Assembly (NCBI GenBank): GCA_002722795.1
Contig: PBMY01000005.1
Coordinates: 1 to 64,000, forward strand
Direction: 5' to 3'
Length of the DNA: 64,000 nucleotides
Source: Crocinitomicaceae bacterium
GTDB lineage: Bacteria > Bacteroidota > Bacteroidia > Flavobacteriales_D > Sanyastnellaceae
Shown here: piece by piece, positions 1 to 64,000 of the stretch
Position numbering within the stretch: the stretch's first letter is position 1
Layout of the letters: each line of letters starts with the position of its first letter
Program-made: the position numbers and the translations under genes
The notes under the pieces: model-generated
Databases searched by the model: none
The model's input: the letters and a program-made list of their open reading frames with translations, nothing else
What the model was told of the DNA's origin: nothing

Positions 1-421
1 ATGAAGACGGAAACAACGTATTCTCTTGGGCTGGTCCTGAGGTAGACCTTGGAACTGCTGAGTTCTGCGTAGGCGGAGACGATCCGGTTGATCCAGTTGA
101 TCCTCCTGCTGAGTGTTCAGACCTTGCTGTAGATATCAGCGGTGGTTCTTGGGCAAGTGAGATTTCTTGGGACATTGCAGATTCTGATGGCAACTTAGTT
201 GCTTCAGGTGTTGCAGGTGCTTCTAGCGTTTGTCTTAATGACGGATGTTACACTGTTACTGGTTACGATGCATACGGAGACGGATGGAACGGTAACGTAA
301 TGAACGTAACTGATGAAGACGGAAACAACGTATTCTCTTGGGCTGGTCCTGAGGTAGACCTTGGAACTGCTGAGTTCTGCGTAGGCGGAGACGATCCGGT
401 TGATCCAGTTGATCCTCCTGC
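1..421 (+). repeat. 312-bp tandem repeat with 109 bp perfectly identical
   Basis: Bases 1-109 are identical to 313-421, an offset of exactly 312 bp (104 codons), so the duplication keeps the reading frame. Identity ends at 110 versus 422. The left boundary is outside the window. Each unit contains one GDGW module plus a DPVDPVDPP linker. Confidence 0.95.
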
Positions 422-3400
422 AGATTGTATAGATATTAGTTACTCGGTAAGTCCTGGTTCTTATCCTTCTGAGGTTAGCTGGGCTATCCTTGATGAAGAC
501 GGAAACGTTGTTGTTGAAGGTGGTGCTGACGAGAGCGGTGTTCTTTGTTTAGATATTGCTTGTTACACATTCATGGGAATGGATTCTTTCGGTGACGGAT
601 GGAACGGCGCTGCTGCTTCTATAGTAAACGGAGGAAATGAAATCCTTGACTTTACTTTCACAATTGGTGATTCTGCTTTTGCTGATTTCTGTTTGAGTAA
701 TGACATCGAAGGGTGTACTGACGAATCTGCTTCTAACTACAATCCAGATGCGACTATCGATGATGATTCTTGTTGTTATGAAGACTTAGTTACTATTAAC
801 CTATACGACTCATTTGGTGACGGATGGTCTTGGGCTGGAGTTGAAGGTGGTATGATCTTCGACGGTACATACTACCCATTCCTTGAAGGAAGCTTAGCTT
901 CTAATGACTTCTGTCTTGCTCCCGGTTGTTACACTGCTGATCTTATTCTTGATTCTTACCCTGGCGAAGCATCTTGGGATGTTGTAGTAGGAGGTGAAGT
1001 AATTGCTAATGGATCTAGTGCAGATTTATTCTTCTCAACAGATCCATCATGTATCGTTGCAGGTTGTGACGACGAGATTGCTTGTAACTACGATCCAGCT
1101 GCTAACGTAAATGATGGTTCTTGTGAATACGTTTCATGTGCAGGTTGTACTGACGAAAGTTCTTGTAACTACGATGCTGCTGCAACTTTAGATGATGGTT
1201 CATGTGACTACTCTTGTGTCGGTTGTATGGATTCTACTGCTATTAACTACGATGCTGACGCTACGATTGCTTGTGAAGACTGCTGTTCTTACTGTGAAGG
1301 CGCATTCGCTGGTTCACTTAACGTAGGCGGTGGTTCTTGGGACGCTGAAATTGGTTGGACTCTTTCTTTAGACGGCGTTGTAGTTGCTTCAGGAGTTGCT
1401 GGTTCAACTGCATTATGTCTTGAGGCTGGATGTTACGTACTTGATATGACTGATTCTTTCGGTGATGGTTGGAACGGCGCTACATACTCGTTCGACGGTT
1501 ATGACGGATCAACTGCATACTCTGGTGACCTTAATAGTGCTGCTGCAGGTGATGGCGTAGCAGTTGGTACAGACTACATCGATTTCAACGGAGGTGCTTG
1601 TACTTCTGGTTGTACTGATGCCGGTGCATGTAACTACGACGATTCTGCTGCGTTTGATGATGGATCATGTGACTATTCTTGTGTAGGTTGTACGAACAAC
1701 ACAGCAGCTAACTACGATCCAAACGCAACTATCGATAGCGGTGAGTGTATTTTCTGTGATTCAGGATCATTCGTAATGACTGTTAGTATGACTGATTCAT
1801 TCGGTGACGGATGGGACGGTGCTGAGTACTTCATTTTCGATCTAAACTCTGGAGCCCAAGTAGCTTCAGGTTCTCTTGACGCAGCATTTAACGGAGATCT
1901 AACTGCAGGTTACGATCTAATTTGTCTTGCTCCTGGATGTTACAATGTTCAAGTCACTGAGGGTAATTTCCCAACTGAGGTAGGAATTTCTCTTACTGAC
2001 CAATTCGGTAATAACTACGGTTCATTCGGTGCAGGCGCAACTTACCCAGTTGATTTCCTACTTACCGGTACATGTGGTTTTGAGGGATGTACTAGCCCAA
2101 CAGCTATTAACTATAATATCTCAGCTACAGTTGATGATGGTTCTTGTCAAGAGCCACCAGCAAACGACCAGCTTGAAAATGCTGAGCCCCTATTCTGTGG
2201 TGCTTACGCTTCAGGTACACTCCTTTACGCTACTGATGACCAAGGATTAATTGGTTCTCAAATTGGTAACGCTAATGTAGCTACTAGTGGTGTATGGTAC
2301 GTATTCAACTCTGACGCTAACCAACAGGTTATCGCTAGCACATGTGATACTCCATCAAACGAAGGAGATACTGATTACACTAGTGATACTAAGCTACACG
2401 TATACACTATGGGAGCTGACGGATCATTAAACGCTATCGCTGGAAACGACGATGGATGTGCTACTGGACTCCTTTCTACTGTTGCATTCAACGCAGTAAC
2501 TGGTTCTGATTATTACATTTACGTTAGTGAGTTCTCTGCGTTCTCTCCTGGAAATGACTTCGTTCTTTCTGTAGAATGTATCGACTGTGGAGATGCTCCA
2601 TCTAACGATGATTGTGATGGTGCTGTTGCTCAGGTAACTGGTGTAACATTCACTGGTTCTACTTGTTGTGCTTCTGCCGAAGAGATGAACCTTGCTTGGG
2701 CTGGATTCGGTACTGCATATGGTGTATGGTTCACTTTCAACTCTTCTGATTACGACACGTTCTACTTCGATGCTACTAACATCTCAAATGAATCAATTGG
2801 TTTTGTTATGATGGAAGGTGGTGCTACTTGTGATGATGTTGTTCCTTTTGTTGGTTGTCAGGTTACTGGTACTTGTGCAGGTTCTGTAGAAGGTTTCCTT
2901 CCACAGCTTACACCAAATACGGATTACTACTTCATTATTTATAATACTGATCCAACTACTTGTGGTGAATTCGAATTCACTACTACTGGTATCAACCTTG
3001 GTTGTACTGACGCTACTGCGAACAACTATGACCCGGATGCTAACCAAGACGATGGTTCTTGTGACTTCGATGGTGTTGTCCCTGTAAACGACATTTGTGC
3101 AGACGCGATCACTCTTGAGTGTAACTCTGTAACAACTGGTTCTACCGGTGGTTCTACTTCTGTGGGAGCTCCTATAGGTGTTGAAGGATGTGAAGTAAGC
3201 CCTGGTACTGGTGTTTGGTACACATTTGTAGGTGATGGACAACTTCATAACCTAAGCACTTGTGGATCAGCTATTGATTCTAAGATTAACATCTACACAG
3301 CTACTGAAGATTGTGGCGGTGGTTCTATTGACACACCTCCAGCTGATGCTTGTGGTGATGGTCTAGTAACTGTAAATCTTTCAGTAGGTGGCGGTACATG

Positions 3401-4997
3401 GGATTCTGAAATTGGTTGGACTCTTTCTGACGCAAACGGCAACGTTGTTGATGCAGGAGGTGCGCCATTCTCAGGTTCTTACTGTCTTGCTGAAGGCGAT
3501 TACACACTTGACATGACTGACGCTTACGGCGACGGTTGGAATGGTGGTGCTGCTACTTTCTCTAACGGACTAGGAGACGTAATCGGTTTCGCTTCAATTG
3601 AGACTGGTGCTGCTGCTTCTGCAGTTATTGCAGTTGGTCCTTATTCAATGGATCCAATCTTCATTGCTGGTGACTTCGCTTGTTTCGCTTCTGCTACTAC
3701 TTCTGACGGAACGGGTGCTTGTTCATTATTCGACAGCGACGATGTGAACTTCGAGTTCGTATCTGAGCCAGGTGTTCTTTACTACGTATATGTAGGTGCG
3801 CAGGATGCTGATGGTAACCCAGTAACTGACGATAATGGTACGTTCGACCTTGTATTCGATTGTACTCCTGTTGTTGAGGGATGTATGAATCCAGCTGCAT
3901 GTAACTATGACGTAAATGCTAACGTAAGCAATGACACTTGTGACTTCTGGTCATGTGTTTGTGAAGGCGAAGGTGTTGCAGTAATGCTTAACATGGTTGA
4001 TGCATTCGGTGACGGATGGAACAACGCAGGTTACACAATTACTGACCTTATGGGTAACCTAGTTGCTGAAGGTTCTTTAGATGACGCTCAGTTCTTCGTT
4101 GATAATGACAACTTCGCTGGACCAGAGAACGGATTCGATATGATCTGTCTACCTGCAGGATGTTACTTAATTAACGTAACACCTGGTGATTGGGCTGCAG
4201 AGGTATCTTGGGATATCATGCTTGAAGACGGTACTTTACTTGCGGCTGGAGGTGCTCCAACTGATAACTTAACTATCTCTGTAGGTGGTGCGGTTTGTGG
4301 ATGTACTGACGCAGGTGCTTGTAACTACGACGAAACAGCTACTGACGAGGATGGATCTTGTGAATACGAGACTTGTGCTGGTTGTACTGATGCTGCATCT
4401 TGTAGCTACGACGAGTCAGCTACTATCGATGACGGTTCTTGTTGTTACTCGAACTGTTTAGATATTCAAATGTTCGATAGCTTCGGTGACGGATGGAATG
4501 GTGCGTCTTATGTACTTACTTCAGTTGACGGGGTAGAAGTTGGAACAGGTACAATTGACGTAGGTTCAAATGCAACTGATTCTTACTGTCTAGCTGACGG
4601 TTGTTACACAATCTCTGTAGACGAGGGTTCATGGCCAACTGAAATTACTTGGAACGTAGTTGGTGCGTTCGGAGGACTAGTTTCTGGTGTAGCTGGATCT
4701 GAGGTTACATTTAACGTTGGTTCTGGTGACCAATGTGTTGTAGGTTGTGATATCTCATGTGCTTGTAACTATGACCCAGCTGCAAATATCTCTGACGTTG
4801 CTCAGTGTGTGTTCGAAGGCTGTGACGGTTGTACTTACCCAGACGCTTCTAACTACGATGAGGCTGCGGTTTCTGATAACGGAACTTGTGAGTTCGATAT
4901 CGCAAACCCATGTCCTGCGGATCTTAACGGAGACGGGTCGATCACTACTGGTGACCTTCTTATCTTCCTAGGTGCGTTCGGTACTATTTGTGAATAA
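1..4997 (+). CDS. Giant cysteine-rich repeat surface protein, 5' end outside window
   Basis: The reading frame is open from base 3 to the TAA at 4995-4997 with no stop, so this is the last ~1,664 codons of a longer gene; the ATG at 300 is internal. Two module types alternate. Eight copies carry a GDGW core (usually SFGDGWNGA) within ~100-residue beta-rich units. About thirteen short units follow the pattern GCTD..A.NYD..A..DDGSC and contribute paired cysteines. In the middle (roughly codons 725-1050) are domains of the 'ND.C..A' secreted type. The extreme C-terminus has an EF-hand/dockerin-like DLNGDGSITTGDLL followed by a final cysteine, and no type A T9SS sorting domain is visible. Asn, Tyr and Phe codons end mostly in C, unlike neighbouring genes, which suggests high expression. 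Extracellular location is inferred from Cys content and repeats; the signal peptide is off-window. Function unknown; adhesin or matrix protein is a guess. Confidence 0.85.
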   Translation, partial: EDGNNVFSWAGPEVDLGTAEFCVGGDDPVDPVDPPAECSDLAVDISGGSWASEISWDIADSDGNLVASGVAGASSVCLNDGCYTVTGYDAYGDGWNGNVMNVTDEDGNNVFSWAGPEVDLGTAEFCVGGDDPVDPVDPPADCIDISYSVSPGSYPSEVSWAILDEDGNVVVEGGADESGVLCLDIACYTFMGMDSFGDGWNGAAASIVNGGNEILDFTFTIGDSAFADFCLSNDIEGCTDESASNYNPDATIDDDSCCYEDLVTINLYDSFGDGWSWAGVEGGMIFDGTYYPFLEGSLASNDFCLAPGCYTADLILDSYPGEASWDVVVGGEVIANGSSADLFFSTDPSCIVAGCDDEIACNYDPAANVNDGSCEYVSCAGCTDESSCNYDAAATLDDGSCDYSCVGCMDSTAINYDADATIACEDCCSYCEGAFAGSLNVGGGSWDAEIGWTLSLDGVVVASGVAGSTALCLEAGCYVLDMTDSFGDGWNGATYSFDGYDGSTAYSGDLNSAAAGDGVAVGTDYIDFNGGACTSGCTDAGACNYDDSAAFDDGSCDYSCVGCTNNTAANYDPNATIDSGECIFCDSGSFVMTVSMTDSFGDGWDGAEYFIFDLNSGAQVASGSLDAAFNGDLTAGYDLICLAPGCYNVQVTEGNFPTEVGISLTDQFGNNYGSFGAGATYPVDFLLTGTCGFEGCTSPTAINYNISATVDDGSCQEPPANDQLENAEPLFCGAYASGTLLYATDDQGLIGSQIGNANVATSGVWYVFNSDANQQVIASTCDTPSNEGDTDYTSDTKLHVYTMGADGSLNAIAGNDDGCATGLLSTVAFNAVTGSDYYIYVSEFSAFSPGNDFVLSVECIDCGDAPSNDDCDGAVAQVTGVTFTGSTCCASAEEMNLAWAGFGTAYGVWFTFNSSDYDTFYFDATNISNESIGFVMMEGGATCDDVVPFVGCQVTGTCAGSVEGFLPQLTPNTDYYFIIYNTDPTTCGEFEFTTTGINLGCTDATANNYDPDANQDDGSCDFDGVVPVNDICADAITLECNSVTTGSTGGSTSVGAPIGVEGCEVSPGTGVWYTFVGDGQLHNLSTCGSAIDSKINIYTATEDCGGGSIDTPPADACGDGLVTVNLSVGGGTWDSEIGWTLSDANGNVVDAGGAPFSGSYCLAEGDYTLDMTDAYGDGWNGGAATFSNGLGDVIGFASIETGAAASAVIAVGPYSMDPIFIAGDFACFASATTSDGTGACSLFDSDDVNFEFVSEPGVLYYVYVGAQDADGNPVTDDNGTFDLVFDCTPVVEGCMNPAACNYDVNANVSNDTCDFWSCVCEGEGVAVMLNMVDAFGDGWNNAGYTITDLMGNLVAEGSLDDAQFFVDNDNFAGPENGFDMICLPAGCYLINVTPGDWAAEVSWDIMLEDGTLLAAGGAPTDNLTISVGGAVCGCTDAGACNYDETATDEDGSCEYETCAGCTDAASCSYDESATIDDGSCCYSNCLDIQMFDSFGDGWNGASYVLTSVDGVEVGTGTIDVGSNATDSYCLADGCYTISVDEGSWPTEITWNVVGAFGGLVSGVAGSEVTFNVGSGDQCVVGCDISCACNYDPAANISDVAQCVFEGCDGCTYPDASNYDEAAVSDNGTCEFDIANPCPADLNGDGSITTGDLLIFLGAFGTICE

Positions 4998-5020
4998 TAT
5001 TCGTACAGACTGATATAAAG

Positions 5021-5050
5021 AAAGGCCCCGCTTTTGCGGGGCCTTTTTTA
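5021..5050 (+). terminator. Intrinsic terminator 1 after giant repeat gene
   Basis: A perfect 11-bp stem (aaaggccccgc, 5021-5031, pairing with 5036-5046) has a TTTT loop and is followed by T-rich sequence. It lies 24 bp after the stop codon. The A-run on the left arm lets it work for the minus strand too. Confidence 0.9.
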
Positions 5051-5063
5051 ATTGGTTTAGAAT

Positions 5064-5095
5064 TTAAAAGGCCCTGCTTTTGCGGGGCCTTTTAA
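5064..5095 (+). terminator. Second, near-identical bidirectional terminator
   Basis: A 14-bp stem (5064-5077 with 5082-5095, one T-G wobble) has the same TTTT loop and the same GC core as the hairpin 40 bp upstream. It is flanked by A and T runs on both sides, so it can also stop transcription of the minus-strand SDR gene that ends at 5121. Confidence 0.85.
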
Positions 5096-5120
5096 AATTG
5101 GATCAATATGTAGTTAGGTG

Positions 5121-5900
5121 TTAGCCCATCCAAGAACCATTATTGATGTCTATCGTAGTTCCTGTAATTGATTGTTGAGCTCCTGAAAAAAGGAATTCTA
5201 CTAATGCGGCAATTTCTGATGGGGTACTCATTCTGCCAGTAGGGACTACTGAGCAAACTTCGGCGCACATTTCATCATAAGTTTTGCCTAAACGATCAGC
5301 ATTGCCTTGAATACTTTCTCTTGCCATTGCCGTGTCTACCCATCCAGGAGCAATTGCATTTATAAGTACGCCTCCACGTGACCATTCAATAGCTAAACCT
5401 CTTACAAGTCCCATGATTGCAGTTTTAGAACTGATATATGCTGTCAGTCCTGGAACTCCGAATCTAGCTAGGCAACTTGAAGTAATAATAATATTTCTGA
5501 TTTCGATTCCTTCTTCTGCAGCCTTATTTAACCAAGGATATGACGCCATGCATGTATTGTATGCTCCTGTCAAATTAATGTCTATGATTTCTTGCCATTT
5601 ATCTAGGTTTCCCCAAATGTTTGGCCCACCAATTCCAGCATTTGCAAATACATTAACTAGAGGATGGTTCTCTAAATCTGCTTTTGAAGAATTTAAAAAA
5701 TTGATTAATTCGTCTTTTTTACTCACATCTAATGAATGAGTAAGATGATTTTTTTTGTTATCCAGCGTGACTAATACGTCTTCAAGTTTTTCAAGTGTAC
5801 GTCCTACAAGGATAAGACGGTTGTTTGGGTTGGAAGCAAGACGCTGAGCTGAGGCTTTTCCTATGCCTGAACCAGCTCCAGTGATAAGAATTGTATACAT
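5121..5900 (-). CDS. SDR family oxidoreductase
   Basis: A 259-residue classical short-chain dehydrogenase/reductase. Visible motifs are the N-terminal NAD(P)-binding TGAGSGIGKA (about residues 7-16), the NAG motif (FANAGIGG), catalytic Ser in ITSSC with Tyr and Lys in AYISSK, and PGWVDT after the active site. Length is usual for the family. Substrate cannot be told from sequence; sugar, steroid and 3-oxoacyl substrates all occur among relatives. The ATG at 5898-5900 is preceded by CACCTTTG four bases upstream, a possible -7 box, so the mRNA may be nearly leaderless. It is divergent from the nitroreductase gene. Confidence 0.9.
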   Translation of the reverse strand: MYTILITGAGSGIGKASAQRLASNPNNRLILVGRTLEKLEDVLVTLDNKKNHLTHSLDVSKKDELINFLNSSKADLENHPLVNVFANAGIGGPNIWGNLDKWQEIIDINLTGAYNTCMASYPWLNKAAEEGIEIRNIIITSSCLARFGVPGLTAYISSKTAIMGLVRGLAIEWSRGGVLINAIAPGWVDTAMARESIQGNADRLGKTYDEMCAEVCSVVPTGRMSTPSEIAALVEFLFSGAQQSITGTTIDINNGSWMG

Positions 5901-5916
5901 ACGACAAAGGTGGGGT

Positions 5917-5924
5917 TAAATTTG
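5917..5924 (+). promoter_or_regulatory. -7 box TAAATTTG of the nitroreductase gene
   Basis: This is an exact match to the Bacteroidota -7 consensus TAnnTTTG, eight bases before the ATG at 5933. A TTG at 5891-5893 could be the -33 element, but the 23-bp spacer is on the long side. The SDR gene's candidate -7 box is on the other strand at 5905-5912, only four bases away. Confidence 0.55.
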
Positions 5925-5932
5925 CAATTAAT

Positions 5933-6520
5933 ATGAGACACAATTTAAGTGATACTAACGAACTTATCAGGGATAGAAGAACTATTGGTCCTGAAAAATA
6001 TTCTTCTAGAAGAGTTCACAGAGAAGTAGTAGAAGAAATTCTTAGAAATGGTACATGGGCTCCAACTCATGGTATGACTCAACCTTGGAGGTTTAAAGTT
6101 TTTATCGGGGATGGGGTAAAAAAGATAGCAGATAAAATACCACTTTGGTATAAGGACTATGTTGGAGAGGAAAAGTTTAGCCAAAAGAAATACGATAAGC
6201 TAGTTGCTAGAGGGGGGAAGTGTTCCGTATTAATTGCAGTGACAATGGTTACTGATCCTAATGGAAGAATTCCTGAAATTGAAGAAGTTCAGGCTGTGGC
6301 ATGTGCTGTTCAGAATATGTATTTAACAAGTTCAGCTTATGGAATTGGGGCCAAATATTCTACTCCAGGTTATCTATATACAGACGAGGTTAAGGAGTTT
6401 TTGAATCTTGGAGAAAATGAAAGATGTCTAGGGTTGTTTTATTTGGGATACCCAGAAGGGGATTGGCCCAAAAGTCATAGAAAGCCACTCGAGTATGTAA
6501 CTGAATGGATTGATCATTAA
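5933..6520 (+). CDS. Nitroreductase family protein
   Basis: A 195-residue FMN-dependent nitroreductase-like protein. The N-terminus has the RRTIG.EKYSSR segment that contacts FMN phosphate in this family, then WAPTHGMTQPWRFKV, equivalent to the usual 'APS..N.QPW' motif; near the C-terminus GLFYLGYPEG is the family's last conserved block. The frame extends upstream to a TTG at 5891, but that start would lie inside the divergent SDR gene, so ATG 5933 is preferred. Its stop overlaps the next start (TAATG), so the two are probably co-transcribed. The physiological substrate is unknown. Confidence 0.88.
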   Translation: MRHNLSDTNELIRDRRTIGPEKYSSRRVHREVVEEILRNGTWAPTHGMTQPWRFKVFIGDGVKKIADKIPLWYKDYVGEEKFSQKKYDKLVARGGKCSVLIAVTMVTDPNGRIPEIEEVQAVACAVQNMYLTSSAYGIGAKYSTPGYLYTDEVKEFLNLGENERCLGLFYLGYPEGDWPKSHRKPLEYVTEWIDH

Positions 6521-7527
6521 TGCGTTGGACTAATTATTTTCTGCATCCTGCTGATAACCGCTATTACGTGTTTACTTTTAGAGAAGAAGTACACGCCGAA
6601 CGGTTTGAACTATTATTAAAGGAAGATGCAATTCCTTTTGAGAGAAATGAAAATGAATTTGGTGTACCACGTACTCACTTTAATGAAGCATTGAGACATA
6701 ACCATCTATTACACGCTGATATTAGAACTCCCTTTATTGAAAATAAAGGTCTGAGATGGACTATGCTTATTATTACTGGAGCCATGTTATTGCTTGCACT
6801 TTTTGGGGCATTTTCTTCAAAAGCATATGGTCAGCAAAGAGATTCAAAATTTGGTTGGGAATTAGCTGTTCAAGGAAGGGTGAGTGTTCCATTTGAATTA
6901 GCTGGCGTTGAAACCCAAACCTTTAGCGGTGACGGTCTAACTAGTAATTGGAATCCTCTGCAGAGTCAAAGTTTTGGTGTTAGAATCAATAATAGACATA
7001 GTTCAAGTTGGACTTTTGGCACAGGAATTTTGTGGATCAGAAAAAATTATTCTGTCGACATCCACTATACAAATGATACTCTAGGAATAAATACTTCAGA
7101 TACTATCCATCTTTTAAGAGCTATGAGTTACAGAATTCCATTTCTTGCAGAGACACGTGTAGAATTAGGAAAAGGTTATTACATAACTGCAGCAGGTGGA
7201 GTAGGGGTAGAATTTGTCCCATCAAATATTTTCCAAAACTCAAGTACTGATGGACTAATTGGTACTTCTGAACCACCAAGGGATTATGATGCAAAACTTG
7301 GAAGAAGGAGTTGGGCATCATTTCCTTTTATGGCTGAGCTAGGGATTCAAAAAGAACCCATAGGAGAAAATCCTGGATTTTACATTGGTGTGTTTTGGTC
7401 AAGATCCCTTGGGAAAGATTCTGGAATCATAAACACTTGGCAATCAACTAATATAGCACTTGTTACGTGGGAAGGGGTATTTTCTTCTACACTTGCTGGT
7501 ATAGAAATGAGAATTCTACTAGAGTAG
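6520..7527 (+). CDS. N-terminal soluble segment plus signal-like helix plus outer-membrane beta-barrel
   Basis: 335 codons in one frame. Residues 1-77 look cytosolic and charged (opening MRWTNYFLHPADNRYY) and resemble no secreted leader. Residues 81-103 form a hydrophobic stretch, MLIITGAMLLLALFGAF, ending SKAYGQQ like a signal peptidase I site. Residues 105-335 alternate aromatic and polar residues as in small outer-membrane barrels (PF13568-like). An internal ATG at 6763 (residue 82) would give a normal signal peptide and barrel. So this is either a genuine fusion, in which the soluble part would stay inside, or two products from one frame. The first ATG overlaps the nitroreductase stop. 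Function unknown. Confidence 0.7.
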   Translation: MRWTNYFLHPADNRYYVFTFREEVHAERFELLLKEDAIPFERNENEFGVPRTHFNEALRHNHLLHADIRTPFIENKGLRWTMLIITGAMLLLALFGAFSSKAYGQQRDSKFGWELAVQGRVSVPFELAGVETQTFSGDGLTSNWNPLQSQSFGVRINNRHSSSWTFGTGILWIRKNYSVDIHYTNDTLGINTSDTIHLLRAMSYRIPFLAETRVELGKGYYITAAGGVGVEFVPSNIFQNSSTDGLIGTSEPPRDYDAKLGRRSWASFPFMAELGIQKEPIGENPGFYIGVFWSRSLGKDSGIINTWQSTNIALVTWEGVFSSTLAGIEMRILLE

Positions 7528-7532
7528 TGGGG

Positions 7533-7988
7533 CTAACTATTTAATATTTCCCTCACGAATTGGGATATTATTTTTCCTTCAGCACGGCCTGCCATTTCTC
7601 CAGAAGCAATACCCATTACTTTACCCATATCTCCCATTCCGCTAGCACCTAATCGAGAAATAATATCTTCAACGTTGGCTTTGATTTCATCATCTGATAA
7701 AGCTTTAGGTAAAAAATCAGAAAGAATTTCTGCTTCTGCTAATTCGTCTTTAGCTAAATCTTCGCGTCCTTGGCTTTTATACACTTCAGCTGTGTCAATT
7801 CTTTGACGCTGAAGTTTGCTTAAGATTTTAATCACTTTAGAATCCTCAAGTAAATCAGACGTTCCAGTTTTTGTTTGTTCTAGGACAAATTTTGATTTTG
7901 CATCTCTTAAAGTTGCAAGCCTAACCTTGTCCTTATTTCGCATGGCATTCATGATACCGTCTACGACCTGTTTATGAAGTCCTAACAT
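7533..7988 (-). CDS. GatB/YqeY domain protein
   Basis: A 151-residue protein of the YqeY family, recognised from the helical N-terminus with KDKVRLATLRDAKS, the central RQRIDTAEVY segment, and the C-terminal MGKVMGIASGEMAGRAEG, which matches the tRNA-binding tail domain of GatB. In this family the domain stands alone and its role is unproven; association with tRNA or amidotransferase is assumed from GatB. It is the last gene of the dcw run: its ATG shares one base with the ftsZ stop (TAATG), so it is translationally coupled. Only 5 bp separate its stop from that of the convergent beta-barrel gene. Confidence 0.88.
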   Translation of the reverse strand: MLGLHKQVVDGIMNAMRNKDKVRLATLRDAKSKFVLEQTKTGTSDLLEDSKVIKILSKLQRQRIDTAEVYKSQGREDLAKDELAEAEILSDFLPKALSDDEIKANVEDIISRLGASGMGDMGKVMGIASGEMAGRAEGKIISQFVREILNS

Positions 7989-9562
7989 TAATCTACGTTA
8001 TCGTGTAGGAATGGATTATCATCTCGTAATTCAATTTTTCTCTCTCCATTTTCATCCACTTTCTCATTGATTGAAAAGTGACTTACAGAAGATTCGGAAG
8101 AGTGATTAACATCATCAAGACTAACATTACGTCTCTTAAATGCAGGTTCGTTTTCTAGATCGGCAATTCTTCCTGGAAGACGAAGCTTCATCTTTACATC
8201 ATTGAGTGTACGCTTTACTTGACTTTGTCTTTCTAGAAAATCTTCTCTTGCCCTCTGCTTATTCTCTTCTAATGAAATAGCATCAGCAGAAGTAGTAGTT
8301 ATTTCTTCGCTAGCTTCAGGTTCACCAGACTCTGTTGTTGCATCATCTAGGTTATGAATAATTTTATCCTCCGTATCCTTTTCGACTAATTCATCCTCAA
8401 AACTATCTTCTTGGGTTTCTTGAACTAATTCTATGCTTGTCTCTGAATCAGAAAAGAGATCAGCTTGAGGTTGCTCTTCTGTCTCTTCTTCATGTTTGTC
8501 GATTTTTACAGGTGTTTCAACAGCCCTAGTCACCTCCTTTGCTTCATCACCTAATTCGTGTATAATTTTCTTAGGAGCAACAGGTTCTGATGTTGTTGTT
8601 ATTTCATGAGCTTCAAAACCAGTAGCAATTACTGTAACACATACATCCTCTGATAGCTTTTCATCAATTGCATAGCCCCAAATTACTTCAGCACTTTGTC
8701 CTGCAGCATCTTGTATGAAATCTGTAATCTCCATGATTTCATCCATTAGAATCTCATCAGAACCTACTGTAATATTTAATAGAACTTGACGAGCACCAGT
8801 AATGTCGTTATCATTTAATAGCGGGCTCTCAAGAGCAAGAGTAACTGCCTTTTGAGCTCTATCTTCTCCGGAAGCTGAACCTGCACCCATAATTGCATTG
8901 CCTGCATTCTTCATGACTGTTTGAACGTCATTCATGTCGACGTTGATTTGGCCAGTACGTGTAATAACCTCAGCAATACCCTTGGCTGCTGTACATAATA
9001 CTTGGTCAGCATTAATAAACGCTTTAGAAATACTTTGGTTTCCGTATAGTTCACGCAATTTGTCGTTTCTGATAACAAGAAGTGTGTCTACAGCTTCACG
9101 CATATTGTTAAGACCCTCAGCAGCCTGATCAGTTCTCTTTTTGCCTTCAAACCTAAACGGCACTGTGACAATACCTACAGTCAAAATATCTAATTCCTTA
9201 CACGCTTTTGCTATAACAGGGCCTGCTCCGGTTCCGGTTCCTCCGCCCATTCCTGCGGTTACAAAAACCATTCGAGTATCAGACCCTAAAATATTTATTA
9301 AATCATCTAGATTTTCTATTGCAGCATTTTTACCGACTTCAGGGATTGATCCTGCACCCATACCAGCAGTAAGTGTTGAGCCTAATTGTACTTTCAATTG
9401 AACAGGGCTAACATCAAGTGCTTGTGCGTCTGTATTACATACGACGAAGTCAACGCCTTTGATGCCTTGTTCAAACATTGTGTTTACGGCGTTAGATCCG
9501 CCGCCACCCACACCTATAACCTTTATGGGTGAGTTTGATGATTTTGGTAGAGCAAATTGCAT
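7988..9562 (-). CDS. ftsZ: Cell division protein FtsZ
   Basis: Tubulin-like GTPase that forms the cytokinetic ring. Residues ~13-330 hold the GTPase fold with GVGGGGSNAV near residue 17 and the tubulin signature GGGTGTGAGP at ~106-115. Residues ~335-500 are a very acidic, low-complexity linker, and the C-terminus ends in a conserved-looking tail (RDDNPFLHDNVD) that may be the peptide binding FtsA. At 524 residues it is longer than the ~380-residue E. coli protein, as is common in Bacteroidota. The frame runs 18 codons further upstream, but the start at 9562 places the conserved N-terminus properly and leaves 26 bp after ftsA. Confidence 0.97.
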   Translation of the reverse strand: MQFALPKSSNSPIKVIGVGGGGSNAVNTMFEQGIKGVDFVVCNTDAQALDVSPVQLKVQLGSTLTAGMGAGSIPEVGKNAAIENLDDLINILGSDTRMVFVTAGMGGGTGTGAGPVIAKACKELDILTVGIVTVPFRFEGKKRTDQAAEGLNNMREAVDTLLVIRNDKLRELYGNQSISKAFINADQVLCTAAKGIAEVITRTGQINVDMNDVQTVMKNAGNAIMGAGSASGEDRAQKAVTLALESPLLNDNDITGARQVLLNITVGSDEILMDEIMEITDFIQDAAGQSAEVIWGYAIDEKLSEDVCVTVIATGFEAHEITTTSEPVAPKKIIHELGDEAKEVTRAVETPVKIDKHEEETEEQPQADLFSDSETSIELVQETQEDSFEDELVEKDTEDKIIHNLDDATTESGEPEASEEITTTSADAISLEENKQRAREDFLERQSQVKRTLNDVKMKLRLPGRIADLENEPAFKRRNVSLDDVNHSSESSVSHFSINEKVDENGERKIELRDDNPFLHDNVD

Positions 9563-9588
9563 GTGAATTATGATTGGGGTTTGTGAGC

Positions 9589-10869
9589 TTAGTAATCTTG
9601 TTCTTCTTCGAACCAAGTCTTGATGTTATTCAAGAATTTGTCCATGAATCCATTTCTTTTTTCCTTTTTCTTACGAAGAGGATCTTTAGAATCTGTTAGT
9701 CGCTGATCTTCATACCCTCTAATAACCAAACCTACACCTGTAGAGAATGATGGGATATTTGTATCAGAAGGAGGTTCGTGTAGATGTTCGTTTGGATATC
9801 CAACTCTACAGTCTAATCCTGTTACATATTGAAATAATTGAGTGATATGTCTCAACTGCGACCCACCACCGGTTACAACGATTCCTCCAATAAGTTGCTC
9901 GCCAAAACCGGATGCCTTTATCTCGTAATGAACGTGCTCAATTATTTCTTGTGTTCTTGCTTCAATGATACTAGCAAGATTTTTTAGGCTAATTTCTTTT
10001 GGTGGGCGGCCCTGAAGACCAGGAATACAAACAAGTTCATTTTCTTTCATCTCTTGGGATAGAGCAGAGCCAAACTTACACTTAAGTTTCTCGGCGTGTT
10101 TGGCCATGATTGTACACCCGTTACTTATGTCTTGGCTTATGGCTTTCCCGCCAAAAGGAATAACAGCTGTATGTCTTATAATTCCATCTTGGAAGATTGC
10201 GATGTCAGTTGTTCCACCACCTATATCGATTAATGCAACACCAGCTTCTTTTTCTTCTTCAGTTAGGACTGATGAAGATGAAGCAAGAGGTTCAAGGACT
10301 AATTTGTCCAATTCTAATCCTGCCTTAGAAACACACTTTACAATATTCTTCGCTGCAGCAATATCTCCTGTGATTATGTGGAAGTTTGCCTCAAGTCTTA
10401 CGCCTGCCATTCCAACGGGATCTTTGATTCCTGGTTCTGAATCAACAGTAAATTCTTGAGGAAGAACATGAAGAATTTGAGATCCAGGAGGCATAACTAG
10501 TTTACTCATGTCATCAACCAACTCATTTATGTTTGACTGAGAAATTTCGTCTTCAGTATTTTCACGAGTAATCATACCTCTATGCTGAAGGCTTTTGATA
10601 TGCTGCCCTGCAATCCCCACATTCACCAATTTTATCTCAACTCCAGAATCCTCTTCAGCGGCTTTTACAGCGGCTTTTATTGACTGAACTGTTCTGTCGA
10701 TATTCGAAACTACACCTCGTGAGACACCAACGGATTCACTTTTTCCATAACCGAGAATTTCAATTTTCCCGTGTTCGTTTCTTTGTCCTACAAAGCAGGC
10801 GATTTTTGTTGTGCCTATATCGAGGCCAACTAAAATTTCAGGGTCTATAGAGTTCAGTTCGTTTTCCAT
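9589..10869 (-). CDS. ftsA: Cell division protein FtsA
   Basis: Actin-like ATPase that tethers FtsZ to the membrane. The phosphate 1 motif VGLDIGTTKIACFVG lies at ~14-28, the second phosphate loop is in ALIDIGGGTTDIAIF, and the adenosine motif is in IVVTGGGSQL. The last ~40 residues carry basic KKKEKRNG and an amphipathic FMDKFLNNIKTWF stretch, fitting the usual membrane-targeting helix. 426 residues is normal. It sits 6 bp after ftsQ and 26 bp before ftsZ. Confidence 0.97.
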   Translation of the reverse strand: MENELNSIDPEILVGLDIGTTKIACFVGQRNEHGKIEILGYGKSESVGVSRGVVSNIDRTVQSIKAAVKAAEEDSGVEIKLVNVGIAGQHIKSLQHRGMITRENTEDEISQSNINELVDDMSKLVMPPGSQILHVLPQEFTVDSEPGIKDPVGMAGVRLEANFHIITGDIAAAKNIVKCVSKAGLELDKLVLEPLASSSSVLTEEEKEAGVALIDIGGGTTDIAIFQDGIIRHTAVIPFGGKAISQDISNGCTIMAKHAEKLKCKFGSALSQEMKENELVCIPGLQGRPPKEISLKNLASIIEARTQEIIEHVHYEIKASGFGEQLIGGIVVTGGGSQLRHITQLFQYVTGLDCRVGYPNEHLHEPPSDTNIPSFSTGVGLVIRGYEDQRLTDSKDPLRKKKEKRNGFMDKFLNNIKTWFEEEQDY

Positions 10870-10875
10870 GTCGAT

Positions 10876-11610
10876 TTAATTGAGGTGGGCATATTTAGTG
10901 GCGATGACTTGGTCTCTGTAACTCAAGTCAATTCCTTTGTATTTCTTAAGGTTTCCACTTTTTACCTGTTCGCGGTAAAAAGTGATTAGATTCTTTTTCT
11001 GATGTTCAACATCTTGGTCTGACCCAATGAATATTGGTGAACCTAGTCTAGGAAGAAGTTTGATATCTCCAGATGGATCAACTATGATTTGGTCTATTAA
11101 AGAAGCCCAAAACTTATCCCCTTCTACTTTATTCAAAAACCTTACGCCAAATTCAGCCTCGTTGATGTCCTTTGCATGAATGATTGGCACCCTGGCAGAA
11201 TGTACTGGATCAAGAGGCATAGCTAAACCTAATTCATCGATATAAAAATCAGGGCCTTCTTCAGGGTGAACTCTGACTTGAGGTCTTTTTTGAGTCAATA
11301 CGATATTCAGTTTTCCGCTAAGCGTTGGATAAATGCTAGCCTTTCTTACGGAAGGGATGAGCATCAAGTGATTGTGAAGTTCTTGAAGTGGAAGATTTTT
11401 CTCGTGTATTCCAATAATTTGACCGTAAGTGTCAAGATGTGCTCTGACTCTTAACGGATTTAGAAATAAACTATTATCAGCATCAATTATTGTAATCTCA
11501 ATTAATTCAACTTTTCTATTCCCACTCTCTAATGTGGCGAGACTAACCAATGCTATAATACTCGCAGTGAGTAGAAGTGAAAATAGTATTTTTAGAATCT
11601 TAGATTTCAT
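10876..11610 (-). CDS. ftsQ: Cell division protein FtsQ/DivIB
   Basis: Bitopic divisome protein with an N-terminal transmembrane helix (residues ~5-24, ILFSLLLTASIIALVSL), then the POTRA-like region and a beta domain. Position between murC and ftsA is the main support, since FtsQ diverges quickly; the segment VRKASIYPTLSGKLNIVLTQ resembles the POTRA end, where family members usually have 'V.R.WP..L.I.V.E..P'. The frame opens nine codons earlier (11637, ATG) but that would overlap murC by 20 bp; ATG 11610 places the helix near the N-terminus with a short KSK cytoplasmic tail. 244 residues. Confidence 0.88.
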   Translation of the reverse strand: MKSKILKILFSLLLTASIIALVSLATLESGNRKVELIEITIIDADNSLFLNPLRVRAHLDTYGQIIGIHEKNLPLQELHNHLMLIPSVRKASIYPTLSGKLNIVLTQKRPQVRVHPEEGPDFYIDELGLAMPLDPVHSARVPIIHAKDINEAEFGVRFLNKVEGDKFWASLIDQIIVDPSGDIKLLPRLGSPIFIGSDQDVEHQKKNLITFYREQVKSGNLKKYKGIDLSYRDQVIATKYAHLN

Positions 11611-11617
11611 GGTCGCT

Positions 11618-12979
11618 TTAGGCGTCCATGGAAGCAAAATCTTTTATCGCGGGAACTAATGTGTCTATATCACCTGCGCCAAGAGTTAGAATAACATCCA
11701 CGGAGTATGCCTTTAAGTTCTCGAAGATGGAATTTTTAGTTGATAATTCAGCGTGGGTGTGTGAGATGTTATCAAGTATCAATTGTGTATTGACTCCTTT
11801 TATTGGCTTCTCTCTTGCAGGGTAAATTGGAAGGAGAATTACTCGGTCAGATTTATCCAATTCTCGACAAAACCCCTTTAATTGATCTTGCGTTCGAGAA
11901 TAGAGGTGAGGTTGGAATATTACAGTTAGGTTTCTGTTTGGGAAATGGTGGCGGACAGCCTCGATTGTTTTGGCAATTTCTGTTGGATGATGGGCGTAAT
12001 CGTCAATGTAAACTTTGCTTGGTTTGTTGACGTGAATTTTGAATCTACGGTGGATTCCAGGGAATGACTCGAGTCTCGACTTGATTATGTCGGCTGAGGC
12101 CCCTGCGAGGTGAGATAAAGCAGCTGCGCCTACCGCATTTTCAAGGTTATGTTCGCCAAAAAGAGGAATGCTGATATCGCGAATTTTAGTTGATCCATTG
12201 CCTAAACTGAGCGAGCAGGTTGTTCCAGAAGGTGTTTGTAGGATTTGGTAGGCATAGTTGTCGAGGTTTGGGGTGAGCCCGTAGGATAGGGCGCATGGAA
12301 ACGTAGATTGTAGTGAACTAGAAACTAGGGTTTTATCTGTGATTTGTGATTCGAAAATTCGGAAGCCTTCTATGAATGCTTCGTGGGTTTTGTAGATGTC
12401 TAGGTGGTCGGGGTCTAGGGAGGTTATAAGGCCATGCGTGGGGTAAAGATGGTGGAAGGATCTGTCGAATTCGTCCGCTTCTACCACCGTCCACTCAGCA
12501 GATTTTGAATGATAGAGATTTGTATTAGTTGCTTCTGCAATACCGCCAAGGAAGGCGTTGCAGCCGGAGGGAGTGCCGTCAAGAATATGTGCTAGAATGG
12601 CTGTTGTAGATGTTTTTCCATGTGTTCCGGAAACTGCAAGTGAGGATTGATTTTTTATAATTTTACCTAACAACTCAGCACGCTTAATTGGTATGTGTCC
12701 CAACGATTTTAGATGAGAAAGTTGATTATGATTTGAAGGAATCGCTGGAGTGTAAACTAAGAGTAATTCATCTTTAGAAAGCGAAATAATTTCAGTTGGA
12801 ATTGATTCAATTGAGTCAGAATAATTGATTACAATGCCTTCTGACTCTAGCTGATCAGTTAGTCTAGTATTTGCCTTGTCATATCCGTAAACTAATTTGC
12901 TGTCTTTTTTAAAATACCTTGCGAGGGCACTCATTCCAGCGCCGCCAACACCTATAAAGTAAGCGGCTTTAAAATTCAT
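11618..12979 (-). CDS. murC: UDP-N-acetylmuramate--L-alanine ligase MurC
   Basis: ATP-dependent cytoplasmic ligase adding L-Ala to UDP-MurNAc, the first Mur ligase step. The N-terminal Rossmann motif FIGVGGAGMSALA is at ~8-20, the ATP loop GTHGKTST at ~118-125, the central EADEFDRSF at ~165, and the C-terminal DDYAHHPTEI block at ~325. 453 residues matches the family. Its ATG overlaps the murG stop by 4 bp (ATGA). Confidence 0.97.
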   Translation of the reverse strand: MNFKAAYFIGVGGAGMSALARYFKKDSKLVYGYDKANTRLTDQLESEGIVINYSDSIESIPTEIISLSKDELLLVYTPAIPSNHNQLSHLKSLGHIPIKRAELLGKIIKNQSSLAVSGTHGKTSTTAILAHILDGTPSGCNAFLGGIAEATNTNLYHSKSAEWTVVEADEFDRSFHHLYPTHGLITSLDPDHLDIYKTHEAFIEGFRIFESQITDKTLVSSSLQSTFPCALSYGLTPNLDNYAYQILQTPSGTTCSLSLGNGSTKIRDISIPLFGEHNLENAVGAAALSHLAGASADIIKSRLESFPGIHRRFKIHVNKPSKVYIDDYAHHPTEIAKTIEAVRHHFPNRNLTVIFQPHLYSRTQDQLKGFCRELDKSDRVILLPIYPAREKPIKGVNTQLILDNISHTHAELSTKNSIFENLKAYSVDVILTLGAGDIDTLVPAIKDFASMDA

Positions 12980-14124
12980 CTTTTAGAGTTTAAAAGGGAT
13001 TCTATTTGGTCTACTATTTCTGAACATGCTTGAGGCCTTGCTGAATCTCTAAGTGCTTTGCACATTGACTTTGTTTTAGACGAATCATCTAGTATTGAAT
13101 TTATAGTAGACCCCAAACTCACTAAAACTTCTGAATCCTTTATCATCAGAGCTGCACCCCTTTCAACTAAGCTGAGTGCATTTTTTGTTTGATGATCCTC
13201 AGAAACGTGAGGTGAAGGGATTAAAATGGTTGGTTTTGCTACAAGTACTAATTCAGAGATACTCATTGCGCCAGCTCTACTTGCTATTAGGTCTGAAGCG
13301 CTGTAGGCCAAATCTATTCGGTCAATAAACCCTAGACATTTTATGCTTTTCGCGAGCCATGGATTATCTCTAACTTTTTCTTTCAGCCAAGCTGAATTTT
13401 CTTTTAGATACCTTTCGCCACATTGCCATAAAATTGTATAGGAAGCTGAGCCTGAGCGGATAAAACCCTCTACGATGTCCTTTACTGACGAATTTATAGA
13501 TGCTGCCCCTAAACTGCCACCCATAATAAAGACTATTGGATTTTCTGATGAGAGATTGAAATGTGATGCCGCATCTGATTCCCTTGAACCGGATAGCAAT
13601 TTCATTACGCTATCTCGAAGTGGGTTGCCTGTTTCTACAATTTTTTCTGATGGGAACCAACGTGATAAACCGGGGAAACCTGCGCAGACCTTATCGACCT
13701 TGCCAGCAAGTATTCTGTTTGTGATTCCGGGGAAGCTGTTTTGTTCTTGGATAAGGGTTGGGATGCCGCGAAGGGATGCGCGATATAGGACAGGGCCGCT
13801 TGCGAATCCGCCAACGCCTATGACTATTTGTGGTTTGTACCGTCTTAGGAGGCGCCCAGCTTTTATGAGGGAAATCAATAGTTTGAATGGGAATGTAAGA
13901 TTCCTTAAGCTAGTTAGTTTACGTTCTATGCCGTTTATCCAAAGTCCTTCGATATCGTATCCTGCTGCTGGAACTTTGGTCATTTCCATTCGACCTAATG
14001 CCCCAACGAAATTGATGATGCAGGTGGGGTAGCGTTTGCGAATTTCGTCTGCGATTGCAAGCGCGGGATGGATGTGGCCTCCTGTGCCACCTCCTGAAAT
14101 TATTACTCGTTCAATTGCGTCCAT
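12976..14124 (-). CDS. murG: Lipid II synthase MurG
   Basis: Membrane-associated GT-B glycosyltransferase that adds GlcNAc to lipid I. The N-terminal glycine loop GGGTGGHIHPALA is at ~11-23, GVGGFASGP at ~104, IQEQNSFPG at ~125, and the donor-binding FIMGGSLGA at ~200 plus SRAGAMSISEL at ~285. 382 residues, slightly longer than E. coli. Starts immediately after the ftsW stop with no gap. Confidence 0.97.
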   Translation of the reverse strand: MDAIERVIISGGGTGGHIHPALAIADEIRKRYPTCIINFVGALGRMEMTKVPAAGYDIEGLWINGIERKLTSLRNLTFPFKLLISLIKAGRLLRRYKPQIVIGVGGFASGPVLYRASLRGIPTLIQEQNSFPGITNRILAGKVDKVCAGFPGLSRWFPSEKIVETGNPLRDSVMKLLSGSRESDAASHFNLSSENPIVFIMGGSLGAASINSSVKDIVEGFIRSGSASYTILWQCGERYLKENSAWLKEKVRDNPWLAKSIKCLGFIDRIDLAYSASDLIASRAGAMSISELVLVAKPTILIPSPHVSEDHQTKNALSLVERGAALMIKDSEVLVSLGSTINSILDDSSKTKSMCKALRDSARPQACSEIVDQIESLLNSKR

Positions 14125-15294
14125 TTATCTTTTTGAAGTTAAAAGTGGAGCTCTGCTTACGGCGAGGATCATACCGATTGAAAGGCAGGTGAAGAGTATT
14201 GATGTTCCTCCATAACTAACAAGTGGGAGCGGTTGACCTGTTGTTGGGAAAAGTCTAACGGCTACAGACATATTGATGAGTGCTTGGATTGTGATCATCA
14301 TGCCAAGGCCCATTGCTAGATAACTACCGAATGGTCTATCGCAATTCTTTGCGGCTAATATTGTTCTGTATAGGAGAATCATGTAGATAAGTAACAAGCC
14401 CAACCCCCCAATTATTGCTCCCCATTCCTCAATGATGAAAGCATAAATCATATCTGAGTAGGGGTGCGGCAGAAAATTTCGAGAAGTTCCTGTGCCTGGC
14501 CCTGAGGGAAAGAGTCCACCGTTGTGTATTGCAACCTGTGCAAGTTCGATTTGGTATTCACCTTCTGAAGTAATGTGATCTGAATCACCAGTTGTAAATC
14601 CAATATGTTGTTCTATCCTGTTTGTCCAAGTTTCAAATCTTGGAAACAAATCAGGCGAAGCTTTTCCTACGCCATATAGACCCACAGCCAAAACTGTCAC
14701 AAGCCCTCCAATTCTAAAAATTCCAGACCAAGGCACTTCAACAGCCAACATTCCAATAGTGACCAATCCCAACATCAAGGCAGTTGAGAGGTCAGCAGGA
14801 AGTATGAGCCCACATACAAGGGCTATCCTGATTAATATTGGAATGACTTCCTTGCGAAAATCCTCGATATAATCTTGTCTAAGATGTAGCTCTTTGGCCA
14901 CCCACATAACAAGAGCAACTTTTGCAAAATCTGAAGTTTGGAGAGTGAGACCCACAAAAGGGATTTCAAGCCAACGTTTTGCATCATTAATGTCAGAACC
15001 AACGACAAGGGTTAGTATCAAGGCAATTACGGCTAAACTATACACAACATTTGCTAGCCTTGCGAAATACTTGTAATTGATACGATGAATGATGTAAATA
15101 ACACCGAGACCCATTAGTAGGAGGATGCCCTGTTTGGTCAAAAACTTAGTGGAGTTTCCTCCTGCTTTTACCGCAAGGGAAGATATGGAGCTGTAAACTG
15201 ATAGGAGAGACCAAACACTGAGAATCAGTGCGACCATCCATATCACTTTATCGCCCTCTAAGCGATCCTTTATCCTTTGGATCAGATTCGACAT
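14125..15294 (-). CDS. ftsW: Lipid II polymerase FtsW
   Basis: SEDS-family peptidoglycan glycosyltransferase with about ten transmembrane helices. Family blocks visible are KRWLEIPFVGLTLQTSDFAK (the catalytic-loop region of SEDS proteins), PADLSTALML, GTGTSRNFLPHPYSDMIYAF near the middle and PLPLVSYGGTS near the C-terminus. 389 residues is typical. The position between murD and murG and the partner FtsI in the same operon argue for FtsW rather than RodA. Its ATG overlaps the murD stop (TAATG). Confidence 0.95.
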   Translation of the reverse strand: MSNLIQRIKDRLEGDKVIWMVALILSVWSLLSVYSSISSLAVKAGGNSTKFLTKQGILLLMGLGVIYIIHRINYKYFARLANVVYSLAVIALILTLVVGSDINDAKRWLEIPFVGLTLQTSDFAKVALVMWVAKELHLRQDYIEDFRKEVIPILIRIALVCGLILPADLSTALMLGLVTIGMLAVEVPWSGIFRIGGLVTVLAVGLYGVGKASPDLFPRFETWTNRIEQHIGFTTGDSDHITSEGEYQIELAQVAIHNGGLFPSGPGTGTSRNFLPHPYSDMIYAFIIEEWGAIIGGLGLLLIYMILLYRTILAAKNCDRPFGSYLAMGLGMMITIQALINMSVAVRLFPTTGQPLPLVSYGGTSILFTCLSIGMILAVSRAPLLTSKR

Positions 15295-16658
15295 TATAGT
15301 CCTCTTACAGCTTGCTTGAATTTATTTCCTCTTTCCTCATAGCTTCCGAACAAGTCAAAACTTGCGCAAGCAGGAGAAAGTAGAACTACGTCATTGGGCA
15401 TTCCTAAATCGTAGCCAATTCTTACAGCCTCTTCAGCAGTTTCTGCAACGTGTACAGTTTCAACATGTTTTGAGAAAGTTTTAATTAATTTTTTATTGTC
15501 CTTTCCAAGACAAACCATGTGCTTCACTTTTTCTTTCACAAGTGGTAAGAGGTCTCGGTAATCATTTCCTTTATCGATTCCACCAACGATCCAAACTAAA
15601 GGTCTGTCCATACATTCTAGTGCATACCAAACACTGTTTACGTTTGTTGCTTTACTGTCGTTAATGAAACGGATTTGGTTGACGTCGGCAACGTATTCTA
15701 ATCTGTGCTCAATCCCTTCAAAGTTTTTTAGAGATTCACGGATTCCTTCGTTACGGAGTTCCAAAATGCGGCTGGTTACACCTGCAGCCATAGAGTTAAA
15801 CAAGTTGTGCTTGCCTTGTAAAGCCAATTCTTGAATAGTCATGTTAAATGGTTTTGTATTATGTGTATATATTAAAAATTCTTCTTTATTTGCTGCATTC
15901 AATCCAGCTCCAACAGAGCTTTCTTCGATTGTGTTTTCAGCGGAAACTGGCATAAGCTGAGCTTTAGTTCCAGATGTTTTTAGTAGATCGGCAATCACCT
16001 CATCATCTGCATTGTAAACGAGGTAATCATCGGAAGTTTGGTTTGCTGTAATGCGCCATTTTGACTTTGCGTAATTCTCAAGTGAGTATCCGTATCTGTC
16101 CAAATGATCTGGAGTTATATTCAGTAGAATAGCAACATCAGGTTTAAAGGTGGTGGTGCCATCTAATTGGAAACTGCTTGTCTCAACCACTACAACATCT
16201 GCTGAATCTTTGCGCTCGCTCATTTCCCTAGCCCAACTAGTGCCGATGTTCCCTACACAGATTGCATTAACTCCAGCATCTGATAAAATCTTATAGATGA
16301 GTGCTGTTGTTGTTGTCTTCCCGTTGGCCCCTGTGATTGCAATAACCTTCCCGCTGTAGTGTCTGCTTGCATATTCAATTTCGCTGATCACTTCTACTCC
16401 TGAATCTCTGAGATCCTCGACAATTGTATCATCTTCAGGAATGCCAGGGCTTTTTACAACTGTTTTTACTTTAGGCCAAACTCCAGGATTATGACCCCCA
16501 ACCTCATAGCGTATGCCCTCAGCATCAAGCTCAGCCAGGAATACAGCCTTACCCTCTCCGGCATCACTCACGAATGGAGTGTGACCTAGAGTCAAGGCAA
16601 GCTTTGCAGCTCCTACGCCGCTTTCGCCGGCACCTAATATGAGAATGTCTTTTGACAT
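15294..16658 (-). CDS. murD: UDP-N-acetylmuramoyl-L-alanine--D-glutamate ligase MurD
   Basis: Cytoplasmic Mur ligase adding D-Glu. The N-terminal domain opens DILILGAGESGVGAAKLA; the ATP loop GANGKTTTT is at ~110-118; VVETSSFQLDG and LLNITPDHLDRYG follow in the central domain; the C-terminal domain has FINDSKATN and VWIVGGIDKGNDY. 454 residues fits. Five bp separate it from mraY upstream. Confidence 0.97.
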   Translation of the reverse strand: MSKDILILGAGESGVGAAKLALTLGHTPFVSDAGEGKAVFLAELDAEGIRYEVGGHNPGVWPKVKTVVKSPGIPEDDTIVEDLRDSGVEVISEIEYASRHYSGKVIAITGANGKTTTTALIYKILSDAGVNAICVGNIGTSWAREMSERKDSADVVVVETSSFQLDGTTTFKPDVAILLNITPDHLDRYGYSLENYAKSKWRITANQTSDDYLVYNADDEVIADLLKTSGTKAQLMPVSAENTIEESSVGAGLNAANKEEFLIYTHNTKPFNMTIQELALQGKHNLFNSMAAGVTSRILELRNEGIRESLKNFEGIEHRLEYVADVNQIRFINDSKATNVNSVWYALECMDRPLVWIVGGIDKGNDYRDLLPLVKEKVKHMVCLGKDNKKLIKTFSKHVETVHVAETAEEAVRIGYDLGMPNDVVLLSPACASFDLFGSYEERGNKFKQAVRGL

Positions 16659-16663
16659 TGAGT

Positions 16664-17854
16664 TTATCTAACCTTCAGTGTTACAATTGTGATTACTGCC
16701 AAGAGTATCCCTACAATCCAAAATCTTGCAGTGATTTTAGACTCGTGAATATTTTGTTTTTGATAGTGGTGGTGAAGAGGCGACATCAAGAAAATTCGCT
16801 TTCCTGTACCGTGTTTCTTTTTGGTATACTTGAAGTATGTGACTTGCATCACCACACTCAGATTTTCAATCAGAAAAATTCCACATAGAACTGGAATTAA
16901 TAGCTCCTTCCTAATTGCGATTGCAAAAGCAGCAATAATTCCTCCAAGAGCAAGAGATCCTGTATCACCCATAAACACTTGGGCAGGGAAGGCGTTGTAC
17001 CATAGGAATGCGACACAGGCCCCAACAAAAGCTGCAATAAATACAACTAACTCTTCTGAACCAGGTATATACATGATGCCCAAGTACTCAGCTATTTGAG
17101 TGTTCGAGCTTACGTATGCAAGTACAGCTAGAGTTATACCAATAATTGCGCTTGTCCCTGTTGCAAGTCCGTCTAATCCGTCAGTCAGATTAGCACCATT
17201 TGAAACTGCAGTTACTATGAGAATCACCATTGGTATGAATACAATCCAAACCCAAGTAGTAACATTTTCAAAAAGCCAGCTTACAAGCCAAGCATAATCA
17301 AAGGTGTTTCCTTTCAAAAAAGGAATGGTAGTTTCTGTAGATCTAAGAGCGATCCAAATACCATCATCGCCCATTTCTTTAATCACGATATCTGGATGCC
17401 ACATCATGATAGAACCAATGATGACACCTACTCCAACCTGACCAATTACTTTAAATCTACCAGCCAAGCCGTCCTTATTCTTCTTGTAAGTTTTGATGTA
17501 GTCGTCAATGAATCCTATTGTGCCAAGCCAAACAGTTACAATCAACATCATGTGAGTGTATACACTTGTTAAGTCAGCAAAAAGAAGTGTGGGAATAAGA
17601 ATTGCTGATAGAATAATTATACCACCCATGGTAGGGGTGCCCTTTTTTTCGATTTGGCCTTGAAGACCCAAATCCCTAACAATCTCACCGACTTGTTTCA
17701 TTTGAAGCCACTCAATAATTTGCTTGCCAAATGCAATTCCAATTATCAACGAGGTGATGAGACTCATTGCAGCACGGAAGGTTATGAATTCGAACAACCC
17801 AGCTCCTGAGATATCGTATGTCGTTTCTAAGTATGTAAATAAGTGGTACAACAT
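16664..17854 (-). CDS. mraY: Phospho-MurNAc-pentapeptide transferase MraY
   Basis: Integral membrane enzyme making lipid I from UDP-MurNAc-pentapeptide and undecaprenyl phosphate. About ten hydrophobic segments. Hallmarks visible: [10 protein letters not shown], the aspartate pair [41 protein letters not shown] and the terminal-loop MSPLHHHYQ. The 396 residues exceed the ~360 of E. coli because of inserts, as usual in Bacteroidota. Confidence 0.97.
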
Positions 17855-17859
17855 GATTC

Positions 17860-19326
17860 TTAGTTTTTAGGATTGAATGCTTCGCGTAGAACTATTCTAT
17901 CGTCGAAATCGTGTTTAACTCCCTTTATCTCCTGATATGTTTCATGGCCCTTACCTGCTACTAGCACAATGTCACCAGGCTCAGCAAATGCTACTGCGGC
18001 TCTAATGGCTTCACGCCTATCGCTAATTGCAATGCATTTTCTTTTGTCAATAGGGTCAAGGCCAGCCTGCATTTCATAAATAATCAAATCTGGATCTTCT
18101 GACCTTGGGTTGTCTGAAGTGAGAAATACCTGATCGGAAGCAGAAGCTGCGACCTTAGCCATAATTGGTCTTTTAGACCTATCTCTATCTCCTCCACAAC
18201 CAACTACAGTTATTACTTTTTTGCCTCCAATGGTAAATGTCCCTATTGTCTTAAGCACATTCTCTAATGCGTCAGGAGTATGAGCGTAGTCTACAATTGC
18301 TGTTATGCCATCAGGACTTTCTACAAGCTCAAATCTGCCAGGAGGAGGGGTTAGTAAAGACATAGATGTTAGGATTGTCATCGGGTCAAATCCCAAACTT
18401 TTTGCAACACAGAAAACACCAAGAAGATTTGATGCATTGAAACCACCAACTAGTCTAGAGTATAAATCTTGACCATTAATTCTTAGGTGAAGTCCTTGAA
18501 GTTGATTCTCTACAACCCTTGCCTTTTCATCAGCGTAAGCATTAAATCCAAACGTCGAAATCTGAGCACCGCAATCTGCAATTACATCCTCAAAATGGTT
18601 TTCATCTGCATTTACAAGAGCAAACGAACTACTCTGTAACTGATCGAACAATTTCTTTTTAGCACTCAGGTAGTTGTCGAATGTTTGGTGATAGTCCAAA
18701 TGATCGTGAGTGATATTCGTAAACACCGCACCGGCAAGTTTGGTTCCTGCTAATCTGTTTTGGTCTATTGCATGAGAGCTAGCTTCAATAAAGCAAAACT
18801 TACACCCCTCATCAACCATATCTCTGAAGAGCTTCTGAAGAGAAATTGAATCAGGTGTCGTGTGAGTTGACTCAATAGTTTTGTCGTTGATTTTATTCTC
18901 AACAGTTCCAACAAGCCCAGCCTTTCTATCCATAATTCTGAATAGACTGTGAAGAAGGCTAACTGATGTGGTTTTTCCATTGGTGCCAGTTACAGCAACA
19001 ACTTTCATTTCGCTAGATGGATTGTCGTAGTAGGCTGATGCAATGTGTCCCATAGCCTCAGAACTGTTTTTCACCTTAACAAAGGTGGTGCCCTCTATAT
19101 TTTTAGCTCCTTCTGGCACATACTCACAAACAACAGTAGTAGTTCCATTTGCTAAAGCAGATGCTATGTAGTCGTGACCATCAACTTGAGTGCCTTTTAT
19201 AGCAACAAACAAGCCCATTGATTTTGCAGTCCTTGAATCTGCACTCACGCTTTCAACAGCAACGTGAGTAGTGCCAAAAACTTCTTCAATTCGAACGTCG
19301 TATAGTAGGTCTTTGAGTAGTTTCAC
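17860..19326 (-). CDS. murE: UDP-MurNAc-tripeptide synthetase MurE (GTG start)
   Basis: Mur ligase adding the third peptide residue. The ATP loop GTNGKTT is at ~114-120 and the specificity motif DNPR (in [11 protein letters not shown]) at ~400 indicates meso-diaminopimelate rather than lysine, so a DAP-type peptidoglycan is expected. 488 residues. The start is GTG at 19324-19326, overlapping the ftsI stop as GTGA; no better ATG lies nearby because the conserved N-terminus begins here. Confidence 0.95.
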
Positions 19327-21458
19327 GACAGTATGAGTTTAATTGATGATGTACTGCTAAATGGAGTCCCAGGGATTACACTTTGACTTTTCACCACTCC
19401 CGTCCCTTCGTAGTAAACTTTCACTCCCGCATTTTCAAGTAGGTATAACGCGTCCTTGAGCCCCATGCCTTTTACGTTTGGCATAGCTTGATTTTCAAAC
19501 GTCTTAGTTGTTAGCCTAACAGTGTCTCTCGAAGTAGTCACTTTAATCCAGTCTGAAGAATTCGATTCATCTAAATAAGGAATCCCAAGCGTCTCGTACA
19601 GATAAACTACTTCGCTTCTTTCGCCATTATTAGCTGTTGGAAGATGTCTCTCATTTTGAGCTAATAAAGGCTTGTCTAAAATCTCGTGGAATTTGGGGTC
19701 CGTTGCATAAATCAGGTCGGCCAAATCCCTAAATACCGGAGCCGCAATTGTGCTTCCGTAGTAAGATCCACTCTTAGTGTCTGAAACTACAACTATGCAT
19801 GAGTAAATTGGATCTTCAGCTGGGAAATAGCCTGTGAATGATGCTCTATATCTCCCTTCGTCGTAGCTGCCGTTATTGGCAATTTTACATGTTCCTGTTT
19901 TTCCCGCAACAGTGTATGGGCTTGTCTTGAATATGTTAGATGCCGTTCCTTCTCCTCCAGGGATGCATGCGCTTTCCATCATTTTCTTACATGCGTCTAA
20001 CGTCTTTGAAGAGCATATTCTGTCATTTACTACTTGGGGGCCAAACTCTGAAACCGTCTCGCCCTTACGTCTTGTTTCAGTCACAAAAACTGGCTTCATC
20101 ATAACTCCGTTGTTTGCTACAGCAGAATAAAGAGCAAGCGTTTGTAGTGGAGTTTGGGTTACCTCATAGCCAATAGCCATTTGTGTAAGTGAAAGACCAG
20201 ACCAAGCTCCTTCACCAACAGATGTGTACACTTGTGGAGTGCCCTCTCCAACTAGATTAACTCCAAGGGGATTTGTCACTCCAATCTTCTGAAGTCCATC
20301 TAAGAATTTTTGTGGTTCGACACTAAAGCACTGTTTTACAGCAAGTGCAGATCCAATATTTGAAGACATTGAAAAAACCTGTTCTAGTGAGATTTTCCCA
20401 TGACCACCCTGATCCCAATTTGAATCCTTCATAGGTCGGTTATGGAAATATGCTATCCCCTTCCCAGTGTCTATGCTGTCATTGAGTTGAATTTTCCCCG
20501 ACTCAAGGCAAGATATTAATGATGCTAACTTAAAAGTCGATCCAGGTTCAACAGCAGAGCCTAGAGCATGATTGTACGATTCCAAATAATAAACCTTACC
20601 GTTTTTACTCACTGAGCGAGTTAGGTTAGTAATTGCTCTTACATACCCGGTCTCAACTTCCATTAGTACAGCTATACCCCAGCCCGCCTCATGCTTTTCA
20701 AGTTGTTTCTTTAATGATGACGTTGCTACATCTTGAAGGTGCATGTCTATAGTTGTAACGACGTCAAGACCCTGCTGAGGTTCAGAGATAAAGTCATCTG
20801 TTACAGGTAGCCATTCACCTCCTGAAATTCTGTGCTGTAGTTGTTTGCCTTCAACACCCCCTAATTCTTGATTCCAAGCAAGCTCAATTCCAACTCTATG
20901 ACTGTCTCTATCTATTCCAATAGTTCTACCAGCTAGAGGTTCGAAGGGTTTGCGTCTTACCTCATTTCGCTCAAAGACAAAACCACTTTTATAACGTCCA
21001 TGCTTGATAAATGGTAGGCGCTTTAAGTCCTTGTAAATAGTGTATGGGATGTTTCGGCCAAACAATTGATACCTACTCTGAGCTTCTCTAGCTTTGTCTA
21101 AAAGTTGAGAATAATGCTCTGGGGTTTTGCCTAAAATCTTAGACATCTCTTGGCACATCTCATCCTTGTCTCTACTGAATACATCCCAATTAATTGCTTC
21201 ACATTGGCTATCCCAACTAAGGTTGTAAACAGGTACGCTGATTGCGAGAAGAGATCCGTCTTTTGCTAAAATTTGGCCCCTAGAGGGTTCTATAGTTTTT
21301 ACACTCTCAGAGTATTCTGCACCCTTGCTTGCCCAATGGTCGTGTTCAACAAATTGGATGGAAATAATTCTAGCGAATATCCCCAATGAGATAAGACAGA
21401 ATAGGACAAAAATCAGCCATAATCTGATAGTTGGTATTTGAACATTTCCCTTACTCAT
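19323..21458 (-). CDS. ftsI: Division transpeptidase FtsI (PBP3-type) with C-terminal PASTA domain
   Basis: Monofunctional class B penicillin-binding protein that crosslinks septal peptidoglycan. One N-terminal membrane helix (~14-34), a pedestal domain, then the transpeptidase with the SxxK nucleophile in STFK (~307-310), SSN in MSSNIGSA, and KTG in AGKTGTCK. The last ~60 residues are one PASTA domain (MPNVKGMGLKDALYLL). 711 residues. A GTG one codon upstream (21461) is possible, but ATG 21458 overlaps the ftsL end as ATGAGTAA (8 bp). Confidence 0.96.
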   Translation of the reverse strand: MSKGNVQIPTIRLWLIFVLFCLISLGIFARIISIQFVEHDHWASKGAEYSESVKTIEPSRGQILAKDGSLLAISVPVYNLSWDSQCEAINWDVFSRDKDEMCQEMSKILGKTPEHYSQLLDKAREAQSRYQLFGRNIPYTIYKDLKRLPFIKHGRYKSGFVFERNEVRRKPFEPLAGRTIGIDRDSHRVGIELAWNQELGGVEGKQLQHRISGGEWLPVTDDFISEPQQGLDVVTTIDMHLQDVATSSLKKQLEKHEAGWGIAVLMEVETGYVRAITNLTRSVSKNGKVYYLESYNHALGSAVEPGSTFKLASLISCLESGKIQLNDSIDTGKGIAYFHNRPMKDSNWDQGGHGKISLEQVFSMSSNIGSALAVKQCFSVEPQKFLDGLQKIGVTNPLGVNLVGEGTPQVYTSVGEGAWSGLSLTQMAIGYEVTQTPLQTLALYSAVANNGVMMKPVFVTETRRKGETVSEFGPQVVNDRICSSKTLDACKKMMESACIPGGEGTASNIFKTSPYTVAGKTGTCKIANNGSYDEGRYRASFTGYFPAEDPIYSCIVVVSDTKSGSYYGSTIAAPVFRDLADLIYATDPKFHEILDKPLLAQNERHLPTANNGERSEVVYLYETLGIPYLDESNSSDWIKVTTSRDTVRLTTKTFENQAMPNVKGMGLKDALYLLENAGVKVYYEGTGVVKSQSVIPGTPFSSTSSIKLILS

Positions 21459-22017
21459 CACCGTTTTCCTCTAATAATATTGGTTGGTTGAGTGGCTGCT
21501 CTAAACCCAAATCCTTAATTGCTTGTTCAACTCGACTTTGCTGTAGTCTTGATTCCAAATCAGACATAAGCGTTTTGTATTCTGCATTCACCTCCTCAAG
21601 CGTCCTCTTGGTCTTCATTTTGTTGCGCTCAATGTTTTCAAACTTGTAGCCTAAACCAATATTTGCAAGAAATATTCCACACAAAAACAGTAAAAATGGG
21701 ACGTGTGCGACAACACCTTCTCCAGTTAAAAATTTACCACTGATTATGTCGCGAATAATTTTTCCCGTAGTATTATTCTCAGCCCTTTTCTTTTTCTGCT
21801 CAGCTTTAATATTTGCTTTATTTTCAGCTGAAGATCTTGCTGCTTTTTCTCTTACCTCTCTTACTTTTTTAGCCTTCGCGATTACAGCATCCTCGGCAGC
21901 TTTTTGAGCAAGTTTTTTAGCTTCTTCACGAGCGGTTTTTTGCTCTTCAGTCAAGCGCTTGTTCCCGCTAGTATTTGGTTTATTACCGTCTTTATTTTTC
22001 TTAAACCACTTTAACAT
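21451..22017 (-). CDS. FtsL-like division protein with long basic N-terminal region
   Basis: 188 residues between rsmH and ftsI, exactly where ftsL sits in dcw clusters. Residues 1-85 are almost all Lys, Glu, Ala and Arg and should form a charged coiled coil; a membrane helix follows at ~104-122 (VPFLLFLCGIFLANIGLGY), then a periplasmic coiled coil of ~50 residues (KFENIERNKMKTKRTLEEVNA). The helix-plus-short-coil part matches FtsL in size; the cytoplasmic extension is much longer than in E. coli FtsL. The call rests on position and topology, not on sequence identity. It overlaps the rsmH stop by 7 bp. Confidence 0.8.
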   Translation of the reverse strand: MLKWFKKNKDGNKPNTSGNKRLTEEQKTAREEAKKLAQKAAEDAVIAKAKKVREVREKAARSSAENKANIKAEQKKKRAENNTTGKIIRDIISGKFLTGEGVVAHVPFLLFLCGIFLANIGLGYKFENIERNKMKTKRTLEEVNAEYKTLMSDLESRLQQSRVEQAIKDLGLEQPLNQPILLEENGDE

Positions 22018-22943
22018 GCCTCTGGTGTGTATGTGGTTCTTTCAGCAATTCTAAGTCTTGCTGATCTTGATCTAGGGTTATCAAGAACCTCTTCAGGTGT
22101 TGCGACAATTGCCTTGCGAACCACCTGACTAAATGGTGCAAGAGTTTGGCCTTTAATATCCTTTTCTACTTTATCCTCAAAGTTTCCAGACCTCATAAAA
22201 TGTTTCACCAATCTGTCTTCTAAGCTGTGGTAGGAGATTATTGCTAATCTCCCACCAGGCTTTAAGAGTAGAGTTGCCTGTTCTAATAATTCCCTCAATG
22301 CACCAAGTTCATCATTTACTTCAATTCTCAATGCTTGAAATACTTGTGCATAAAACTTGTTCTCCTTTCCCGTAGGAGCGTACTTGCTTAAGACCTTTAC
22401 GAGGTCATTTGTGGTTTTTATTGGTGAATTATCTGATGCGGCTTTAATGGTACTAGCTAGTTTGTCGGGCCTGTTCACTTCCCCATACATTCTTAGTACA
22501 ACCATTAATTCTTCCCATGTAGAATCCTCTATTAATTCTGATGCTGACCTTCCTGATGAATGATTCATTCTCATATCAAGTGGACCATCCATTCTAAGAG
22601 AAAAGCCTCGTTCAGCAGTGTCAAACTGATGAGATGAAACGCCAAGGTCTACTAGTATTCCGTCAAGGCTTTTTACTCCATTTAAATTCAAAAATTGTTT
22701 GGCATATCTGAAGTTAGCTTCGACTAGAGTAAACCTCGAATCTTCAATGCTATTCTTCTTTGCATCTGGGTCTTGATCAAACCCAAACAAGTGTCCCTCA
22801 TCATTGAGATTGCTGATTATCATTCTACTATGTCCGCCACCACCAAAGGTTGCGTCCATCCAATTCCCGCCGCCGTCGCCGAGGTTTAGAGCCTCAATTG
22901 AGGCGTCTAGTAGTACCGGCACGTGGTAGGAGTTGTTTGTCAT
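22011..22943 (-). CDS. rsmH: 16S rRNA (cytosine1402-N4)-methyltransferase RsmH
   Basis: SAM-dependent methyltransferase (MraW) modifying C1402 in the 16S decoding centre. The SAM loop DATFGGGGHSR lies at ~30-40; GILVDLGVSSHQFD and RGFSLRMDGPLDMRM are the family's central signature; FQALRIEVNDEL and LAIISYHSLEDRLVK follow. 310 residues is standard. The ATG at 22943 shares a base with the mraZ stop (TGATG); a GTG one codon upstream is possible. Confidence 0.97.
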   Translation of the reverse strand: MTNNSYHVPVLLDASIEALNLGDGGGNWMDATFGGGGHSRMIISNLNDEGHLFGFDQDPDAKKNSIEDSRFTLVEANFRYAKQFLNLNGVKSLDGILVDLGVSSHQFDTAERGFSLRMDGPLDMRMNHSSGRSASELIEDSTWEELMVVLRMYGEVNRPDKLASTIKAASDNSPIKTTNDLVKVLSKYAPTGKENKFYAQVFQALRIEVNDELGALRELLEQATLLLKPGGRLAIISYHSLEDRLVKHFMRSGNFEDKVEKDIKGQTLAPFSQVVRKAIVATPEEVLDNPRSRSARLRIAERTTYTPEAC

Positions 22944-23428
22944 CACGTCAGTAGGTTGGGGTCAATGTCTTTTCGTACATCTTCAGCGAGGCCTCCGAAA
23001 TCGAAGTCGTCGCTATCATCAAGGACTTGAGCTTGATATGCTTCAACTGTCCATATTTCTACTTTTTCACCTAGACCTGATACAATGATCTCGTTACCCT
23101 TAGTAAGGTCAATGCCAGCATGTTCTAATAGTGCTGTTGGAATATTTAGTCTACCAGATGAATCCAAATCAACAATTGTGGCCCCCTTCATGAATTTTCT
23201 TTGGAACAATTGATGTTTCCTGTTATATCGACTCAGTTGAGTCATCTCGGCATTCACCTTATCCCATTCTGGTTTAGGATATAGAACAAGGCAATTCTCA
23301 AAAATATCTCTGTTGATTACTAGGCCATGATGTATCACAGACTCAAGCTGCCTACGCAAACGCGCAGGAAACATCAAACGTCCTTTAGCGTCGATTTTGC
23401 AGTTATGTTCTCCCAGTAGATTCAGCAT
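22943..23428 (-). CDS. mraZ: Transcriptional regulator MraZ
   Basis: First gene of the dcw cluster, a SpoVT/AbrB-like DNA-binding protein with two tandem domains: CKIDAKGRLMFPARLRRQL at ~10-28 and VDLDSSGRLNIPTALLEHAG in the second half. 161 residues. The frame extends nine codons upstream to 23455, but that would start inside the -7 box; ATG 23428 gives the family-typical N-terminus MLNLLGEHN. Family members bind repeats upstream of their own operon, and matching repeats lie at 23467-23506. Confidence 0.95.
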   Translation of the reverse strand: MLNLLGEHNCKIDAKGRLMFPARLRRQLESVIHHGLVINRDIFENCLVLYPKPEWDKVNAEMTQLSRYNRKHQLFQRKFMKGATIVDLDSSGRLNIPTALLEHAGIDLTKGNEIIVSGLGEKVEIWTVEAYQAQVLDDSDDFDFGGLAEDVRKDIDPNLLT

Positions 23429-23452
23429 AAGGTCAACAATGAGTTGTAAATT

Positions 23453-23460
23453 CAAAATTA
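23453..23460 (-). promoter_or_regulatory. -7 box TAATTTTG of the dcw operon
   Basis: Minus-strand match to TAnnTTTG, leaving 24 nt between the box and the mraZ ATG at 23428. It is the best promoter candidate in the upstream region and lies immediately downstream of the direct repeats. The -33 element is not clear. Confidence 0.55.
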
Positions 23461-23466
23461 GTCAAG

Positions 23467-23506
23467 ATTTACCACATATTCCCACAATTTGACACTTTCT
23501 ACCACA
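23467..23506 (-). promoter_or_regulatory. Four 10-bp direct repeats, candidate MraZ operator
   Basis: Read on the minus strand, four consecutive 10-mers begin TGTGG, AGTGT, TGTGG and TGTGG with A/T-rich remainders; on the plus strand the units 23467-23476, 23477-23486, 23487-23496 and 23497-23506 end ACCACA, CCCACA, GACACT and ACCACA. MraZ of E. coli and Mycoplasma is known to bind GTGG-type repeats with ~10-bp period upstream of mraZ. The tract abuts the candidate -7 box, so binding would interfere with polymerase. A further inverted TGTGG follows at 23508-23512. Confidence 0.75.
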
Positions 23507-23705
23507 TTGTGGAAAAGTGTTTAACAACCAAAAGTTAGAAACCCACGAATAGCAAGGGTTTACAGGGTTTTTGGAAAATTGAGATTTTTCTGAATTAACA
23601 CGATATCAACAATCAATGTGAACAACCGTTAGTGGATGTTTAAGTGGTTTTCTGAGTTGTATTCTCCCTAATGTGGCGTAGTTTGGCACCCTAATTCTAT
23701 ACCTA

Positions 23706-24476
23706 ATGGGAGCAGCTGTTATTGAGTCAGGTGAGTTTAAATACTTAGATGAAGGAATTGGAGAGCCAATGGTTATCCTTCATGGTCTATTCGGAGCATT
23801 GAGCAACTTTCAAAATGTGAGAAAGCACTTTAGCAAAAGGTTTAGAGTTCTTACTCCAATGTTGCCCATTTATGAATTGCCATTGAAAAAGACTTCAGCA
23901 AAGGAAATAGCAAAACACATAAAGGGATTTGTTGACGAGCTGAGTCTTGACAAGGTTCATCTTTTAGGCAACAGCCTTGGTGGTCACGTAGCATTAATTT
24001 TCACAAAAAATCACCTTGAAAGAGTTGCGTCAATGACATTGACCGCAAGTAGTGGTTTGTATGAGAATGCTTTTGGAAATTCTTTCCCAAGAAGAGAGGA
24101 TAAGGAATACATCCGAAATAAAGTTCAAGTGACTTTCCACGATCCCAAACACGCTACAGATGAGCTAGTAGAGGAGTGCTTTCAGGCTGTGAATGATAGA
24201 AATAAAATCCTTAGAATTCTGTCCATTGCTAAATCAGCGATAAGGCATAACATGGAAGATGATTTGCCTGCCATGAATACTCCATCTTGCATTATTTGGG
24301 GTAGGAATGATATTGTTACACCTCCCGATGTTGCTGAATTGTTTCAGACCAAACTCCCAGACTCAGATCTGTTTTGGATTGACGAATGTGGTCATGCTCC
24401 AATGATGGAACACCCAGAAGAATTCAATAAGATTCTTGAGGGTTGGTACGATGAAAGGGGGATAGCATTGGTGTGA
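23706..24476 (+). CDS. Alpha/beta hydrolase
   Basis: 256 residues with a full catalytic triad: nucleophile Ser90 in GNSLGG, Asp202 in WGRNDIVTP, His230 in CGHAPMMEHP; the oxyanion region is VILHGLFGA at ~23-31. The substrate cannot be assigned; the fold is shared by esterases, lipases and C-C bond hydrolases. It is divergent from mraZ and its stop overlaps the engB start, so the pair is an operon. A TAGTTTG sequence at 23679-23685 is an imperfect -7 box 20 bp upstream. Confidence 0.88.
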   Translation: MGAAVIESGEFKYLDEGIGEPMVILHGLFGALSNFQNVRKHFSKRFRVLTPMLPIYELPLKKTSAKEIAKHIKGFVDELSLDKVHLLGNSLGGHVALIFTKNHLERVASMTLTASSGLYENAFGNSFPRREDKEYIRNKVQVTFHDPKHATDELVEECFQAVNDRNKILRILSIAKSAIRHNMEDDLPAMNTPSCIIWGRNDIVTPPDVAELFQTKLPDSDLFWIDECGHAPMMEHPEEFNKILEGWYDERGIALV

Positions 24477-25096
24477 TGGAAATCAACTCGGTTTCATTTG
24501 TAAAAAGTAGTGCTCACCCTAGAGAGTGTCCGCCAATGGATAAGCCAGAATACGCTTTCATTGGAAGGTCTAACGTTGGAAAATCATCATTGATCAATAT
24601 GATAGTTGGAAGGCTAAGTATGGCTAAAATTTCCAGCACTCCAGGAAAGACTCAACTCATAAATCACTTTGAGATTAATCTTCCTAAAAAAGGTGATAAC
24701 GATAACTCTTGGTACCTAACCGATTTGCCAGGTTTTGGCTATGCCAAAGTCAGTAAAAAGGATAGGGTGAAGTGGGAGAAGACTTCAAAGCAATTTCTTG
24801 AAGGAAGAACAAACCTAATGTGTACAATGATGCTTTTAGATAGTAGGTTGAAGCCTCAAAAAGTCGATTTAGACTTCATGGCTTACATGGGTGAAACAGG
24901 TCTGCCTTTTGTGATGGTATTTACAAAAGTTGACAAACTCAATAAAGCTGAAAAGGCAAAATTCCTTTCAGATTATCAGGCAGAAATGTTGAAACAGTGG
25001 AGTAAGATGCCACCTGTATTTGTGACTTCTTCTGAGACAAAAGAAGGGAGGGAGGAGTTGCTAAACTTTTTTGAGCAGACTAACTCACTCTTCTAA
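24476..25096 (+). CDS. engB: Ribosome biogenesis GTPase EngB (YsxC/YihA)
   Basis: TRAFAC-class GTPase needed for large-subunit assembly. G1 GRSNVGKSSLIN at ~30-41, G2-region SSTPGKTQLIN, G3 DLPGFGYAK, G4 TKVDKL, G5-like SSETKEG. 206 residues is the family length. ATG 24476 overlaps the hydrolase stop (TGATG); a GTG one codon upstream is possible. The last 12 bp overlap the end of gldC on the opposite strand. Confidence 0.96.
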   Translation: MEINSVSFVKSSAHPRECPPMDKPEYAFIGRSNVGKSSLINMIVGRLSMAKISSTPGKTQLINHFEINLPKKGDNDNSWYLTDLPGFGYAKVSKKDRVKWEKTSKQFLEGRTNLMCTMMLLDSRLKPQKVDLDFMAYMGETGLPFVMVFTKVDKLNKAEKAKFLSDYQAEMLKQWSKMPPVFVTSSETKEGREELLNFFEQTNSLF

Positions 25097-25414
25097 TACA
25101 CCAACTCTTTTGGCTAGTTCCGTAGTGAAGCCTCTGACTGCTTCAGCGTGAGCTTTGTCGTTTGTTGCACGCTCGAATGTGTCCGCAAGTAGCATCATGC
25201 TTTGGCATACAAAATGCCTCATTTCTTCTACGCTCATCTCCTTAGTCCAAAGGTCCATATTCATAGTTGAGGTTTTCTCTTCGTCCCAAAAAACAAGTGT
25301 CATTGCTTTAGCACTACGATCTTCAATTTTTTCATTTGGGGCTGTCCAATGAATTCCAGTTGGAACGTGGTTTTCATCTGTTTCTACTTTAATTTCAATC
25401 TTGTTTTCTGCCAT
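25085..25414 (-). CDS. gldC: Gliding motility protein GldC
   Basis: 109-residue soluble protein resembling GldC of Flavobacterium: DENHVPTGIHW near the N-terminus, SAKAMTLVFWDEEKT, and the signature DLWTKEMSVEEMRHF followed by MLLADTFERATND. In Flavobacterium gldC lies next to gldB and disruption impairs gliding without abolishing it; the molecular role is unknown. It follows gldB by two bases, so they are co-transcribed. Confidence 0.9.
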   Translation of the reverse strand: MAENKIEIKVETDENHVPTGIHWTAPNEKIEDRSAKAMTLVFWDEEKTSTMNMDLWTKEMSVEEMRHFVCQSMMLLADTFERATNDKAHAEAVRGFTTELAKRVGVLEE

Positions 25415-25416
25415 GA

Positions 25417-26481
25417 TTATGGTCTGTAAGTTCTCAAAAATGCTGATGGATCTCTTTCGTCAAACAGCTCTTCAATTGAAGTGTCAGAATTTTCAATCAT
25501 ATAATCCTCAATAATCTGCCACCCCATCCAAATGCCTAATTTATCTGGACTCTCTTGAGGGATTGAACCTGCTTTTGTAAATGGTCCTTCAGTTAGCCAT
25601 CTGTTGTAAACAGTTCTGTTTGTTTCGAAAATCACATCTGATGGTTGAAGCTCCATCCAAATTGATTCTTCATTTGCTTTTGCCCATTCTAAATCACTTG
25701 GAGTCCAGTCCATCAAAAGATGTTCGTGTAGATGAGGCATACATTTATGAGTAAGCCAAAGCACCTTTCCCCAATACAATATGTCGTCTGATAACATTCT
25801 ACCAGTGTATCCTCTATTTTGGAAATTAACTAGCATCCAACCTCTAAAAGCGTTCGCAGAAAGTAGGTCTGGATGCATTCTTAATCTTCGATATTGAGGG
25901 AAAATATCTGGTGGTAACATATCGTAGATTGGATGTTCATGCCCCATAAACCATTCAAGACCTATTGCAAGGTTTTCTTCTCTTGGATACACAGCATAGT
26001 TAAAGCCACTATACATTAAAATGACATCTGGAGTGGGTTCAGTTGGCATTAATGCATGTAGCCTTTTAAATCCATTTTCTAAGTCAATTGAAATCTGATC
26101 TATTTTATCCTGATTGGCCGATGTGGTATCTAAAGCTGCTAGTGTTTCAACTGTGCTCGGATGTGATAGAAATGTTCTTAATTCACGAATAGTTGCAGTG
26201 TCATTAAATGCACCTAGTTTCAGGATGTCTTCGGAGTAATCAGCCCAAAACTCACCATACACTCTTATAAGTTTTGCTACAGAAGCAGTGTCAGTATCAG
26301 GTAAGTCTTGAATGTCACTATAAAATTTCCTCACTCTAAACTCCCTACCTAGGTCAACATTATCTGGGTTAACCTCCCATTTATCGCTTGCACATGATGT
26401 AAGGATAAGTATCAAGATTGTCCACAATTGACCTCTCAATAAAGTGGTATGAATTCTGATTGTAACCTTGTTGACTAACAT
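25417..26481 (-). CDS. gldB: Gliding motility lipoprotein GldB
   Basis: 354 residues with an N-terminal hydrophobic stretch and lipobox (LILILTSC, Cys30), so probably a periplasm-facing lipoprotein. The core region MYSGFNYAVYPREENLAIGLEWFMG and the following HPIYDMLPPDIFPQYRRLRM match GldB. Thirteen residues precede the usual lipoprotein leader, so a TTG at codon 15 (LRGQLWTILIL) is an alternative start. A CATCTTTG on the minus strand at 26502-26509 is a plausible -7 box. Confidence 0.88.
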   Translation of the reverse strand: MLVNKVTIRIHTTLLRGQLWTILILILTSCASDKWEVNPDNVDLGREFRVRKFYSDIQDLPDTDTASVAKLIRVYGEFWADYSEDILKLGAFNDTATIRELRTFLSHPSTVETLAALDTTSANQDKIDQISIDLENGFKRLHALMPTEPTPDVILMYSGFNYAVYPREENLAIGLEWFMGHEHPIYDMLPPDIFPQYRRLRMHPDLLSANAFRGWMLVNFQNRGYTGRMLSDDILYWGKVLWLTHKCMPHLHEHLLMDWTPSDLEWAKANEESIWMELQPSDVIFETNRTVYNRWLTEGPFTKAGSIPQESPDKLGIWMGWQIIEDYMIENSDTSIEELFDERDPSAFLRTYRP

Positions 26482-26506
26482 TAATTTTACTTTATTAAAC
26501 GCAAAG

Positions 26507-27316
26507 ATGAGAACACTTATGCGAATGACTTACAATACTCTAGTGCCAATTTTCATTTTGGCTATTTGTTTTTCTACAAAAGCAACAGCTCAAGACGTTA
26601 AGATGGGTTTAGCCTTGGCTCCAAATGTTAGTTGGATGACTCCTATAGACAATGTTCATTCTACAGATGGAGGAGGAGGCAACTTTGGTTTTGAATTCAT
26701 TATTGATTTTATGTTGACAGAAAAATTAGCATTCAGTACTGGGGTTCACGTTTTTGACACAAAAGGCACTATAAAATATCTAGACCCTGAAGTCCAAACT
26801 CACCAAGAAGGCAATGCGATTTTATATTCATACATTAATTCAGTGACAAGGGAATATGATTTGAAATACGTCGAAATTCCATTGACAGTAAAAGCTAGAA
26901 CCAAACAAATAGGCTATACCACTTTGTTCGCTCAAGCGGGTTTGGGACTAGGTCTGAATATTGGAGTAGAAGCATACGACCAAAGGCAGAAGGAATACCA
27001 AAGAATGGCTTTTGGATGGTACAGTGTAGAAGATCCATTTCTACTTCCATCAACACCAGTAATCCCCAATGACATAAAACTTCTGAGGTCATCTCTTATT
27101 TTGGGTTTAGGTGTTGAGCATTCTCTAGGAGAGTCGTATTCTCTAATTATTGGAGCTAATTACAATTCAGGATTACTCAATATTCACAAAGGTACCGAGC
27201 AGATATTGGTAGATGAGAACGGAGTAATTCAAACAGAAGACTACTTAACCCCAGAAACTGTTGAGCTTAAGGGAAATGATGGTTTTGTAGAGTTGGTTAT
27301 AGGATTAATATTTTAA
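26507..27316 (+). CDS. Outer-membrane beta-barrel protein (PF13568-like)
   Basis: 269 residues: signal peptide ~1-28 (MTYNTLVPIFILAICFSTKATAQ), then a small barrel with alternating strands; YVEIPLTVKARTKQIGYTTLFAQ and GLGLGLNIGVEA are typical of the 'outer membrane beta-barrel' family, and the protein ends in Phe. The frame opens at a TTG at 26468, but ATG 26507 starts the signal peptide. Divergent from gldB with only 25 bp between start codons. PorT-type proteins are distant relatives, but I cannot claim that identity. Confidence 0.8.
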   Translation: MRTLMRMTYNTLVPIFILAICFSTKATAQDVKMGLALAPNVSWMTPIDNVHSTDGGGGNFGFEFIIDFMLTEKLAFSTGVHVFDTKGTIKYLDPEVQTHQEGNAILYSYINSVTREYDLKYVEIPLTVKARTKQIGYTTLFAQAGLGLGLNIGVEAYDQRQKEYQRMAFGWYSVEDPFLLPSTPVIPNDIKLLRSSLILGLGVEHSLGESYSLIIGANYNSGLLNIHKGTEQILVDENGVIQTEDYLTPETVELKGNDGFVELVIGLIF

Positions 27317-27325
27317 CTTGCCAAT

Positions 27326-28120
27326 ATGTCCTTTAACGTTAGAGAAGTAGCTGAGTTTATTATTAATTGGCTCGATGATTATTCGGCTAAATCTGGTATA
27401 GATTCGTTTGTAGTTGGTGTATCTGGTGGAATTGATTCTGCAGTGACAGCATCTCTTTGCGCTAGGACCGGCAGGGCTACATTTATTTTAAACATGCCTA
27501 TTCATCAGCATCCATCTGAAGTGGATAGATCGGATGAATTGATTTCAAATTTGGTTTCTGAATATTCAAATGTGACAGCTTTAGAAGTGTCGTTAACTGA
27601 AGTTTACGAAGCGTTCAAATCCTCTTTGCCTGACACTCAGGATAAATCTTGCGGATTAGCTATGGCTAATACACGCGCTAGATTAAGGATGACAACACTG
27701 TATGCTCTAGCAGCTGAAAGAGGAGCACTAGTGGTTGGAACTGGAAATAAAATTGAGGATTTTGGGATCGGGTTTTACACAAAATACGGTGATGGCGGAG
27801 TAGATATTAGCCCTATTGCTGATTTAGTTAAAACTGAGGTGTACCAAGTTGGTAGTGCTTTAGGAGTGCCCAAATCAATTATGGATGCAGCGCCTACTGA
27901 TGGGCTTTGGGGTGATAACAGGAATGATGAAGACCAAATAGGAGCCACATACTCTGAGCTTGAAAAGGCTATGAATCAGGCTGAAGAATTTCAGAACGGA
28001 AAAGGATCTCCGGATGATTTGGAAGGTCGAGAAGCAGAAGTGTTTGCTATATACACAAAGCTTAATAGAGCAAATCAACACAAAATGTTGCCTATTCCAG
28101 TTTGTGTAATACCTCGATAA
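27326..28120 (+). CDS. nadE: NH3-dependent NAD+ synthetase NadE
   Basis: Last step of NAD synthesis, amidation of nicotinate adenine dinucleotide. The PP-loop SGGIDSAV is at ~33-40; VVGTGNKIEDFGIGFYTKYGDGGVDISP and LVKTEVYQVG are family signatures. 264 residues with no glutaminase domain, so it uses ammonia. It starts 9 bp after the beta-barrel gene; its stop is 3 bp from the convergent dtd stop. Confidence 0.95.
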   Translation: MSFNVREVAEFIINWLDDYSAKSGIDSFVVGVSGGIDSAVTASLCARTGRATFILNMPIHQHPSEVDRSDELISNLVSEYSNVTALEVSLTEVYEAFKSSLPDTQDKSCGLAMANTRARLRMTTLYALAAERGALVVGTGNKIEDFGIGFYTKYGDGGVDISPIADLVKTEVYQVGSALGVPKSIMDAAPTDGLWGDNRNDEDQIGATYSELEKAMNQAEEFQNGKGSPDDLEGREAEVFAIYTKLNRANQHKMLPIPVCVIPR

Positions 28121-28123
28121 TAC

Positions 28124-28576
28124 TCACTCTTTGTTTTTAGTGTCGATGTTTATTGTAATTGGGCCATCGTTGAGTAATTCAACATCCATCGTCGCACCAA
28201 ACATGCCAGTTTCTACTTTTCTGCTGGTAAGTGATTCACATTCATGGATAAATGATTCATAAAGTGGAATTGCCTTGTCTGGTCTTGCTGCTTTTATAAA
28301 CGAAGGTCTTGTTCCCTTTTTAGTAGATGCATGCAATGTGAATTGAGACACAACAAGTAATCCACCATTTGTTTCTTTTAAGTCTAAATTCATCTTTCCT
28401 TCTGAGTCAGAAAAGATTCTAAGGCTAGTTATTTTCTTTGCTAGCCAAGCTACGTCATTACCGTCGTCGGCGTCCTCAATACCGAGTAAAATGAGTAGTC
28501 CTGGGCCAATTTGGCTTATGATTTCATCATCAACTTTCACACTAGCAAAACTTACCCTCTGAATAACTGCTCGCAT
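28124..28576 (-). CDS. dtd: D-aminoacyl-tRNA deacylase Dtd
   Basis: 150-residue proofreading enzyme that cleaves D-amino acids (and glycine from tRNA-Ala) off tRNA. Opening MRAVIQRVSFASVKVD, the SQFTLHA motif at ~78-84 and NDGPITI near the C-terminus are diagnostic (the cross-subunit Gly-cisPro comes from NDGP). A TAACTTTC at 28581-28588 (minus) lies four bases before the ATG. Divergent from purL. Confidence 0.95.
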   Translation of the reverse strand: MRAVIQRVSFASVKVDDEIISQIGPGLLILLGIEDADDGNDVAWLAKKITSLRIFSDSEGKMNLDLKETNGGLLVVSQFTLHASTKKGTRPSFIKAARPDKAIPLYESFIHECESLTSRKVETGMFGATMDVELLNDGPITINIDTKNKE

Positions 28577-28650
28577 GTGCGAAAGTTAGTGCTATAAAGA
28601 CGTGTGTCCTAGGTTCTCATTGCTACCTTTAAGGTCTGAAACTAATCGCA

Positions 28651-28658
28651 TTAATTTG
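28651..28658 (+). promoter_or_regulatory. -7-like box TTAATTTG of the purL operon
   Basis: One mismatch to TAnnTTTG, with only five bases between it and the purL ATG at 28664. If used, transcription would begin at or within a base or two of the start codon. Confidence 0.4.
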
Positions 28659-28663
28659 CTCAA

Positions 28664-30907
28664 ATGAAGGCATCGCAAAAACCTGCTACGATAGAACAAG
28701 CTACAGAGATGGGCTTGACACCTGAGGAGTTCTCTCAGATTAAAGAAATTATGGGTAGAATTCCGAATTTTACCGAGATGTGTATCTACTCTGTAATGTG
28801 GAGTGAACACTGCTCTTACAAGAATTCAATTAAGTGGCTTAAGACTCTTCCAAAGGATGGAGATCACATGCTTGTAAAAGCTGGTGAAGAGAATGCCGGT
28901 ATTGTTGATATTGGTGATGGGCTTGGATGTGCATTTAAAATTGAATCACATAACCACCCATCTGCAATTGAACCTTACCAGGGTGCTGCAACTGGTGTAG
29001 GCGGAATTAACAGAGATATTTTTACAATGGGTGCTCGTCCTATTGCTCAACTTAACAGTTTGAGATTTGGGGATCCAGATAATCCTAAAACAAAATGGCA
29101 TCTTGAGGGTGTGGTAAAGGGAATTGGCGATTACGGAAACAGCTTTGGAATTCCAGTTGTTGGGGGAGAAGTGTTTTTCGACGAGTGTTACCAAGTGAAT
29201 CCACTAGTAAATGCCATGTCTGCTGGAATTTTGAATGTAGACGAAATTATTTCGGCTACTGCAAAAGGACCTGGCAATCCAGTTTATATAGTTGGTTCTG
29301 ATACTGGAAAAGACGGAATTCAAGGAGCATCATTTGCTTCAAAAGATATTACTGAGGATAGTGCAGATGATCTACCATCAGTTCAGGTAGGCGATCCATT
29401 CCAAGAGAAATTGCTTTTAGAGGCAACTCTAGAACTTTCTAAAACTGATGCCGTTGTAGGTATGCAGGATATGGGTGCAGCTGGAATTACTTGTTCTACT
29501 TCAGAGATGAGTGCGGCCGGTAAAGTTGGAATGGACATACATTTGGACAGAGTACCTCTTCGTCAAGCTGATATGGAGCCATTTGAAATTCTTCTTTCAG
29601 AATCTCAGGAGAGAATGCTAGTAGTAGTAGCAAAGGGTAAGGAGAAGGTTGTAGAAGATATTTTTGCTAAGTGGGATCTACACGCTGAGCACATTGGAGA
29701 GGTTACTGAGGGAGATGATATTCGATTCTTTGTCGATGGGGAAATTGTTGCTGAAGTTGCAGCATCTCCATTAGTACTTGGTGGTGGTGCTCCACAATAC
29801 GAGCGTGAGTATGAAGAGCCAGTATGGTTCGCTGAAAACTTAGTTTTTGACCAATCGTCAGTAAAAGTTCCAACAATTGAGGAATGTGTAGACATTGCTC
29901 ACGATCTGATATGTCAACCAAATATTGCTTCAAAAAAATGGGTTTGGGAACAATACGACAGTATGGTAGGAACGCTTAACAGAACTACAAATAGACCATC
30001 TGACGCAGGTGTTGTTTCAGTTAGAGGAACAAAGAAGGGCTTAGCTCTTACAGTTGATTGTAATTCTCGTTACGTACAGGCGGATCCTGAAACTGGTACT
30101 GCAATTGCAGTAGCTGAAGCGGCTAGAAATATTAGCTGCACCGGCGCGACGCCATCAGCAATTACAAACTGTTTGAATTTTGGTAACCCTTATAATAAAG
30201 AGGTATATTGGCAGTTTGTAAGTGCTGTTAAGGGCATGAGTCGTTCTTGTGAGAAATTCAATACTCCAGTAACAGGTGGAAATGTTAGTTTTTACAACCA
30301 AACTGTAGATGCTGACGGTACTGCCAAAGCAGTTTTCCCAACACCAACAATTGGAATGGATGGAGTTATTGAGGATAGAGAAAAGCATATGTCTCTTGAA
30401 TTCAAAAAGAAGGGTGATTTAATATTCCACCTTGGAGAAATGTCAGATTGTATTAATGCATCTGAATATTTGTCTAACATGGTGGGGGAGAAAAACACAC
30501 CTGCTCCAAAATTCAATTTGGATGCTGAGGCTAAACTTCACAAGTGTATTCGTGACTTGATTAAGATGAAACTTGTTAGCGCTGCTCACGACGTAAGCGA
30601 TGGTGGTTTATTCACTTCTCTTCTAGAAATGTCTATGCCAAACCAACTAGGTTTCGACATCGTTAGCGATGATGAACTTAGAATTGACGGTTTCCTATTT
30701 GGCGAAGCTCAAGGTAGAATCGTAGTGACAATAGATGAGGCTGATTGCGATGAGTTCTACGAAATATGTGAAGCTAATGACGTGCCGGCAGTATTGCTTG
30801 GACACGTAACAAAAGGAAAGCTTGTTGTTGATGATGTCCCGTTTGGATTCTGTGAGCAGCTTTCTGCATACTATGATAATGGACTAGAAGAAGCCCTAGA
30901 CCTATAA
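28664..30907 (+). CDS. purL: Phosphoribosylformylglycinamidine synthase subunit PurL (small type)
   Basis: Fourth step of purine synthesis, ATP-dependent conversion of FGAR to FGAM. Motifs: [15 protein letters not shown] at ~45-59, [23 protein letters not shown] at ~97-119, [13 protein letters not shown] and [13 protein letters not shown] in the second half. 747 residues: the small form, with no glutaminase domain, which needs PurQ and PurS from elsewhere in the genome. Its stop overlaps the next start (TAATG). Confidence 0.95.
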
Positions 30908-31674
30908 TGAGAGAATTGCTTGATTTCATACTCTCTAAGACAATGTTAAAATGCTTAATTGGCGTAGGCATAGCTTGGGTGTTGATTTTGGGATTTACTT
31001 GGTTGGGGTTGCATTTGAATAGTAGACCTTGGTCTAAAAGAACTGTACCTTCAGTAGAAGGGCTAATGAAAGATTCGGCTATGCAAGTTTTAAATGAATT
31101 GGATTTAATGCCCATTCATCTAGATTCTGTCTTTAATTCTTCAGCTGTACCCGGAGCTGTTCTTGAACAATCACCAGCTCCTGGGAGTAACGTGAAAAGC
31201 GGGAGACCTGTCTACTTGACGACGTATAGGGTTACTCCACCTGATGAAAAGATAGGGGTTGAGGAAGGCCAGGATGCTCGTTTGGCCCAAAGCCTTTTAG
31301 AAAGAAAGGGTTTCAGATTAACGATTAAAACTGAAGCAAATACAGAGTTAAACGGAAAGGTTGTTCGAGTCGAAAACAGAGGTATTTCACTCGCTTCAGA
31401 TGATAGAAGACAGCGCGGAACTGCTTTGACTCTTGTTATTGGAGAGGTGTTAGATAAACAGGTAAGAATCCCTTGGCTTATTGGTTTGAATCTTGCTGAT
31501 GCCACACAAAGACTAAGCAAATCATCGCTTTCTGTTGGATATGTAGAATACGGTGATTCGCTATTAACAAGAAATGACACGTTACGTGCGTTAGTTGTGA
31601 GTCAATTCCCCACATCTTCAGCAGTTTTTGCAAAAGCAGGGACAGCAATTGATCTATTTCTAGAAAAGCCATGA
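30907..31674 (+). CDS. Membrane-anchored PASTA domain protein
   Basis: 255 residues with one membrane helix at ~16-36 (LIGVGIAWVLILGFTWLGL) and three PASTA repeats: VPSVEGLMKDSAMQVLNELDL, a middle one around AQSLLERKGF, and IPWLIGLNLADATQRLSKSSL. PASTA domains bind peptidoglycan or muropeptides; here there is no kinase or penicillin-binding domain, so it would be a periplasmic cell wall sensor or scaffold. It overlaps purL and the next gene (ATGA), forming an operon running to rluD. Confidence 0.9.
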   Translation: MRELLDFILSKTMLKCLIGVGIAWVLILGFTWLGLHLNSRPWSKRTVPSVEGLMKDSAMQVLNELDLMPIHLDSVFNSSAVPGAVLEQSPAPGSNVKSGRPVYLTTYRVTPPDEKIGVEEGQDARLAQSLLERKGFRLTIKTEANTELNGKVVRVENRGISLASDDRRQRGTALTLVIGEVLDKQVRIPWLIGLNLADATQRLSKSSLSVGYVEYGDSLLTRNDTLRALVVSQFPTSSAVFAKAGTAIDLFLEKP

Positions 31675-33602
31675 GGACAATAACGAAAATTTTTTTTGCA
31701 ATTCTTGCTATTCAATTTGCATTTAATTCGGCTATTTGTCAGGAGATCGAAAGAGACCTAAAATTTGTACCGTCTGAAAAGGATAGGTTTAATCAAGACG
31801 GTACAGTTATCAGAGGAGGAGCTCCAGCAATGGGACTTCCATTTTTAGACGATTTTGCTTGGCCAAGTTTTTTTGAAGAAAGTGCTGACGGTGATTATAG
31901 TTTGGTTCGTTGGGATTCTAGCCCAGTGAGAAGAACTCAGACATTTTCGTTAAATACTCCAACAATTGGTGTTGCGACTTTAGATGGTCTTGATGCTGGC
32001 GGGTATCCATATCAATTCAATAGTATTGACGCTCACAATTGGGCGGACACCTTGACATCGAGGAAGATTTACCTTGAAGGGATGACTCCTAGTGATGAAG
32101 TGACATTGTCGTTTTGGTTTCAGGGTGGTGGTGTAGGTAACGCTCCTGACGAACAAGAGGACACCCTGATTGTTGAGTTCAAATCATTGGGGCTTGAGGG
32201 TGATATTTGGACAAGGGTCTGGGAACAGGATGGTTTGGAATCTGACGAGTTTACTCAAGTTGTTATCCCAATTACTGATGGCGTTTACCTTCATGATTCC
32301 TTTCAGTTTAGGTTTAGGAATTATGGGACAATGATGGGTAATGCAGATTTATGGCATATTGATTATGTCTATGTTGCTACTGGGGGTGCTACAGGTAATC
32401 CGGTTGAGGAGTTGGCTTTTAGGGAGCCGGCTTATAGTTTGCTGAGATGGTTTTCAGCTATGCCATGGACCCACTTTGAGAGCAATCCGGAATTCTACAT
32501 GGAGGACACTCTTCATATTGAGTCAAACAACTTTGGGTCTGGCCCAAACAACCAAGAGAACACAGGTATCACTGTTAGACACGCAATCCCTAGCGCAGTT
32601 CCTAATGAGTACACAAATGAGTTTATCCAAAACGTAAGTGTCCCTGTAGGACCTTTCTCAACAGAGTTTCTTGCAGATCTATTAAACGAATCAGGTGCAC
32701 AGACAGATTTGATATTCGACACTTCAGTTTCTGATTCTATCGCAACATTCGAGGTGAGTCTATGGGAAGAAGAGGTGGGAATTTATACAGACCAAACCAC
32801 AGTCTTTGATAATGATTCAATTGGATTCAATCAAGTATTTAGCAACTACTACGCATATGATGACGGTTCTGCTGAAAAGGCTTATGCCCTTGATGCAGCA
32901 GGAGGTCAACTAGCAGTACGATATCCACTTGCGATTACGGACACGCTTGATGGAGTCCTTATTCACTTCACACCGTTTTATGAAAACGCTGAAGAAGAAA
33001 CATTTGTTTTAAAGGTTTGGGAGGACGATGCTGGAGTGCCAGGAGACATGATTGACACAATGTATCAATTTCATACCCCAATGTATTTTACAGAGGGTTA
33101 TGACATGTTTGCTTATTATCCGATGGATAATCCTGTTCCTGTTAGTGGGACAATTCACGTTGGGATTATACAACAGGATATAGATAGGCTCAATATTGGT
33201 CTAGATAAGACAACTAATTCCAATGCAGGAAACCTTCATTATAAGCTAGGGCCCGGTTTTAATTGGACATTAAGTGGTATCGAAGGTTCTTTGATGATAC
33301 GACCAGTTCTTAGAGCTGGAACAGATTTCGTACAGGATGTTGGGGACAATGATGTACCATCAATGTCTTTGATAAGCAATCCATATCCCAATCCAACTTC
33401 ATATTCTCTAAGTTTTAATTGTAGTAGGAATTTGGATTGGGATATTTTCGATATAAATGGTAAACTTATTGAAAGCGGTCAAGAGTCAAAAGGTTCATCT
33501 ACATTGGATGTTAGATATTTAACTAATGGGGTATACATTTTGAGGGCTACTATTCCAAATGGAGAGGGAGTGGAACGTCATAGATTCGTCATTCAATACT
33601 AA
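31671..33602 (+). CDS. Secreted protein with type A T9SS sorting domain
   Basis: 643 residues. Signal peptide ~1-23 (ITKIFFAILAIQFAFNSAIC), a long beta-rich middle with no domain I can name, and a C-terminal ~75-residue T9SS type A sorting domain: NPYPNPTSYSLSF, DIFDINGKLIESG, YLTNGVYILRATI and a basic ERHRFVIQY end. This predicts export through the T9SS encoded by gldKLMN in this window. The middle contains CTEGYD-free, Trp- and Asp-rich strands; the first part (FLDDFAWPSFFEES) is seen in other Bacteroidota surface proteins. Function unknown. Confidence 0.85.
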   Translation: MRTITKIFFAILAIQFAFNSAICQEIERDLKFVPSEKDRFNQDGTVIRGGAPAMGLPFLDDFAWPSFFEESADGDYSLVRWDSSPVRRTQTFSLNTPTIGVATLDGLDAGGYPYQFNSIDAHNWADTLTSRKIYLEGMTPSDEVTLSFWFQGGGVGNAPDEQEDTLIVEFKSLGLEGDIWTRVWEQDGLESDEFTQVVIPITDGVYLHDSFQFRFRNYGTMMGNADLWHIDYVYVATGGATGNPVEELAFREPAYSLLRWFSAMPWTHFESNPEFYMEDTLHIESNNFGSGPNNQENTGITVRHAIPSAVPNEYTNEFIQNVSVPVGPFSTEFLADLLNESGAQTDLIFDTSVSDSIATFEVSLWEEEVGIYTDQTTVFDNDSIGFNQVFSNYYAYDDGSAEKAYALDAAGGQLAVRYPLAITDTLDGVLIHFTPFYENAEEETFVLKVWEDDAGVPGDMIDTMYQFHTPMYFTEGYDMFAYYPMDNPVPVSGTIHVGIIQQDIDRLNIGLDKTTNSNAGNLHYKLGPGFNWTLSGIEGSLMIRPVLRAGTDFVQDVGDNDVPSMSLISNPYPNPTSYSLSFNCSRNLDWDIFDINGKLIESGQESKGSSTLDVRYLTNGVYILRATIPNGEGVERHRFVIQY

Positions 33603-33603
33603 T

Positions 33604-34611
33604 ATGTCTGAGGAATTATTTGAACATCATAAGCTTTTAGCTGACCAAGGCCAACAGCCTCTTAGGGTAGATAAATTTCTTATGAATCTCATTGCGCACA
33701 TTAGTCGCAACAAGCTACAAATTGCTGCTAAGAACGGATACATTAGAGTTGATGGCAAACCTGTTAAATCAAATTTTAAAGTAAAAGCAGGTCACATTGT
33801 TACAGTGGAATTACCTCAACCAGTTTACGAGTTTGAATTATTACCAGAAGAAATGGATCTTAATATCATCTTCGAAGACGAGGATGTTTTGGTAATTAAT
33901 AAACAGACTGATTTAGTAGTCCATCCTGGACATGGTAATTATTCAGGCACTCTTGTAAACGGTATTTTACACCACTTACAGAATATACCATCAGTACAGG
34001 GTTTATCTACACCAAGGCCTGGCCTCGTTCACAGACTAGATAAAGACACTACTGGTCTCATGGTTTTAGGCAAAACCGAATATTCACTTACTAATCTCAG
34101 CGAGCAATTCTTCGAAAGATCAGTTGAGCGTAGATATCACGCATTAGTTTGGGGTGATGTTTCAGAGGATGGTACTGTAGAAGGTCACATAGGCAGATCA
34201 CGCCAAAACAGGACCGTCCAAGCGGTATACCCTGATGGAGAGGAAGGGAAACATGCAGTAACTCATTATAGAGTCATTGAAAGGTTAGGACCTGTAACTC
34301 TAATTGAGTGTAAACTTGAAACAGGCAGGACTCACCAAATAAGAGTTCACATGCAGTATATAGGTCATCCACTATTTGGTGACCATAAGTACGGTGGAAA
34401 TGTTGCAGTGAAGGGATCGCCAGGGGGGAAGTATAATAGCTTTCTACGAAATTGTTTTGACATTTTACCACGCCAAGCACTACATGCCAAAACTCTTGGG
34501 TTTACTCATCCCAAATCTGAACAATTTATGAATTTCGAATCAGACCTCCCTCAGGATATGGTTGAAATTATTGAAAAGTGGAAAACCTACTTAAACGGAA
34601 TAACTAGATAA
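33604..34611 (+). CDS. rluD: 23S rRNA pseudouridine synthase RluD-type
   Basis: 335 residues. An N-terminal S4 RNA-binding domain (LRVDKFLMNLIAHISRNKLQ onward) is followed by the RluA/RluD catalytic domain with the active-site Asp in RPGLVHRLDKDTTGL; ECKLETGRTHQIRVHM and GHPLFGDHKYGG are family blocks. The presence of S4 favours RluD (U1911/1915/1917) over RluA, though RluC has it too. The frame opens at 33559 inside the cargo gene; ATG 33604 follows that stop directly. Its own stop abuts the ABC-F stop. Confidence 0.9.
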   Translation: MSEELFEHHKLLADQGQQPLRVDKFLMNLIAHISRNKLQIAAKNGYIRVDGKPVKSNFKVKAGHIVTVELPQPVYEFELLPEEMDLNIIFEDEDVLVINKQTDLVVHPGHGNYSGTLVNGILHHLQNIPSVQGLSTPRPGLVHRLDKDTTGLMVLGKTEYSLTNLSEQFFERSVERRYHALVWGDVSEDGTVEGHIGRSRQNRTVQAVYPDGEEGKHAVTHYRVIERLGPVTLIECKLETGRTHQIRVHMQYIGHPLFGDHKYGGNVAVKGSPGGKYNSFLRNCFDILPRQALHAKTLGFTHPKSEQFMNFESDLPQDMVEIIEKWKTYLNGITR

Positions 34612-36576
34612 TTAGCTTTCTAATTCTTCTTTTTCTAGAAGGGCGTTTTCCCATTCTTGGAGTAAGTTGTCGTGCTTCTTTTGTATTTCCTCGAATTCGT
34701 AACTAAGATCTGTCATTTTCTTTCTGTCTGAAGGATCAACTGAACTTAGCTCCCTATTCTTTGCTTTAAGCTCTTCCTCAGCATTAGAAACTGATTTTTC
34801 TAACCTCTGAACTTTTTTGAAAGCTTGTCTGAGCGCTTTATCTTTTGCTTTCCTCTCCTTTTTGCTTAGTTTTTGTTCTGATGGAGCTGACTTTGCTTGT
34901 TTTTTAGTGCTTTTCCCCTCTACTAAAACAAGTTTTCTAATTTTAGAGGCCTCGTATTGCCCAATACTATCTGCGTGCTTCTCATGTAGGAAATTCTTTA
35001 TATCTCCTATGTATTGTTTAAGTCTGTTTGATGTAATCTCATAAACAAACTCAGTAAGACCTGATAGAAAATCTCTATCGTGCGAAACAATAATTAGAGA
35101 TCCATCAAAGTTTTTGAGCGCTTCTTTTAAAACAGACTTTGCTTTTAAGTCCAAATGATTTGTAGGCTCATCTAGAATCAAAACGTTATATGGATGCAGT
35201 AATAGCTTACACATAGCGAGCCTTGCCTTTTCACCACCACTCAATACTTTCACCTTCTTTTCTACATCATCACCAGAGAAAAGAAATGCACCTAACATAG
35301 ATCTAACGTTCACTTCGAAGTCATTTGTAACAGCCTCCTCTAGTGTTTCCATTACAGTAAGGTTTGGATCGAGATCTTCAGCTTGGTTTTGGGCGTAGTA
35401 ACCGATGTCTACGTTATGGCCAATATTTAAATTGCCTTTATACGTCTCTAATCCTAGTAGAATTCTTGTAAGAGTGGTTTTACCAGCTCCGTTTTTTCCA
35501 ACTAAAGCAATCTTATCCTGCCTTGCCATAATAAGGTCAACATCCTTGAAGACATCTAAGTCGCCAAATGATTTGGACATAGCCTTAGCTTCAAAAATAA
35601 CCTTTCCAGATCTTGGAGCAGGAGGGAATCTAAACTTTATACTTGCTTTATCATCTTTATCAATCTCTACTCTTTCTAGCTTTTCTAGCTTTCTAATTAG
35701 AGTTTGTGCAAATGCAGCTTTATTCTTTTTTGCCCTGAATTTGTTTATAAGGACTTGAGTTTCATCTATATACTTCTTCTGATTCTTATATGCCTGTACT
35801 TGTCTCTCTCGTTCTTCTTCTCGCCAAATCTGGTACTTAGAATATGGAGCTTTAAAGTCATAGAGTTTATAAGGACTTATCTCGATCGTTCTCTCAGTTA
35901 AGGTGTCAAGGAACATTCTATCGTGAGAGATAAGAATTATCGACCCAGGATATGATTTTAAAAATCCCTCAAGCCATGCTATCGATTCGATGTCCAAATG
36001 ATTTGTTGGTTCGTCGAGAAGCAAAAGATTTGGATTTATTAAAAGTAATTTAGCTAGCTCTACCCTCATCTTCCATCCCCCGCTGAATTCCTTCATCTTG
36101 CGTTTCATGTCACTTGGGGAAAAACCCAAACCCTGTAAAATTCTTTGAATCTTTTCTTCTATGTTTCCTACGCCTATGATCTCAAGCCTTTCGTTGCATT
36201 CAGTTAGCTCATCGATTAGCTCAGCGTATTCATCAGTTTCATAATCCTCACGAGTCCCTATTTCACTTGTAATTTCTTCAAGTCTTGCTTCTAATTTTTT
36301 GATTTCATTAAAAGTGCTATATGTTTCGTCATAAATGCTAGTATCCTCCTTGTGCTCCATTTCTTGTGGGAGATATCCAATTTTATATTCTTTTGGATGG
36401 CTGATAGTCCCCTCGCTTGGTTTATTTATGCCAGCTAAAATTTTTAGAAGCGTCGACTTTCCAGCACCATTTCTACCAACAAGGCCTATCCTATCTCTTT
36501 CCCCAACAAATAGATTAAGACCTTCGAATAAAGATCTTTCACCAAAATTTACTCCTATTTGCGAAACTGTTAGCAT
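34612..36576 (-). CDS. ABC-F family ATPase
   Basis: 654 residues with two ABC cassettes and no membrane helices, as in ribosome-associated ABC-F proteins. Walker A GRNGAGKST (~34-42) and GKNGAGKTT (~360), signatures FSGGWKMR and LSGGEKARLAM, two Walker B LLLDEPTNHLDIES / LILDEPTNHLDLK, the inter-cassette linker rich in Lys (the P-site tRNA interaction motif region) and a C-terminal coiled coil of ~100 residues. It is closest in layout to Uup/YdiF-like members; role is translation-related by family. The CCTTTG five bases before the ATG may be its -7 box. Confidence 0.9.
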   Translation of the reverse strand: MLTVSQIGVNFGERSLFEGLNLFVGERDRIGLVGRNGAGKSTLLKILAGINKPSEGTISHPKEYKIGYLPQEMEHKEDTSIYDETYSTFNEIKKLEARLEEITSEIGTREDYETDEYAELIDELTECNERLEIIGVGNIEEKIQRILQGLGFSPSDMKRKMKEFSGGWKMRVELAKLLLINPNLLLLDEPTNHLDIESIAWLEGFLKSYPGSIILISHDRMFLDTLTERTIEISPYKLYDFKAPYSKYQIWREEERERQVQAYKNQKKYIDETQVLINKFRAKKNKAAFAQTLIRKLEKLERVEIDKDDKASIKFRFPPAPRSGKVIFEAKAMSKSFGDLDVFKDVDLIMARQDKIALVGKNGAGKTTLTRILLGLETYKGNLNIGHNVDIGYYAQNQAEDLDPNLTVMETLEEAVTNDFEVNVRSMLGAFLFSGDDVEKKVKVLSGGEKARLAMCKLLLHPYNVLILDEPTNHLDLKAKSVLKEALKNFDGSLIIVSHDRDFLSGLTEFVYEITSNRLKQYIGDIKNFLHEKHADSIGQYEASKIRKLVLVEGKSTKKQAKSAPSEQKLSKKERKAKDKALRQAFKKVQRLEKSVSNAEEELKAKNRELSSVDPSDRKKMTDLSYEFEEIQKKHDNLLQEWENALLEKEELES

Positions 36577-36599
36577 TGAGCCAAAGGTCGTAAAATAAA

Positions 36600-36623
36600 A
36601 ACGGGGAGCTCTTGCTCCCCGTT
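36600..36623 (-). terminator. Terminator of the gld operon
   Basis: A perfect 10-bp stem (aacggggagc, 36600-36609, with 36614-36623) and a four-base loop, followed on the minus strand by TTTTATTTTA. It lies 21 bp after the gldN stop and upstream of the ABC-F start. Confidence 0.88.
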
Positions 36624-36644
36624 ATTACAGTTGAACACTAGCTA

Positions 36645-37505
36645 TTAGTAGTGCCAAAGATCGTGTTCAAGGATGAATAACTCCTCCTTGATTCTTTCAG
36701 CTTGAACAAGAGCGTCCATACCCCTAGCATACTCACTTACGCTTCTATCGTATACGTTAGACTCCTTAATAATGTAACTAGCGAAGTAACGTTTTTGGAA
36801 TAAATCCTCATATGTACGTCTTTGCGCATCATTAAATAAGTTGAACACATCTGCATTTGCAAATACGTAACGACACTCTGGGTAGTAAAGCCAAAACAGG
36901 GGAGAGTATCCCATGCTTTCACCGTCCTGGTCAAAACCTTCAATCATTGGAGCTATCCCAATAATTCTAACATATCTCTCAGAACGCTGTCTATCCCAAA
37001 TCCAATCCTCTTTAAGTCTGTAACGAGTTACGTTTTCAGATTCAATAGCACGTCTAGTTTGAGTAGTTCCAATTAATTCACCATCATCATCCCATTGTTT
37101 ATTGTATTGAATAGGATTAAGAATGTTGTAAATACTGTCTGTTGTTAAAGGAAGAGTAAACTCATCATTATCTCCAGCTGGACCAGGACTGTAAGCTACA
37201 AGAGAGCCTTCAATTAATAATCCATCACGAATAACATCAAAGAGATTCTTTCTATCCTGAATTGGTTCAACCGGGTAGTAGTATGGATGGTTAATTTTTT
37301 GTTTAAGATCCATCTCTTGCCAAATGCGACGGAAGTACATCACATCTGCTTCACGCAGGTATGGGTAAGGTATCACACGCTTAGTGAGGTTTGTCTCTTT
37401 AACATAAGCTCCGTCTAGCACGTTGTTTACTTGTGCATTGCCCTTATTATAGATAGAGGATATTGCAGCAAGGAGCAGAGTGTATTTGAAAAAATTTCTC
37501 ATCAT
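36645..37505 (-). CDS. gldN: T9SS ring protein GldN (PorN)
   Basis: Periplasmic partner of GldK in the T9SS outer ring. 286 residues with signal peptide ~1-25 (FKYTLLLAAISSIYNKGNAQ) and the family block YPYLREADVMYFRRIWQEMDLKQK..N.PYYYP at ~47-85, followed by LFDVIRDGLL. It is last in the gldK-L-M-N order, 9 bp after gldM, and followed by a terminator. Confidence 0.93.
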   Translation of the reverse strand: MMRNFFKYTLLLAAISSIYNKGNAQVNNVLDGAYVKETNLTKRVIPYPYLREADVMYFRRIWQEMDLKQKINHPYYYPVEPIQDRKNLFDVIRDGLLIEGSLVAYSPGPAGDNDEFTLPLTTDSIYNILNPIQYNKQWDDDGELIGTTQTRRAIESENVTRYRLKEDWIWDRQRSERYVRIIGIAPMIEGFDQDGESMGYSPLFWLYYPECRYVFANADVFNLFNDAQRRTYEDLFQKRYFASYIIKESNVYDRSVSEYARGMDALVQAERIKEELFILEHDLWHY

Positions 37506-37514
37506 TGAAACTAT

Positions 37515-39296
37515 TTAGCTAGTTACTTTCAATTTCATTGGAGCAAGGATACGTTCTGTGCCATCAGGCAATCCTACTACTATGTCCTCGAAATATATTG
37601 TATTACCTCTTCTAACTCGTTCTAGAAGAGCTTTCATGTCGTTTGTTAATCTATTGTTTCCAGAAGTAAGCTCTTTAAATGTTCCATCTTTACTTACTCG
37701 AATAGTGAAGCTTTTCACACGAACTTTAACATCGAAATCGAAATTATCCATTTTCGCAGCAAGTGGTGCGAATGATAAAACCTCATTCTTTGTAATAGTT
37801 CTGTTAGATGGCCTCTTCCCGGACCAAAATGGTACAGGGTCAGGAATTCGCTTCACTCTGAATTCTTTACTGCCTAAATCGGCAATTGTTCCATCAGGCA
37901 TTTCTCCCTTAACTGATATTTTCGCAATTTTGTTTGAATTAGAACTAGATGGATCAACTATGTATGAACCATCAGCTTGCTTTCTGATCTTGTGACCAGA
38001 AGAGATGCTAACTCTTAACTTATCATTTGCAACACCAGGAACACTAATATCTACAGGATTATCTAATCCTCTGTAGAATACGTTCATTTTGGTAGGAGAT
38101 ACTACAAGAGCTGCCTCAGCTACAGTGAATATTGGAGTGATGAAATTTTTAGATTCCATATCACCTTCAGGTCCTTGATATCTAATTACTCCTCGATATT
38201 GATACTGACCAAGCTTCATGCCTCTTGTAGAGAACGCTAGTTGCCCCTGTCCTATATCATCTACAGGTAATTTTTCAAGATTTGAGTAATCAATTTCAGT
38301 TGAGTCTTCACCATCCCACTTTTCCTGTTCTACATAAATCTCAGGGACCCTTGTTGGGTCAAATGCTGCAAGTAAAATGTTTGCTCTAGCAGTATCACCC
38401 TTGATGATGTAGTTTGATTGAGGCATAACAAATGGCATAACTTCAGAGAATTTTAAGCTTTTTGCTTCAATCCCTCCAAGCAACCAAGTTAAAATCTCAG
38501 CCTCTGCATCCTGAACGTCAATAATCATTTTTGACATTAATGGCATTACTGCCGCAAGAGGTACGTCATAGAAGTTAGCAGCTTCCCAAAGAACATCTAC
38601 TCCGTTTTCAATTTCATTTTCAAAAGAGAAACGTTCTTCAATTGACTTTTTTAAGTTTTCTGGAAGTGTTCTTTCGTTACCATCAATGTCAATAACTTTA
38701 ATGCTTAGGATGTCATCACGATATCTTTCTAGTGCTCTTCTAAGAGATTTAGCAGACCATTGACCTTCGGTTCTCCACTGTGAAATATTCCCCGCATTTG
38801 CGTACCAATCCTCTGACGCTCCTGTAGGGTTATCCGGATCTGATCCAACCATGTATGCTGTTAATGCCATGTACTCATCCTTAATTTGAATGTGTGCAAG
38901 GTTTAGCACTGTGTCTCTACCATATTCATCAACTCCGTAGTAATCTGCAAAATTTACTTCTTCTTGTTCTTGAAGCTTCTTTTCAGAAGCTGCTAAACAT
39001 CTAGCTTTAAGCATAGATATATATGTAACAAGTTCTTTTGAATCAGAAGAAATTTCCTCAGCCTTATTGTAGAAAGGACCAACCTTTTCTTGGTTGTTTA
39101 AATACTTCGCTTTTAGTGTTCCAAAAGTATCATCCACTTTGTCTGCAAGTGTAGCTTGAGTGCTAATAAGGCTATTCTCAACTTTTACAAATCCGTTGAG
39201 GACCTCCTTAGAAATATTTAGGGCAAGAAGAGCGGTTAGGACGAGGTACATCATCCCAATCATCTTCTGTCTCGGTGATAGTTTAGCTCCTGCCAT
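37515..39296 (-). CDS. gldM: T9SS motor subunit GldM (PorM)
   Basis: Inner membrane protein whose dimer spans the periplasm and transmits proton-driven rotation to the outer ring. A single N-terminal helix, MIGMMYLVLTALLALNIS, at ~12-29 is preceded by GAKLSPRQK; the remaining ~560 residues form periplasmic domains ending FEDIVVGLPDGTERIL. 593 residues is slightly longer than F. johnsoniae GldM (513). It follows gldL by 28 bp. Confidence 0.94.
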   Translation of the reverse strand: MAGAKLSPRQKMIGMMYLVLTALLALNISKEVLNGFVKVENSLISTQATLADKVDDTFGTLKAKYLNNQEKVGPFYNKAEEISSDSKELVTYISMLKARCLAASEKKLQEQEEVNFADYYGVDEYGRDTVLNLAHIQIKDEYMALTAYMVGSDPDNPTGASEDWYANAGNISQWRTEGQWSAKSLRRALERYRDDILSIKVIDIDGNERTLPENLKKSIEERFSFENEIENGVDVLWEAANFYDVPLAAVMPLMSKMIIDVQDAEAEILTWLLGGIEAKSLKFSEVMPFVMPQSNYIIKGDTARANILLAAFDPTRVPEIYVEQEKWDGEDSTEIDYSNLEKLPVDDIGQGQLAFSTRGMKLGQYQYRGVIRYQGPEGDMESKNFITPIFTVAEAALVVSPTKMNVFYRGLDNPVDISVPGVANDKLRVSISSGHKIRKQADGSYIVDPSSSNSNKIAKISVKGEMPDGTIADLGSKEFRVKRIPDPVPFWSGKRPSNRTITKNEVLSFAPLAAKMDNFDFDVKVRVKSFTIRVSKDGTFKELTSGNNRLTNDMKALLERVRRGNTIYFEDIVVGLPDGTERILAPMKLKVTS

Positions 39297-39324
39297 AATT
39301 TATTTATTAATTAGGTGAAGAGAC

Positions 39325-40080
39325 TTAACTACGGCTACCGCCCATGGCGTTAAGCATGTTACCGTATACGGTATTAAGAGTAGCAAGGTTTTGTGCAAGT
39401 TCAGCAATATGCTCTTTGTATGCTCTTGTGTCTTCAACGCTATCATTAAGAGTCTTGATAAGGTCTCCCATTCCATCAAATAGAGCTTTATTCTCCTTAA
39501 GCTGCTCTAACTGCATTTCATACATGCTGTTTAGAGAGTCAAGGTTAGCATTCATTCTTTGAAGATTATCTCCAGCATTAGCGCTAGCATCTTGTGAACC
39601 AACAAGTCCAGTTAATGAGTTAGATACACCTTCATAAGTATCAGCCATTTCATTTACTCTGTTAGAAGCCTTTACAAGTGAATCGCTAAATTCTTGAGTT
39701 GCTCCAGCTGCATCAGCCATATCACTCATTTTATTAGCTTGATCACCTAGGTTACGCATTCCATCTCCAAGATTCTTAAGAAGTTTAGAATCGATTTGTG
39801 CTTCACCTAATAAATTGTCTAATTGTTGAACAGCAGTTTGAGAATCCTCACCTGTAGCCAATTGAGGGTATACTAAAGACCAATCAGGATCGTCTTTAGG
39901 TACTGGTTCGAATGCTGAGAAGAAGAAGATAACAGCCTCAGTTCCAAGTCCTAAAATAAGCATGGCAGATGCTCCTGGCCAATGCTCAATCTTAAATAGT
40001 GCTCCAAGGATTACTACAGATGCACCCCATCCGTAGAGTTTTGACATTAATTTTTTCCAACTTTTACTTCCTGGTTTCAT
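39325..40080 (-). CDS. gldL: T9SS motor subunit GldL (PorL)
   Basis: Inner membrane partner of GldM, forming the proton channel. Two N-terminal helices (~13-29 and ~37-56: ASVVILGALFKIEHWPG, AMLILGLGTEAVIFFFSAF) with an acidic residue in the second (TEAV), matching the conserved glutamate of the PorL/GldL motor. The cytoplasmic region is ~190 residues of helical coiled coil. 251 residues. Opening MKPGSKSWKKLMSKLYGWGA is diagnostic. Confidence 0.94.
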   Translation of the reverse strand: MKPGSKSWKKLMSKLYGWGASVVILGALFKIEHWPGASAMLILGLGTEAVIFFFSAFEPVPKDDPDWSLVYPQLATGEDSQTAVQQLDNLLGEAQIDSKLLKNLGDGMRNLGDQANKMSDMADAAGATQEFSDSLVKASNRVNEMADTYEGVSNSLTGLVGSQDASANAGDNLQRMNANLDSLNSMYEMQLEQLKENKALFDGMGDLIKTLNDSVEDTRAYKEHIAELAQNLATLNTVYGNMLNAMGGSRS

Positions 40081-40164
40081 TTTCTTATAGGATTAGTTTT
40101 CAATTTATCCCCATATCTAATGTATGGGTTGCTAGGTATTAATTTCTAAGGTTGGTTTATTTGA

Positions 40165-41532
40165 TTAGTTCCATTCTTCCTTAGGTCCAGATTTTCCTCG
40201 ACCTAGGTAAGACATAACTGATCTAAATCCGATATATGCTTTTGCAGTATCACTGTATTCAAAAGCACGAGTTCCTGTTTGGCAGTAGTATCCGATATCC
40301 TTCCAAGAACCGCCGCGAATAACCTTTCTGTGCAGTGCAGGTGGATCATCAACTTTAGCATGGTAAACGTAATCGGGTGCTAAATCAAATGCAAAATCGT
40401 AAACGGTTTCATCGAAAGCTGTATTAGTCCACTCCGCAACGTTGCCAGCCATGTTAAATAGACCGTAATCGTTTGGGCTATATGACTCTACAGGAGCAGT
40501 GTAAGCATTTGCATCCTCTACGTAGTCACCACGCATAGGCTTAAAGTTTGCAAGTACACAGCCCTGATCATTTCTAATGTATGGACCACCCCATGGATAT
40601 GGAGCTAGATCTCGTCCGCCACGAGCAGCGTATTCCCATCCTGCTTCAGAAGGTAGACGGAATTTCTGAATGTATGTTTCACCATTCTTTTCCTTCCACT
40701 CATTCATAATTTGAGTTCTCCAAGCGTTAAATGCTACTGCTTGCCCCCATGTTACACCAACTACAGGGTAATCGTCATAAGCAGGATGCCAAAAGTAATT
40801 TTCAGCTAGAGGCTCGTTGTATGCGTAAGTGTAATCGTGAATCCAAACTAAAGTGTCTGGGTATACGTTAATAGTTTCTTCTACTACAAACTGTGAACGA
40901 TCCGAGTAGCGACGAACAGAATGAAGTTGATTTAACTCATTTACTTCTCCGTATTCCTCATCTCTAGACTGCTTTCCTGAAGCTTGTTCAAGATTGAACC
41001 AGTAGTAGCGGTAATTCAGCTTACGAGTGTCAATTTCTTTTCTATTGTAGAATCTATCTGATCCTTGTAGGTAGAATTCATCATAAAGAAGATCAAAGAT
41101 GTCTTCATCGGTCCAATCGATAGGCTCTTCCCAATTTAGGATGTAACCTTTATCAATAAAACGATCAAGTTCTTGACCTGCAGCGTTTTCAGCGTAAAAG
41201 TATCTATCGTCGTCGTTTTCAGCTAGTGTGTTTAAGAACAGTGAGTCACGTACATAATGAACAAACTGACGGTACTCATTATTTGAGATCTCGTGAACAT
41301 CCATGTAAAAAGCAGGCATCGTCACTGTCTTTGATCTAGTGTTCAGAGCATAAGGAACGTCTTGATCACTTGGTCCCATTGTAAATGATCCAAAGTGAAT
41401 GTAATTCATTCCATATGGGTTTGGTTGATCCCAGTAATCACGTGGTTGAACCCCAACGAGCTCGCCCTGGGGTCCCATGTAACATCCAGCAAGCAGTACT
41501 GGAGCCATGAAAAACAGAAGGAACTTTTTCAT
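40165..41532 (-). CDS. gldK: T9SS lipoprotein GldK (PorK)
   Basis: Outer-membrane lipoprotein of the T9SS ring. Signal peptide with lipobox LLAGC (Cys17), then a formylglycine-generating-enzyme/sulfatase-modifying fold: MNYIHFGSFTMGPSDQD, MDVHEISNNEYRQF, PVVGVTWGQAVAFNAWR, LPSEAGWEYAARGG and VIRGGSWKD. In GldK the enzyme fold serves a structural role. 455 residues is typical. An 84-bp gap separates it from gldL. Confidence 0.95.
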   Translation of the reverse strand: MKKFLLFFMAPVLLAGCYMGPQGELVGVQPRDYWDQPNPYGMNYIHFGSFTMGPSDQDVPYALNTRSKTVTMPAFYMDVHEISNNEYRQFVHYVRDSLFLNTLAENDDDRYFYAENAAGQELDRFIDKGYILNWEEPIDWTDEDIFDLLYDEFYLQGSDRFYNRKEIDTRKLNYRYYWFNLEQASGKQSRDEEYGEVNELNQLHSVRRYSDRSQFVVEETINVYPDTLVWIHDYTYAYNEPLAENYFWHPAYDDYPVVGVTWGQAVAFNAWRTQIMNEWKEKNGETYIQKFRLPSEAGWEYAARGGRDLAPYPWGGPYIRNDQGCVLANFKPMRGDYVEDANAYTAPVESYSPNDYGLFNMAGNVAEWTNTAFDETVYDFAFDLAPDYVYHAKVDDPPALHRKVIRGGSWKDIGYYCQTGTRAFEYSDTAKAYIGFRSVMSYLGRGKSGPKEEWN

Positions 41533-41594
41533 ATTGAGTGGTTTTAATTTCGTTTGCAGGTGGTATCTAATATACGTTTCTAAATAATAAAATA

Positions 41595-42560
41595 TTATAA
41601 GAAACGTGGATTGGCATATTTATTTCGAATAGGAGTAGACTCAAACATAAAGCCGTAAGAAAGGAAAACTTCGTGTGATCCGTCTTGGTATGTCTGAAGC
41701 TTAGAAGTAGTTACATCGTAAGAGTATCCAATTCTTAGCATTTGTTCACTGCTGCTAATTTGGTCTTGCTTATTCATTTTTAGTTGATAGCCAAGAACAG
41801 GAGCAACAGCGTCTCCAGGCCTATAAGAAACACCAGCCCACAGCATGTTGTCAAATAGAACGTTTATGTTCACGTCTACAGCAGTTGCTGCTAGGTCTGA
41901 TTTAGTAAGAAAGTTAGTTCTTAGCACTAAGTTATCGCCATTGAGTGAGAAATTGTATCCACCCATTAGGTAATAGTGACGCTTAGGCGTTATACTCAAT
42001 TGATTGAATGAATTCTGCAGCAAGTGAGTTGAAGATAAACCTGCGTAGAATTTGTTAGAATTCTTCAAGAATATGGCAAAATCAATATCGAATGTATTGT
42101 CTCTTTGACCTTCTGTAGGAATTGCATTATCAGAAATTGGATCGTCAATTGCTTGCCAATAATTGAAGTTGCCAAATCTCTTTGCGAAATAGCTAACGCT
42201 TAATCCCAAATTAATTTGAGTTCCTGAAGAATTAGGATTTACAGTAAAGGAAGGTCCCAATTTTACCATTGTGTTGCTCACATTACCAATTTCATCTTGG
42301 TAAAATTGAACGCCAATTCCAAATGGGCTATCTCCAAATCTTGAATCTAGATTTAATAGAGTTGTAACAGGAGCTCTATCAAGGCTGACCCATTGTTGTC
42401 TATGGAAAGCATTGATGTTAGTTAGGTTATTATTACCTGCAGCAGCAATGTTTGCGGATACTGGATCCATGAACCATTGGGTGAATTGAGGATCCTGCTG
42501 AGCGTTCAAAAGTGACGCTAGCATTACAAATGCAAAGGATAGTAAGTAACTACGAATCAT
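41595..42560 (-). CDS. PorP/SprF family T9SS membrane protein
   Basis: 321 residues with signal peptide ~1-20 (SYLLSFAFVMLASLLNAQ), then the family opening QDPQFTQWFMDPVSANIAAAG and FHRQQWVSL; the rest is an outer-membrane barrel. PorP/SprF proteins form the type IX outer-membrane attachment point for surface proteins such as SprB. Position directly before gldK is the commonest arrangement in Flavobacteria. A candidate -7 sequence AACCTTTG lies on the minus strand about 17 bp upstream. A gene symbol is withheld because PorP and SprF paralogs cannot be told apart here. Confidence 0.9.
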   Translation of the reverse strand: MIRSYLLSFAFVMLASLLNAQQDPQFTQWFMDPVSANIAAAGNNNLTNINAFHRQQWVSLDRAPVTTLLNLDSRFGDSPFGIGVQFYQDEIGNVSNTMVKLGPSFTVNPNSSGTQINLGLSVSYFAKRFGNFNYWQAIDDPISDNAIPTEGQRDNTFDIDFAIFLKNSNKFYAGLSSTHLLQNSFNQLSITPKRHYYLMGGYNFSLNGDNLVLRTNFLTKSDLAATAVDVNINVLFDNMLWAGVSYRPGDAVAPVLGYQLKMNKQDQISSSEQMLRIGYSYDVTTSKLQTYQDGSHEVFLSYGFMFESTPIRNKYANPRFL

Positions 42561-42639
42561 GTTAACTCGTTGATTTCAAAGGTTTCACAGGATAAGTTAA
42601 TACCCGAAGTGTGGCAAGATACGGAATTTTTCGATACCA

Positions 42640-43812
42640 TCAAGCTAATTTTTGATATGTCCTCCACCATCTATCAGGTAATTGTCCACTTGCAGCTTCC
42701 TCATAATCCTCATATGAGCAGGGCACAAGGTGATGATGATCCTTGTTGTTTTTCTTCGAAGTTGGAATTGGTACATCCATCCACCATCGATCTGATCTAG
42801 GAGATTTATAAAATGCAACCTCGTGATCATTGCCGGGTAAATCCACTACATATCTCGTGTATTCGTCAGAACTGCATTTTGGATGATCTCCTGGTTGATA
42901 GAAAATTCCATCTAACATGTGCCAAACAACCTGTGCAGCTAGATGTGCACCTCGACCTCTGTCATCAAGATCTGGGTTGTGTTCAAAAACCCCCATCGCT
43001 AGCATTCTATCACTTAATCCTGCATATCTAGCAATTTGACATATTTGAGCTGCAGTAATACCATTTGGCCCAGCATGTACGGATGCAGGATGGTCAGCAG
43101 CTCGAATCGATCCCATGTCGATTGATATTAAATCTGCATTTCTAAAAGTTGGCTCTAAAAGCTTAGGATTAGTGTGCACTTGTCCTAATCTAATTGCTTC
43201 GAATTGAAGCTTTTCAAGAAGCTCTAATGTATCAGGATCACTAAGGTATCCCTGGTGTCCAACGTTTACATAATCAAATAAATAGTTTGGCTCATGTAAA
43301 ACCAATCTATTCATGTAATTCCTAGATGTATTTATTTGTGGATCTCCACCAAAATCTAGCCTTTGATCCACAGTTACAACATTCATTGGCCTACCAATGC
43401 TTTCAAGAGCAGAATACATTGCGTAGGTTAAGTCTTGGCCGCCACCTAATACAATTGGAATTATCCCCATTTGTATTAATTCGGCTACGATTGTAATTAA
43501 AGCAATTTCAGTTTCATTTTCAGAGAATGACATTCTGATATCGCCCAAATCTGCAGTTTGTGCCCAACGTGTGTGCGGCGTTAATCTGTATAAATAATTT
43601 CTGATTGCAGATGCTCCCCCCGAACATCCCTCATTGTCACCACTATTTCGACCGTCATTAACTCCAATTAAGGCAACACGACATCCCTCGACCTCCGGTT
43701 TGTGGTCGAACTGATGCATCTCTATTCTTTCGGCTATACGGGCTGAACCCTCAGGGTTTCCGTAGAATGGAGTGTCAATTGGCTGTAATAACTCATATAT
43801 CTTTCCGCTCAT
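42640..43812 (-). CDS. Arginase/formimidoylglutamase-fold protein with altered metal site
   Basis: 390 residues of the ureohydrolase superfamily, but the three metal-binding motifs are changed. GGDHS is GGGQD (Gln126 for the His ligand); DAHxD is DQRLD (Arg151 for His); SxDxD is SIDMG (Gly234 for Asp). Three of six expected Mn ligands are gone, so arginine or formimidoylglutamate hydrolysis is unlikely by the usual mechanism. The C-terminal ~90 residues (from about 305) extend the fold. It lies between topA and porP/gldK, the place where flavobacterial genomes often have a gene annotated as formimidoylglutamase, which suggests a T9SS-linked or structural role. An inverted repeat (ATACAGA/TCTGTAT, 43822-43850) precedes the start. 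Confidence 0.75.
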   Translation of the reverse strand: MSGKIYELLQPIDTPFYGNPEGSARIAERIEMHQFDHKPEVEGCRVALIGVNDGRNSGDNEGCSGGASAIRNYLYRLTPHTRWAQTADLGDIRMSFSENETEIALITIVAELIQMGIIPIVLGGGQDLTYAMYSALESIGRPMNVVTVDQRLDFGGDPQINTSRNYMNRLVLHEPNYLFDYVNVGHQGYLSDPDTLELLEKLQFEAIRLGQVHTNPKLLEPTFRNADLISIDMGSIRAADHPASVHAGPNGITAAQICQIARYAGLSDRMLAMGVFEHNPDLDDRGRGAHLAAQVVWHMLDGIFYQPGDHPKCSSDEYTRYVVDLPGNDHEVAFYKSPRSDRWWMDVPIPTSKKNNKDHHHLVPCSYEDYEEAASGQLPDRWWRTYQKLA

Positions 43813-43896
43813 GTGTGTTTAATACAGATGTTCACAATAACGCTCTGTATATTCCTCATTTTACATGAGTTTCAGAATAGAGTCCACACTAGATTG

Positions 43897-46224
43897 TTAT
43901 TTCTTCTTAACTTTTCCCCTATTTCCCTTTGTTGATGGGGGTTTAGAGTTCTTTTCAATAAGTTCTTTAGCTCTTTTCCAATCTATGGTTGTGTAATCTT
44001 CGCCTTTTGGGATTTTTACGTTTGCTTTTCCAGCTTTAATGTAAGGGCCCCAACGACCCTCGATGATACGTACTGTCTCGTCTTCTTTGAAAACTTTAAG
44101 TAGCGCAGCTTCATCTGCAGCTCTTTTTGCTTCGATTAATTCTACAGCTCGATCTAATACTAAAGTATATGGGTCATCATCTGTATTCTTTTTGATACTG
44201 ATGAACTTCCCGTCATGTCTTACATATGGACCAAATCTTCCTATGTCTGTCACTACCTTTTTCCCTTCAAATTCCCCTAAATTTCTTGGTAATTTGAATA
44301 ATAATAACGCCTGATCAATTGTAATTGATTCTAGGGTTTGGCCTTTTCTAAGAGAAGAAAATCGTTTATCCTCATCATCTGCCTTTCCAAGCTGTGCCAT
44401 AGGCCCATAACGACCAATTCTTACAAGAATTTGCTTGCCCGATTCCGGATCTACACCAAGGATACGTTCACCTGAAGCTCGTTCAGCGTTTTTAAGAGTG
44501 TCATCTACTTTAACCTTGAATGGATTGTAGAATTCCTTGATCATATCCTGCCAATTATCTTGACCATTAGCAATAACGTCGAATTTTTTCTCAACGTCTG
44601 CTGTAAAGTTGTACTCTAAGATGTCTCCAAAATGTTCAATTAGGAAGTCGTTTACAACGATACCAATATCAGTTGGTGCGAGTTTGTTTTTCTCAGCTCC
44701 GGTAGTCTCAGTAGAAGTTTTAGAGCGCAATTCAGAGCCTTCTAAAGTAAGTACTCTGTAATCTCTCTTTGTGCCCTCTCTTTCTGGCATATCAATATAT
44801 CCACGGTTTTGGATTACGCTAATAGTTGATGCATAAGTAGAGGGACGCCCAATTCCAAGTTCTTCCAATTTCTTTACTAAGCTAGCCTCAGTGTAACGTG
44901 GGGGGTGATTAACAAAACGTTGAGTTGCAATAATAGTTTTTCTATTAATGCTTTCACCTTGAGTCATAGCTGGGAGTAAGCCTTTTGCTTCGTCATCATT
45001 TTCGTCGTCTGTGCCTTCTAAATATACTTTTAAGAATCCCTCAAACGTGATTACTTCTCCTTTTGCAATAAATAATTCACTTGAGTTAGAAACGTCAATA
45101 GTTGCAGTTGTTTTCTCAAGCCTAGCATCTGCCATTTGTGAAGCAATCGCTCTTCGCCAAATCAAACCGTAAAGCTTTTCCTGATCAGAAGTTCCATTGT
45201 GCTTATTTAGACCAAAATCTGTCGGCCTTATCGCCTCGTGAGCCTCTTGTGCATTAGAATTCTTATTTATAAAATTTCTACGCTGACAATATTCATCACC
45301 ATAATTATTAGCAATCGCAGATGCAGCACCATCAAGTGCTTGATCGCTCAGAGTCACAGAATCTGTTCTCATGTATGTAATGCGACCTGCTTCGTATAGC
45401 TTTTGGGCAACAGACATAGTTCTTTGAACAGAAAACCCTAGTTTTCTTGAAGCCTCTTGCTGTAGTGTAGAAGTTGTAAAAGGAGCAGTTGGTTGCTTTT
45501 TAGCAGGCTTAGTTTCAAGAGCTTTTACATTGTGTGAGCTAGTAGAACAAGCATCAAGAAATGCTTGAGCTTCATCTTCTGAATCAAAACGCTTCTTGCC
45601 CTCAGCTTTTACAATTTTGCCAGCTTGAGTAAGAAATTCTCCTACTACTCTGAATTTTGATGAAGCTACGTGAGCTTCAATTTCACGCTCTCTATCAATA
45701 ATAATTCTTACACCAACGCTCTGTACTCTCCCTGCGCTTAACCCTTGCTTCACTTTCTTCCATAGAACCGGACTTAATTCAAATCCAACTAAGCGATCAA
45801 GAATTCTTCTTGCTTGTTGAGCGTCTACAAGATTCTTATTTACACCCCTTGGATTTTCAATTGCCTTAAGAATTGCCGGCTTAGTTATTTCGTGGAATAC
45901 AATTCTCTTAGTGTTTTCAGGCTTCAATTTTAAAGCCTCAACTAGATGCCATGAAATAGCCTCTCCCTCTCGGTCCTCATCCGTCGCAAGCCATACTACT
46001 TCAGAACGTTTAACCTCTTTCTTAAGATCCTTAATTACTTGCTTTTTATCAGCACTAATCTCATACTTGGGCTCAAAGCCATTTTCGATATCTATGGCTT
46101 TATTCCCCTTTGGCAGGTCCCTTATGTGACCAAAACTTGACTTCACGACAAAGTCTTTTCCTAGGTATCCTTCAATTGTTTTTGCCTTTGCAGGCGACTC
46201 GACTATGACAAGGTTCTTGGGCAT
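43897..46224 (-). CDS. topA: DNA topoisomerase I TopA
   Basis: Type IA topoisomerase relaxing negative supercoils. TOPRIM domain: VIVESPAKAKTIEGYLG at ~7-23 and LATDEDREGEAISWHL at ~79-94; catalytic Tyr284 in RITYMRTDSV; GRPSTYAST in the gate domain. 775 residues. The C-terminus lacks zinc fingers and carries several 'GRxGPYV/I' repeats (GRFGPYVRHDGKFI, GRWGPYIKAGKANV) with a basic tail, as in other Bacteroidota. Confidence 0.97.
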   Translation of the reverse strand: MPKNLVIVESPAKAKTIEGYLGKDFVVKSSFGHIRDLPKGNKAIDIENGFEPKYEISADKKQVIKDLKKEVKRSEVVWLATDEDREGEAISWHLVEALKLKPENTKRIVFHEITKPAILKAIENPRGVNKNLVDAQQARRILDRLVGFELSPVLWKKVKQGLSAGRVQSVGVRIIIDREREIEAHVASSKFRVVGEFLTQAGKIVKAEGKKRFDSEDEAQAFLDACSTSSHNVKALETKPAKKQPTAPFTTSTLQQEASRKLGFSVQRTMSVAQKLYEAGRITYMRTDSVTLSDQALDGAASAIANNYGDEYCQRRNFINKNSNAQEAHEAIRPTDFGLNKHNGTSDQEKLYGLIWRRAIASQMADARLEKTTATIDVSNSSELFIAKGEVITFEGFLKVYLEGTDDENDDEAKGLLPAMTQGESINRKTIIATQRFVNHPPRYTEASLVKKLEELGIGRPSTYASTISVIQNRGYIDMPEREGTKRDYRVLTLEGSELRSKTSTETTGAEKNKLAPTDIGIVVNDFLIEHFGDILEYNFTADVEKKFDVIANGQDNWQDMIKEFYNPFKVKVDDTLKNAERASGERILGVDPESGKQILVRIGRYGPMAQLGKADDEDKRFSSLRKGQTLESITIDQALLLFKLPRNLGEFEGKKVVTDIGRFGPYVRHDGKFISIKKNTDDDPYTLVLDRAVELIEAKRAADEAALLKVFKEDETVRIIEGRWGPYIKAGKANVKIPKGEDYTTIDWKRAKELIEKNSKPPSTKGNRGKVKKK

Positions 46225-46322
46225 GATTCTGAAATTGCGAAGGCAAAGAAATAAAAATCTCTTCTCGTTCGAAACCTTATTGTCAAGAAGTTTTCTCCAC
46301 TTTCCTAAGACCCCTTTAGGGG

Positions 46323-46335
46323 TGACAATTTGTCA
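46323..46335. repeat. 13-bp palindrome in topA-miaB intergenic region
   Basis: TGACAA-T-TTGTCA is a perfect inverted repeat overlapping the candidate -33 TTG (46330-46332) of the miaB promoter. A second palindrome, ACCCCT/AGGGGT with a two-base centre, lies just left at 46310-46323, and a lone TTGTCA at 46280-46285. Candidate operator; no known regulator assigned. Confidence 0.5.
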
Positions 46336-46352
46336 GTCATTATTTAAGACAC

Positions 46353-46360
46353 TACATTTG
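46353..46360 (+). promoter_or_regulatory. -7 box TACATTTG of the miaB operon
   Basis: Exact match to TAnnTTTG, with TTG at 46330-46332 and a 20-bp spacer as the -33 element. Eleven bases separate the box from the ATG at 46372, giving a leader of only a few nucleotides. Confidence 0.65.
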
Positions 46361-46371
46361 CAATTATAATT

Positions 46372-47808
46372 ATGAGATTAGGTGACAAAACAATTGATGA
46401 GTCAAGACAGGGTGAAGCTCTTATAGTTGACTCAAATGGAAAGGGTAAGAAACTCTTTCTAGAAAGTTATGGGTGCGCAATGAATTTTTCAGATTCAGAA
46501 ATCATTGCGTCTATTCTTGCTGAAGATGGATATTCTACTACTAAGGAGGAGAAGGAAGCTGATTTAATCCTCATAAACACGTGTTCAATCAGAGAAAAGG
46601 CAGAGGAAAGAGTCAGGAACCGTTTAAACAGTTTTAAAAAATACAAGCGCCATAACCCTAGCCTTGTAGTTGGAATGCTTGGTTGTATGGCTGAAAGACT
46701 CAAGGATAAGTTACTTGAAGAAGAAAAACTTGTTGACCTTGTAGTGGGACCGGATGCTTACAGAGATCTTCCAGGTCTTATTCAGAAAGTTGAAGCAGGC
46801 CAAAAGTCAGTTAACGTTCTTCTTTCTCGAGAAGAGACATATGCTGAGATAAGTCCTGTTAGGTTAGATAATTCCGGAGTAACTGCATTTATAAGCATTA
46901 TGCGAGGATGTGATAATATGTGCTCTTTTTGTGTAGTACCATTTACAAGAGGAAGAGAAAGAAGTAGGGATCCTCAAAGCATTGTTGCTGAAGCACAGGA
47001 TTTATACAACAAAGGGTATAGAGAGGTTACACTTTTGGGCCAAAACGTAGACTCATACAAGTGGAATATTGATAAAAAGGGTGTTGTTAAGGACGAAAAT
47101 AAACCAGTTGTAAGATTTGCTGAACTTCTTGAAATGGTAGCTAAGGTAAATCCCAAATTAAGAGTACGATTCTCAACTAGTCACCCAAAGGATATGATTG
47201 ACGACGTACTTTATACAATTGCTAAATACGACAACCTATGCAAATACATTCACCTTCCTGTTCAATCAGGCTCTAGCAGCATGCTTAAAAGGATGAATAG
47301 AGGATATACTCGAGAGTGGTATATGGATAGAATTTCAGCAATCAAGAGGATAATTCCTGATTGTGAACTCTCAACAGATATCATTGCAGGATTCTGCGGA
47401 GAAACTGAAGAGGAACATAAGGACACCCTATCACTACTTGATGAGGTTGGATTTATCATGGCATACCACTTCAAGTACAGTGAAAGGCCTAGAACTCTTG
47501 CTGAGAGGAAGTACGAAGATGACATTCCTGAAGATGTTAAAGCTGCAAGACTAACTGAAATCATTGCAATTCAACGAAAGCAGGCAGCTTCTAGAACAAA
47601 AACTCATGTTGGTAGAGTGCTGAAAGTTCTAGTTGAGGGTCCGAGTAAAAAGAATCCTGAAGAATACTGTGGAAGAACTACTCATAATTCAATGGTAATA
47701 TTTCCAAAAGAGCACGCTGAAGCTGGTATGTACGTAAATGTGAAAACACATGACTGTACAACAAATACTTTGTTAGGCACGATTACAACTCAAGAAGCAG
47801 AGGCATGA
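46372..47808 (+). CDS. miaB: tRNA methylthiotransferase MiaB
   Basis: Radical-SAM enzyme that methylthiolates i6A37 in tRNA. N-terminal UPF0004 domain with Cys35 (ESYGCAMN), Cys71 (NTCSIRE), Cys105 (MLGCMAE) binding the auxiliary cluster; radical SAM Cys180/184/187 in [11 protein letters not shown]-terminal TRAM domain in the last ~65 residues. 478 residues. Its stop overlaps the next start (ATGA), heading a run to rsgA. Confidence 0.96.
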
Positions 47809-48995
47809 ATACTGGAGGCATAAAGCAACGATTTGGAGTAATTGGAAATTGTCCGTCTCTTGATAGGGCAATCTTTGTTGCTGCTCAAGTAGCGCCTACC
47901 GATTTGTCTGTATTAATTCTCGGTGAGAGTGGTACAGGCAAAGAAACAATGCCAAGAATTGTTCATCAGTTTAGTTCTAGAAAGCACGGAAAGTACATAG
48001 CTGTAAACTGTGGTGCTATTCCGGAGGGAACAATAGATTCCGAATTGTTTGGCCATGTTAAAGGTGCATTCACAGGAGCATCAGAATCTAGAAAAGGATA
48101 CTTTGAGGAAGCCGATGGAGGAACAATTTTCTTAGATGAAGTAGCAGAATTACCAATGACAACTCAGGTTAGATTGCTTAGAGTTTTAGAATCAGGAGAA
48201 TTTATGAAAGTGGGTTCTTCTCAAACTCAAAAAACAGATGTGCGTGTTGTGGCTGCAACAAACGTAAATTTTGAGGAAGCATTTTCAAAAGGGAAATTCA
48301 GAGAAGATCTATACTACAGGCTCAACCAAGTTCCCATCAACATGCCTCCTCTAAGGAAGCGTGCAGATGATATTCATTTACTTTTTAGAAAATTCACTAC
48401 AGATTTTAGCGAGATGCATAGGATGCCACCTCTGTCTTTGAATCCTGACGCAATAGAAGTAATTGAAAATTATCCTTGGCCAGGAAACATCAGACAATTG
48501 AAGCATATCACTGAACAGATGTCTGTTCTAGAAGCGGAAAGACGAGTTGATGCTGAGACGATTTTAAGCTATTTGCCTGATAATCACAGGTCGAGACTTC
48601 CTGTAAGAATAACAACTGGTTCAGACGGATTCGAAGAGGGTGAAGCTGGGACTAATGAAAAGAAAATGCTTTACAATGTTCTTTTTGATTTAAAAAAGGA
48701 ACTCGATGATCTAAAAAGAGTTGTTTTGGGCATTATGGAGAATGAAGGCCAAATCTCACAAGAAGATAAAGCTGCCGTTCAAAGAGCTTTTTCTGATGCT
48801 GATGTTCCGTCAAACCTTCCAATTGTTCAAGATGCGGTTGAAGTTGAATCAAGCCTATCTTTGATTGATTCAGAACGAGAACTAATCATTAAAGCTCTTG
48901 ATAAGCATAAGAATAAGAGGAAGAGGGCAGCTGCAGAATTGGGAATATCTGAAAGGACACTTTATAGAAAGATCAAGGAATACGATTTGAAGTGA
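47805..48995 (+). CDS. Sigma-54 interacting AAA+ transcriptional activator without receiver domain
   Basis: 396 residues: AAA+ domain at ~10-245 with Walker A GESGTGKE (40-47), the sigma-54 contact loop GAFTGA (87-92), [13 protein letters not shown] Walker B, and R-fingers in [10 protein letters not shown]; then a low-complexity linker, and a C-terminal Fis-type helix-turn-helix, [21 protein letters not shown]. No receiver, GAF or PAS domain precedes the ATPase, so its signal input is not visible. It sits between miaB and lptE, a conserved placing in Bacteroidota. Overlaps both neighbours. Confidence 0.92.
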
Positions 48996-49486
48996 TGAGG
49001 GTATTTCTATCGATAATTTTAGCATTTTCTCTTGGCACGTGCGGTGTCTACTCTCCATACGGGGCAGCAACTTCAGGTGCTTCTACTTTTTCTGTAAAGT
49101 ATTTTGATACTGTTCATCCTCTAGTTTCGGCTTCAACCTCAATTACGATTAGTGAAGAAATTATTGATAGAGTGCAAAAACAATCTACCCTTCAACTTGT
49201 TGATTCTGGAGGTGAATTGAAATTTGAAGGAAAGGTTATTGGATGGACAGTACAGCCAATCAATGTTAAGGGAGATGAAACAGCAGGAGCTAATAGAATT
49301 ACAGTTACAGTGGATGTGATATTCACAAACACAATTGAAGAAAATTTAAGCTTTCAGAGGAAGTTTAACAGATTCTACGATTTGCCAAGCAGTAGTGACA
49401 TTCATGCAAACACAGATTTAGTTGTGGAAGAAATTGCATCATTACTCTCTCAAGACATTTTTAATGCTAGCTTAGGGAATTGGTAA
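48995..49486 (+). CDS. lptE: LPS-assembly lipoprotein LptE
   Basis: 163 residues with lipobox SLGTC (Cys16) followed by GVYS, then the LptE-like strand-helix region (DTVHPLVSASTSITISEEIIDRV..) and RITVTVDVIF. With LptD it would form the outer-membrane LPS translocon. LptE diverges strongly, so the call leans on the lipobox, size and its place in the conserved miaB-activator-lptE-TPR-secG order. ATG 48995 overlaps the preceding stop (TGATG); a GTG one codon earlier is possible. Confidence 0.82.
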   Translation: MRVFLSIILAFSLGTCGVYSPYGAATSGASTFSVKYFDTVHPLVSASTSITISEEIIDRVQKQSTLQLVDSGGELKFEGKVIGWTVQPINVKGDETAGANRITVTVDVIFTNTIEENLSFQRKFNRFYDLPSSSDIHANTDLVVEEIASLLSQDIFNASLGNW

Positions 49487-49487
49487 T

Positions 49488-50351
49488 ATGAACGTAGAAA
49501 GGCTAAACGAATTAATGCTACTAGACGGCGCTTCTCTTGCAGAGCAAAGGGATGAACTTGTTAAGTTAGTTGAGGAATATCCGTATAGCGGTCCGTTTAG
49601 GATGTTACTAGCAAAGGCTTCAAAGGAAGCAGGTCATTTAGATCAAAGAAAGGATTTATTAGCAGCAGCAGCTCATTGCACATCTAGAAAAGCTTTGTTT
49701 GATATTATGTTCTCTGATTCGTTTGTAGCTCAGGCTAAGGAGGTGCACGAAGAGATTGAATCATTAGATGAAGTAAGCGAGGAAGAATTAGTTGATCTTA
49801 TTTGGCATCCAATTGTTGAGCCAACGGAAGAGAAAGAGATACAAATTCAAGACAGAGAGGAAATTGTTGAAGCGATTTCATCAGTTTTAGAATTAAATTC
49901 TCAAGAAATTTTTGAAGATTTGGATAACAAAGAGGTTTTATTAGAAAATCTAGAAGTGTTTGAATCAGATGAGCCGAAAATAAAGGTAAGTGGTGAAGCA
50001 AATTCACTATTTGGAAAATGGCTTAGTGAAAGAGCAAAAGCGACTGATTTTGGTGAAGTGTCTAAGTCTAAAGACCTAATAGAACGTGGTTCTGCAGCCA
50101 TTATCGACGCTTTCTTGTCCAAGGAGAATCCACAGATTGGAAAAGCAAGATACGTTGATTTTCCAGTTGAAGAATGGGCTAGTAAGGGTCTAGAGGAAGA
50201 CCCTAGTCTAGTCACTGAAACTATGGCCAAACTTTATGCAAAGCAGGGTCAGATTAGTCGTGCTCGCAAAGCATTTAAGCTTTTGGCCTTGAAATACCCT
50301 GATAAAAGTGTTTACTTTGCAGCCCAGCTTAAAAAGCTAAGTAAAAAATAG
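49488..50351 (+). CDS. TPR-like protein of unknown function
   Basis: 287 residues, no signal peptide or membrane helix. The N-terminal ~90 residues are helical (EQRDELVKLVEEYPYSGPF..), the middle ~100 residues very acidic, and the C-terminus has one TPR-like unit: ETMAKLYAKQGQISRARKAF followed by LLALKYPDKSVYFAAQ. Genes of this layout occur between lptE and secG in Bacteroidota genomes. Role unknown; it lies one base after lptE and 8 bp before secG. Confidence 0.8.
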   Translation: MNVERLNELMLLDGASLAEQRDELVKLVEEYPYSGPFRMLLAKASKEAGHLDQRKDLLAAAAHCTSRKALFDIMFSDSFVAQAKEVHEEIESLDEVSEEELVDLIWHPIVEPTEEKEIQIQDREEIVEAISSVLELNSQEIFEDLDNKEVLLENLEVFESDEPKIKVSGEANSLFGKWLSERAKATDFGEVSKSKDLIERGSAAIIDAFLSKENPQIGKARYVDFPVEEWASKGLEEDPSLVTETMAKLYAKQGQISRARKAFKLLALKYPDKSVYFAAQLKKLSKK

Positions 50352-50359
50352 AATCTAAC

Positions 50360-50701
50360 ATGGGAACGTTTTTAACCGTTGTAATCTTAATCATCTGCTT
50401 CCTTCTAGGAGTAGTTATTCTTGTTCAAAATCCTAAAGGTGGTGGTCTAGCTGCTGGTTTTACTGGTGGATCTCAAATGGGTGGTGTTCAACGCACTACT
50501 GATTTTTTAGAAAAGAGCACTTGGTACTTGGTTGTTGCCTTGTTCGTTGCTTGCATTTTTGCAGGTGTATACAACGGAAACAAAACTGCAGATGTTGGAA
50601 TTGAAGATACTTTAATTCCAGATGCTGTCACTTTACCTGAAGCTCCGGCACAAGAAGCGCCAGCAGAAGCTCCTGAGCCAGCTGCAGAAACGGCAGAATA
50701 A
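50360..50701 (+). CDS. secG: Preprotein translocase subunit SecG
   Basis: 113 residues: two membrane helices (~4-22 and ~55-72) joined by a glycine-rich loop, VQNPKGGGLAAGFTGGSQMGG, the SecG hallmark. The C-terminal ~30 residues are Ala, Pro and Glu-rich, typical of Bacteroidota SecG. Accessory part of the SecYEG channel. Confidence 0.93.
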   Translation: MGTFLTVVILIICFLLGVVILVQNPKGGGLAAGFTGGSQMGGVQRTTDFLEKSTWYLVVALFVACIFAGVYNGNKTADVGIEDTLIPDAVTLPEAPAQEAPAEAPEPAAETAE

Positions 50702-50802
50702 TTATGTTTTTTAAGACGAATTTTCAGCTTTAGTGACTTTTTGTCGTTCTAGTATGATTTGGCATTAAATTAGACTATGCAGAAACCAAATAAATTAAAA
50801 TT

Positions 50803-51078
50803 ATGTCAGTAAACATTAAACCTTTATCAGATAGAGTTTTGATCGAACCAGCTGCGGCTGAGGAGACTACATCAAGCGGAATCATTATTCCAGATACTGC
50901 TCAGGAAAAACCTCAACGTGGAGTTGTAGTAGCAGTTGGACCAGGCAAGAAAGATGAGCCTACAACGGTTAAAGTTGGCGATAGTGTTCTTTATGGAAAA
51001 TACTCGGGAACAGATCTAAACCTAGACGGTAAGGATTACATGATTATGAGGGAATCAGATATCTTAGCAATAGTATAA
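50803..51078 (+). CDS. groES: Co-chaperonin GroES
   Basis: 91-residue chaperonin lid: [24 protein letters not shown] at the start (mobile loop), [10 protein letters not shown] and [17 protein letters not shown] 101-bp gap precedes it, the only large gap in this run, so it probably has its own promoter. No CIRCE inverted repeat (TTAGCACTC-type) is present there. A TATGATTTG at 50753-50761 is an imperfect -7 box. Confidence 0.97.
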
Positions 51079-52713
<1,635 letters not shown>

Positions 52714-52721
52714 TTTGCAGC

Positions 52722-53423
52722 ATGTCTATTGCGGCCAGAAACGTAACGAAGATTTTTTCAGGTCAGGCAGCTCTGAATGATATAAGTCTGAACGTAAAGT
52801 CTGGTCAGGTTTTAGGTTTATTGGGCCCCAACGGCGCAGGGAAATCTACTTTGATGCGTCTTATTTGTGGTTACTTACCCCCAAATTCCGGAAGTCTTGA
52901 AGTGTGCGGGTTCAACGTAGATGAAGAGCCTCTTGAAACTAAATCAAGGATAGGATACTTACCTGAGAGCAATCCTTTACCGGAGGAAATGTATATCAGA
53001 GAATATCTGAAATTTGTGGCTGGAGTTTATAAACTAGAACAACTAGAGGATAGAGTCGAAGAAGTGATTAAAAAGGTGGGTTTGGGGCCTGAAGTTCATA
53101 AAAAGATTGGGCAACTTTCAAAAGGATTTAGGCAGAGAGTTGGTTTAGCAGCAGCGATAATACACGAACCTGATGTATTGATTTTGGATGAGCCGACTTC
53201 TGGCTTGGACCCTAATCAACTTGTTGAAATTAGATCCCTAATAAGGTCAATTGGAAAACAGAGAACGGTTATGCTCAGTACGCATATTATGCAAGAAGTT
53301 AAAGCTATATGTGACAGAGTTGTTATTATTAAACTAGGAGAAATTGTTGCCGACGAGGATCTTGAAAAATTTGTAAACGACAAGGGAGGTTTGGAAGAGG
53401 CGTTTAAACAGCTTACTTCTTGA
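52722..53423 (+). CDS. gldA: ABC transporter ATPase, GldA-like
   Basis: 233 residues with Walker A GPNGAGKST (~35-43), the ABC signature variant LSKGFRQRVGLAAA, Walker B VLILDEPTSGLDPNQ and the switch His in LSTHIMQE. The segments GYLPESNPLPEEMYIREYL and KKIGQLSKGFRQRVGLA match GldA, the ATPase of the GldAFG exporter-like complex tied to gliding in Flavobacterium. The permease parts GldF and GldG are not adjacent, so they must be elsewhere or the protein serves another partner. It starts 8 bp after groEL. Confidence 0.78.
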   Translation: MSIAARNVTKIFSGQAALNDISLNVKSGQVLGLLGPNGAGKSTLMRLICGYLPPNSGSLEVCGFNVDEEPLETKSRIGYLPESNPLPEEMYIREYLKFVAGVYKLEQLEDRVEEVIKKVGLGPEVHKKIGQLSKGFRQRVGLAAAIIHEPDVLILDEPTSGLDPNQLVEIRSLIRSIGKQRTVMLSTHIMQEVKAICDRVVIIKLGEIVADEDLEKFVNDKGGLEEAFKQLTS

Positions 53424-54364
53424 TCGGTTCTAAAAAAACCGGTGTTGTTTTTCGATCTACTGGGTCGTGGTACGATGTACAAGATGCATTAGGAGAAACA
53501 ATAAGATGTAACCTCAAAGGGAAAATCAGACTAGATGGGATAAGGTCTACAAATCCTGTTGCTGTTGGTGATTCGGTGGTTTTTGAAAAGACTGAAGATG
53601 GGAAGGGGTCTATAGAAAAAATCGAAGACCGTAAAAACTTTATCGCGAGAAAGTCAGTTAACCTATCCAAGGAAAGTCATATCGTTGCTTCTAATTTGGA
53701 TAGAGCATTTTTGATCGTCACAATTTCTCAACCAAGAACTTCATCTGGTTTTATTGATAGGTTTTTAGTAACAGCTGAGGCCTATGGTATTCCAACAACC
53801 ATAGTGTTCAATAAAGTGGACCTACTGACTGACGATAATGAGAGTAAAAACCGCCAAAAATCTTTAGAGGACATTTATTCTGATGTTGGTTATGACATCA
53901 TGAAAGTTAGTGCTGATACAGGTGAGGGGATAGAAGATTTAAAGCGGTCACTAAACAAGGGAATTAACCTTCTTTCTGGACATAGTGGAGTTGGTAAGAG
54001 TACTATAATTAATCAGATTATTCCTAGTCTTGAATTGAAAACAGGGCCAGTCAGTGATTCTCATTCTAAAGGAAAGCATACGACAACTTTTGCAGAAATG
54101 TTTGAGGTGCCTGGAGGTGGATTTATAATTGATACGCCTGGTATAAAGGGGTTTGGTTTAATCACTTTAGAGAAGGAAACTTTGAATCATCATTTTCCTG
54201 AAATGTTTAAAAAATTGGGTGGATGTAAATTTAACAACTGTGTACATATTGATGAGCCAGGCTGCGCTGTGAAGGATGCTGTTAAAGTAGGCCAAATCGC
54301 AGAAGAAAGATATAGCAATTACCTAGAAATGTACGCAACTTTCGATGACGGTCCCTATAGGTAA
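53420..54364 (+). CDS. rsgA: Small ribosomal subunit GTPase RsgA
   Basis: Circularly permuted GTPase that matures the 30S subunit. OB domain opens GVVFRSTGSWYDV; G4 NKVD at 131-134, then G1 GHSGVGKST at 187-195 and G3 DTPGIKG at ~238, the G4-G1-G3 order being diagnostic; the zinc knuckle uses Cys269, Cys274, His276, Cys282. 314 residues. The start is TTG at 53420, overlapping the gldA stop as TTGA; the next in-frame Met is far inside the domain, so the rare start is required. Confidence 0.93.
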   Translation: MIGSKKTGVVFRSTGSWYDVQDALGETIRCNLKGKIRLDGIRSTNPVAVGDSVVFEKTEDGKGSIEKIEDRKNFIARKSVNLSKESHIVASNLDRAFLIVTISQPRTSSGFIDRFLVTAEAYGIPTTIVFNKVDLLTDDNESKNRQKSLEDIYSDVGYDIMKVSADTGEGIEDLKRSLNKGINLLSGHSGVGKSTIINQIIPSLELKTGPVSDSHSKGKHTTTFAEMFEVPGGGFIIDTPGIKGFGLITLEKETLNHHFPEMFKKLGGCKFNNCVHIDEPGCAVKDAVKVGQIAEERYSNYLEMYATFDDGPYR

Positions 54365-55159
54365 TTACACTCTAGAAGTGTAAAGTCCATTTACCCTGAG
54401 GTCTTCTGAATTGTATTCAATTCTCCGGTGTGTGTTGATGTCAAAAACATCAATTCCTACTGACCTTAAAATTGCATCACCTGCTGCACAATCCCACTCC
54501 ATATATGGACCAGTTCGAGAGTGAATTTCAGCCTTTCCCATAGCAATTTCGCAAAATTTCAGAGAGCCGCTTACAGGTCTGACAATTACGTCAGTTGATT
54601 TAATCCAAGGTGGACAAAGTTTGGATATGGGAGCATTTTCCATCCACGATGTTACAAGTGTATATGGCTTAGATGCGCTTGTACTTGAACTGAGATTTAT
54701 GGTTCGGGCATTTGCTCCATTCAATTGACTAATTGAAAACCCAATACTTGTAACCCCCTTGTAAATTGTGTTGGTCAATGGGTCTGCAACAACACCTAAA
54801 ATAGGCCCTGTTTTGTCGCAAAGAGCAATATTGACAGCAAAACCACTTCTGTTGTCTAAAAAGCTCTCCGTGCCATCTAGTGGATCTACGAGCCAATAGT
54901 ACTCCCACCCCTTTCTTTCATCGTAATTGGGAATAGATGCTTCTTCACTTAAAATAGGAATTGAAAGAGGGGCAAGAGCGGATGCAATTACTTTTTGAGA
55001 TGCATAATCTGCGTCAGAAACAAGTGAGCCATCTTTCTTGGATTCAATATTTAAATCTTCATCAGACGCTGCAATAACACTTAGAAGCTCTCTAGAAGCA
55101 GCGCCTGCAGCGGTCTCAGCAAATCGTGCACACTCTTCTAAAAATTTCTTACTCATCAT
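54365..55159 (-). CDS. cysQ: 3'(2'),5'-bisphosphate nucleotidase CysQ
   Basis: 264 residues of the inositol monophosphatase superfamily. Metal ligands: the Glu pair in ILSEEASIP (~72-73), the DPLDGTE motif at ~92-98 and WDCAAGDAILR at ~223. The variant WLVDPLDGTESF and size fit CysQ, which removes the 3' phosphate of PAP from sulfate assimilation; an inositol-phosphatase role cannot be excluded. Its stop abuts the rsgA stop. An ATG one codon downstream is equally possible. Confidence 0.83.
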   Translation of the reverse strand: MMSKKFLEECARFAETAAGAASRELLSVIAASDEDLNIESKKDGSLVSDADYASQKVIASALAPLSIPILSEEASIPNYDERKGWEYYWLVDPLDGTESFLDNRSGFAVNIALCDKTGPILGVVADPLTNTIYKGVTSIGFSISQLNGANARTINLSSSTSASKPYTLVTSWMENAPISKLCPPWIKSTDVIVRPVSGSLKFCEIAMGKAEIHSRTGPYMEWDCAAGDAILRSVGIDVFDINTHRRIEYNSEDLRVNGLYTSRV

Positions 55160-55182
55160 TTCACTAATATAACTACCTTTGC

Positions 55183-55258
55183 TCTGACGCAGGGGTGTCG
55201 CAAGACTGAGATCATACCCTTCGAACCTGCCTTTTTCGGGAAGGAAGTTGTCTAAGGA
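55183..55258 (+). promoter_or_regulatory. TPP riboswitch (THI box) upstream of TonB receptor
   Basis: Conserved core elements appear in the right order: GCAGGGGTG (55189-55197), a short GTC-GCAA-GAC hairpin, CTGAGATCATACCC (55206-55219), TTCGAACCTG, a CCTT/AAGG hairpin near 55230-55244, and a closing CTAAGGAA (55252-55259). GGGG pairs with the CCC of the second block, and CCTT at 55176-55179 with AAGG at 55254-55257. The CTGAGA element binds the pyrimidine ring of thiamine pyrophosphate in known TPP riboswitches. About 53 bp lead to the receptor's ATG. The expression platform is not obvious; GACGC (55186-55190) could pair with GCGTC (55286-55290). Confidence 0.88.
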
Positions 55259-55311
55259 ATAATGTGCCTCTTAAGGCTGCGCTCAGCGTCAAAAAATATA
55301 ATTTATTTCAA

Positions 55312-57570
55312 ATGCGACGTATTATACTATTCTCGCTTGTTTTAGCACCGTCTTTTATTCAAGCTCAAATCGATTCGATCAACCTCATTAAGCCTGCTGC
55401 AGTTCAAGCAGTTTCTTCTGAGGAGAGATCTCCTTTCGCACATACTAATATTTCAGAAGAAGATATTAGTAATAGGGACGCAGCTCAAGACCTACCATTC
55501 TTGATTCGTTTTGCTCCTTCTGTTATTGTTACATCTGACGCAGGTAACGGAATTGGATACACTAGTATGCGTCTAAGAGGTACTGATGCAACACGTATTA
55601 ACGTAACCATCAACGGAGTGCCATTAAATGACGCTGAGTCTATGGGAGTTTGGTGGGTTGACCTTCCAGATCTTGGAAGCAGTATTAGTGACCTTCAAAT
55701 TAACAGAGGTGTTGGAACAAGCACGAACGGCCCAAGTGCTTTTGGTGGATCTATTGCCATCAACACTCTAGGTAAAGTTGCTAAGCCATTAATCCAAGCA
55801 AAAGTTGGATACGGCTCTTTCAATTCAAGAAGAATGAATGGTTCTTGGAATACAGGAATCCTAGACAACGGGCTTTCATTTGACGGAAGAGTTTCTCAAA
55901 TCACCTCTGACGGATACATGAACAGAGCGACTTCTGATTTATTCTCGCTTTACGGTTCACTTGTGAAGAGATGGGAAACGGGTAAGATTAGCATTACAGC
56001 TACAAAAGGTGAGGAACGTACGTACCAATCATGGTATGGAGTCCCTGAAATTGCAACAGACCCAAATGCTGATTCAACAGCAATTGCTGATTGGGCAGCA
56101 TGGAGCTGGGAGTATAGTTATGGTGCTGACACAGCAAGGGTAAATGACCTTCAAGCTAATGGACGACAACATAATTACTACAGCTACGAGAACGAAGTTG
56201 ATGATTACACTCAGGACCATCAACAAATCCACCTCGAACAGAAAGTTGGAAACATTGACTTAGGTGTTTCATTATTCCAAACCCTAGGATCAGGTTACTA
56301 CGAGCAGCAAAGAATTGGAGATTCGTTTTCAGATTATGGCTTTGCAACAGATACGATTTTTGATGGCGGCGATACAATTGTGTCTTCTGATTTAATTCGT
56401 CGTAGATGGTTGGATAACACTTTAAAAGGCGGTTTAATTAATGCAAGCACAACTCTTGGAAACTTTGATTTAGACTTTGGTGGAATGTATTCTACATACG
56501 AAGGCGATCACTTTGGAAAAGTGATTTCTATGGATGTTGCTCATCCTGAATTCAATGAAGATTCGACTTACTACTTCTCTGTTGGTAACAAAACAGATCT
56601 AAGTGGTTACGCTAGACTTACTTGGATGGGTATGAAAGATAAGCTGAGAATTCAAGCTGAAGGCCAAATAAGAAATGTTAGCTATTCAACTATTGGTTTG
56701 GATTCAGACAGAAGAGAAATCAACATAAGTGAAGATTTTTCATTCTTTAATCCAAAGTTTGGTTTTGATTATAAGCCACACAACAACAGCAGATTCTACT
56801 CTTCTATAGCAATAGCAAATAGAGAGCCGTCTAGGAGCAACTATTTAGATTCTGATTACTTGATCTCAGATTCAGATTCATCGTCACACATTATCCCTGA
56901 AAAACTAACTGACATTGAGATTGGCTTTAGCTACACAAAAACAAATTTCGCTTTTGAAATTGGAGCATATCACATGGCATACGACAATCAGCTAGTGAAC
57001 ACTGGAACACTAAATGATGTAGGAGGGATAATACATAGAAACGTTGAGGAATCATACCGTCAAGGAATTGAAATACAGGTTGGGTTTAACCTTGGCGAGT
57101 CAATTACATGGCAGGGTAATACAACTCTATCTAAAAATAAAATTATTGACTTTGCTCAAGAAGGCACAAGTGTAGAGACTGACATTGCACTATCTCCATC
57201 TTTAATTGGTGCGAGCCTACTTACTCTTGATGTTTGGGATGGAGGTCAAGTGTTCTCAGATGATAATCTTGATTTAGATCTTGAATTCGCAACAAAATAT
57301 GTTGGAACGCAGTACCTAGATAATACTTCAAGTGATGATCGGACACTGCCGTCTTATATAGTTCACGACATTGTTTTAAGATGTGACTTTGAAGTAAACG
57401 AAAAGCAGTTTAATGTAAGTTTATTCGCAAACAACATTCTTAATCACATGTACAGCGCAAGTGGTTGGACTTACTACTACTCCCTTGATGATGGAAGCGA
57501 GGTTTCAGAAAACTACGTTTACCCTCAAGCGGGAAGAAACGGTTTTGCAAGCATGAGCGTTAAGTTCTAA
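55312..57570 (+). CDS. TonB-dependent outer-membrane receptor, predicted thiamine uptake
   Basis: 752 residues: signal peptide ~1-19 (MRRIILFSLVLAPSFIQAQ), a plug domain from about residue 40 to 170 (SMRLRGTDATRINVTINGVPLND, VGTSTNGPSAFGGSIAI), and a long 22-stranded barrel with the C-terminus ending aromatically (ASMSVKF). No N-terminal carboxypeptidase-like or signalling domain. The start chosen is ATG 55312 (the frame opens at a GTG 16 codons earlier). The TPP riboswitch just upstream predicts a thiamine or thiamine-precursor substrate, as proposed for THI-box receptors in Bacteroidota; the inference rests on the riboswitch, not on the protein itself. Confidence 0.88.
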   Translation: MRRIILFSLVLAPSFIQAQIDSINLIKPAAVQAVSSEERSPFAHTNISEEDISNRDAAQDLPFLIRFAPSVIVTSDAGNGIGYTSMRLRGTDATRINVTINGVPLNDAESMGVWWVDLPDLGSSISDLQINRGVGTSTNGPSAFGGSIAINTLGKVAKPLIQAKVGYGSFNSRRMNGSWNTGILDNGLSFDGRVSQITSDGYMNRATSDLFSLYGSLVKRWETGKISITATKGEERTYQSWYGVPEIATDPNADSTAIADWAAWSWEYSYGADTARVNDLQANGRQHNYYSYENEVDDYTQDHQQIHLEQKVGNIDLGVSLFQTLGSGYYEQQRIGDSFSDYGFATDTIFDGGDTIVSSDLIRRRWLDNTLKGGLINASTTLGNFDLDFGGMYSTYEGDHFGKVISMDVAHPEFNEDSTYYFSVGNKTDLSGYARLTWMGMKDKLRIQAEGQIRNVSYSTIGLDSDRREINISEDFSFFNPKFGFDYKPHNNSRFYSSIAIANREPSRSNYLDSDYLISDSDSSSHIIPEKLTDIEIGFSYTKTNFAFEIGAYHMAYDNQLVNTGTLNDVGGIIHRNVEESYRQGIEIQVGFNLGESITWQGNTTLSKNKIIDFAQEGTSVETDIALSPSLIGASLLTLDVWDGGQVFSDDNLDLDLEFATKYVGTQYLDNTSSDDRTLPSYIVHDIVLRCDFEVNEKQFNVSLFANNILNHMYSASGWTYYYSLDDGSEVSENYVYPQAGRNGFASMSVKF

Positions 57571-58424
57571 GACTTAATAGCAGATACTATTTGCTCGACA
57601 GTGGACGCGTGACGCATCACGTGGCCACTTTCTATTTTATGAAATTTTACAGAATCGCAGCCCATTTTTGAAAGCTCATCTTTCAATCCTCGCGACCATT
57701 TCTCAGGAATAATTTTGTCTCTATTTCCAAACACTAAGTGAGCTTCAACCTTTGACATAGCGGAAGCCAAATCTCCCAATTCAGGCCAAAACTTTTTGTG
57801 AGCTGCCCATCCATAGGCCACCCTCCTTCTGATTTCAGAATTGTCTGTGTGATATCGCCCAAAATGGTGCTTGTGTTCTGAAATTAACCCTACTTTATAT
57901 AGAGAATCAATGATGCGTTTGTTTGTTTTGGGATACCTATCTACAAGACTCCAGCAAAACCTTCCAATCCATGTATTTACAACAAATTTGTAAATAATGC
58001 TTTTGCACAAACCGTCTGGCGCTAAAACTATTATTCTACTAAAATCTGTAGGTCGTTCGGTAAGTAATCTGAAGCAAACTCTCGACCCCATTGAATAGCC
58101 AAGAAGCTCTAGTTTTTCAACACCGTCACCAAACTCCTCATGAATTTTACGCTTCAAAACTTCAAGGAGAATACTTGGTTCCAACATTGAGTAAATATTA
58201 AGATCATCAAGGGGCTTGCTTTCACCATGATGTAAAAGGTTTACTGAAAGTAATGCTGTGTCATCGCAGTAAAAAGGCATAAAATTTTCCATCTCACTAG
58301 CGCTTCTGTCGAAACCATGAAAAGAAATAGCTACTTTAGAGTTTTTGCCACTTTTTGCAGACACCACCCAACCTTCAAACCTCCAGCCTGAATCATCCCA
58401 AACCACTTTTGTGCCTCTGCTCAT
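57567..58424 (-). CDS. Alpha/beta hydrolase
   Basis: 285 residues. Oxyanion-type segment VAISFHGFDRSAS near the N-terminus, nucleophile Ser in LLGYSMGSRVCFRL, Asp in LVFGNRDKIIPE, His near the C-terminus in IESGHVMRH. Substrate unknown. The frame extends back to 58637, but that would overlap carB; ATG 58424 gives the natural N-terminus MSRGTKVVWDD. ATG 58541 is an alternative, adding 39 residues. The last 4 bp overlap the TonB receptor stop. Confidence 0.83.
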   Translation of the reverse strand: MSRGTKVVWDDSGWRFEGWVVSAKSGKNSKVAISFHGFDRSASEMENFMPFYCDDTALLSVNLLHHGESKPLDDLNIYSMLEPSILLEVLKRKIHEEFGDGVEKLELLGYSMGSRVCFRLLTERPTDFSRIIVLAPDGLCKSIIYKFVVNTWIGRFCWSLVDRYPKTNKRIIDSLYKVGLISEHKHHFGRYHTDNSEIRRRVAYGWAAHKKFWPELGDLASAMSKVEAHLVFGNRDKIIPEKWSRGLKDELSKMGCDSVKFHKIESGHVMRHASTVEQIVSAIKS

Positions 58425-58545
58425 ATTGCTAAGGTCGTTAATTGTGAAGAAGTGTGGAAAAAGAGAATAACTAAGTTGCGTTAAAAGCCTAAATGATGTG
58501 CTAACTTTGAGCAGGTTAATTGCATTCGTAGCTGGCGACATTTGA

Positions 58546-58559
58546 GCGAAATTTTTCGC
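58546..58559. repeat. Inverted repeat upstream of carB
   Basis: GCGAAA and TTTCGC are separated by two bases. The repeat lies 25 bp before the carB ATG and just after a CATTTG that may be a -7 box (GACATTTG, 58537-58544). Possible operator or a hairpin in the leader. Confidence 0.4.
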
Positions 58560-58584
58560 AATAAAGTGGCTGGATAAAAAAAAA

Positions 58585-61407
58585 ATGCCCAAAGATTCGA
58601 GCATTAAGTCGGTTCTAATAATCGGCAGCGGCCCCATCGTTATCGGCCAAGCATGTGAATTTGATTACAGTGGTTCTCAAGCATCGAAATCGTTAAGAGA
58701 AGAAGGTATCGAGGTAACTCTAATTAATTCTAATCCTGCAACTATCATGACTGACCCAGTTATGGCGGATAACGTATACCTAGAGCCATTAGAACCAGAG
58801 TCTATTGAGAAGATTCTTGAAAAGCATCCTAACATTGATTCGGTTCTTCCAACTATGGGTGGACAAACCGGTTTGAACCTCTGTATCAAGTGTGATGACC
58901 TTGGGATTTGGGAAAGACACAATGTCAATATGATTGGTGTTGACATCGATGCAATTGAGATAACTGAGAATAGAGAGGAGTTTAGGCTTCTAATGGAGAA
59001 AATCAATGTTCCAATGGCTCCTCAATCTGCAGCTAAGAGCTTTTTAGAAGGTAAAGAGGTAGCCCAAAAGTTTGGCTTCCCACTTTGCGTTAGAGCTAGT
59101 TACACCTTAGGTGGAACAGGCGCAGCTATCGTATACGACCAAGAGGAATTTGAGAAGAAATTAACTGACGGTCTTCATATATCTCCAATACACGAGGTGA
59201 TGATTGATAAGGCTCTCCTTGGATGGAAGGAGTACGAGTTAGAGCTACTAAGAGATTCAAATGACAACGTAACTATCGTTTGTTCTATCGAAAATGTGGA
59301 TCCAATGGGAATCCACACAGGAGATTCAATTACAATTGCACCTGCGCTAACTCTTTCAGACACAACATTCCAGAAGATGCGTGATATGGCGATTCACATG
59401 ATGCGTAGCATTGGTGATTTTGCAGGAGGATGTAACGTTCAGTTTGCAGTTTCGCCAGACGAGAAAGAAGACATTATTGCTATCGAGATTAATCCTCGAG
59501 TAAGCCGTTCATCTGCACTTGCTTCGAAAGCTACAGGTTATCCAATTGCTAAAATTGCTTCAAAGCTTGCAATTGGTTACCACTTAGATGAATTGAAGAA
59601 TACAATCACTGGAACAACTTCAGCTATGTTTGAGCCAACACTCGACTATGTAGTTGTAAAGATCCCTCGTTGGAATTTTGATAAATTCAAGGGTGCTGAT
59701 AGAAGTCTTGGACTTCAAATGAAGTCAGTGGGAGAGGTAATGGCAATTGGAAGGTCATTCCAAGAAGCATTACAGAAGGCTTGTCAATCATTAGAAATTG
59801 GAAGAAACGGTTTAGGTGCAGACGGACGTGAGTTAAAGGATAAAGATGCTATTATGGATTCGCTTAGTAATCCATCTTGGAATAGGCTATTCCACATTTA
59901 TGACGCATTTAAACTTGGTCTTCCATTTCATAAGATTCATGATGCAACTCAAATGGATCCATGGTTCCTTCGTCAAATCGAGGAGTTGGTATTATTAGAA
60001 AAGGACATTGAGAAAGAGTCTATCGATAGTATTTCTAGAGAGCTTCTAACAGAGGCAAAAAGAAAAGGATACGCCGATAGACAAATAGCTCACCTATTAA
60101 GTTGCCTTGAAAGTAAGGTGCACGAAAAACGACATAGTCTAGGAATTACTCGTGTATACAAATTAGTAGATACATGTGCAGCAGAATTCCCTGCTGTAAC
60201 TCCTTATTACTACTCTACTTTCGAAAACGAAGAAAACGAGAGTGATGTGAGTGATAGAAAAAAGGTAATTGTTCTTGGCTCAGGGCCAAACCGTATTGGA
60301 CAGGGTATCGAGTTTGATTATTGTTGTGTTCACGGAGTTCTCGCTGCTAAAGAGTGCGACTACGAAACAATCATGATTAACTGTAATCCTGAGACTGTTT
60401 CAACTGACTCTGCAACATCTGATAAACTGTATTTCGAGCCTGTATTCTGGGAACATATCTACGACATTATATTACACGAGAAGCCAGCTGGAGTAATTGT
60501 TCAACTTGGTGGACAAACAGCCTTAAAACTTGCTGAAAAATTAGATCGTTATGGTATTCCAGTAATGGGTACATCATACAACGCACTTGACCTAGCAGAG
60601 GACAGAGGACGTTTTTCGTCACTACTTCGAGACGAAGGAATTCCATACCCCAAGTTTGGTGTAGTTGAAAATGCTGATCAAGCAGTTGACTTGTGTCGTG
60701 AACTAGGTTTCCCTCTTCTTGTTAGACCATCTTACGTACTTGGTGGACAAAAGATGAAAATTGTAATCAACGAGGACGAATTAGAAAATCATGTATTAAG
60801 CATCCTCAAGCATATGCCTGAGAATCAAATTCTACTTGATCACTTCTTAGAAGGAGCCTTGGAGTGTGAAGCTGATGCAATTTGCGATGGAGACGATGTA
60901 AGAATTATTGGAATTATGCAGCATATTGAGCCTGCAGGAATTCATTCTGGAGACAGCTACGCTTTACTCCCTCCATTTAACCTAGGCGACCTAGTTATGC
61001 AACAGGTTAAGGATTATACAAAGAGAATTGCTCTAGCTTTAGAAACTAAAGGATTAATTAATATTCAATTCGCTGTAAAGGACGATACTGTTTATATCAT
61101 TGAAGCTAACCCAAGAGCATCACGTACAGTTCCATTCATTTCAAAGGCATATGGTGTGCCATATGTAAATCATGCAACTAAAGTGATGCTAGGAGAGAAG
61201 AAGCTAATTGAAATGCCTCACTCGCCACACCTAGATGGTTACGCTGTGAAGATACCAGTATTCAGCTACTCAAAGTTTCCGAATGTAAATAAGGAGCTTG
61301 GGCCGGAGATGAAATCAACTGGAGAGGGAATTAGATTTATTCCAGATTTGAAGGATCCTTTCTTCCTTAAAATCTATAGCGAAAGGAACCTCTATTTGAG
61401 TAAGTAA
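58585..61407 (+). CDS. carB: Carbamoyl phosphate synthase large subunit CarB, short form
   Basis: 940 residues holding both ATP-grasp halves. The first opens VLIIGSGPIVIGQACEFDYSG and includes VLPTMGGQTGLNL, LCVRASYTLGGTGAAIVYD and NPRVSRSSALASKATGYPIA; the second opens VIVLGSGPNRIGQGIEFDYC and includes LLVRPSYVLGGQKM and NPRASRTVPFISKAYGVPY. E. coli CarB is 1,073 residues; here the ~130-residue C-terminal MGS-like allosteric domain is absent, the chain ending SERNLYLSK after the second ATP-grasp. It would need a CarA glutaminase subunit, not in this window. Ten A bases precede the ATG. Confidence 0.95.
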   Translation: MPKDSSIKSVLIIGSGPIVIGQACEFDYSGSQASKSLREEGIEVTLINSNPATIMTDPVMADNVYLEPLEPESIEKILEKHPNIDSVLPTMGGQTGLNLCIKCDDLGIWERHNVNMIGVDIDAIEITENREEFRLLMEKINVPMAPQSAAKSFLEGKEVAQKFGFPLCVRASYTLGGTGAAIVYDQEEFEKKLTDGLHISPIHEVMIDKALLGWKEYELELLRDSNDNVTIVCSIENVDPMGIHTGDSITIAPALTLSDTTFQKMRDMAIHMMRSIGDFAGGCNVQFAVSPDEKEDIIAIEINPRVSRSSALASKATGYPIAKIASKLAIGYHLDELKNTITGTTSAMFEPTLDYVVVKIPRWNFDKFKGADRSLGLQMKSVGEVMAIGRSFQEALQKACQSLEIGRNGLGADGRELKDKDAIMDSLSNPSWNRLFHIYDAFKLGLPFHKIHDATQMDPWFLRQIEELVLLEKDIEKESIDSISRELLTEAKRKGYADRQIAHLLSCLESKVHEKRHSLGITRVYKLVDTCAAEFPAVTPYYYSTFENEENESDVSDRKKVIVLGSGPNRIGQGIEFDYCCVHGVLAAKECDYETIMINCNPETVSTDSATSDKLYFEPVFWEHIYDIILHEKPAGVIVQLGGQTALKLAEKLDRYGIPVMGTSYNALDLAEDRGRFSSLLRDEGIPYPKFGVVENADQAVDLCRELGFPLLVRPSYVLGGQKMKIVINEDELENHVLSILKHMPENQILLDHFLEGALECEADAICDGDDVRIIGIMQHIEPAGIHSGDSYALLPPFNLGDLVMQQVKDYTKRIALALETKGLINIQFAVKDDTVYIIEANPRASRTVPFISKAYGVPYVNHATKVMLGEKKLIEMPHSPHLDGYAVKIPVFSYSKFPNVNKELGPEMKSTGEGIRFIPDLKDPFFLKIYSERNLYLSK

Positions 61408-61410
61408 GAC

Positions 61411-61596
61411 ATGGCTAGGTTTATTTTCTATGCTGTAGTTGCCTGGTTAATTTTCAGGTGGATGGATATGATTTTTGGCCGGAGGTCAAGAACTAACACT
61501 ACTCCAAGTAATGAACCACCGAGACCAAAACAAAAGAAAAAGCCAAATTCCGATAAAGTCGGAGATTATGTAGACTTCGAAGAAGTGGATGACTAA
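61411..61596 (+). CDS. DUF4834-type small membrane protein
   Basis: 61 residues: a membrane helix at ~2-22 (FIFYAVVAWLIFRWMDMIF), a basic Pro-rich middle, and an acidic end, KVGDYVDFEEVDD, characteristic of DUF4834 of Bacteroidota. Function unknown. It starts 3 bp after carB and its end overlaps an alternative start of the next gene. Confidence 0.75.
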   Translation: MARFIFYAVVAWLIFRWMDMIFGRRSRTNTTPSNEPPRPKQKKKPNSDKVGDYVDFEEVDD

Positions 61597-61618
61597 TCTG
61601 CAAGTGTTAACTTGCTGC

Positions 61619-64000
61619 ATGCTTAAAAAAGCTTTGCCTCATATTTTATCTATCGTAGCGTTTTATGCTATAGCGAGTACATTTTATTCTCCTGTAATTC
61701 TTGATTCTAAAAGGCTAGTTCAAGGTGATACCAAACAATACATTGGTATGTCACACGAAGCTCTTAGCTACGAGGATATTGAAGGTGAAAGACCTTCATG
61801 GACAAATAGTATGTTTGGCGGAATGCCAACAGTACAAATCACAGGTACTGGTATTATGACTTTACCAAAGTGTATCTGGAAACTCTTAAGGCTATTGATG
61901 TCACCGGAGATAATGACTCTGTTTCTTGCAATGCTATCTGCATATGTTTTAGCTCTTTGCTTAAAAGCTCCACCACTTGTTGCATTTATAGCTGGAGTGA
62001 CTTTTGGTTTGGGCTCAATAAATACTCTTTACTTAGCTGCAGGACACGCAACAAAAGTTAGAGCAATTTCATTAATGCCTGGAGTGTTAGGTGGAGTGAT
62101 CTATGCATTTAGAAACAACATGTGGGGCGGCGCTGCAATAACTGCGTTTTTCTTAGCAATGCACATTGATGCAAACCATCTTCAGATGACATATTATCTG
62201 ATGTTTATGATTGCAGCTGTGGGAATATGCGAACTTGTAGCTGCGCAGCATAATGGATATCTGAGGCAATTTGTAACAACTTCAGTCTTACTAATAGGTG
62301 CAGCTTTAATTGCACTTCTTCCTTCACTACCTAGCCTTCAAATCACAAAAGATTATTCTCATTACACTACAAGAGGTGAGGCAATATTAGATGAAACATC
62401 AACTGAACACGGAAATGGACTAGAAACAGATTACATTCTTGAATACAGTCTTTCAAGGGGTGAGTGGTTGAGTTCTATTGTGCCTGATATTAAGGGGGGT
62501 GCTAGTCAACTTTATTGGGGTGAACAAAGGTTTTCGGGGGGAGCTATGTACTTTGGAGCGATTGCGTTTACCCTACTACTAGCATTCTTCTTTGTAGTCA
62601 AAGATAGGATGAGATGGCCACTTTTGGCAATCACTCTATTATCCATCATTTTATCTTGGAGAGATGCATCATTTATAACTGATTTTTTCCTTGACTACGT
62701 TCCAATGTTCAACAAGTTTAGGGATACAAAAATGATGCTTGTACTTGTTCAACTTGCTGTAGCGGTAGGGGTATCTATTAGTTTAAAAAGGGTATGGGAA
62801 GATGCTGGTAGCGATAATTGGAAGCCATGGATTTATGCTTTTGGTGGTGTTTCAGGACTTTTAATATCCTTCTACATTTTACCTGAAACATTCTTCGATT
62901 TTACCTCATCAATTAGGGCTGATCACCTTAGAGAACAATATTCAATAAGCAAGTTAACTTCCTTGAGAGTTGAGATTTTTAGGGCTGATGTTTTTAGGTC
63001 TATTGGTCTCATTGTTGTTGCTGGTGGTGGAATTGTTGCAGTAGTGAAAGGGTTGGTTAAAAGAGACATTGCTTTAGGTATTTTGGCTTTAGTTATGCTG
63101 TACGATGTGTACAGTGTTGACAAGAGATACCCAAGTGAATTCGACACAGAATTCAATGTTGTTTTCCCTCATGAGGCTACAAAAGCTGAACGTGAAATAG
63201 CAGCATACGAGTCATCTATTCTTGAAGGTTTCGAAGAAAAATATCTTGAACATATTGGGATCATAGAGGAAGATTTGGGGATCAATATCAATGAGAGAAA
63301 CGCTAATGCTAAATACCTAAGAGCATCTGATGCTGCGAAATTTAGAGCATTAAATAGTTTGTCTCATTTCAGAGTTTTGAATTGGATAAATCCAATGAAT
63401 GATGCACGAACTTCATACTTCTTTAAATCTATTGGCGGATATCATGGAGCTAAACTCAGACGTTACCAAGACTTCATTACTCATGTCTTACTTCAACAGA
63501 ATATGAGGTTTAGTCAAGCCGTAAGTGAAACTGGAAATGTTGAAGGCGCAATGGGAATTCTAAAAGGAGCAGCAATGCTTAACACTAAGTACATTATTGG
63601 TGCAGGTGAAAGGCCTATTCCATTAAATAATGCATTGGGACCTGCTTGGGTAGTTCACAATGTTAATTGGGTCGATACAAATGAAGACGAATTGTTTGCA
63701 ATTGAAAATACAGATGTGTCTCAAGTTGCTTTAGTTCATGAAGAATTTAAAGCATTGGTTCCAGACCTTATGTCAGAAGATTCATTGTCCACTGAATCCT
63801 CAGTTGAACTTGTTGAGTATCATCCTGAGGGTAGTACATACAGTGTATCTACTGAAAGTGACGGTATGTTAATATTGAGTGAGGTTTGGTATCCAGAAGG
63901 ATGGTCAGCTACAGTTGATGGGGAGGAGGTTCCACTTGTAAGAGCCAACTACATTTTAAGAGCATTGCCAATTTTAGCAGGAGATCACGATGTTGTTCTT
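61619..64000 (+). CDS. YfhO family membrane protein, 3' end outside window
   Basis: Open from ATG 61619 to the last base, 794 codons without a stop, so truncated only by the window. Opens MLKKALPHILSIVAFYAIAS and contains GDTKQYIGMS, SWTNSMFGGMPTVQITG and GAINTLYLAAGHATK-like GLGSINTLYLAAGHATK at ~125-142, all typical of Bacteroidota YfhO proteins. At least ten membrane helices follow, with a large periplasmic region near the end (DGEEVPLVRANYILRAL). YfhO of Bacillus glycosylates teichoic acid; the Bacteroidota branch has no tested role. An in-frame ATG at 61589 overlaps the previous gene (ATGACTAA) and is the alternative start. Confidence 0.85.
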   Translation, partial: MLKKALPHILSIVAFYAIASTFYSPVILDSKRLVQGDTKQYIGMSHEALSYEDIEGERPSWTNSMFGGMPTVQITGTGIMTLPKCIWKLLRLLMSPEIMTLFLAMLSAYVLALCLKAPPLVAFIAGVTFGLGSINTLYLAAGHATKVRAISLMPGVLGGVIYAFRNNMWGGAAITAFFLAMHIDANHLQMTYYLMFMIAAVGICELVAAQHNGYLRQFVTTSVLLIGAALIALLPSLPSLQITKDYSHYTTRGEAILDETSTEHGNGLETDYILEYSLSRGEWLSSIVPDIKGGASQLYWGEQRFSGGAMYFGAIAFTLLLAFFFVVKDRMRWPLLAITLLSIILSWRDASFITDFFLDYVPMFNKFRDTKMMLVLVQLAVAVGVSISLKRVWEDAGSDNWKPWIYAFGGVSGLLISFYILPETFFDFTSSIRADHLREQYSISKLTSLRVEIFRADVFRSIGLIVVAGGGIVAVVKGLVKRDIALGILALVMLYDVYSVDKRYPSEFDTEFNVVFPHEATKAEREIAAYESSILEGFEEKYLEHIGIIEEDLGININERNANAKYLRASDAAKFRALNSLSHFRVLNWINPMNDARTSYFFKSIGGYHGAKLRRYQDFITHVLLQQNMRFSQAVSETGNVEGAMGILKGAAMLNTKYIIGAGERPIPLNNALGPAWVVHNVNWVDTNEDELFAIENTDVSQVALVHEEFKALVPDLMSEDSLSTESSVELVEYHPEGSTYSVSTESDGMLILSEVWYPEGWSATVDGEEVPLVRANYILRALPILAGDHDVVL

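Follow-up and report, generated by a model that had tools for sequence, protein, structure and literature searches.

A dockerin-related C-terminal tail as a candidate substitute for T9SS sorting domains in a family of the Flavobacteriales

Introduction

What does a dockerin-like tail do at the end of a giant secreted protein in a bacterium that possesses the T9SS? The question is raised by a locus of a Crocinitomicaceae bacterium (assembly GCA_002722795.1; GTDB family Sanyastnellaceae), for which an original prediction, made from the DNA sequence, had proposed that a dockerin-like EF-hand motif stands at the C-terminus in the stead of a T9SS domain and might be either an alternative anchoring or sorting signal or a calcium-binding cap. 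In reviews, surface proteins of the phylum are sorted via T9SS tails (PMC10202324, accessible text), and types A to C of these signals and their shuttles are described in the available portions of PMC12618676 and PMC10202324. The window analyzed here comprises the first 64,000 nucleotides of contig PBMY01000005.1 (C5), read on the forward strand; "the family" denotes the family to which this genome belongs.

Results

The tail-bearing protein and its gene

The window opens with a reading frame of 1664 amino acids whose 5' end is open because the window begins at base 1 of contig C5. The features of this frame and its neighbor are:

3..4997, + strand: C-terminal part of a giant Cys-rich secreted protein; open frame of 1664 amino acids at the contig edge
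138..419, + strand: first complete GDGW module, predicted beta-sandwich (pLDDT 86)
276..287, then from 591, 816, 1461, 1803, 3528, 4008 and 4485, + strand: GDGW motifs 1-8 (motif count)
711..770, then from 1062, 1143, 1221, 1608, 1686, 2085, 3000, 3879, 4299, 4380, 4743 and 4827, + strand: GC..DGSC units 1-13
4827..4889, + strand: final GC..NGTC unit, adjoining the tail (motif count)
4911..4994, + strand: dockerin-like tail CPADLNGDGSITTGDLLIFLGAFGTICE, the last 28 residues; one F-hand with a Cys at either end
4920..4955, + strand: predicted calcium loop of 12 residues, DLNGDGSITTGD, with ligands at positions 1, 3, 5 and 12
5121..5900, - strand: SDR dehydrogenase (named by eye) adjoining the window gene; a neighbor outside the tail system

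The frame contains exactly eight GDGW motifs, 13 units of the GC..DGSC type and 96 cysteine residues, so that the eight modules and about thirteen GCTD...DDGSC units originally reported are confirmed by count. A single C-terminal motif is present as well, but the final Cys ascribed to it is the penultimate residue, the last one being Glu. The giant protein does end in this motif, but it is not complete within the window, its 5' part with the signal peptide lying on contig C11. At the end of that contig, ORF C11:29678-30250 encodes the signal peptide MFNLYSKLTTALAAFAIICSTPVMAQ and a GDGW module like those of the window, and the start of contig C5 itself falls within a GDGW module; the simplest reading is that both ORFs form one gene, broken at near-identical tandem modules. 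Full-length orthologues from related genomes (1551-1606 amino acids) possess a similar signal peptide and the same tail, and their neighborhood, consisting of SDR, YqeY-like, FtsZ and FtsA genes (names by eye), is conserved.

The GDGW module, whose Asp-rich core may bind calcium according to the original prediction, has neither a Pfam match (whole-protein scan) nor a sequence match in the PDB. It is predicted as a beta-sandwich whose best VIA matches are the T9SS domain of NucA (8glk; Z 6.1), the RgpB domain (Z 5.7) and the calcium-dependent CBM 2xhh (Z 5.4); since these top matches tie with transthyretin and others, we claim no kinship. Some of the modules in the window open with the GDGW half and others with a GSW..EISW half, as if circularly permuted.

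An NCBIfam scan of the whole protein found no T9SS type A or type B domain, and genome-wide searches with TIGR04183 and TIGR04131 gave no match within positions 1-4997 of the window, in keeping with the original prediction. The NCBIfam scan likewise found no choice-of-anchor B domain (TIGR04312); we regard a match to PraA (NCBIfam, E 0.012) and one to Mn_catalase (E 0.43, the sole Pfam match listed) as chance. That the organism has the T9SS was correctly foreseen: its genome encodes 53 type A domains above the cut-off of TIGR04183, and SprA is present.

Kinship of the tail with dockerins

The tail shares with the type I dockerins of cellulosomes (PF00404) the F-hand calcium loop D-x-N-x-D-G-x5-D, of which it has ligand positions 1, 3, 5 and 12, and the C-terminal place; it differs from them in having a Cys at both ends and a single repeat, and in that no cohesin match accompanies it in its own genome (83% complete). 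With dockerin_GC (NF041540), a C-terminal dockerin-like domain with an FG-C and C-terminal Cys pattern, it has the C-terminal position and the flanking cysteines in common. The dockerin_GC model spans 67 positions with two repeats, as read from the alignment ranges, whereas the window tail is one F-hand, and in this Flavobacteriales family the tails studied here alternate with sorting domains of the T9SS. A tail with two F-hands from the same genome (C23:26583) scores 31.0 bits with dockerin_GC (cut-off 29 bits) and 24.7 with Dockerin_1 (PF00404; gathering cut-off 22.9); the window tail remains below both cut-offs (22.9 and 17.3, respectively).

When the PDB was searched with a profile of 28 tail units, mainly dockerins and scaffoldins were retrieved, with dockerins ranking first (best E 0.00017). 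A model of a 58-residue tail (pLDDT 85) contains one helix (residues 43-52); among its Foldseek matches the NagH dockerin complex 2ozn_B ranks first but is weak (E 3.0), and VIA gave no match at Z >=2. Among 115 distinct tails, the ligand pattern of the loop is kept in 112, a count in which positions 1 and 12 are fixed by the search pattern, and both cysteines are kept in 110. Judged from these sequence comparisons, the window tail is a Cys-flanked dockerin F-hand in a single-repeat form close to dockerin_GC, and it is predicted from the conserved ligands to bind calcium.

The tail is found almost exclusively at the C-terminus

A tail HMM matched 147 of 4244 ORFs (99 loci), and in 146 of these the match ends no more than 7 amino acids from the stop; the same HMM matched none of the 4244 ORFs after shuffling and none after reversal. 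In a second sample of 72 tail ORFs, from which 43 duplicates and four open frames had been left out, the tail lies within 12 amino acids of the stop in 69 cases and within 13 in 70. The expectation that the motif occurs only at the extreme C-terminus therefore holds for nearly all proteins (146/147 and 70/72), but not for a few exceptions: copies elsewhere are rare and comprise internal ones in L193 and L049, an N-terminal one in L031, and an extra internal copy in L032, which carries the C-terminal tail as well. At locus L193 (G018:C31), the tail follows GC units and precedes an esterase-like domain (by eye), perhaps as the product of a gene fusion. In L031:2578-3816 (G000:C14), a tail-like F-hand devoid of Cys stands straight after the signal peptide, and the C-terminal part of the protein resembles a trimeric head with a coiled coil.

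In the genome of the window, 18 ORFs end in a tail, eight with a single F-hand and ten with two; L031, whose copy follows the N-terminal signal peptide, is the 19th tail ORF. A GC..DGSC unit precedes the single-F-hand tails in 136/136 and 27/32 cases (163/168 in two samples), whereas it is missing in front of the double tails in 8/10 cases of one sample and 28/37 of the second; the samples behind these counts favor related proteins, and the named tail loci, picked by the peptide pattern [NS][PD]CP[AET]D[LI]N[GNE], are biased to single tails. This distribution suggests that the GC..DGSC unit may act in lieu of the first F-hand that single tails lack. At L074, L078, L080, L084 and L085, adjacent genes all encode proteins in which a CGxGTxW motif is followed by a single tail at the C-terminus.

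A signal peptide was called in 83 of 146 tail ORFs, not called in 30, and the 5' end was cut off in 33; the call follows a crude rule, and several of the negatives resemble signal peptides by eye. The passengers are of various kinds and also include choice-of-anchor B, UnbV/ASPIC and lamin-tail-domain proteins, UnbV/ASPIC being matched in the last 220 amino acids of 22 of 67 diverse tail proteins. Within the same C-terminal 220 residues, T9SS models matched none of the 67, and no ordinary T9SS domain thus follows the motif in these proteins, as had been anticipated.

Tail and T9SS type A domain occupy the same slot on homologous proteins

In proteins with a choice-of-anchor B domain (TIGR04312), this passenger domain is joined to a C-terminal ending that can be exchanged; the domain is a carrier and not itself a tail. 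We classified the endings of 90 such proteins, hand-picked from about 150 listed matches (60 by place, 28 of 30 loci after two duplicates had been dropped, and two more); eight of the 90 are cut by a contig or locus end. Within the family, 29 proteins end in a dockerin tail, 21 in a type A domain and ten otherwise, and six are cut off; in the other families, 22 end in a type A domain and two are cut off, so that all closed ones (22/22) are of type A. None of the 82 closed proteins carries both endings, and 12 genomes hold dockerin-tailed and type A choice-of-anchor B proteins on separate copies. Exclusively type A endings were seen in five genomes of the family that are either low in tail counts or sister genomes (G016, G032, G035, G356 and G363), of which G356 and G363 lie outside the tail count made with alignment A1.

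The type A HMM used for this classification was homemade and seeded from closed tails of the other families, which makes the classing of these families by it circular; we therefore re-checked the endings with NCBIfam models. TIGR04183 matched 21/22 of the other-family type A proteins, 21/21 of the family type A proteins and 0/28 of the dockerin-tailed ones; for dockerin_GC (E <= 0.001), the corresponding figures were 0, 0 and 19/28. Two closed proteins (L284 and L217, the latter among the ten with other endings) were left out of the re-check on account of X runs. A third ending of family choice-of-anchor B proteins, covering the C-terminal ~130 amino acids and containing ..LVKIVDQLGREVNEVLGQIVFYIYDDGSAEKVFVVE, is well conserved at L239, L282, L292, L215, L216, L218, L220, L221 and L232 and matches none of the NCBIfam models at E <= 0.01.

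Homologues of the window protein also fall into both groups when inspected by eye: a dockerin tail is found, for example, at G025:C1:2907462 and in G014, G024, G029 and G031, and a type A-like tail at G025:C1:3715228 (1411 amino acids), in G037 and G028, and at G014:C29. The genome of the window itself encodes a type A protein (C26:4846-7062) whose GDGW modules share 77% DNA identity with those of the window. SprA was detected in 37/37 genomes searched (24 from the family, 13 from other families), and the T9SS therefore exists alongside the tails.

The type A domain (TIGR04183) thus has the C-terminal slot of homologous secreted proteins in common with the tail, but it comprises 72 amino acids versus ~28 or 57 of the F-hand tail, and no sequence match connects the two (0/67 and 0/28). 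The T9SS type C signal (NF033708, ChiA) is likewise an additional C-terminal class (PMC10202324, accessible text); at ~100 amino acids it is unlike the shorter tail, and NF033708 was not among the NCBIfam matches of the 67 or the 28 dockerin-tailed proteins. Comparison of homologous passengers hence shows, at the level of sequence, the dockerin tail standing in the place of a T9SS sorting domain, as the original prediction had supposed.

The tail is confined largely to one family

With tail alignment A1 (E <= 0.001), all 37 family genomes gave matches, 1 to 109 each (a single one in G016, G032 and G035), and three of 23 genomes from other families of the order gave one match each. With alignment A3 (E <= 1e-6), three of 296 genomes across the phylum matched: the genome of the window, G018 of the same family, and G044 (one match). 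The named tail loci derive mostly from Flavobacteriales MAGs, some of them labeled Crocinitomicaceae or Cryomorphaceae. Among the remaining labels, "Euryarchaeota archaeon isolate SP189" for L066 (PBNL01000024.1) looks wrong, this contig being equal in length to G012:C24 from a genome of the window's genus, and Rhodopirellula sp. (L129) and Chryseobacterium gleum (L083, L117) are also doubtful. The tag is real, lineage-bound, dockerin-related and C-terminal.

Search for a partner of the tail

The Cohesin model (PF00963) found no match in the genome of the window (83% complete); above the cut-off it matched in two of 23 family genomes (G021 and G022) and in two of 13 genomes of other families. 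By PF00963, known cohesins are thus scarce in the genomes searched and do not track the tail counts, which makes them an unlikely partner of the tail. Nor did the neighborhood yield a recurrent candidate when non-tail ORFs were clustered (741 ORFs at 98 loci, 139 of them tail-bearing): the clusters reflect mainly the orthologous SDR-FtsZ-FtsA set next to the window gene, together with GC-repeat proteins. An expansion of PorP/SprF shuttles was also dismissed, their counts being uncorrelated with tail counts in 37 family genomes (Spearman -0.15, p 0.38); when counted per megabase, they show a weak negative correlation (Spearman -0.36, p 0.03).

Discussion

The tail is probably a C-terminal anchoring or sorting tag that replaces the T9SS domain, and is bound by a receptor, in one family of the Flavobacteriales; its near-constant position at the extreme C-terminus and its replacement of type A domains both point to the anchoring or sorting role that the original prediction had put forward. 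In the working model that we propose, the protein would be exported by Sec by virtue of its signal peptide. Its conserved loop residues would then bind Ca2+ in the oxidizing periplasm or outside the cell, and the conserved flanking cysteines would close the unit by a disulfide. The folded tag might dock non-covalently on a receptor other than a recognizable cohesin, and this receptor may hold the protein at the cell surface or carry it there. More tentatively, and with doubts that outweigh our confidence, one can envision that in this family the T9SS is accompanied by a second display system, in which up to ~100 proteins per genome would carry a dockerin-like tag, gated by calcium and closed by a disulfide, that a non-cohesin receptor reads; in a half-size form of the tag, the GC..DGSC unit would take the place of the first F-hand.

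The tail could instead represent a T9SS export signal of a new class, recognized either by the secretion system or by a shuttle of its own in the manner of PorV for type A and PorP/SprF for type B. It occupies exactly the slot of the type A domain, the two were never seen together, it is nearly always C-terminal, and SprA was present in each of the 37 genomes searched. We nevertheless hold this reading to be rather unlikely: an F-hand of ~28 amino acids is at odds with T9SS domains of roughly 70-100, some copies are internal or N-terminal, PorP/SprF counts do not follow the tails across the 37 family genomes, and the tail is akin to dockerins from bacteria such as clostridia, which are not known to possess a T9SS. 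That the tail pairs with a genuine cohesin too divergent for PF00963 to recognize, as a non-cellulosomal version of the classical dockerin-cohesin pair, is in our estimation unlikely; because it is a special case of the receptor-bound tag favored above, its probability overlaps with that of the latter. The kinship of the tail with dockerins and the Cohesin matches above the cut-off in G021 and G022 speak for such a pair, whereas the genome of the window has no match, 21 of 23 family genomes have none above the cut-off, and matches also occur in other families with no tail or one (G037 and G039).

The remaining possibility, a calcium-binding cap that stabilizes the end of a Cys-rich array and has no sorting role, fits the conservation of the Ca2+ ligands and the GC..DGSC unit in front of single F-hands (136/136 and 27/32). 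However, most double tails lack that unit (8/10 and 28/37) and end unrelated passengers, and the exchange with a T9SS domain on choice-of-anchor B proteins would be left unexplained. The cap, one of the two roles first suggested, has become the less likely one because the tail also ends choice-of-anchor B, UnbV/ASPIC and lamin-tail-domain proteins, and we consider it distinctly improbable.

In a literature search that covered little of the subscription journals, we found no description of a GC-type dockerin, of a choice-of-anchor protein with a dockerin, of Cryomorphaceae dockerins, or of a dockerin-like EF-hand of Bacteroidota. According to the accessible part of PMC6247017, dockerins are lacking from the machineries of two cellulolytic species, and the available text of PMC11557425 holds nothing on this group. 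The dockerin module family is already known; what we did not find described is that it occurs as a single repeat and that a Flavobacteriales family employs it as the alternative to a T9SS tail.

Throughout one family of the order, dockerin-like tails fill the slot of the T9SS tail, with up to 109 matches per genome. The swap of the two endings on homologous passengers offers natural pairs for testing the tag, and should the tag serve as an anchor, an undescribed receptor and display route would exist in these bacteria.

Follow-up and report, generated by a model that had tools for sequence, protein, structure and literature searches.

A predicted J4/5-less subclass of the TPP riboswitch, apparently overlooked, upstream of TonB-dependent receptor genes in Bacteroidota

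Introduction

TPP riboswitches, among the most widespread riboswitch classes, are described as two-part sensors with an essential pyrophosphate half. The class is highly conserved at U39-A43, U59/A80, G60, C77 and G78; among G60, C77 and G78, only G78 touches the pyrophosphate directly (PMC3764141). Thiamine and TMP occupy just half of the bipartite site (PMC4775224). THI elements in front of outer-membrane receptors and of thiV were reported in 2007 (PMC2211319). A Bacteroides OMthi receptor, BT2390, was tested genetically in 2017: a biosynthesis mutant needs more thiamine once it is deleted, and its transcript did not respond to thiamine (PMC5613172). The P. ubique element has been catalogued as a regular TPP riboswitch (PMC2704228). 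In SAR11, ThiV probably transports HMP, and the ligand specificity of the riboswitch was said to need confirmation (PMC11452348).

Here we describe a THI-box leader found in a 64-kb stretch of DNA, called the window throughout. Its pairing with a receptor gene is of a kind already known; the aptamer is a new, apparently overlooked variant of the TPP riboswitch.

Results

The leader and its receptor gene

The window leader (55175-55320) carries the THI boxes in order within an element at 55185-55252, followed by the ATG (55312) of a TonB-dependent receptor with Plug and barrel domains (Table 1). Most of the 60 relatives sampled have a match to RF00059, the TPP riboswitch family of Rfam, shortly upstream of the orthologous receptor and on the same strand. 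The receptor orthologue is present in 54 of the 60, nearly always with the RNA element in front, and RF00059 matches were found in 57, above the gathering score in only 11. Being kept across relatives, the RNA-receptor pair must be old and under selection; it is real and conserved rather than a product of chance. An earlier note on this DNA had described such a leader, with a minimal P3, and both points held.

Table 1. Features of the window leader and flanking genes (positions in the window)
Feature	Positions	Strand	Basis or comment
-7 promoter element TAnnTTTG (TACCTTTG)	55174-55181	+	sequence; transcription start at or near P1 5' strand
UGACGC, P1 5' strand, also 5' strand of anti-P1 helix	55185-55190	+	pairs with 55286-55291
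THI boxes GCAGGGGTG; CTGAGATCATACCC; TTCGAACCTG	55189-55197; 55206-55219; 55220-55229	+	sequence
P2	55192-55195 with 55216-55219	+	canonical
P3, GTC-GCAA-GAC	55197-55206 (55197-55199 with 55204-55206, loop GCAA)	+	sequence; canonical
J3-2 UGAGA	55207-55211	+	positions equal U39-A43, conserved in the TPP class (PMC3764141)
P4 5' strand CCUG (C57, C58, U59, G60, thiM numbering)	55226-55229	+	
Shortened P5 hairpin CC(U)-UUUUC-(G)GG	55230-55240	+	first C:G pair replaces J4/5 loop; GUAAUG L5 lost
AAGG: A opposite G60 (G.A mismatch), then P4 3' strand AGG	55241-55244	+	canonical C77-G78 absent
P1 3' strand, weak, about 4 bp with 55186-55189	55249-55252	+	sequence
GCGUCA, anti-P1 strand, about 20 nt before start codon	55286-55291	+	fold; complementary strand in relatives
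TonB-dependent outer-membrane receptor, 752 aa, OMthi-type	55312-57570	+	PF07715 Plug, PF00593 barrel
CysQ/inositol-monophosphatase-like gene, divergent, outside the unit	54365-55159	-	PF00459, TIGR01331

A B12 (BtuB) or haem receptor was also considered. The NCBIfam matches for these lie far below their cut-offs, no cobalamin riboswitch was found in the window with Rfam at gathering, and the receptor has no PDB chain match by sequence; both readings were rejected on these grounds. Considering the THI leader and the thiamine auxotrophy of the genus (see below), it is plausible that the receptor imports thiamine.

The window leader lacks the pyrophosphate-reading junction

RF00059 matches the window leader at 55181-55264 with 30.2 bits (E 2.9e-4 in 301 bases, at a relaxed threshold), and no Rfam family reaches its gathering threshold anywhere in the 64-kb window. 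The earlier note, which called the element a TPP riboswitch, had named the lack of an RF00059 hit above the gathering score as a refutation; the hit, though better than chance, does stay below that score (54.3 bits), because the pyrophosphate-reading J4/5 is missing from this element and from the whole subclass described here. In the alignment P2, P3, UGAGA, ACCC and GAACCUG fit, and the misfit is in the P4/P5 half. The aminopyrimidine-binding half (P2/P3/UGAGA, 55192-55219) is intact. Thus the THI-box origin claimed in that note stands, whereas TPP as the ligand becomes an assumption, since J4/5 is absent throughout the subclass.

When a model was built from 50 variant leaders of relatives, with the sequences of the window and of its two nearest relatives left out, the window leader scored 50.4 bits (E 9e-12). 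It is the sole significant TPP-like match in its 1.74-Mb, 83%-complete genome and conforms to the variant pattern, CCUG-C..G-AAGG, at 55226-55244. Its spacing is CCTG-N11-AAGG, as against CCTG-N18-WAGG with CG in canonical aptamers and CCTG-N16-AAGG in most variants. G60 is kept; C77 and G78 are replaced by paired sequence. The UNA-type L5 loop, which docks into P3, is absent from the window and its two nearest relatives (G008, G012) and kept in most other variants; affinity in the window may be low for this reason.

Two discrete kinds of aptamer

The leaders of relatives fall into two discrete kinds with no continuum between them. Canonical ones read CCUG-AU-P5-CG-UAGG, with 18 nt between CCUG and WAGG; variants read CCUG-X-P5-X'-AAGG, with 16 nt and no CG. 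In the canonical set (n=41), A61:G78 occurs in 41/41 and U62:C77 in 38/41. In the variant set (n=130), X and X' form a Watson-Crick pair in 108 (GC 55, AT 26, CG 22, TA 5), compared with an average of 43 over 10,000 shuffles, none of which exceeded 62; kinship alone can beat shuffles and slides, the pair types nonetheless changing many times. The base opposite G60 is A in 123/130, in a set partly picked by a pattern that fixes AAGG and leaves X and X' free; the 60 relatives were picked without this pattern. In 50 aligned variants, 99% of cells are paired under the named structure, pair 61:76 being GC in 22, CG in 11 and AU in 9, plus wobbles, and RNAalifold proposes the same continuous P4-P5 helix unprompted. 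Variants keep G60, U59-A80 and, mostly, L5.

The two models separate the kinds even within one genome. There, the canonical copy before thiC (L258) scores 74.2 bits with RF00059 versus 46.8 with the variant model, and the variant copy before the receptor (L257) 34.1 versus 79.7. Most variants fall under the RF00059 gathering threshold. A tree of 86 receptors needs 8 changes of aptamer type, at least 3 of them forced by well-supported branches, as against 20.5 in shuffles, and its deep branches are occupied by canonical aptamers. We conclude from these comparisons that the J4/5-less group is a widespread and coherent subclass, evidently derived from the TPP riboswitch, in which the pocket is predicted to have become a continuous helix with a conserved G.A mismatch.

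Distribution and gene context

At least 119 matches to the exact variant pattern were found in species genomes, and 23 of 296 evenly sampled Bacteroidota genomes carry it. Flavobacteriaceae, Saprospiraceae, Marinilabiliaceae and Porphyromonadaceae, with others, are among the matches listed; a form with 14 nt occurs in Pelagibacteraceae. Among the loci collected, variants precede 118 receptor genes, two ThiC genes and five others, including ThiM and TenA, and canonical aptamers precede 23 receptor genes, 15 ThiC genes and three others. Six Flavobacterium-type genomes (G263, G227, G125, G084, G211, G239) have a canonical aptamer before thiC and a variant before the receptor; in G020 the canonical one precedes thiM and the variant again the receptor.

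Several loci depart from the common arrangement. Variants stand before thiC (L130, L189), thiM (L218) and tenA (L240) in Marinilabiliales and Bacteroidales-type genomes. At two loci, from Anaerophaga and a Bacteroidia MAG, a canonical-type and a J4/5-less aptamer lie in tandem before a single TonB receptor (L190, minus strand, 220 nt apart; L211, 156 nt). In G055:C21 (L057, L091), some 1.5 kb farther upstream than the receptor's own element, a second canonical TPP-like element precedes a gene for a small PnuC-like membrane protein. Contigs titled Klebsiella pneumoniae MAG (L222) and Thermoanaerobaculia MAG (L175) carry a Bacteroidota-type receptor and riboswitch, and are probably mis-binned or mislabelled.

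The SAR11 leaders (L132, L138, L143, L149 and other Pelagibacteraceae) read CCUG-N14-AAGG, have no J4/5 and form X:X' as A:U or U:A. The thiV leader reaches 64.5 bits under the variant model, compared with 48.8 under RF00059. All 18 of the 18 downstream proteins are symporter-like, one being confirmed as a sodium:solute symporter by Pfam.

Promoter and expression platform

The window leader is preceded by TAnnTTTG, which we take to be the Bacteroidota-type -7 promoter motif; no sigma-70 promoter was found there. Of 173 related leaders, 126 have TAnnTTTG no more than 40 nt upstream of GGGG, versus 5 after shuffling, the typical distance being 12 nt. With this element just ahead of the aptamer, the mRNA probably starts in P1.

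In the ligand-free fold of the window leader, UGACGC pairs with GCGUCA with probability 0.82-0.96, and the fold with this anti-P1 helix reaches -31.9 kcal/mol versus -27.7 for the aptamer fold. Relatives repeatedly have, usually some 25 nt ahead of the start codon, a strand that can pair with the 5' strand of P1/P2, the two covarying by lineage (AAAGGGG/CCCCUUU, CAAUGGGG/CCUCAUUG, GACGCAGGGG/CUCCUGUGUC). A competing helix is found at p<=0.05 in 66 of 151 leaders versus about 8 expected; the window's own helix, taken alone, has p 0.1. The competing strand was not seen in SAR11 leaders. As the earlier note had it, no standard, intrinsic terminator was found after the window aptamer. The conserved competing helix together with the lack of a terminator suggests a translational OFF switch, both its direction and its translational level being inferred. 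The freed anti-P1 strand might also pair with codons 2-4 (GCGUC/GACGU). The window, G008 and G012 allow this, but it is not genus-wide and is weak in the fold, so we make no such claim.

Thiamine physiology of the genus

ThiC was not found in the family members sampled, including 14 members of the genus, and ThiE in none of these 14; the genus therefore needs imported thiamine or its phosphates. This gene content lends support to the thiamine-related import suggested in the earlier note. The same note had seen a stand-alone unit, which is right for the neighbourhood (RsgA, CysQ-like, alpha/beta hydrolase and CarB-like genes) and not for the genome: the search for pnuT and thi genes that it proposed yielded a PnuC/PnuT-type transporter gene (PF04973) on another contig (C2:19804-20313), beside an AAA_28 kinase-like gene. 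The transporter is present in 14/14 genus members. In a Flavobacterium-type relative (L257) the transporter-kinase pair directly adjoins the receptor.

Pairs of PnuC/PnuT-type and AAA_28 (NadR-like) kinase genes were seen at G000:C2:19281-20364 (L279:2782-3865), L281:3413-4541 and L257:3190-5885. In Flavobacterium the AAA_28 kinase forms a fusion with DUF4301, and the two genes adjoin the variant riboswitch and receptor.

Thiamine pyrophosphokinase (PF04263, TIGR01378) gave no confident match in any relative; both models match in Bacteroides. Since this enzyme was not detected in those relatives, the AAA_28 kinase could be the thiamine kinase that is otherwise missing.

Discussion

Established at the level of sequence are the missing J4/5, the covarying pair that replaces it, and the conservation of both the gene pairing and the competing helix. 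Building on them, we propose that the window leader senses an imported thiamine vitamer (thiamine or TMP) with no canonical reading of the diphosphate, a proposal to which we give an even chance. More broadly, many Bacteroidota may have given up the diphosphate sensor and come to sense free thiamine or TMP for outer-membrane B1 uptake, apart from biosynthesis, and SAR11 may govern its HMP uptake through a related form; this wider picture is tentative, and we would put it at somewhat under an even chance.

In the proposed mechanism, the T-loop-like J3-2 would still grip the aminopyrimidine, the pyrophosphate pocket now being a continuous P4-P5 helix with a G.A mismatch. Without ligand, the P1/P2 5' strand would pair with the strand lying some 20-25 nt ahead of the start codon, and the AU-rich start region would be open. 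Bound ligand would stabilise the aptamer and free the anti-P1 strand, which could then mask the start region; a plentiful vitamer would repress the outer-membrane thiamine receptor.

The strongest competitor is that the variant is still a TPP riboswitch, with J4/5 more plastic than assumed and the phosphates contacted in another way, for example through Mg2+ at the G.A step, perhaps at lower affinity. TPP is the only ligand that fits every gene context (receptor, thiC, thiM, tenA and SAR11 thiV), and the few variants before thiC, thiM or tenA, where TPP feedback is the usual logic, speak against an altered ligand. G60, U59-A80 and mostly L5 are retained, a new phosphate site could involve the near-invariant A opposite G60, and both aptamer types precede orthologous receptors in sister lineages, with some 8 changes on the receptor tree. 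Against this stands the uniform loss of C77, G78 and the internal-loop width in the variant, where the canonical class retains all three throughout. Genomes that have both aptamers assign each to a different gene, and at two loci a single gene is preceded by the two in tandem. We consider TPP sensing a real possibility but a doubtful one; thiamine or TMP is slightly favoured over TPP bound another way.

SAR11 cannot use thiamine (PMC11452348), so that a single ligand for all variants would have to be TPP or HMP-like. In a further reading, the variant would sense a pyrimidine (HMP or a related degradation product) and control precursor uptake, in agreement with the retained half being the HMP-binding half and with the position of the SAR11 element before the HMP transporter ThiV (PMC11452348). 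This reading is nevertheless unlikely, as the window genus, having neither ThiE nor ThiC, could not make thiamine from HMP, and free HMP would be a poor signal there. Simple decay into a non-functional riboswitch in the window species, to which the lost L5 (GUAAUG is gone from G008 and G012 too), the shortened P5 and the lowest RF00059 scores of the genus (30.2 bits; G008 30.9) might point, is more improbable still: P5 has been rebuilt with different complementary sequences in the three species (CC/GG, CUC/GAG or UUCCC/GGGGA), a maintained helix that argues against decay, and the X:X' pair, G.A step, J3-2 and anti-P1 helix are all kept.

A large, coherent subclass without the pyrophosphate half sits under the TPP riboswitch name, mostly below the Rfam threshold, and the compound it senses is directly testable. 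This bears on the control of B1 or precursor uptake in marine and gut Bacteroidota and in SAR11; if the thiamine or TMP reading is correct, a related variant form would control HMP uptake in SAR11, among the most abundant bacterial groups. It also bears on automatic annotation, which labels all such RNAs TPP riboswitches, and may bear on the B. thetaiotaomicron transport-operon transcripts that stayed unchanged with thiamine (PMC5613172), if the aptamer there is the variant. The literature covered, incomplete so that earlier notice is possible, contains no mention of a missing J4/5, and the accessible parts of a 2020 review of variant classes (PMC7266159) and of PMC6478431 list no TPP-derived variant.

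Comparison with known systems

With the TPP riboswitch (RF00059) the subclass shares P2, P3, the UGAGA J3-2, P4 with U59-A80 and G60, the order of boxes and the thiamine gene context. It differs in J4/5 (A61-U62 / C77-G78), where a base pair and a G.A mismatch stand instead, the window leader being also devoid of L5. OMthi of B. thetaiotaomicron (BT2390; PMC5613172) is likewise a TonB-dependent receptor behind a THI element in Bacteroidota; the likeness is one of receptor kind and THI element. The SAR11 thiV leader (PMC2704228, PMC11452348) also has no J4/5 but differs in its shorter P5, in a start codon only 3-5 nt after the aptamer and in preceding a sodium:solute symporter gene. The HMP-PP riboswitch (thiS motif) senses a thiamine-pathway compound too, yet through an unrelated, small, terminator-embedded aptamer (PMC6478431). 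A parallel in kind is offered by the known variant classes (2'-dG, adenine, FMN variants, c-AMP-GMP and ykkC subtypes; PMC7266159, PMC6478431), which keep the parent scaffold with an altered pocket and often an altered ligand.
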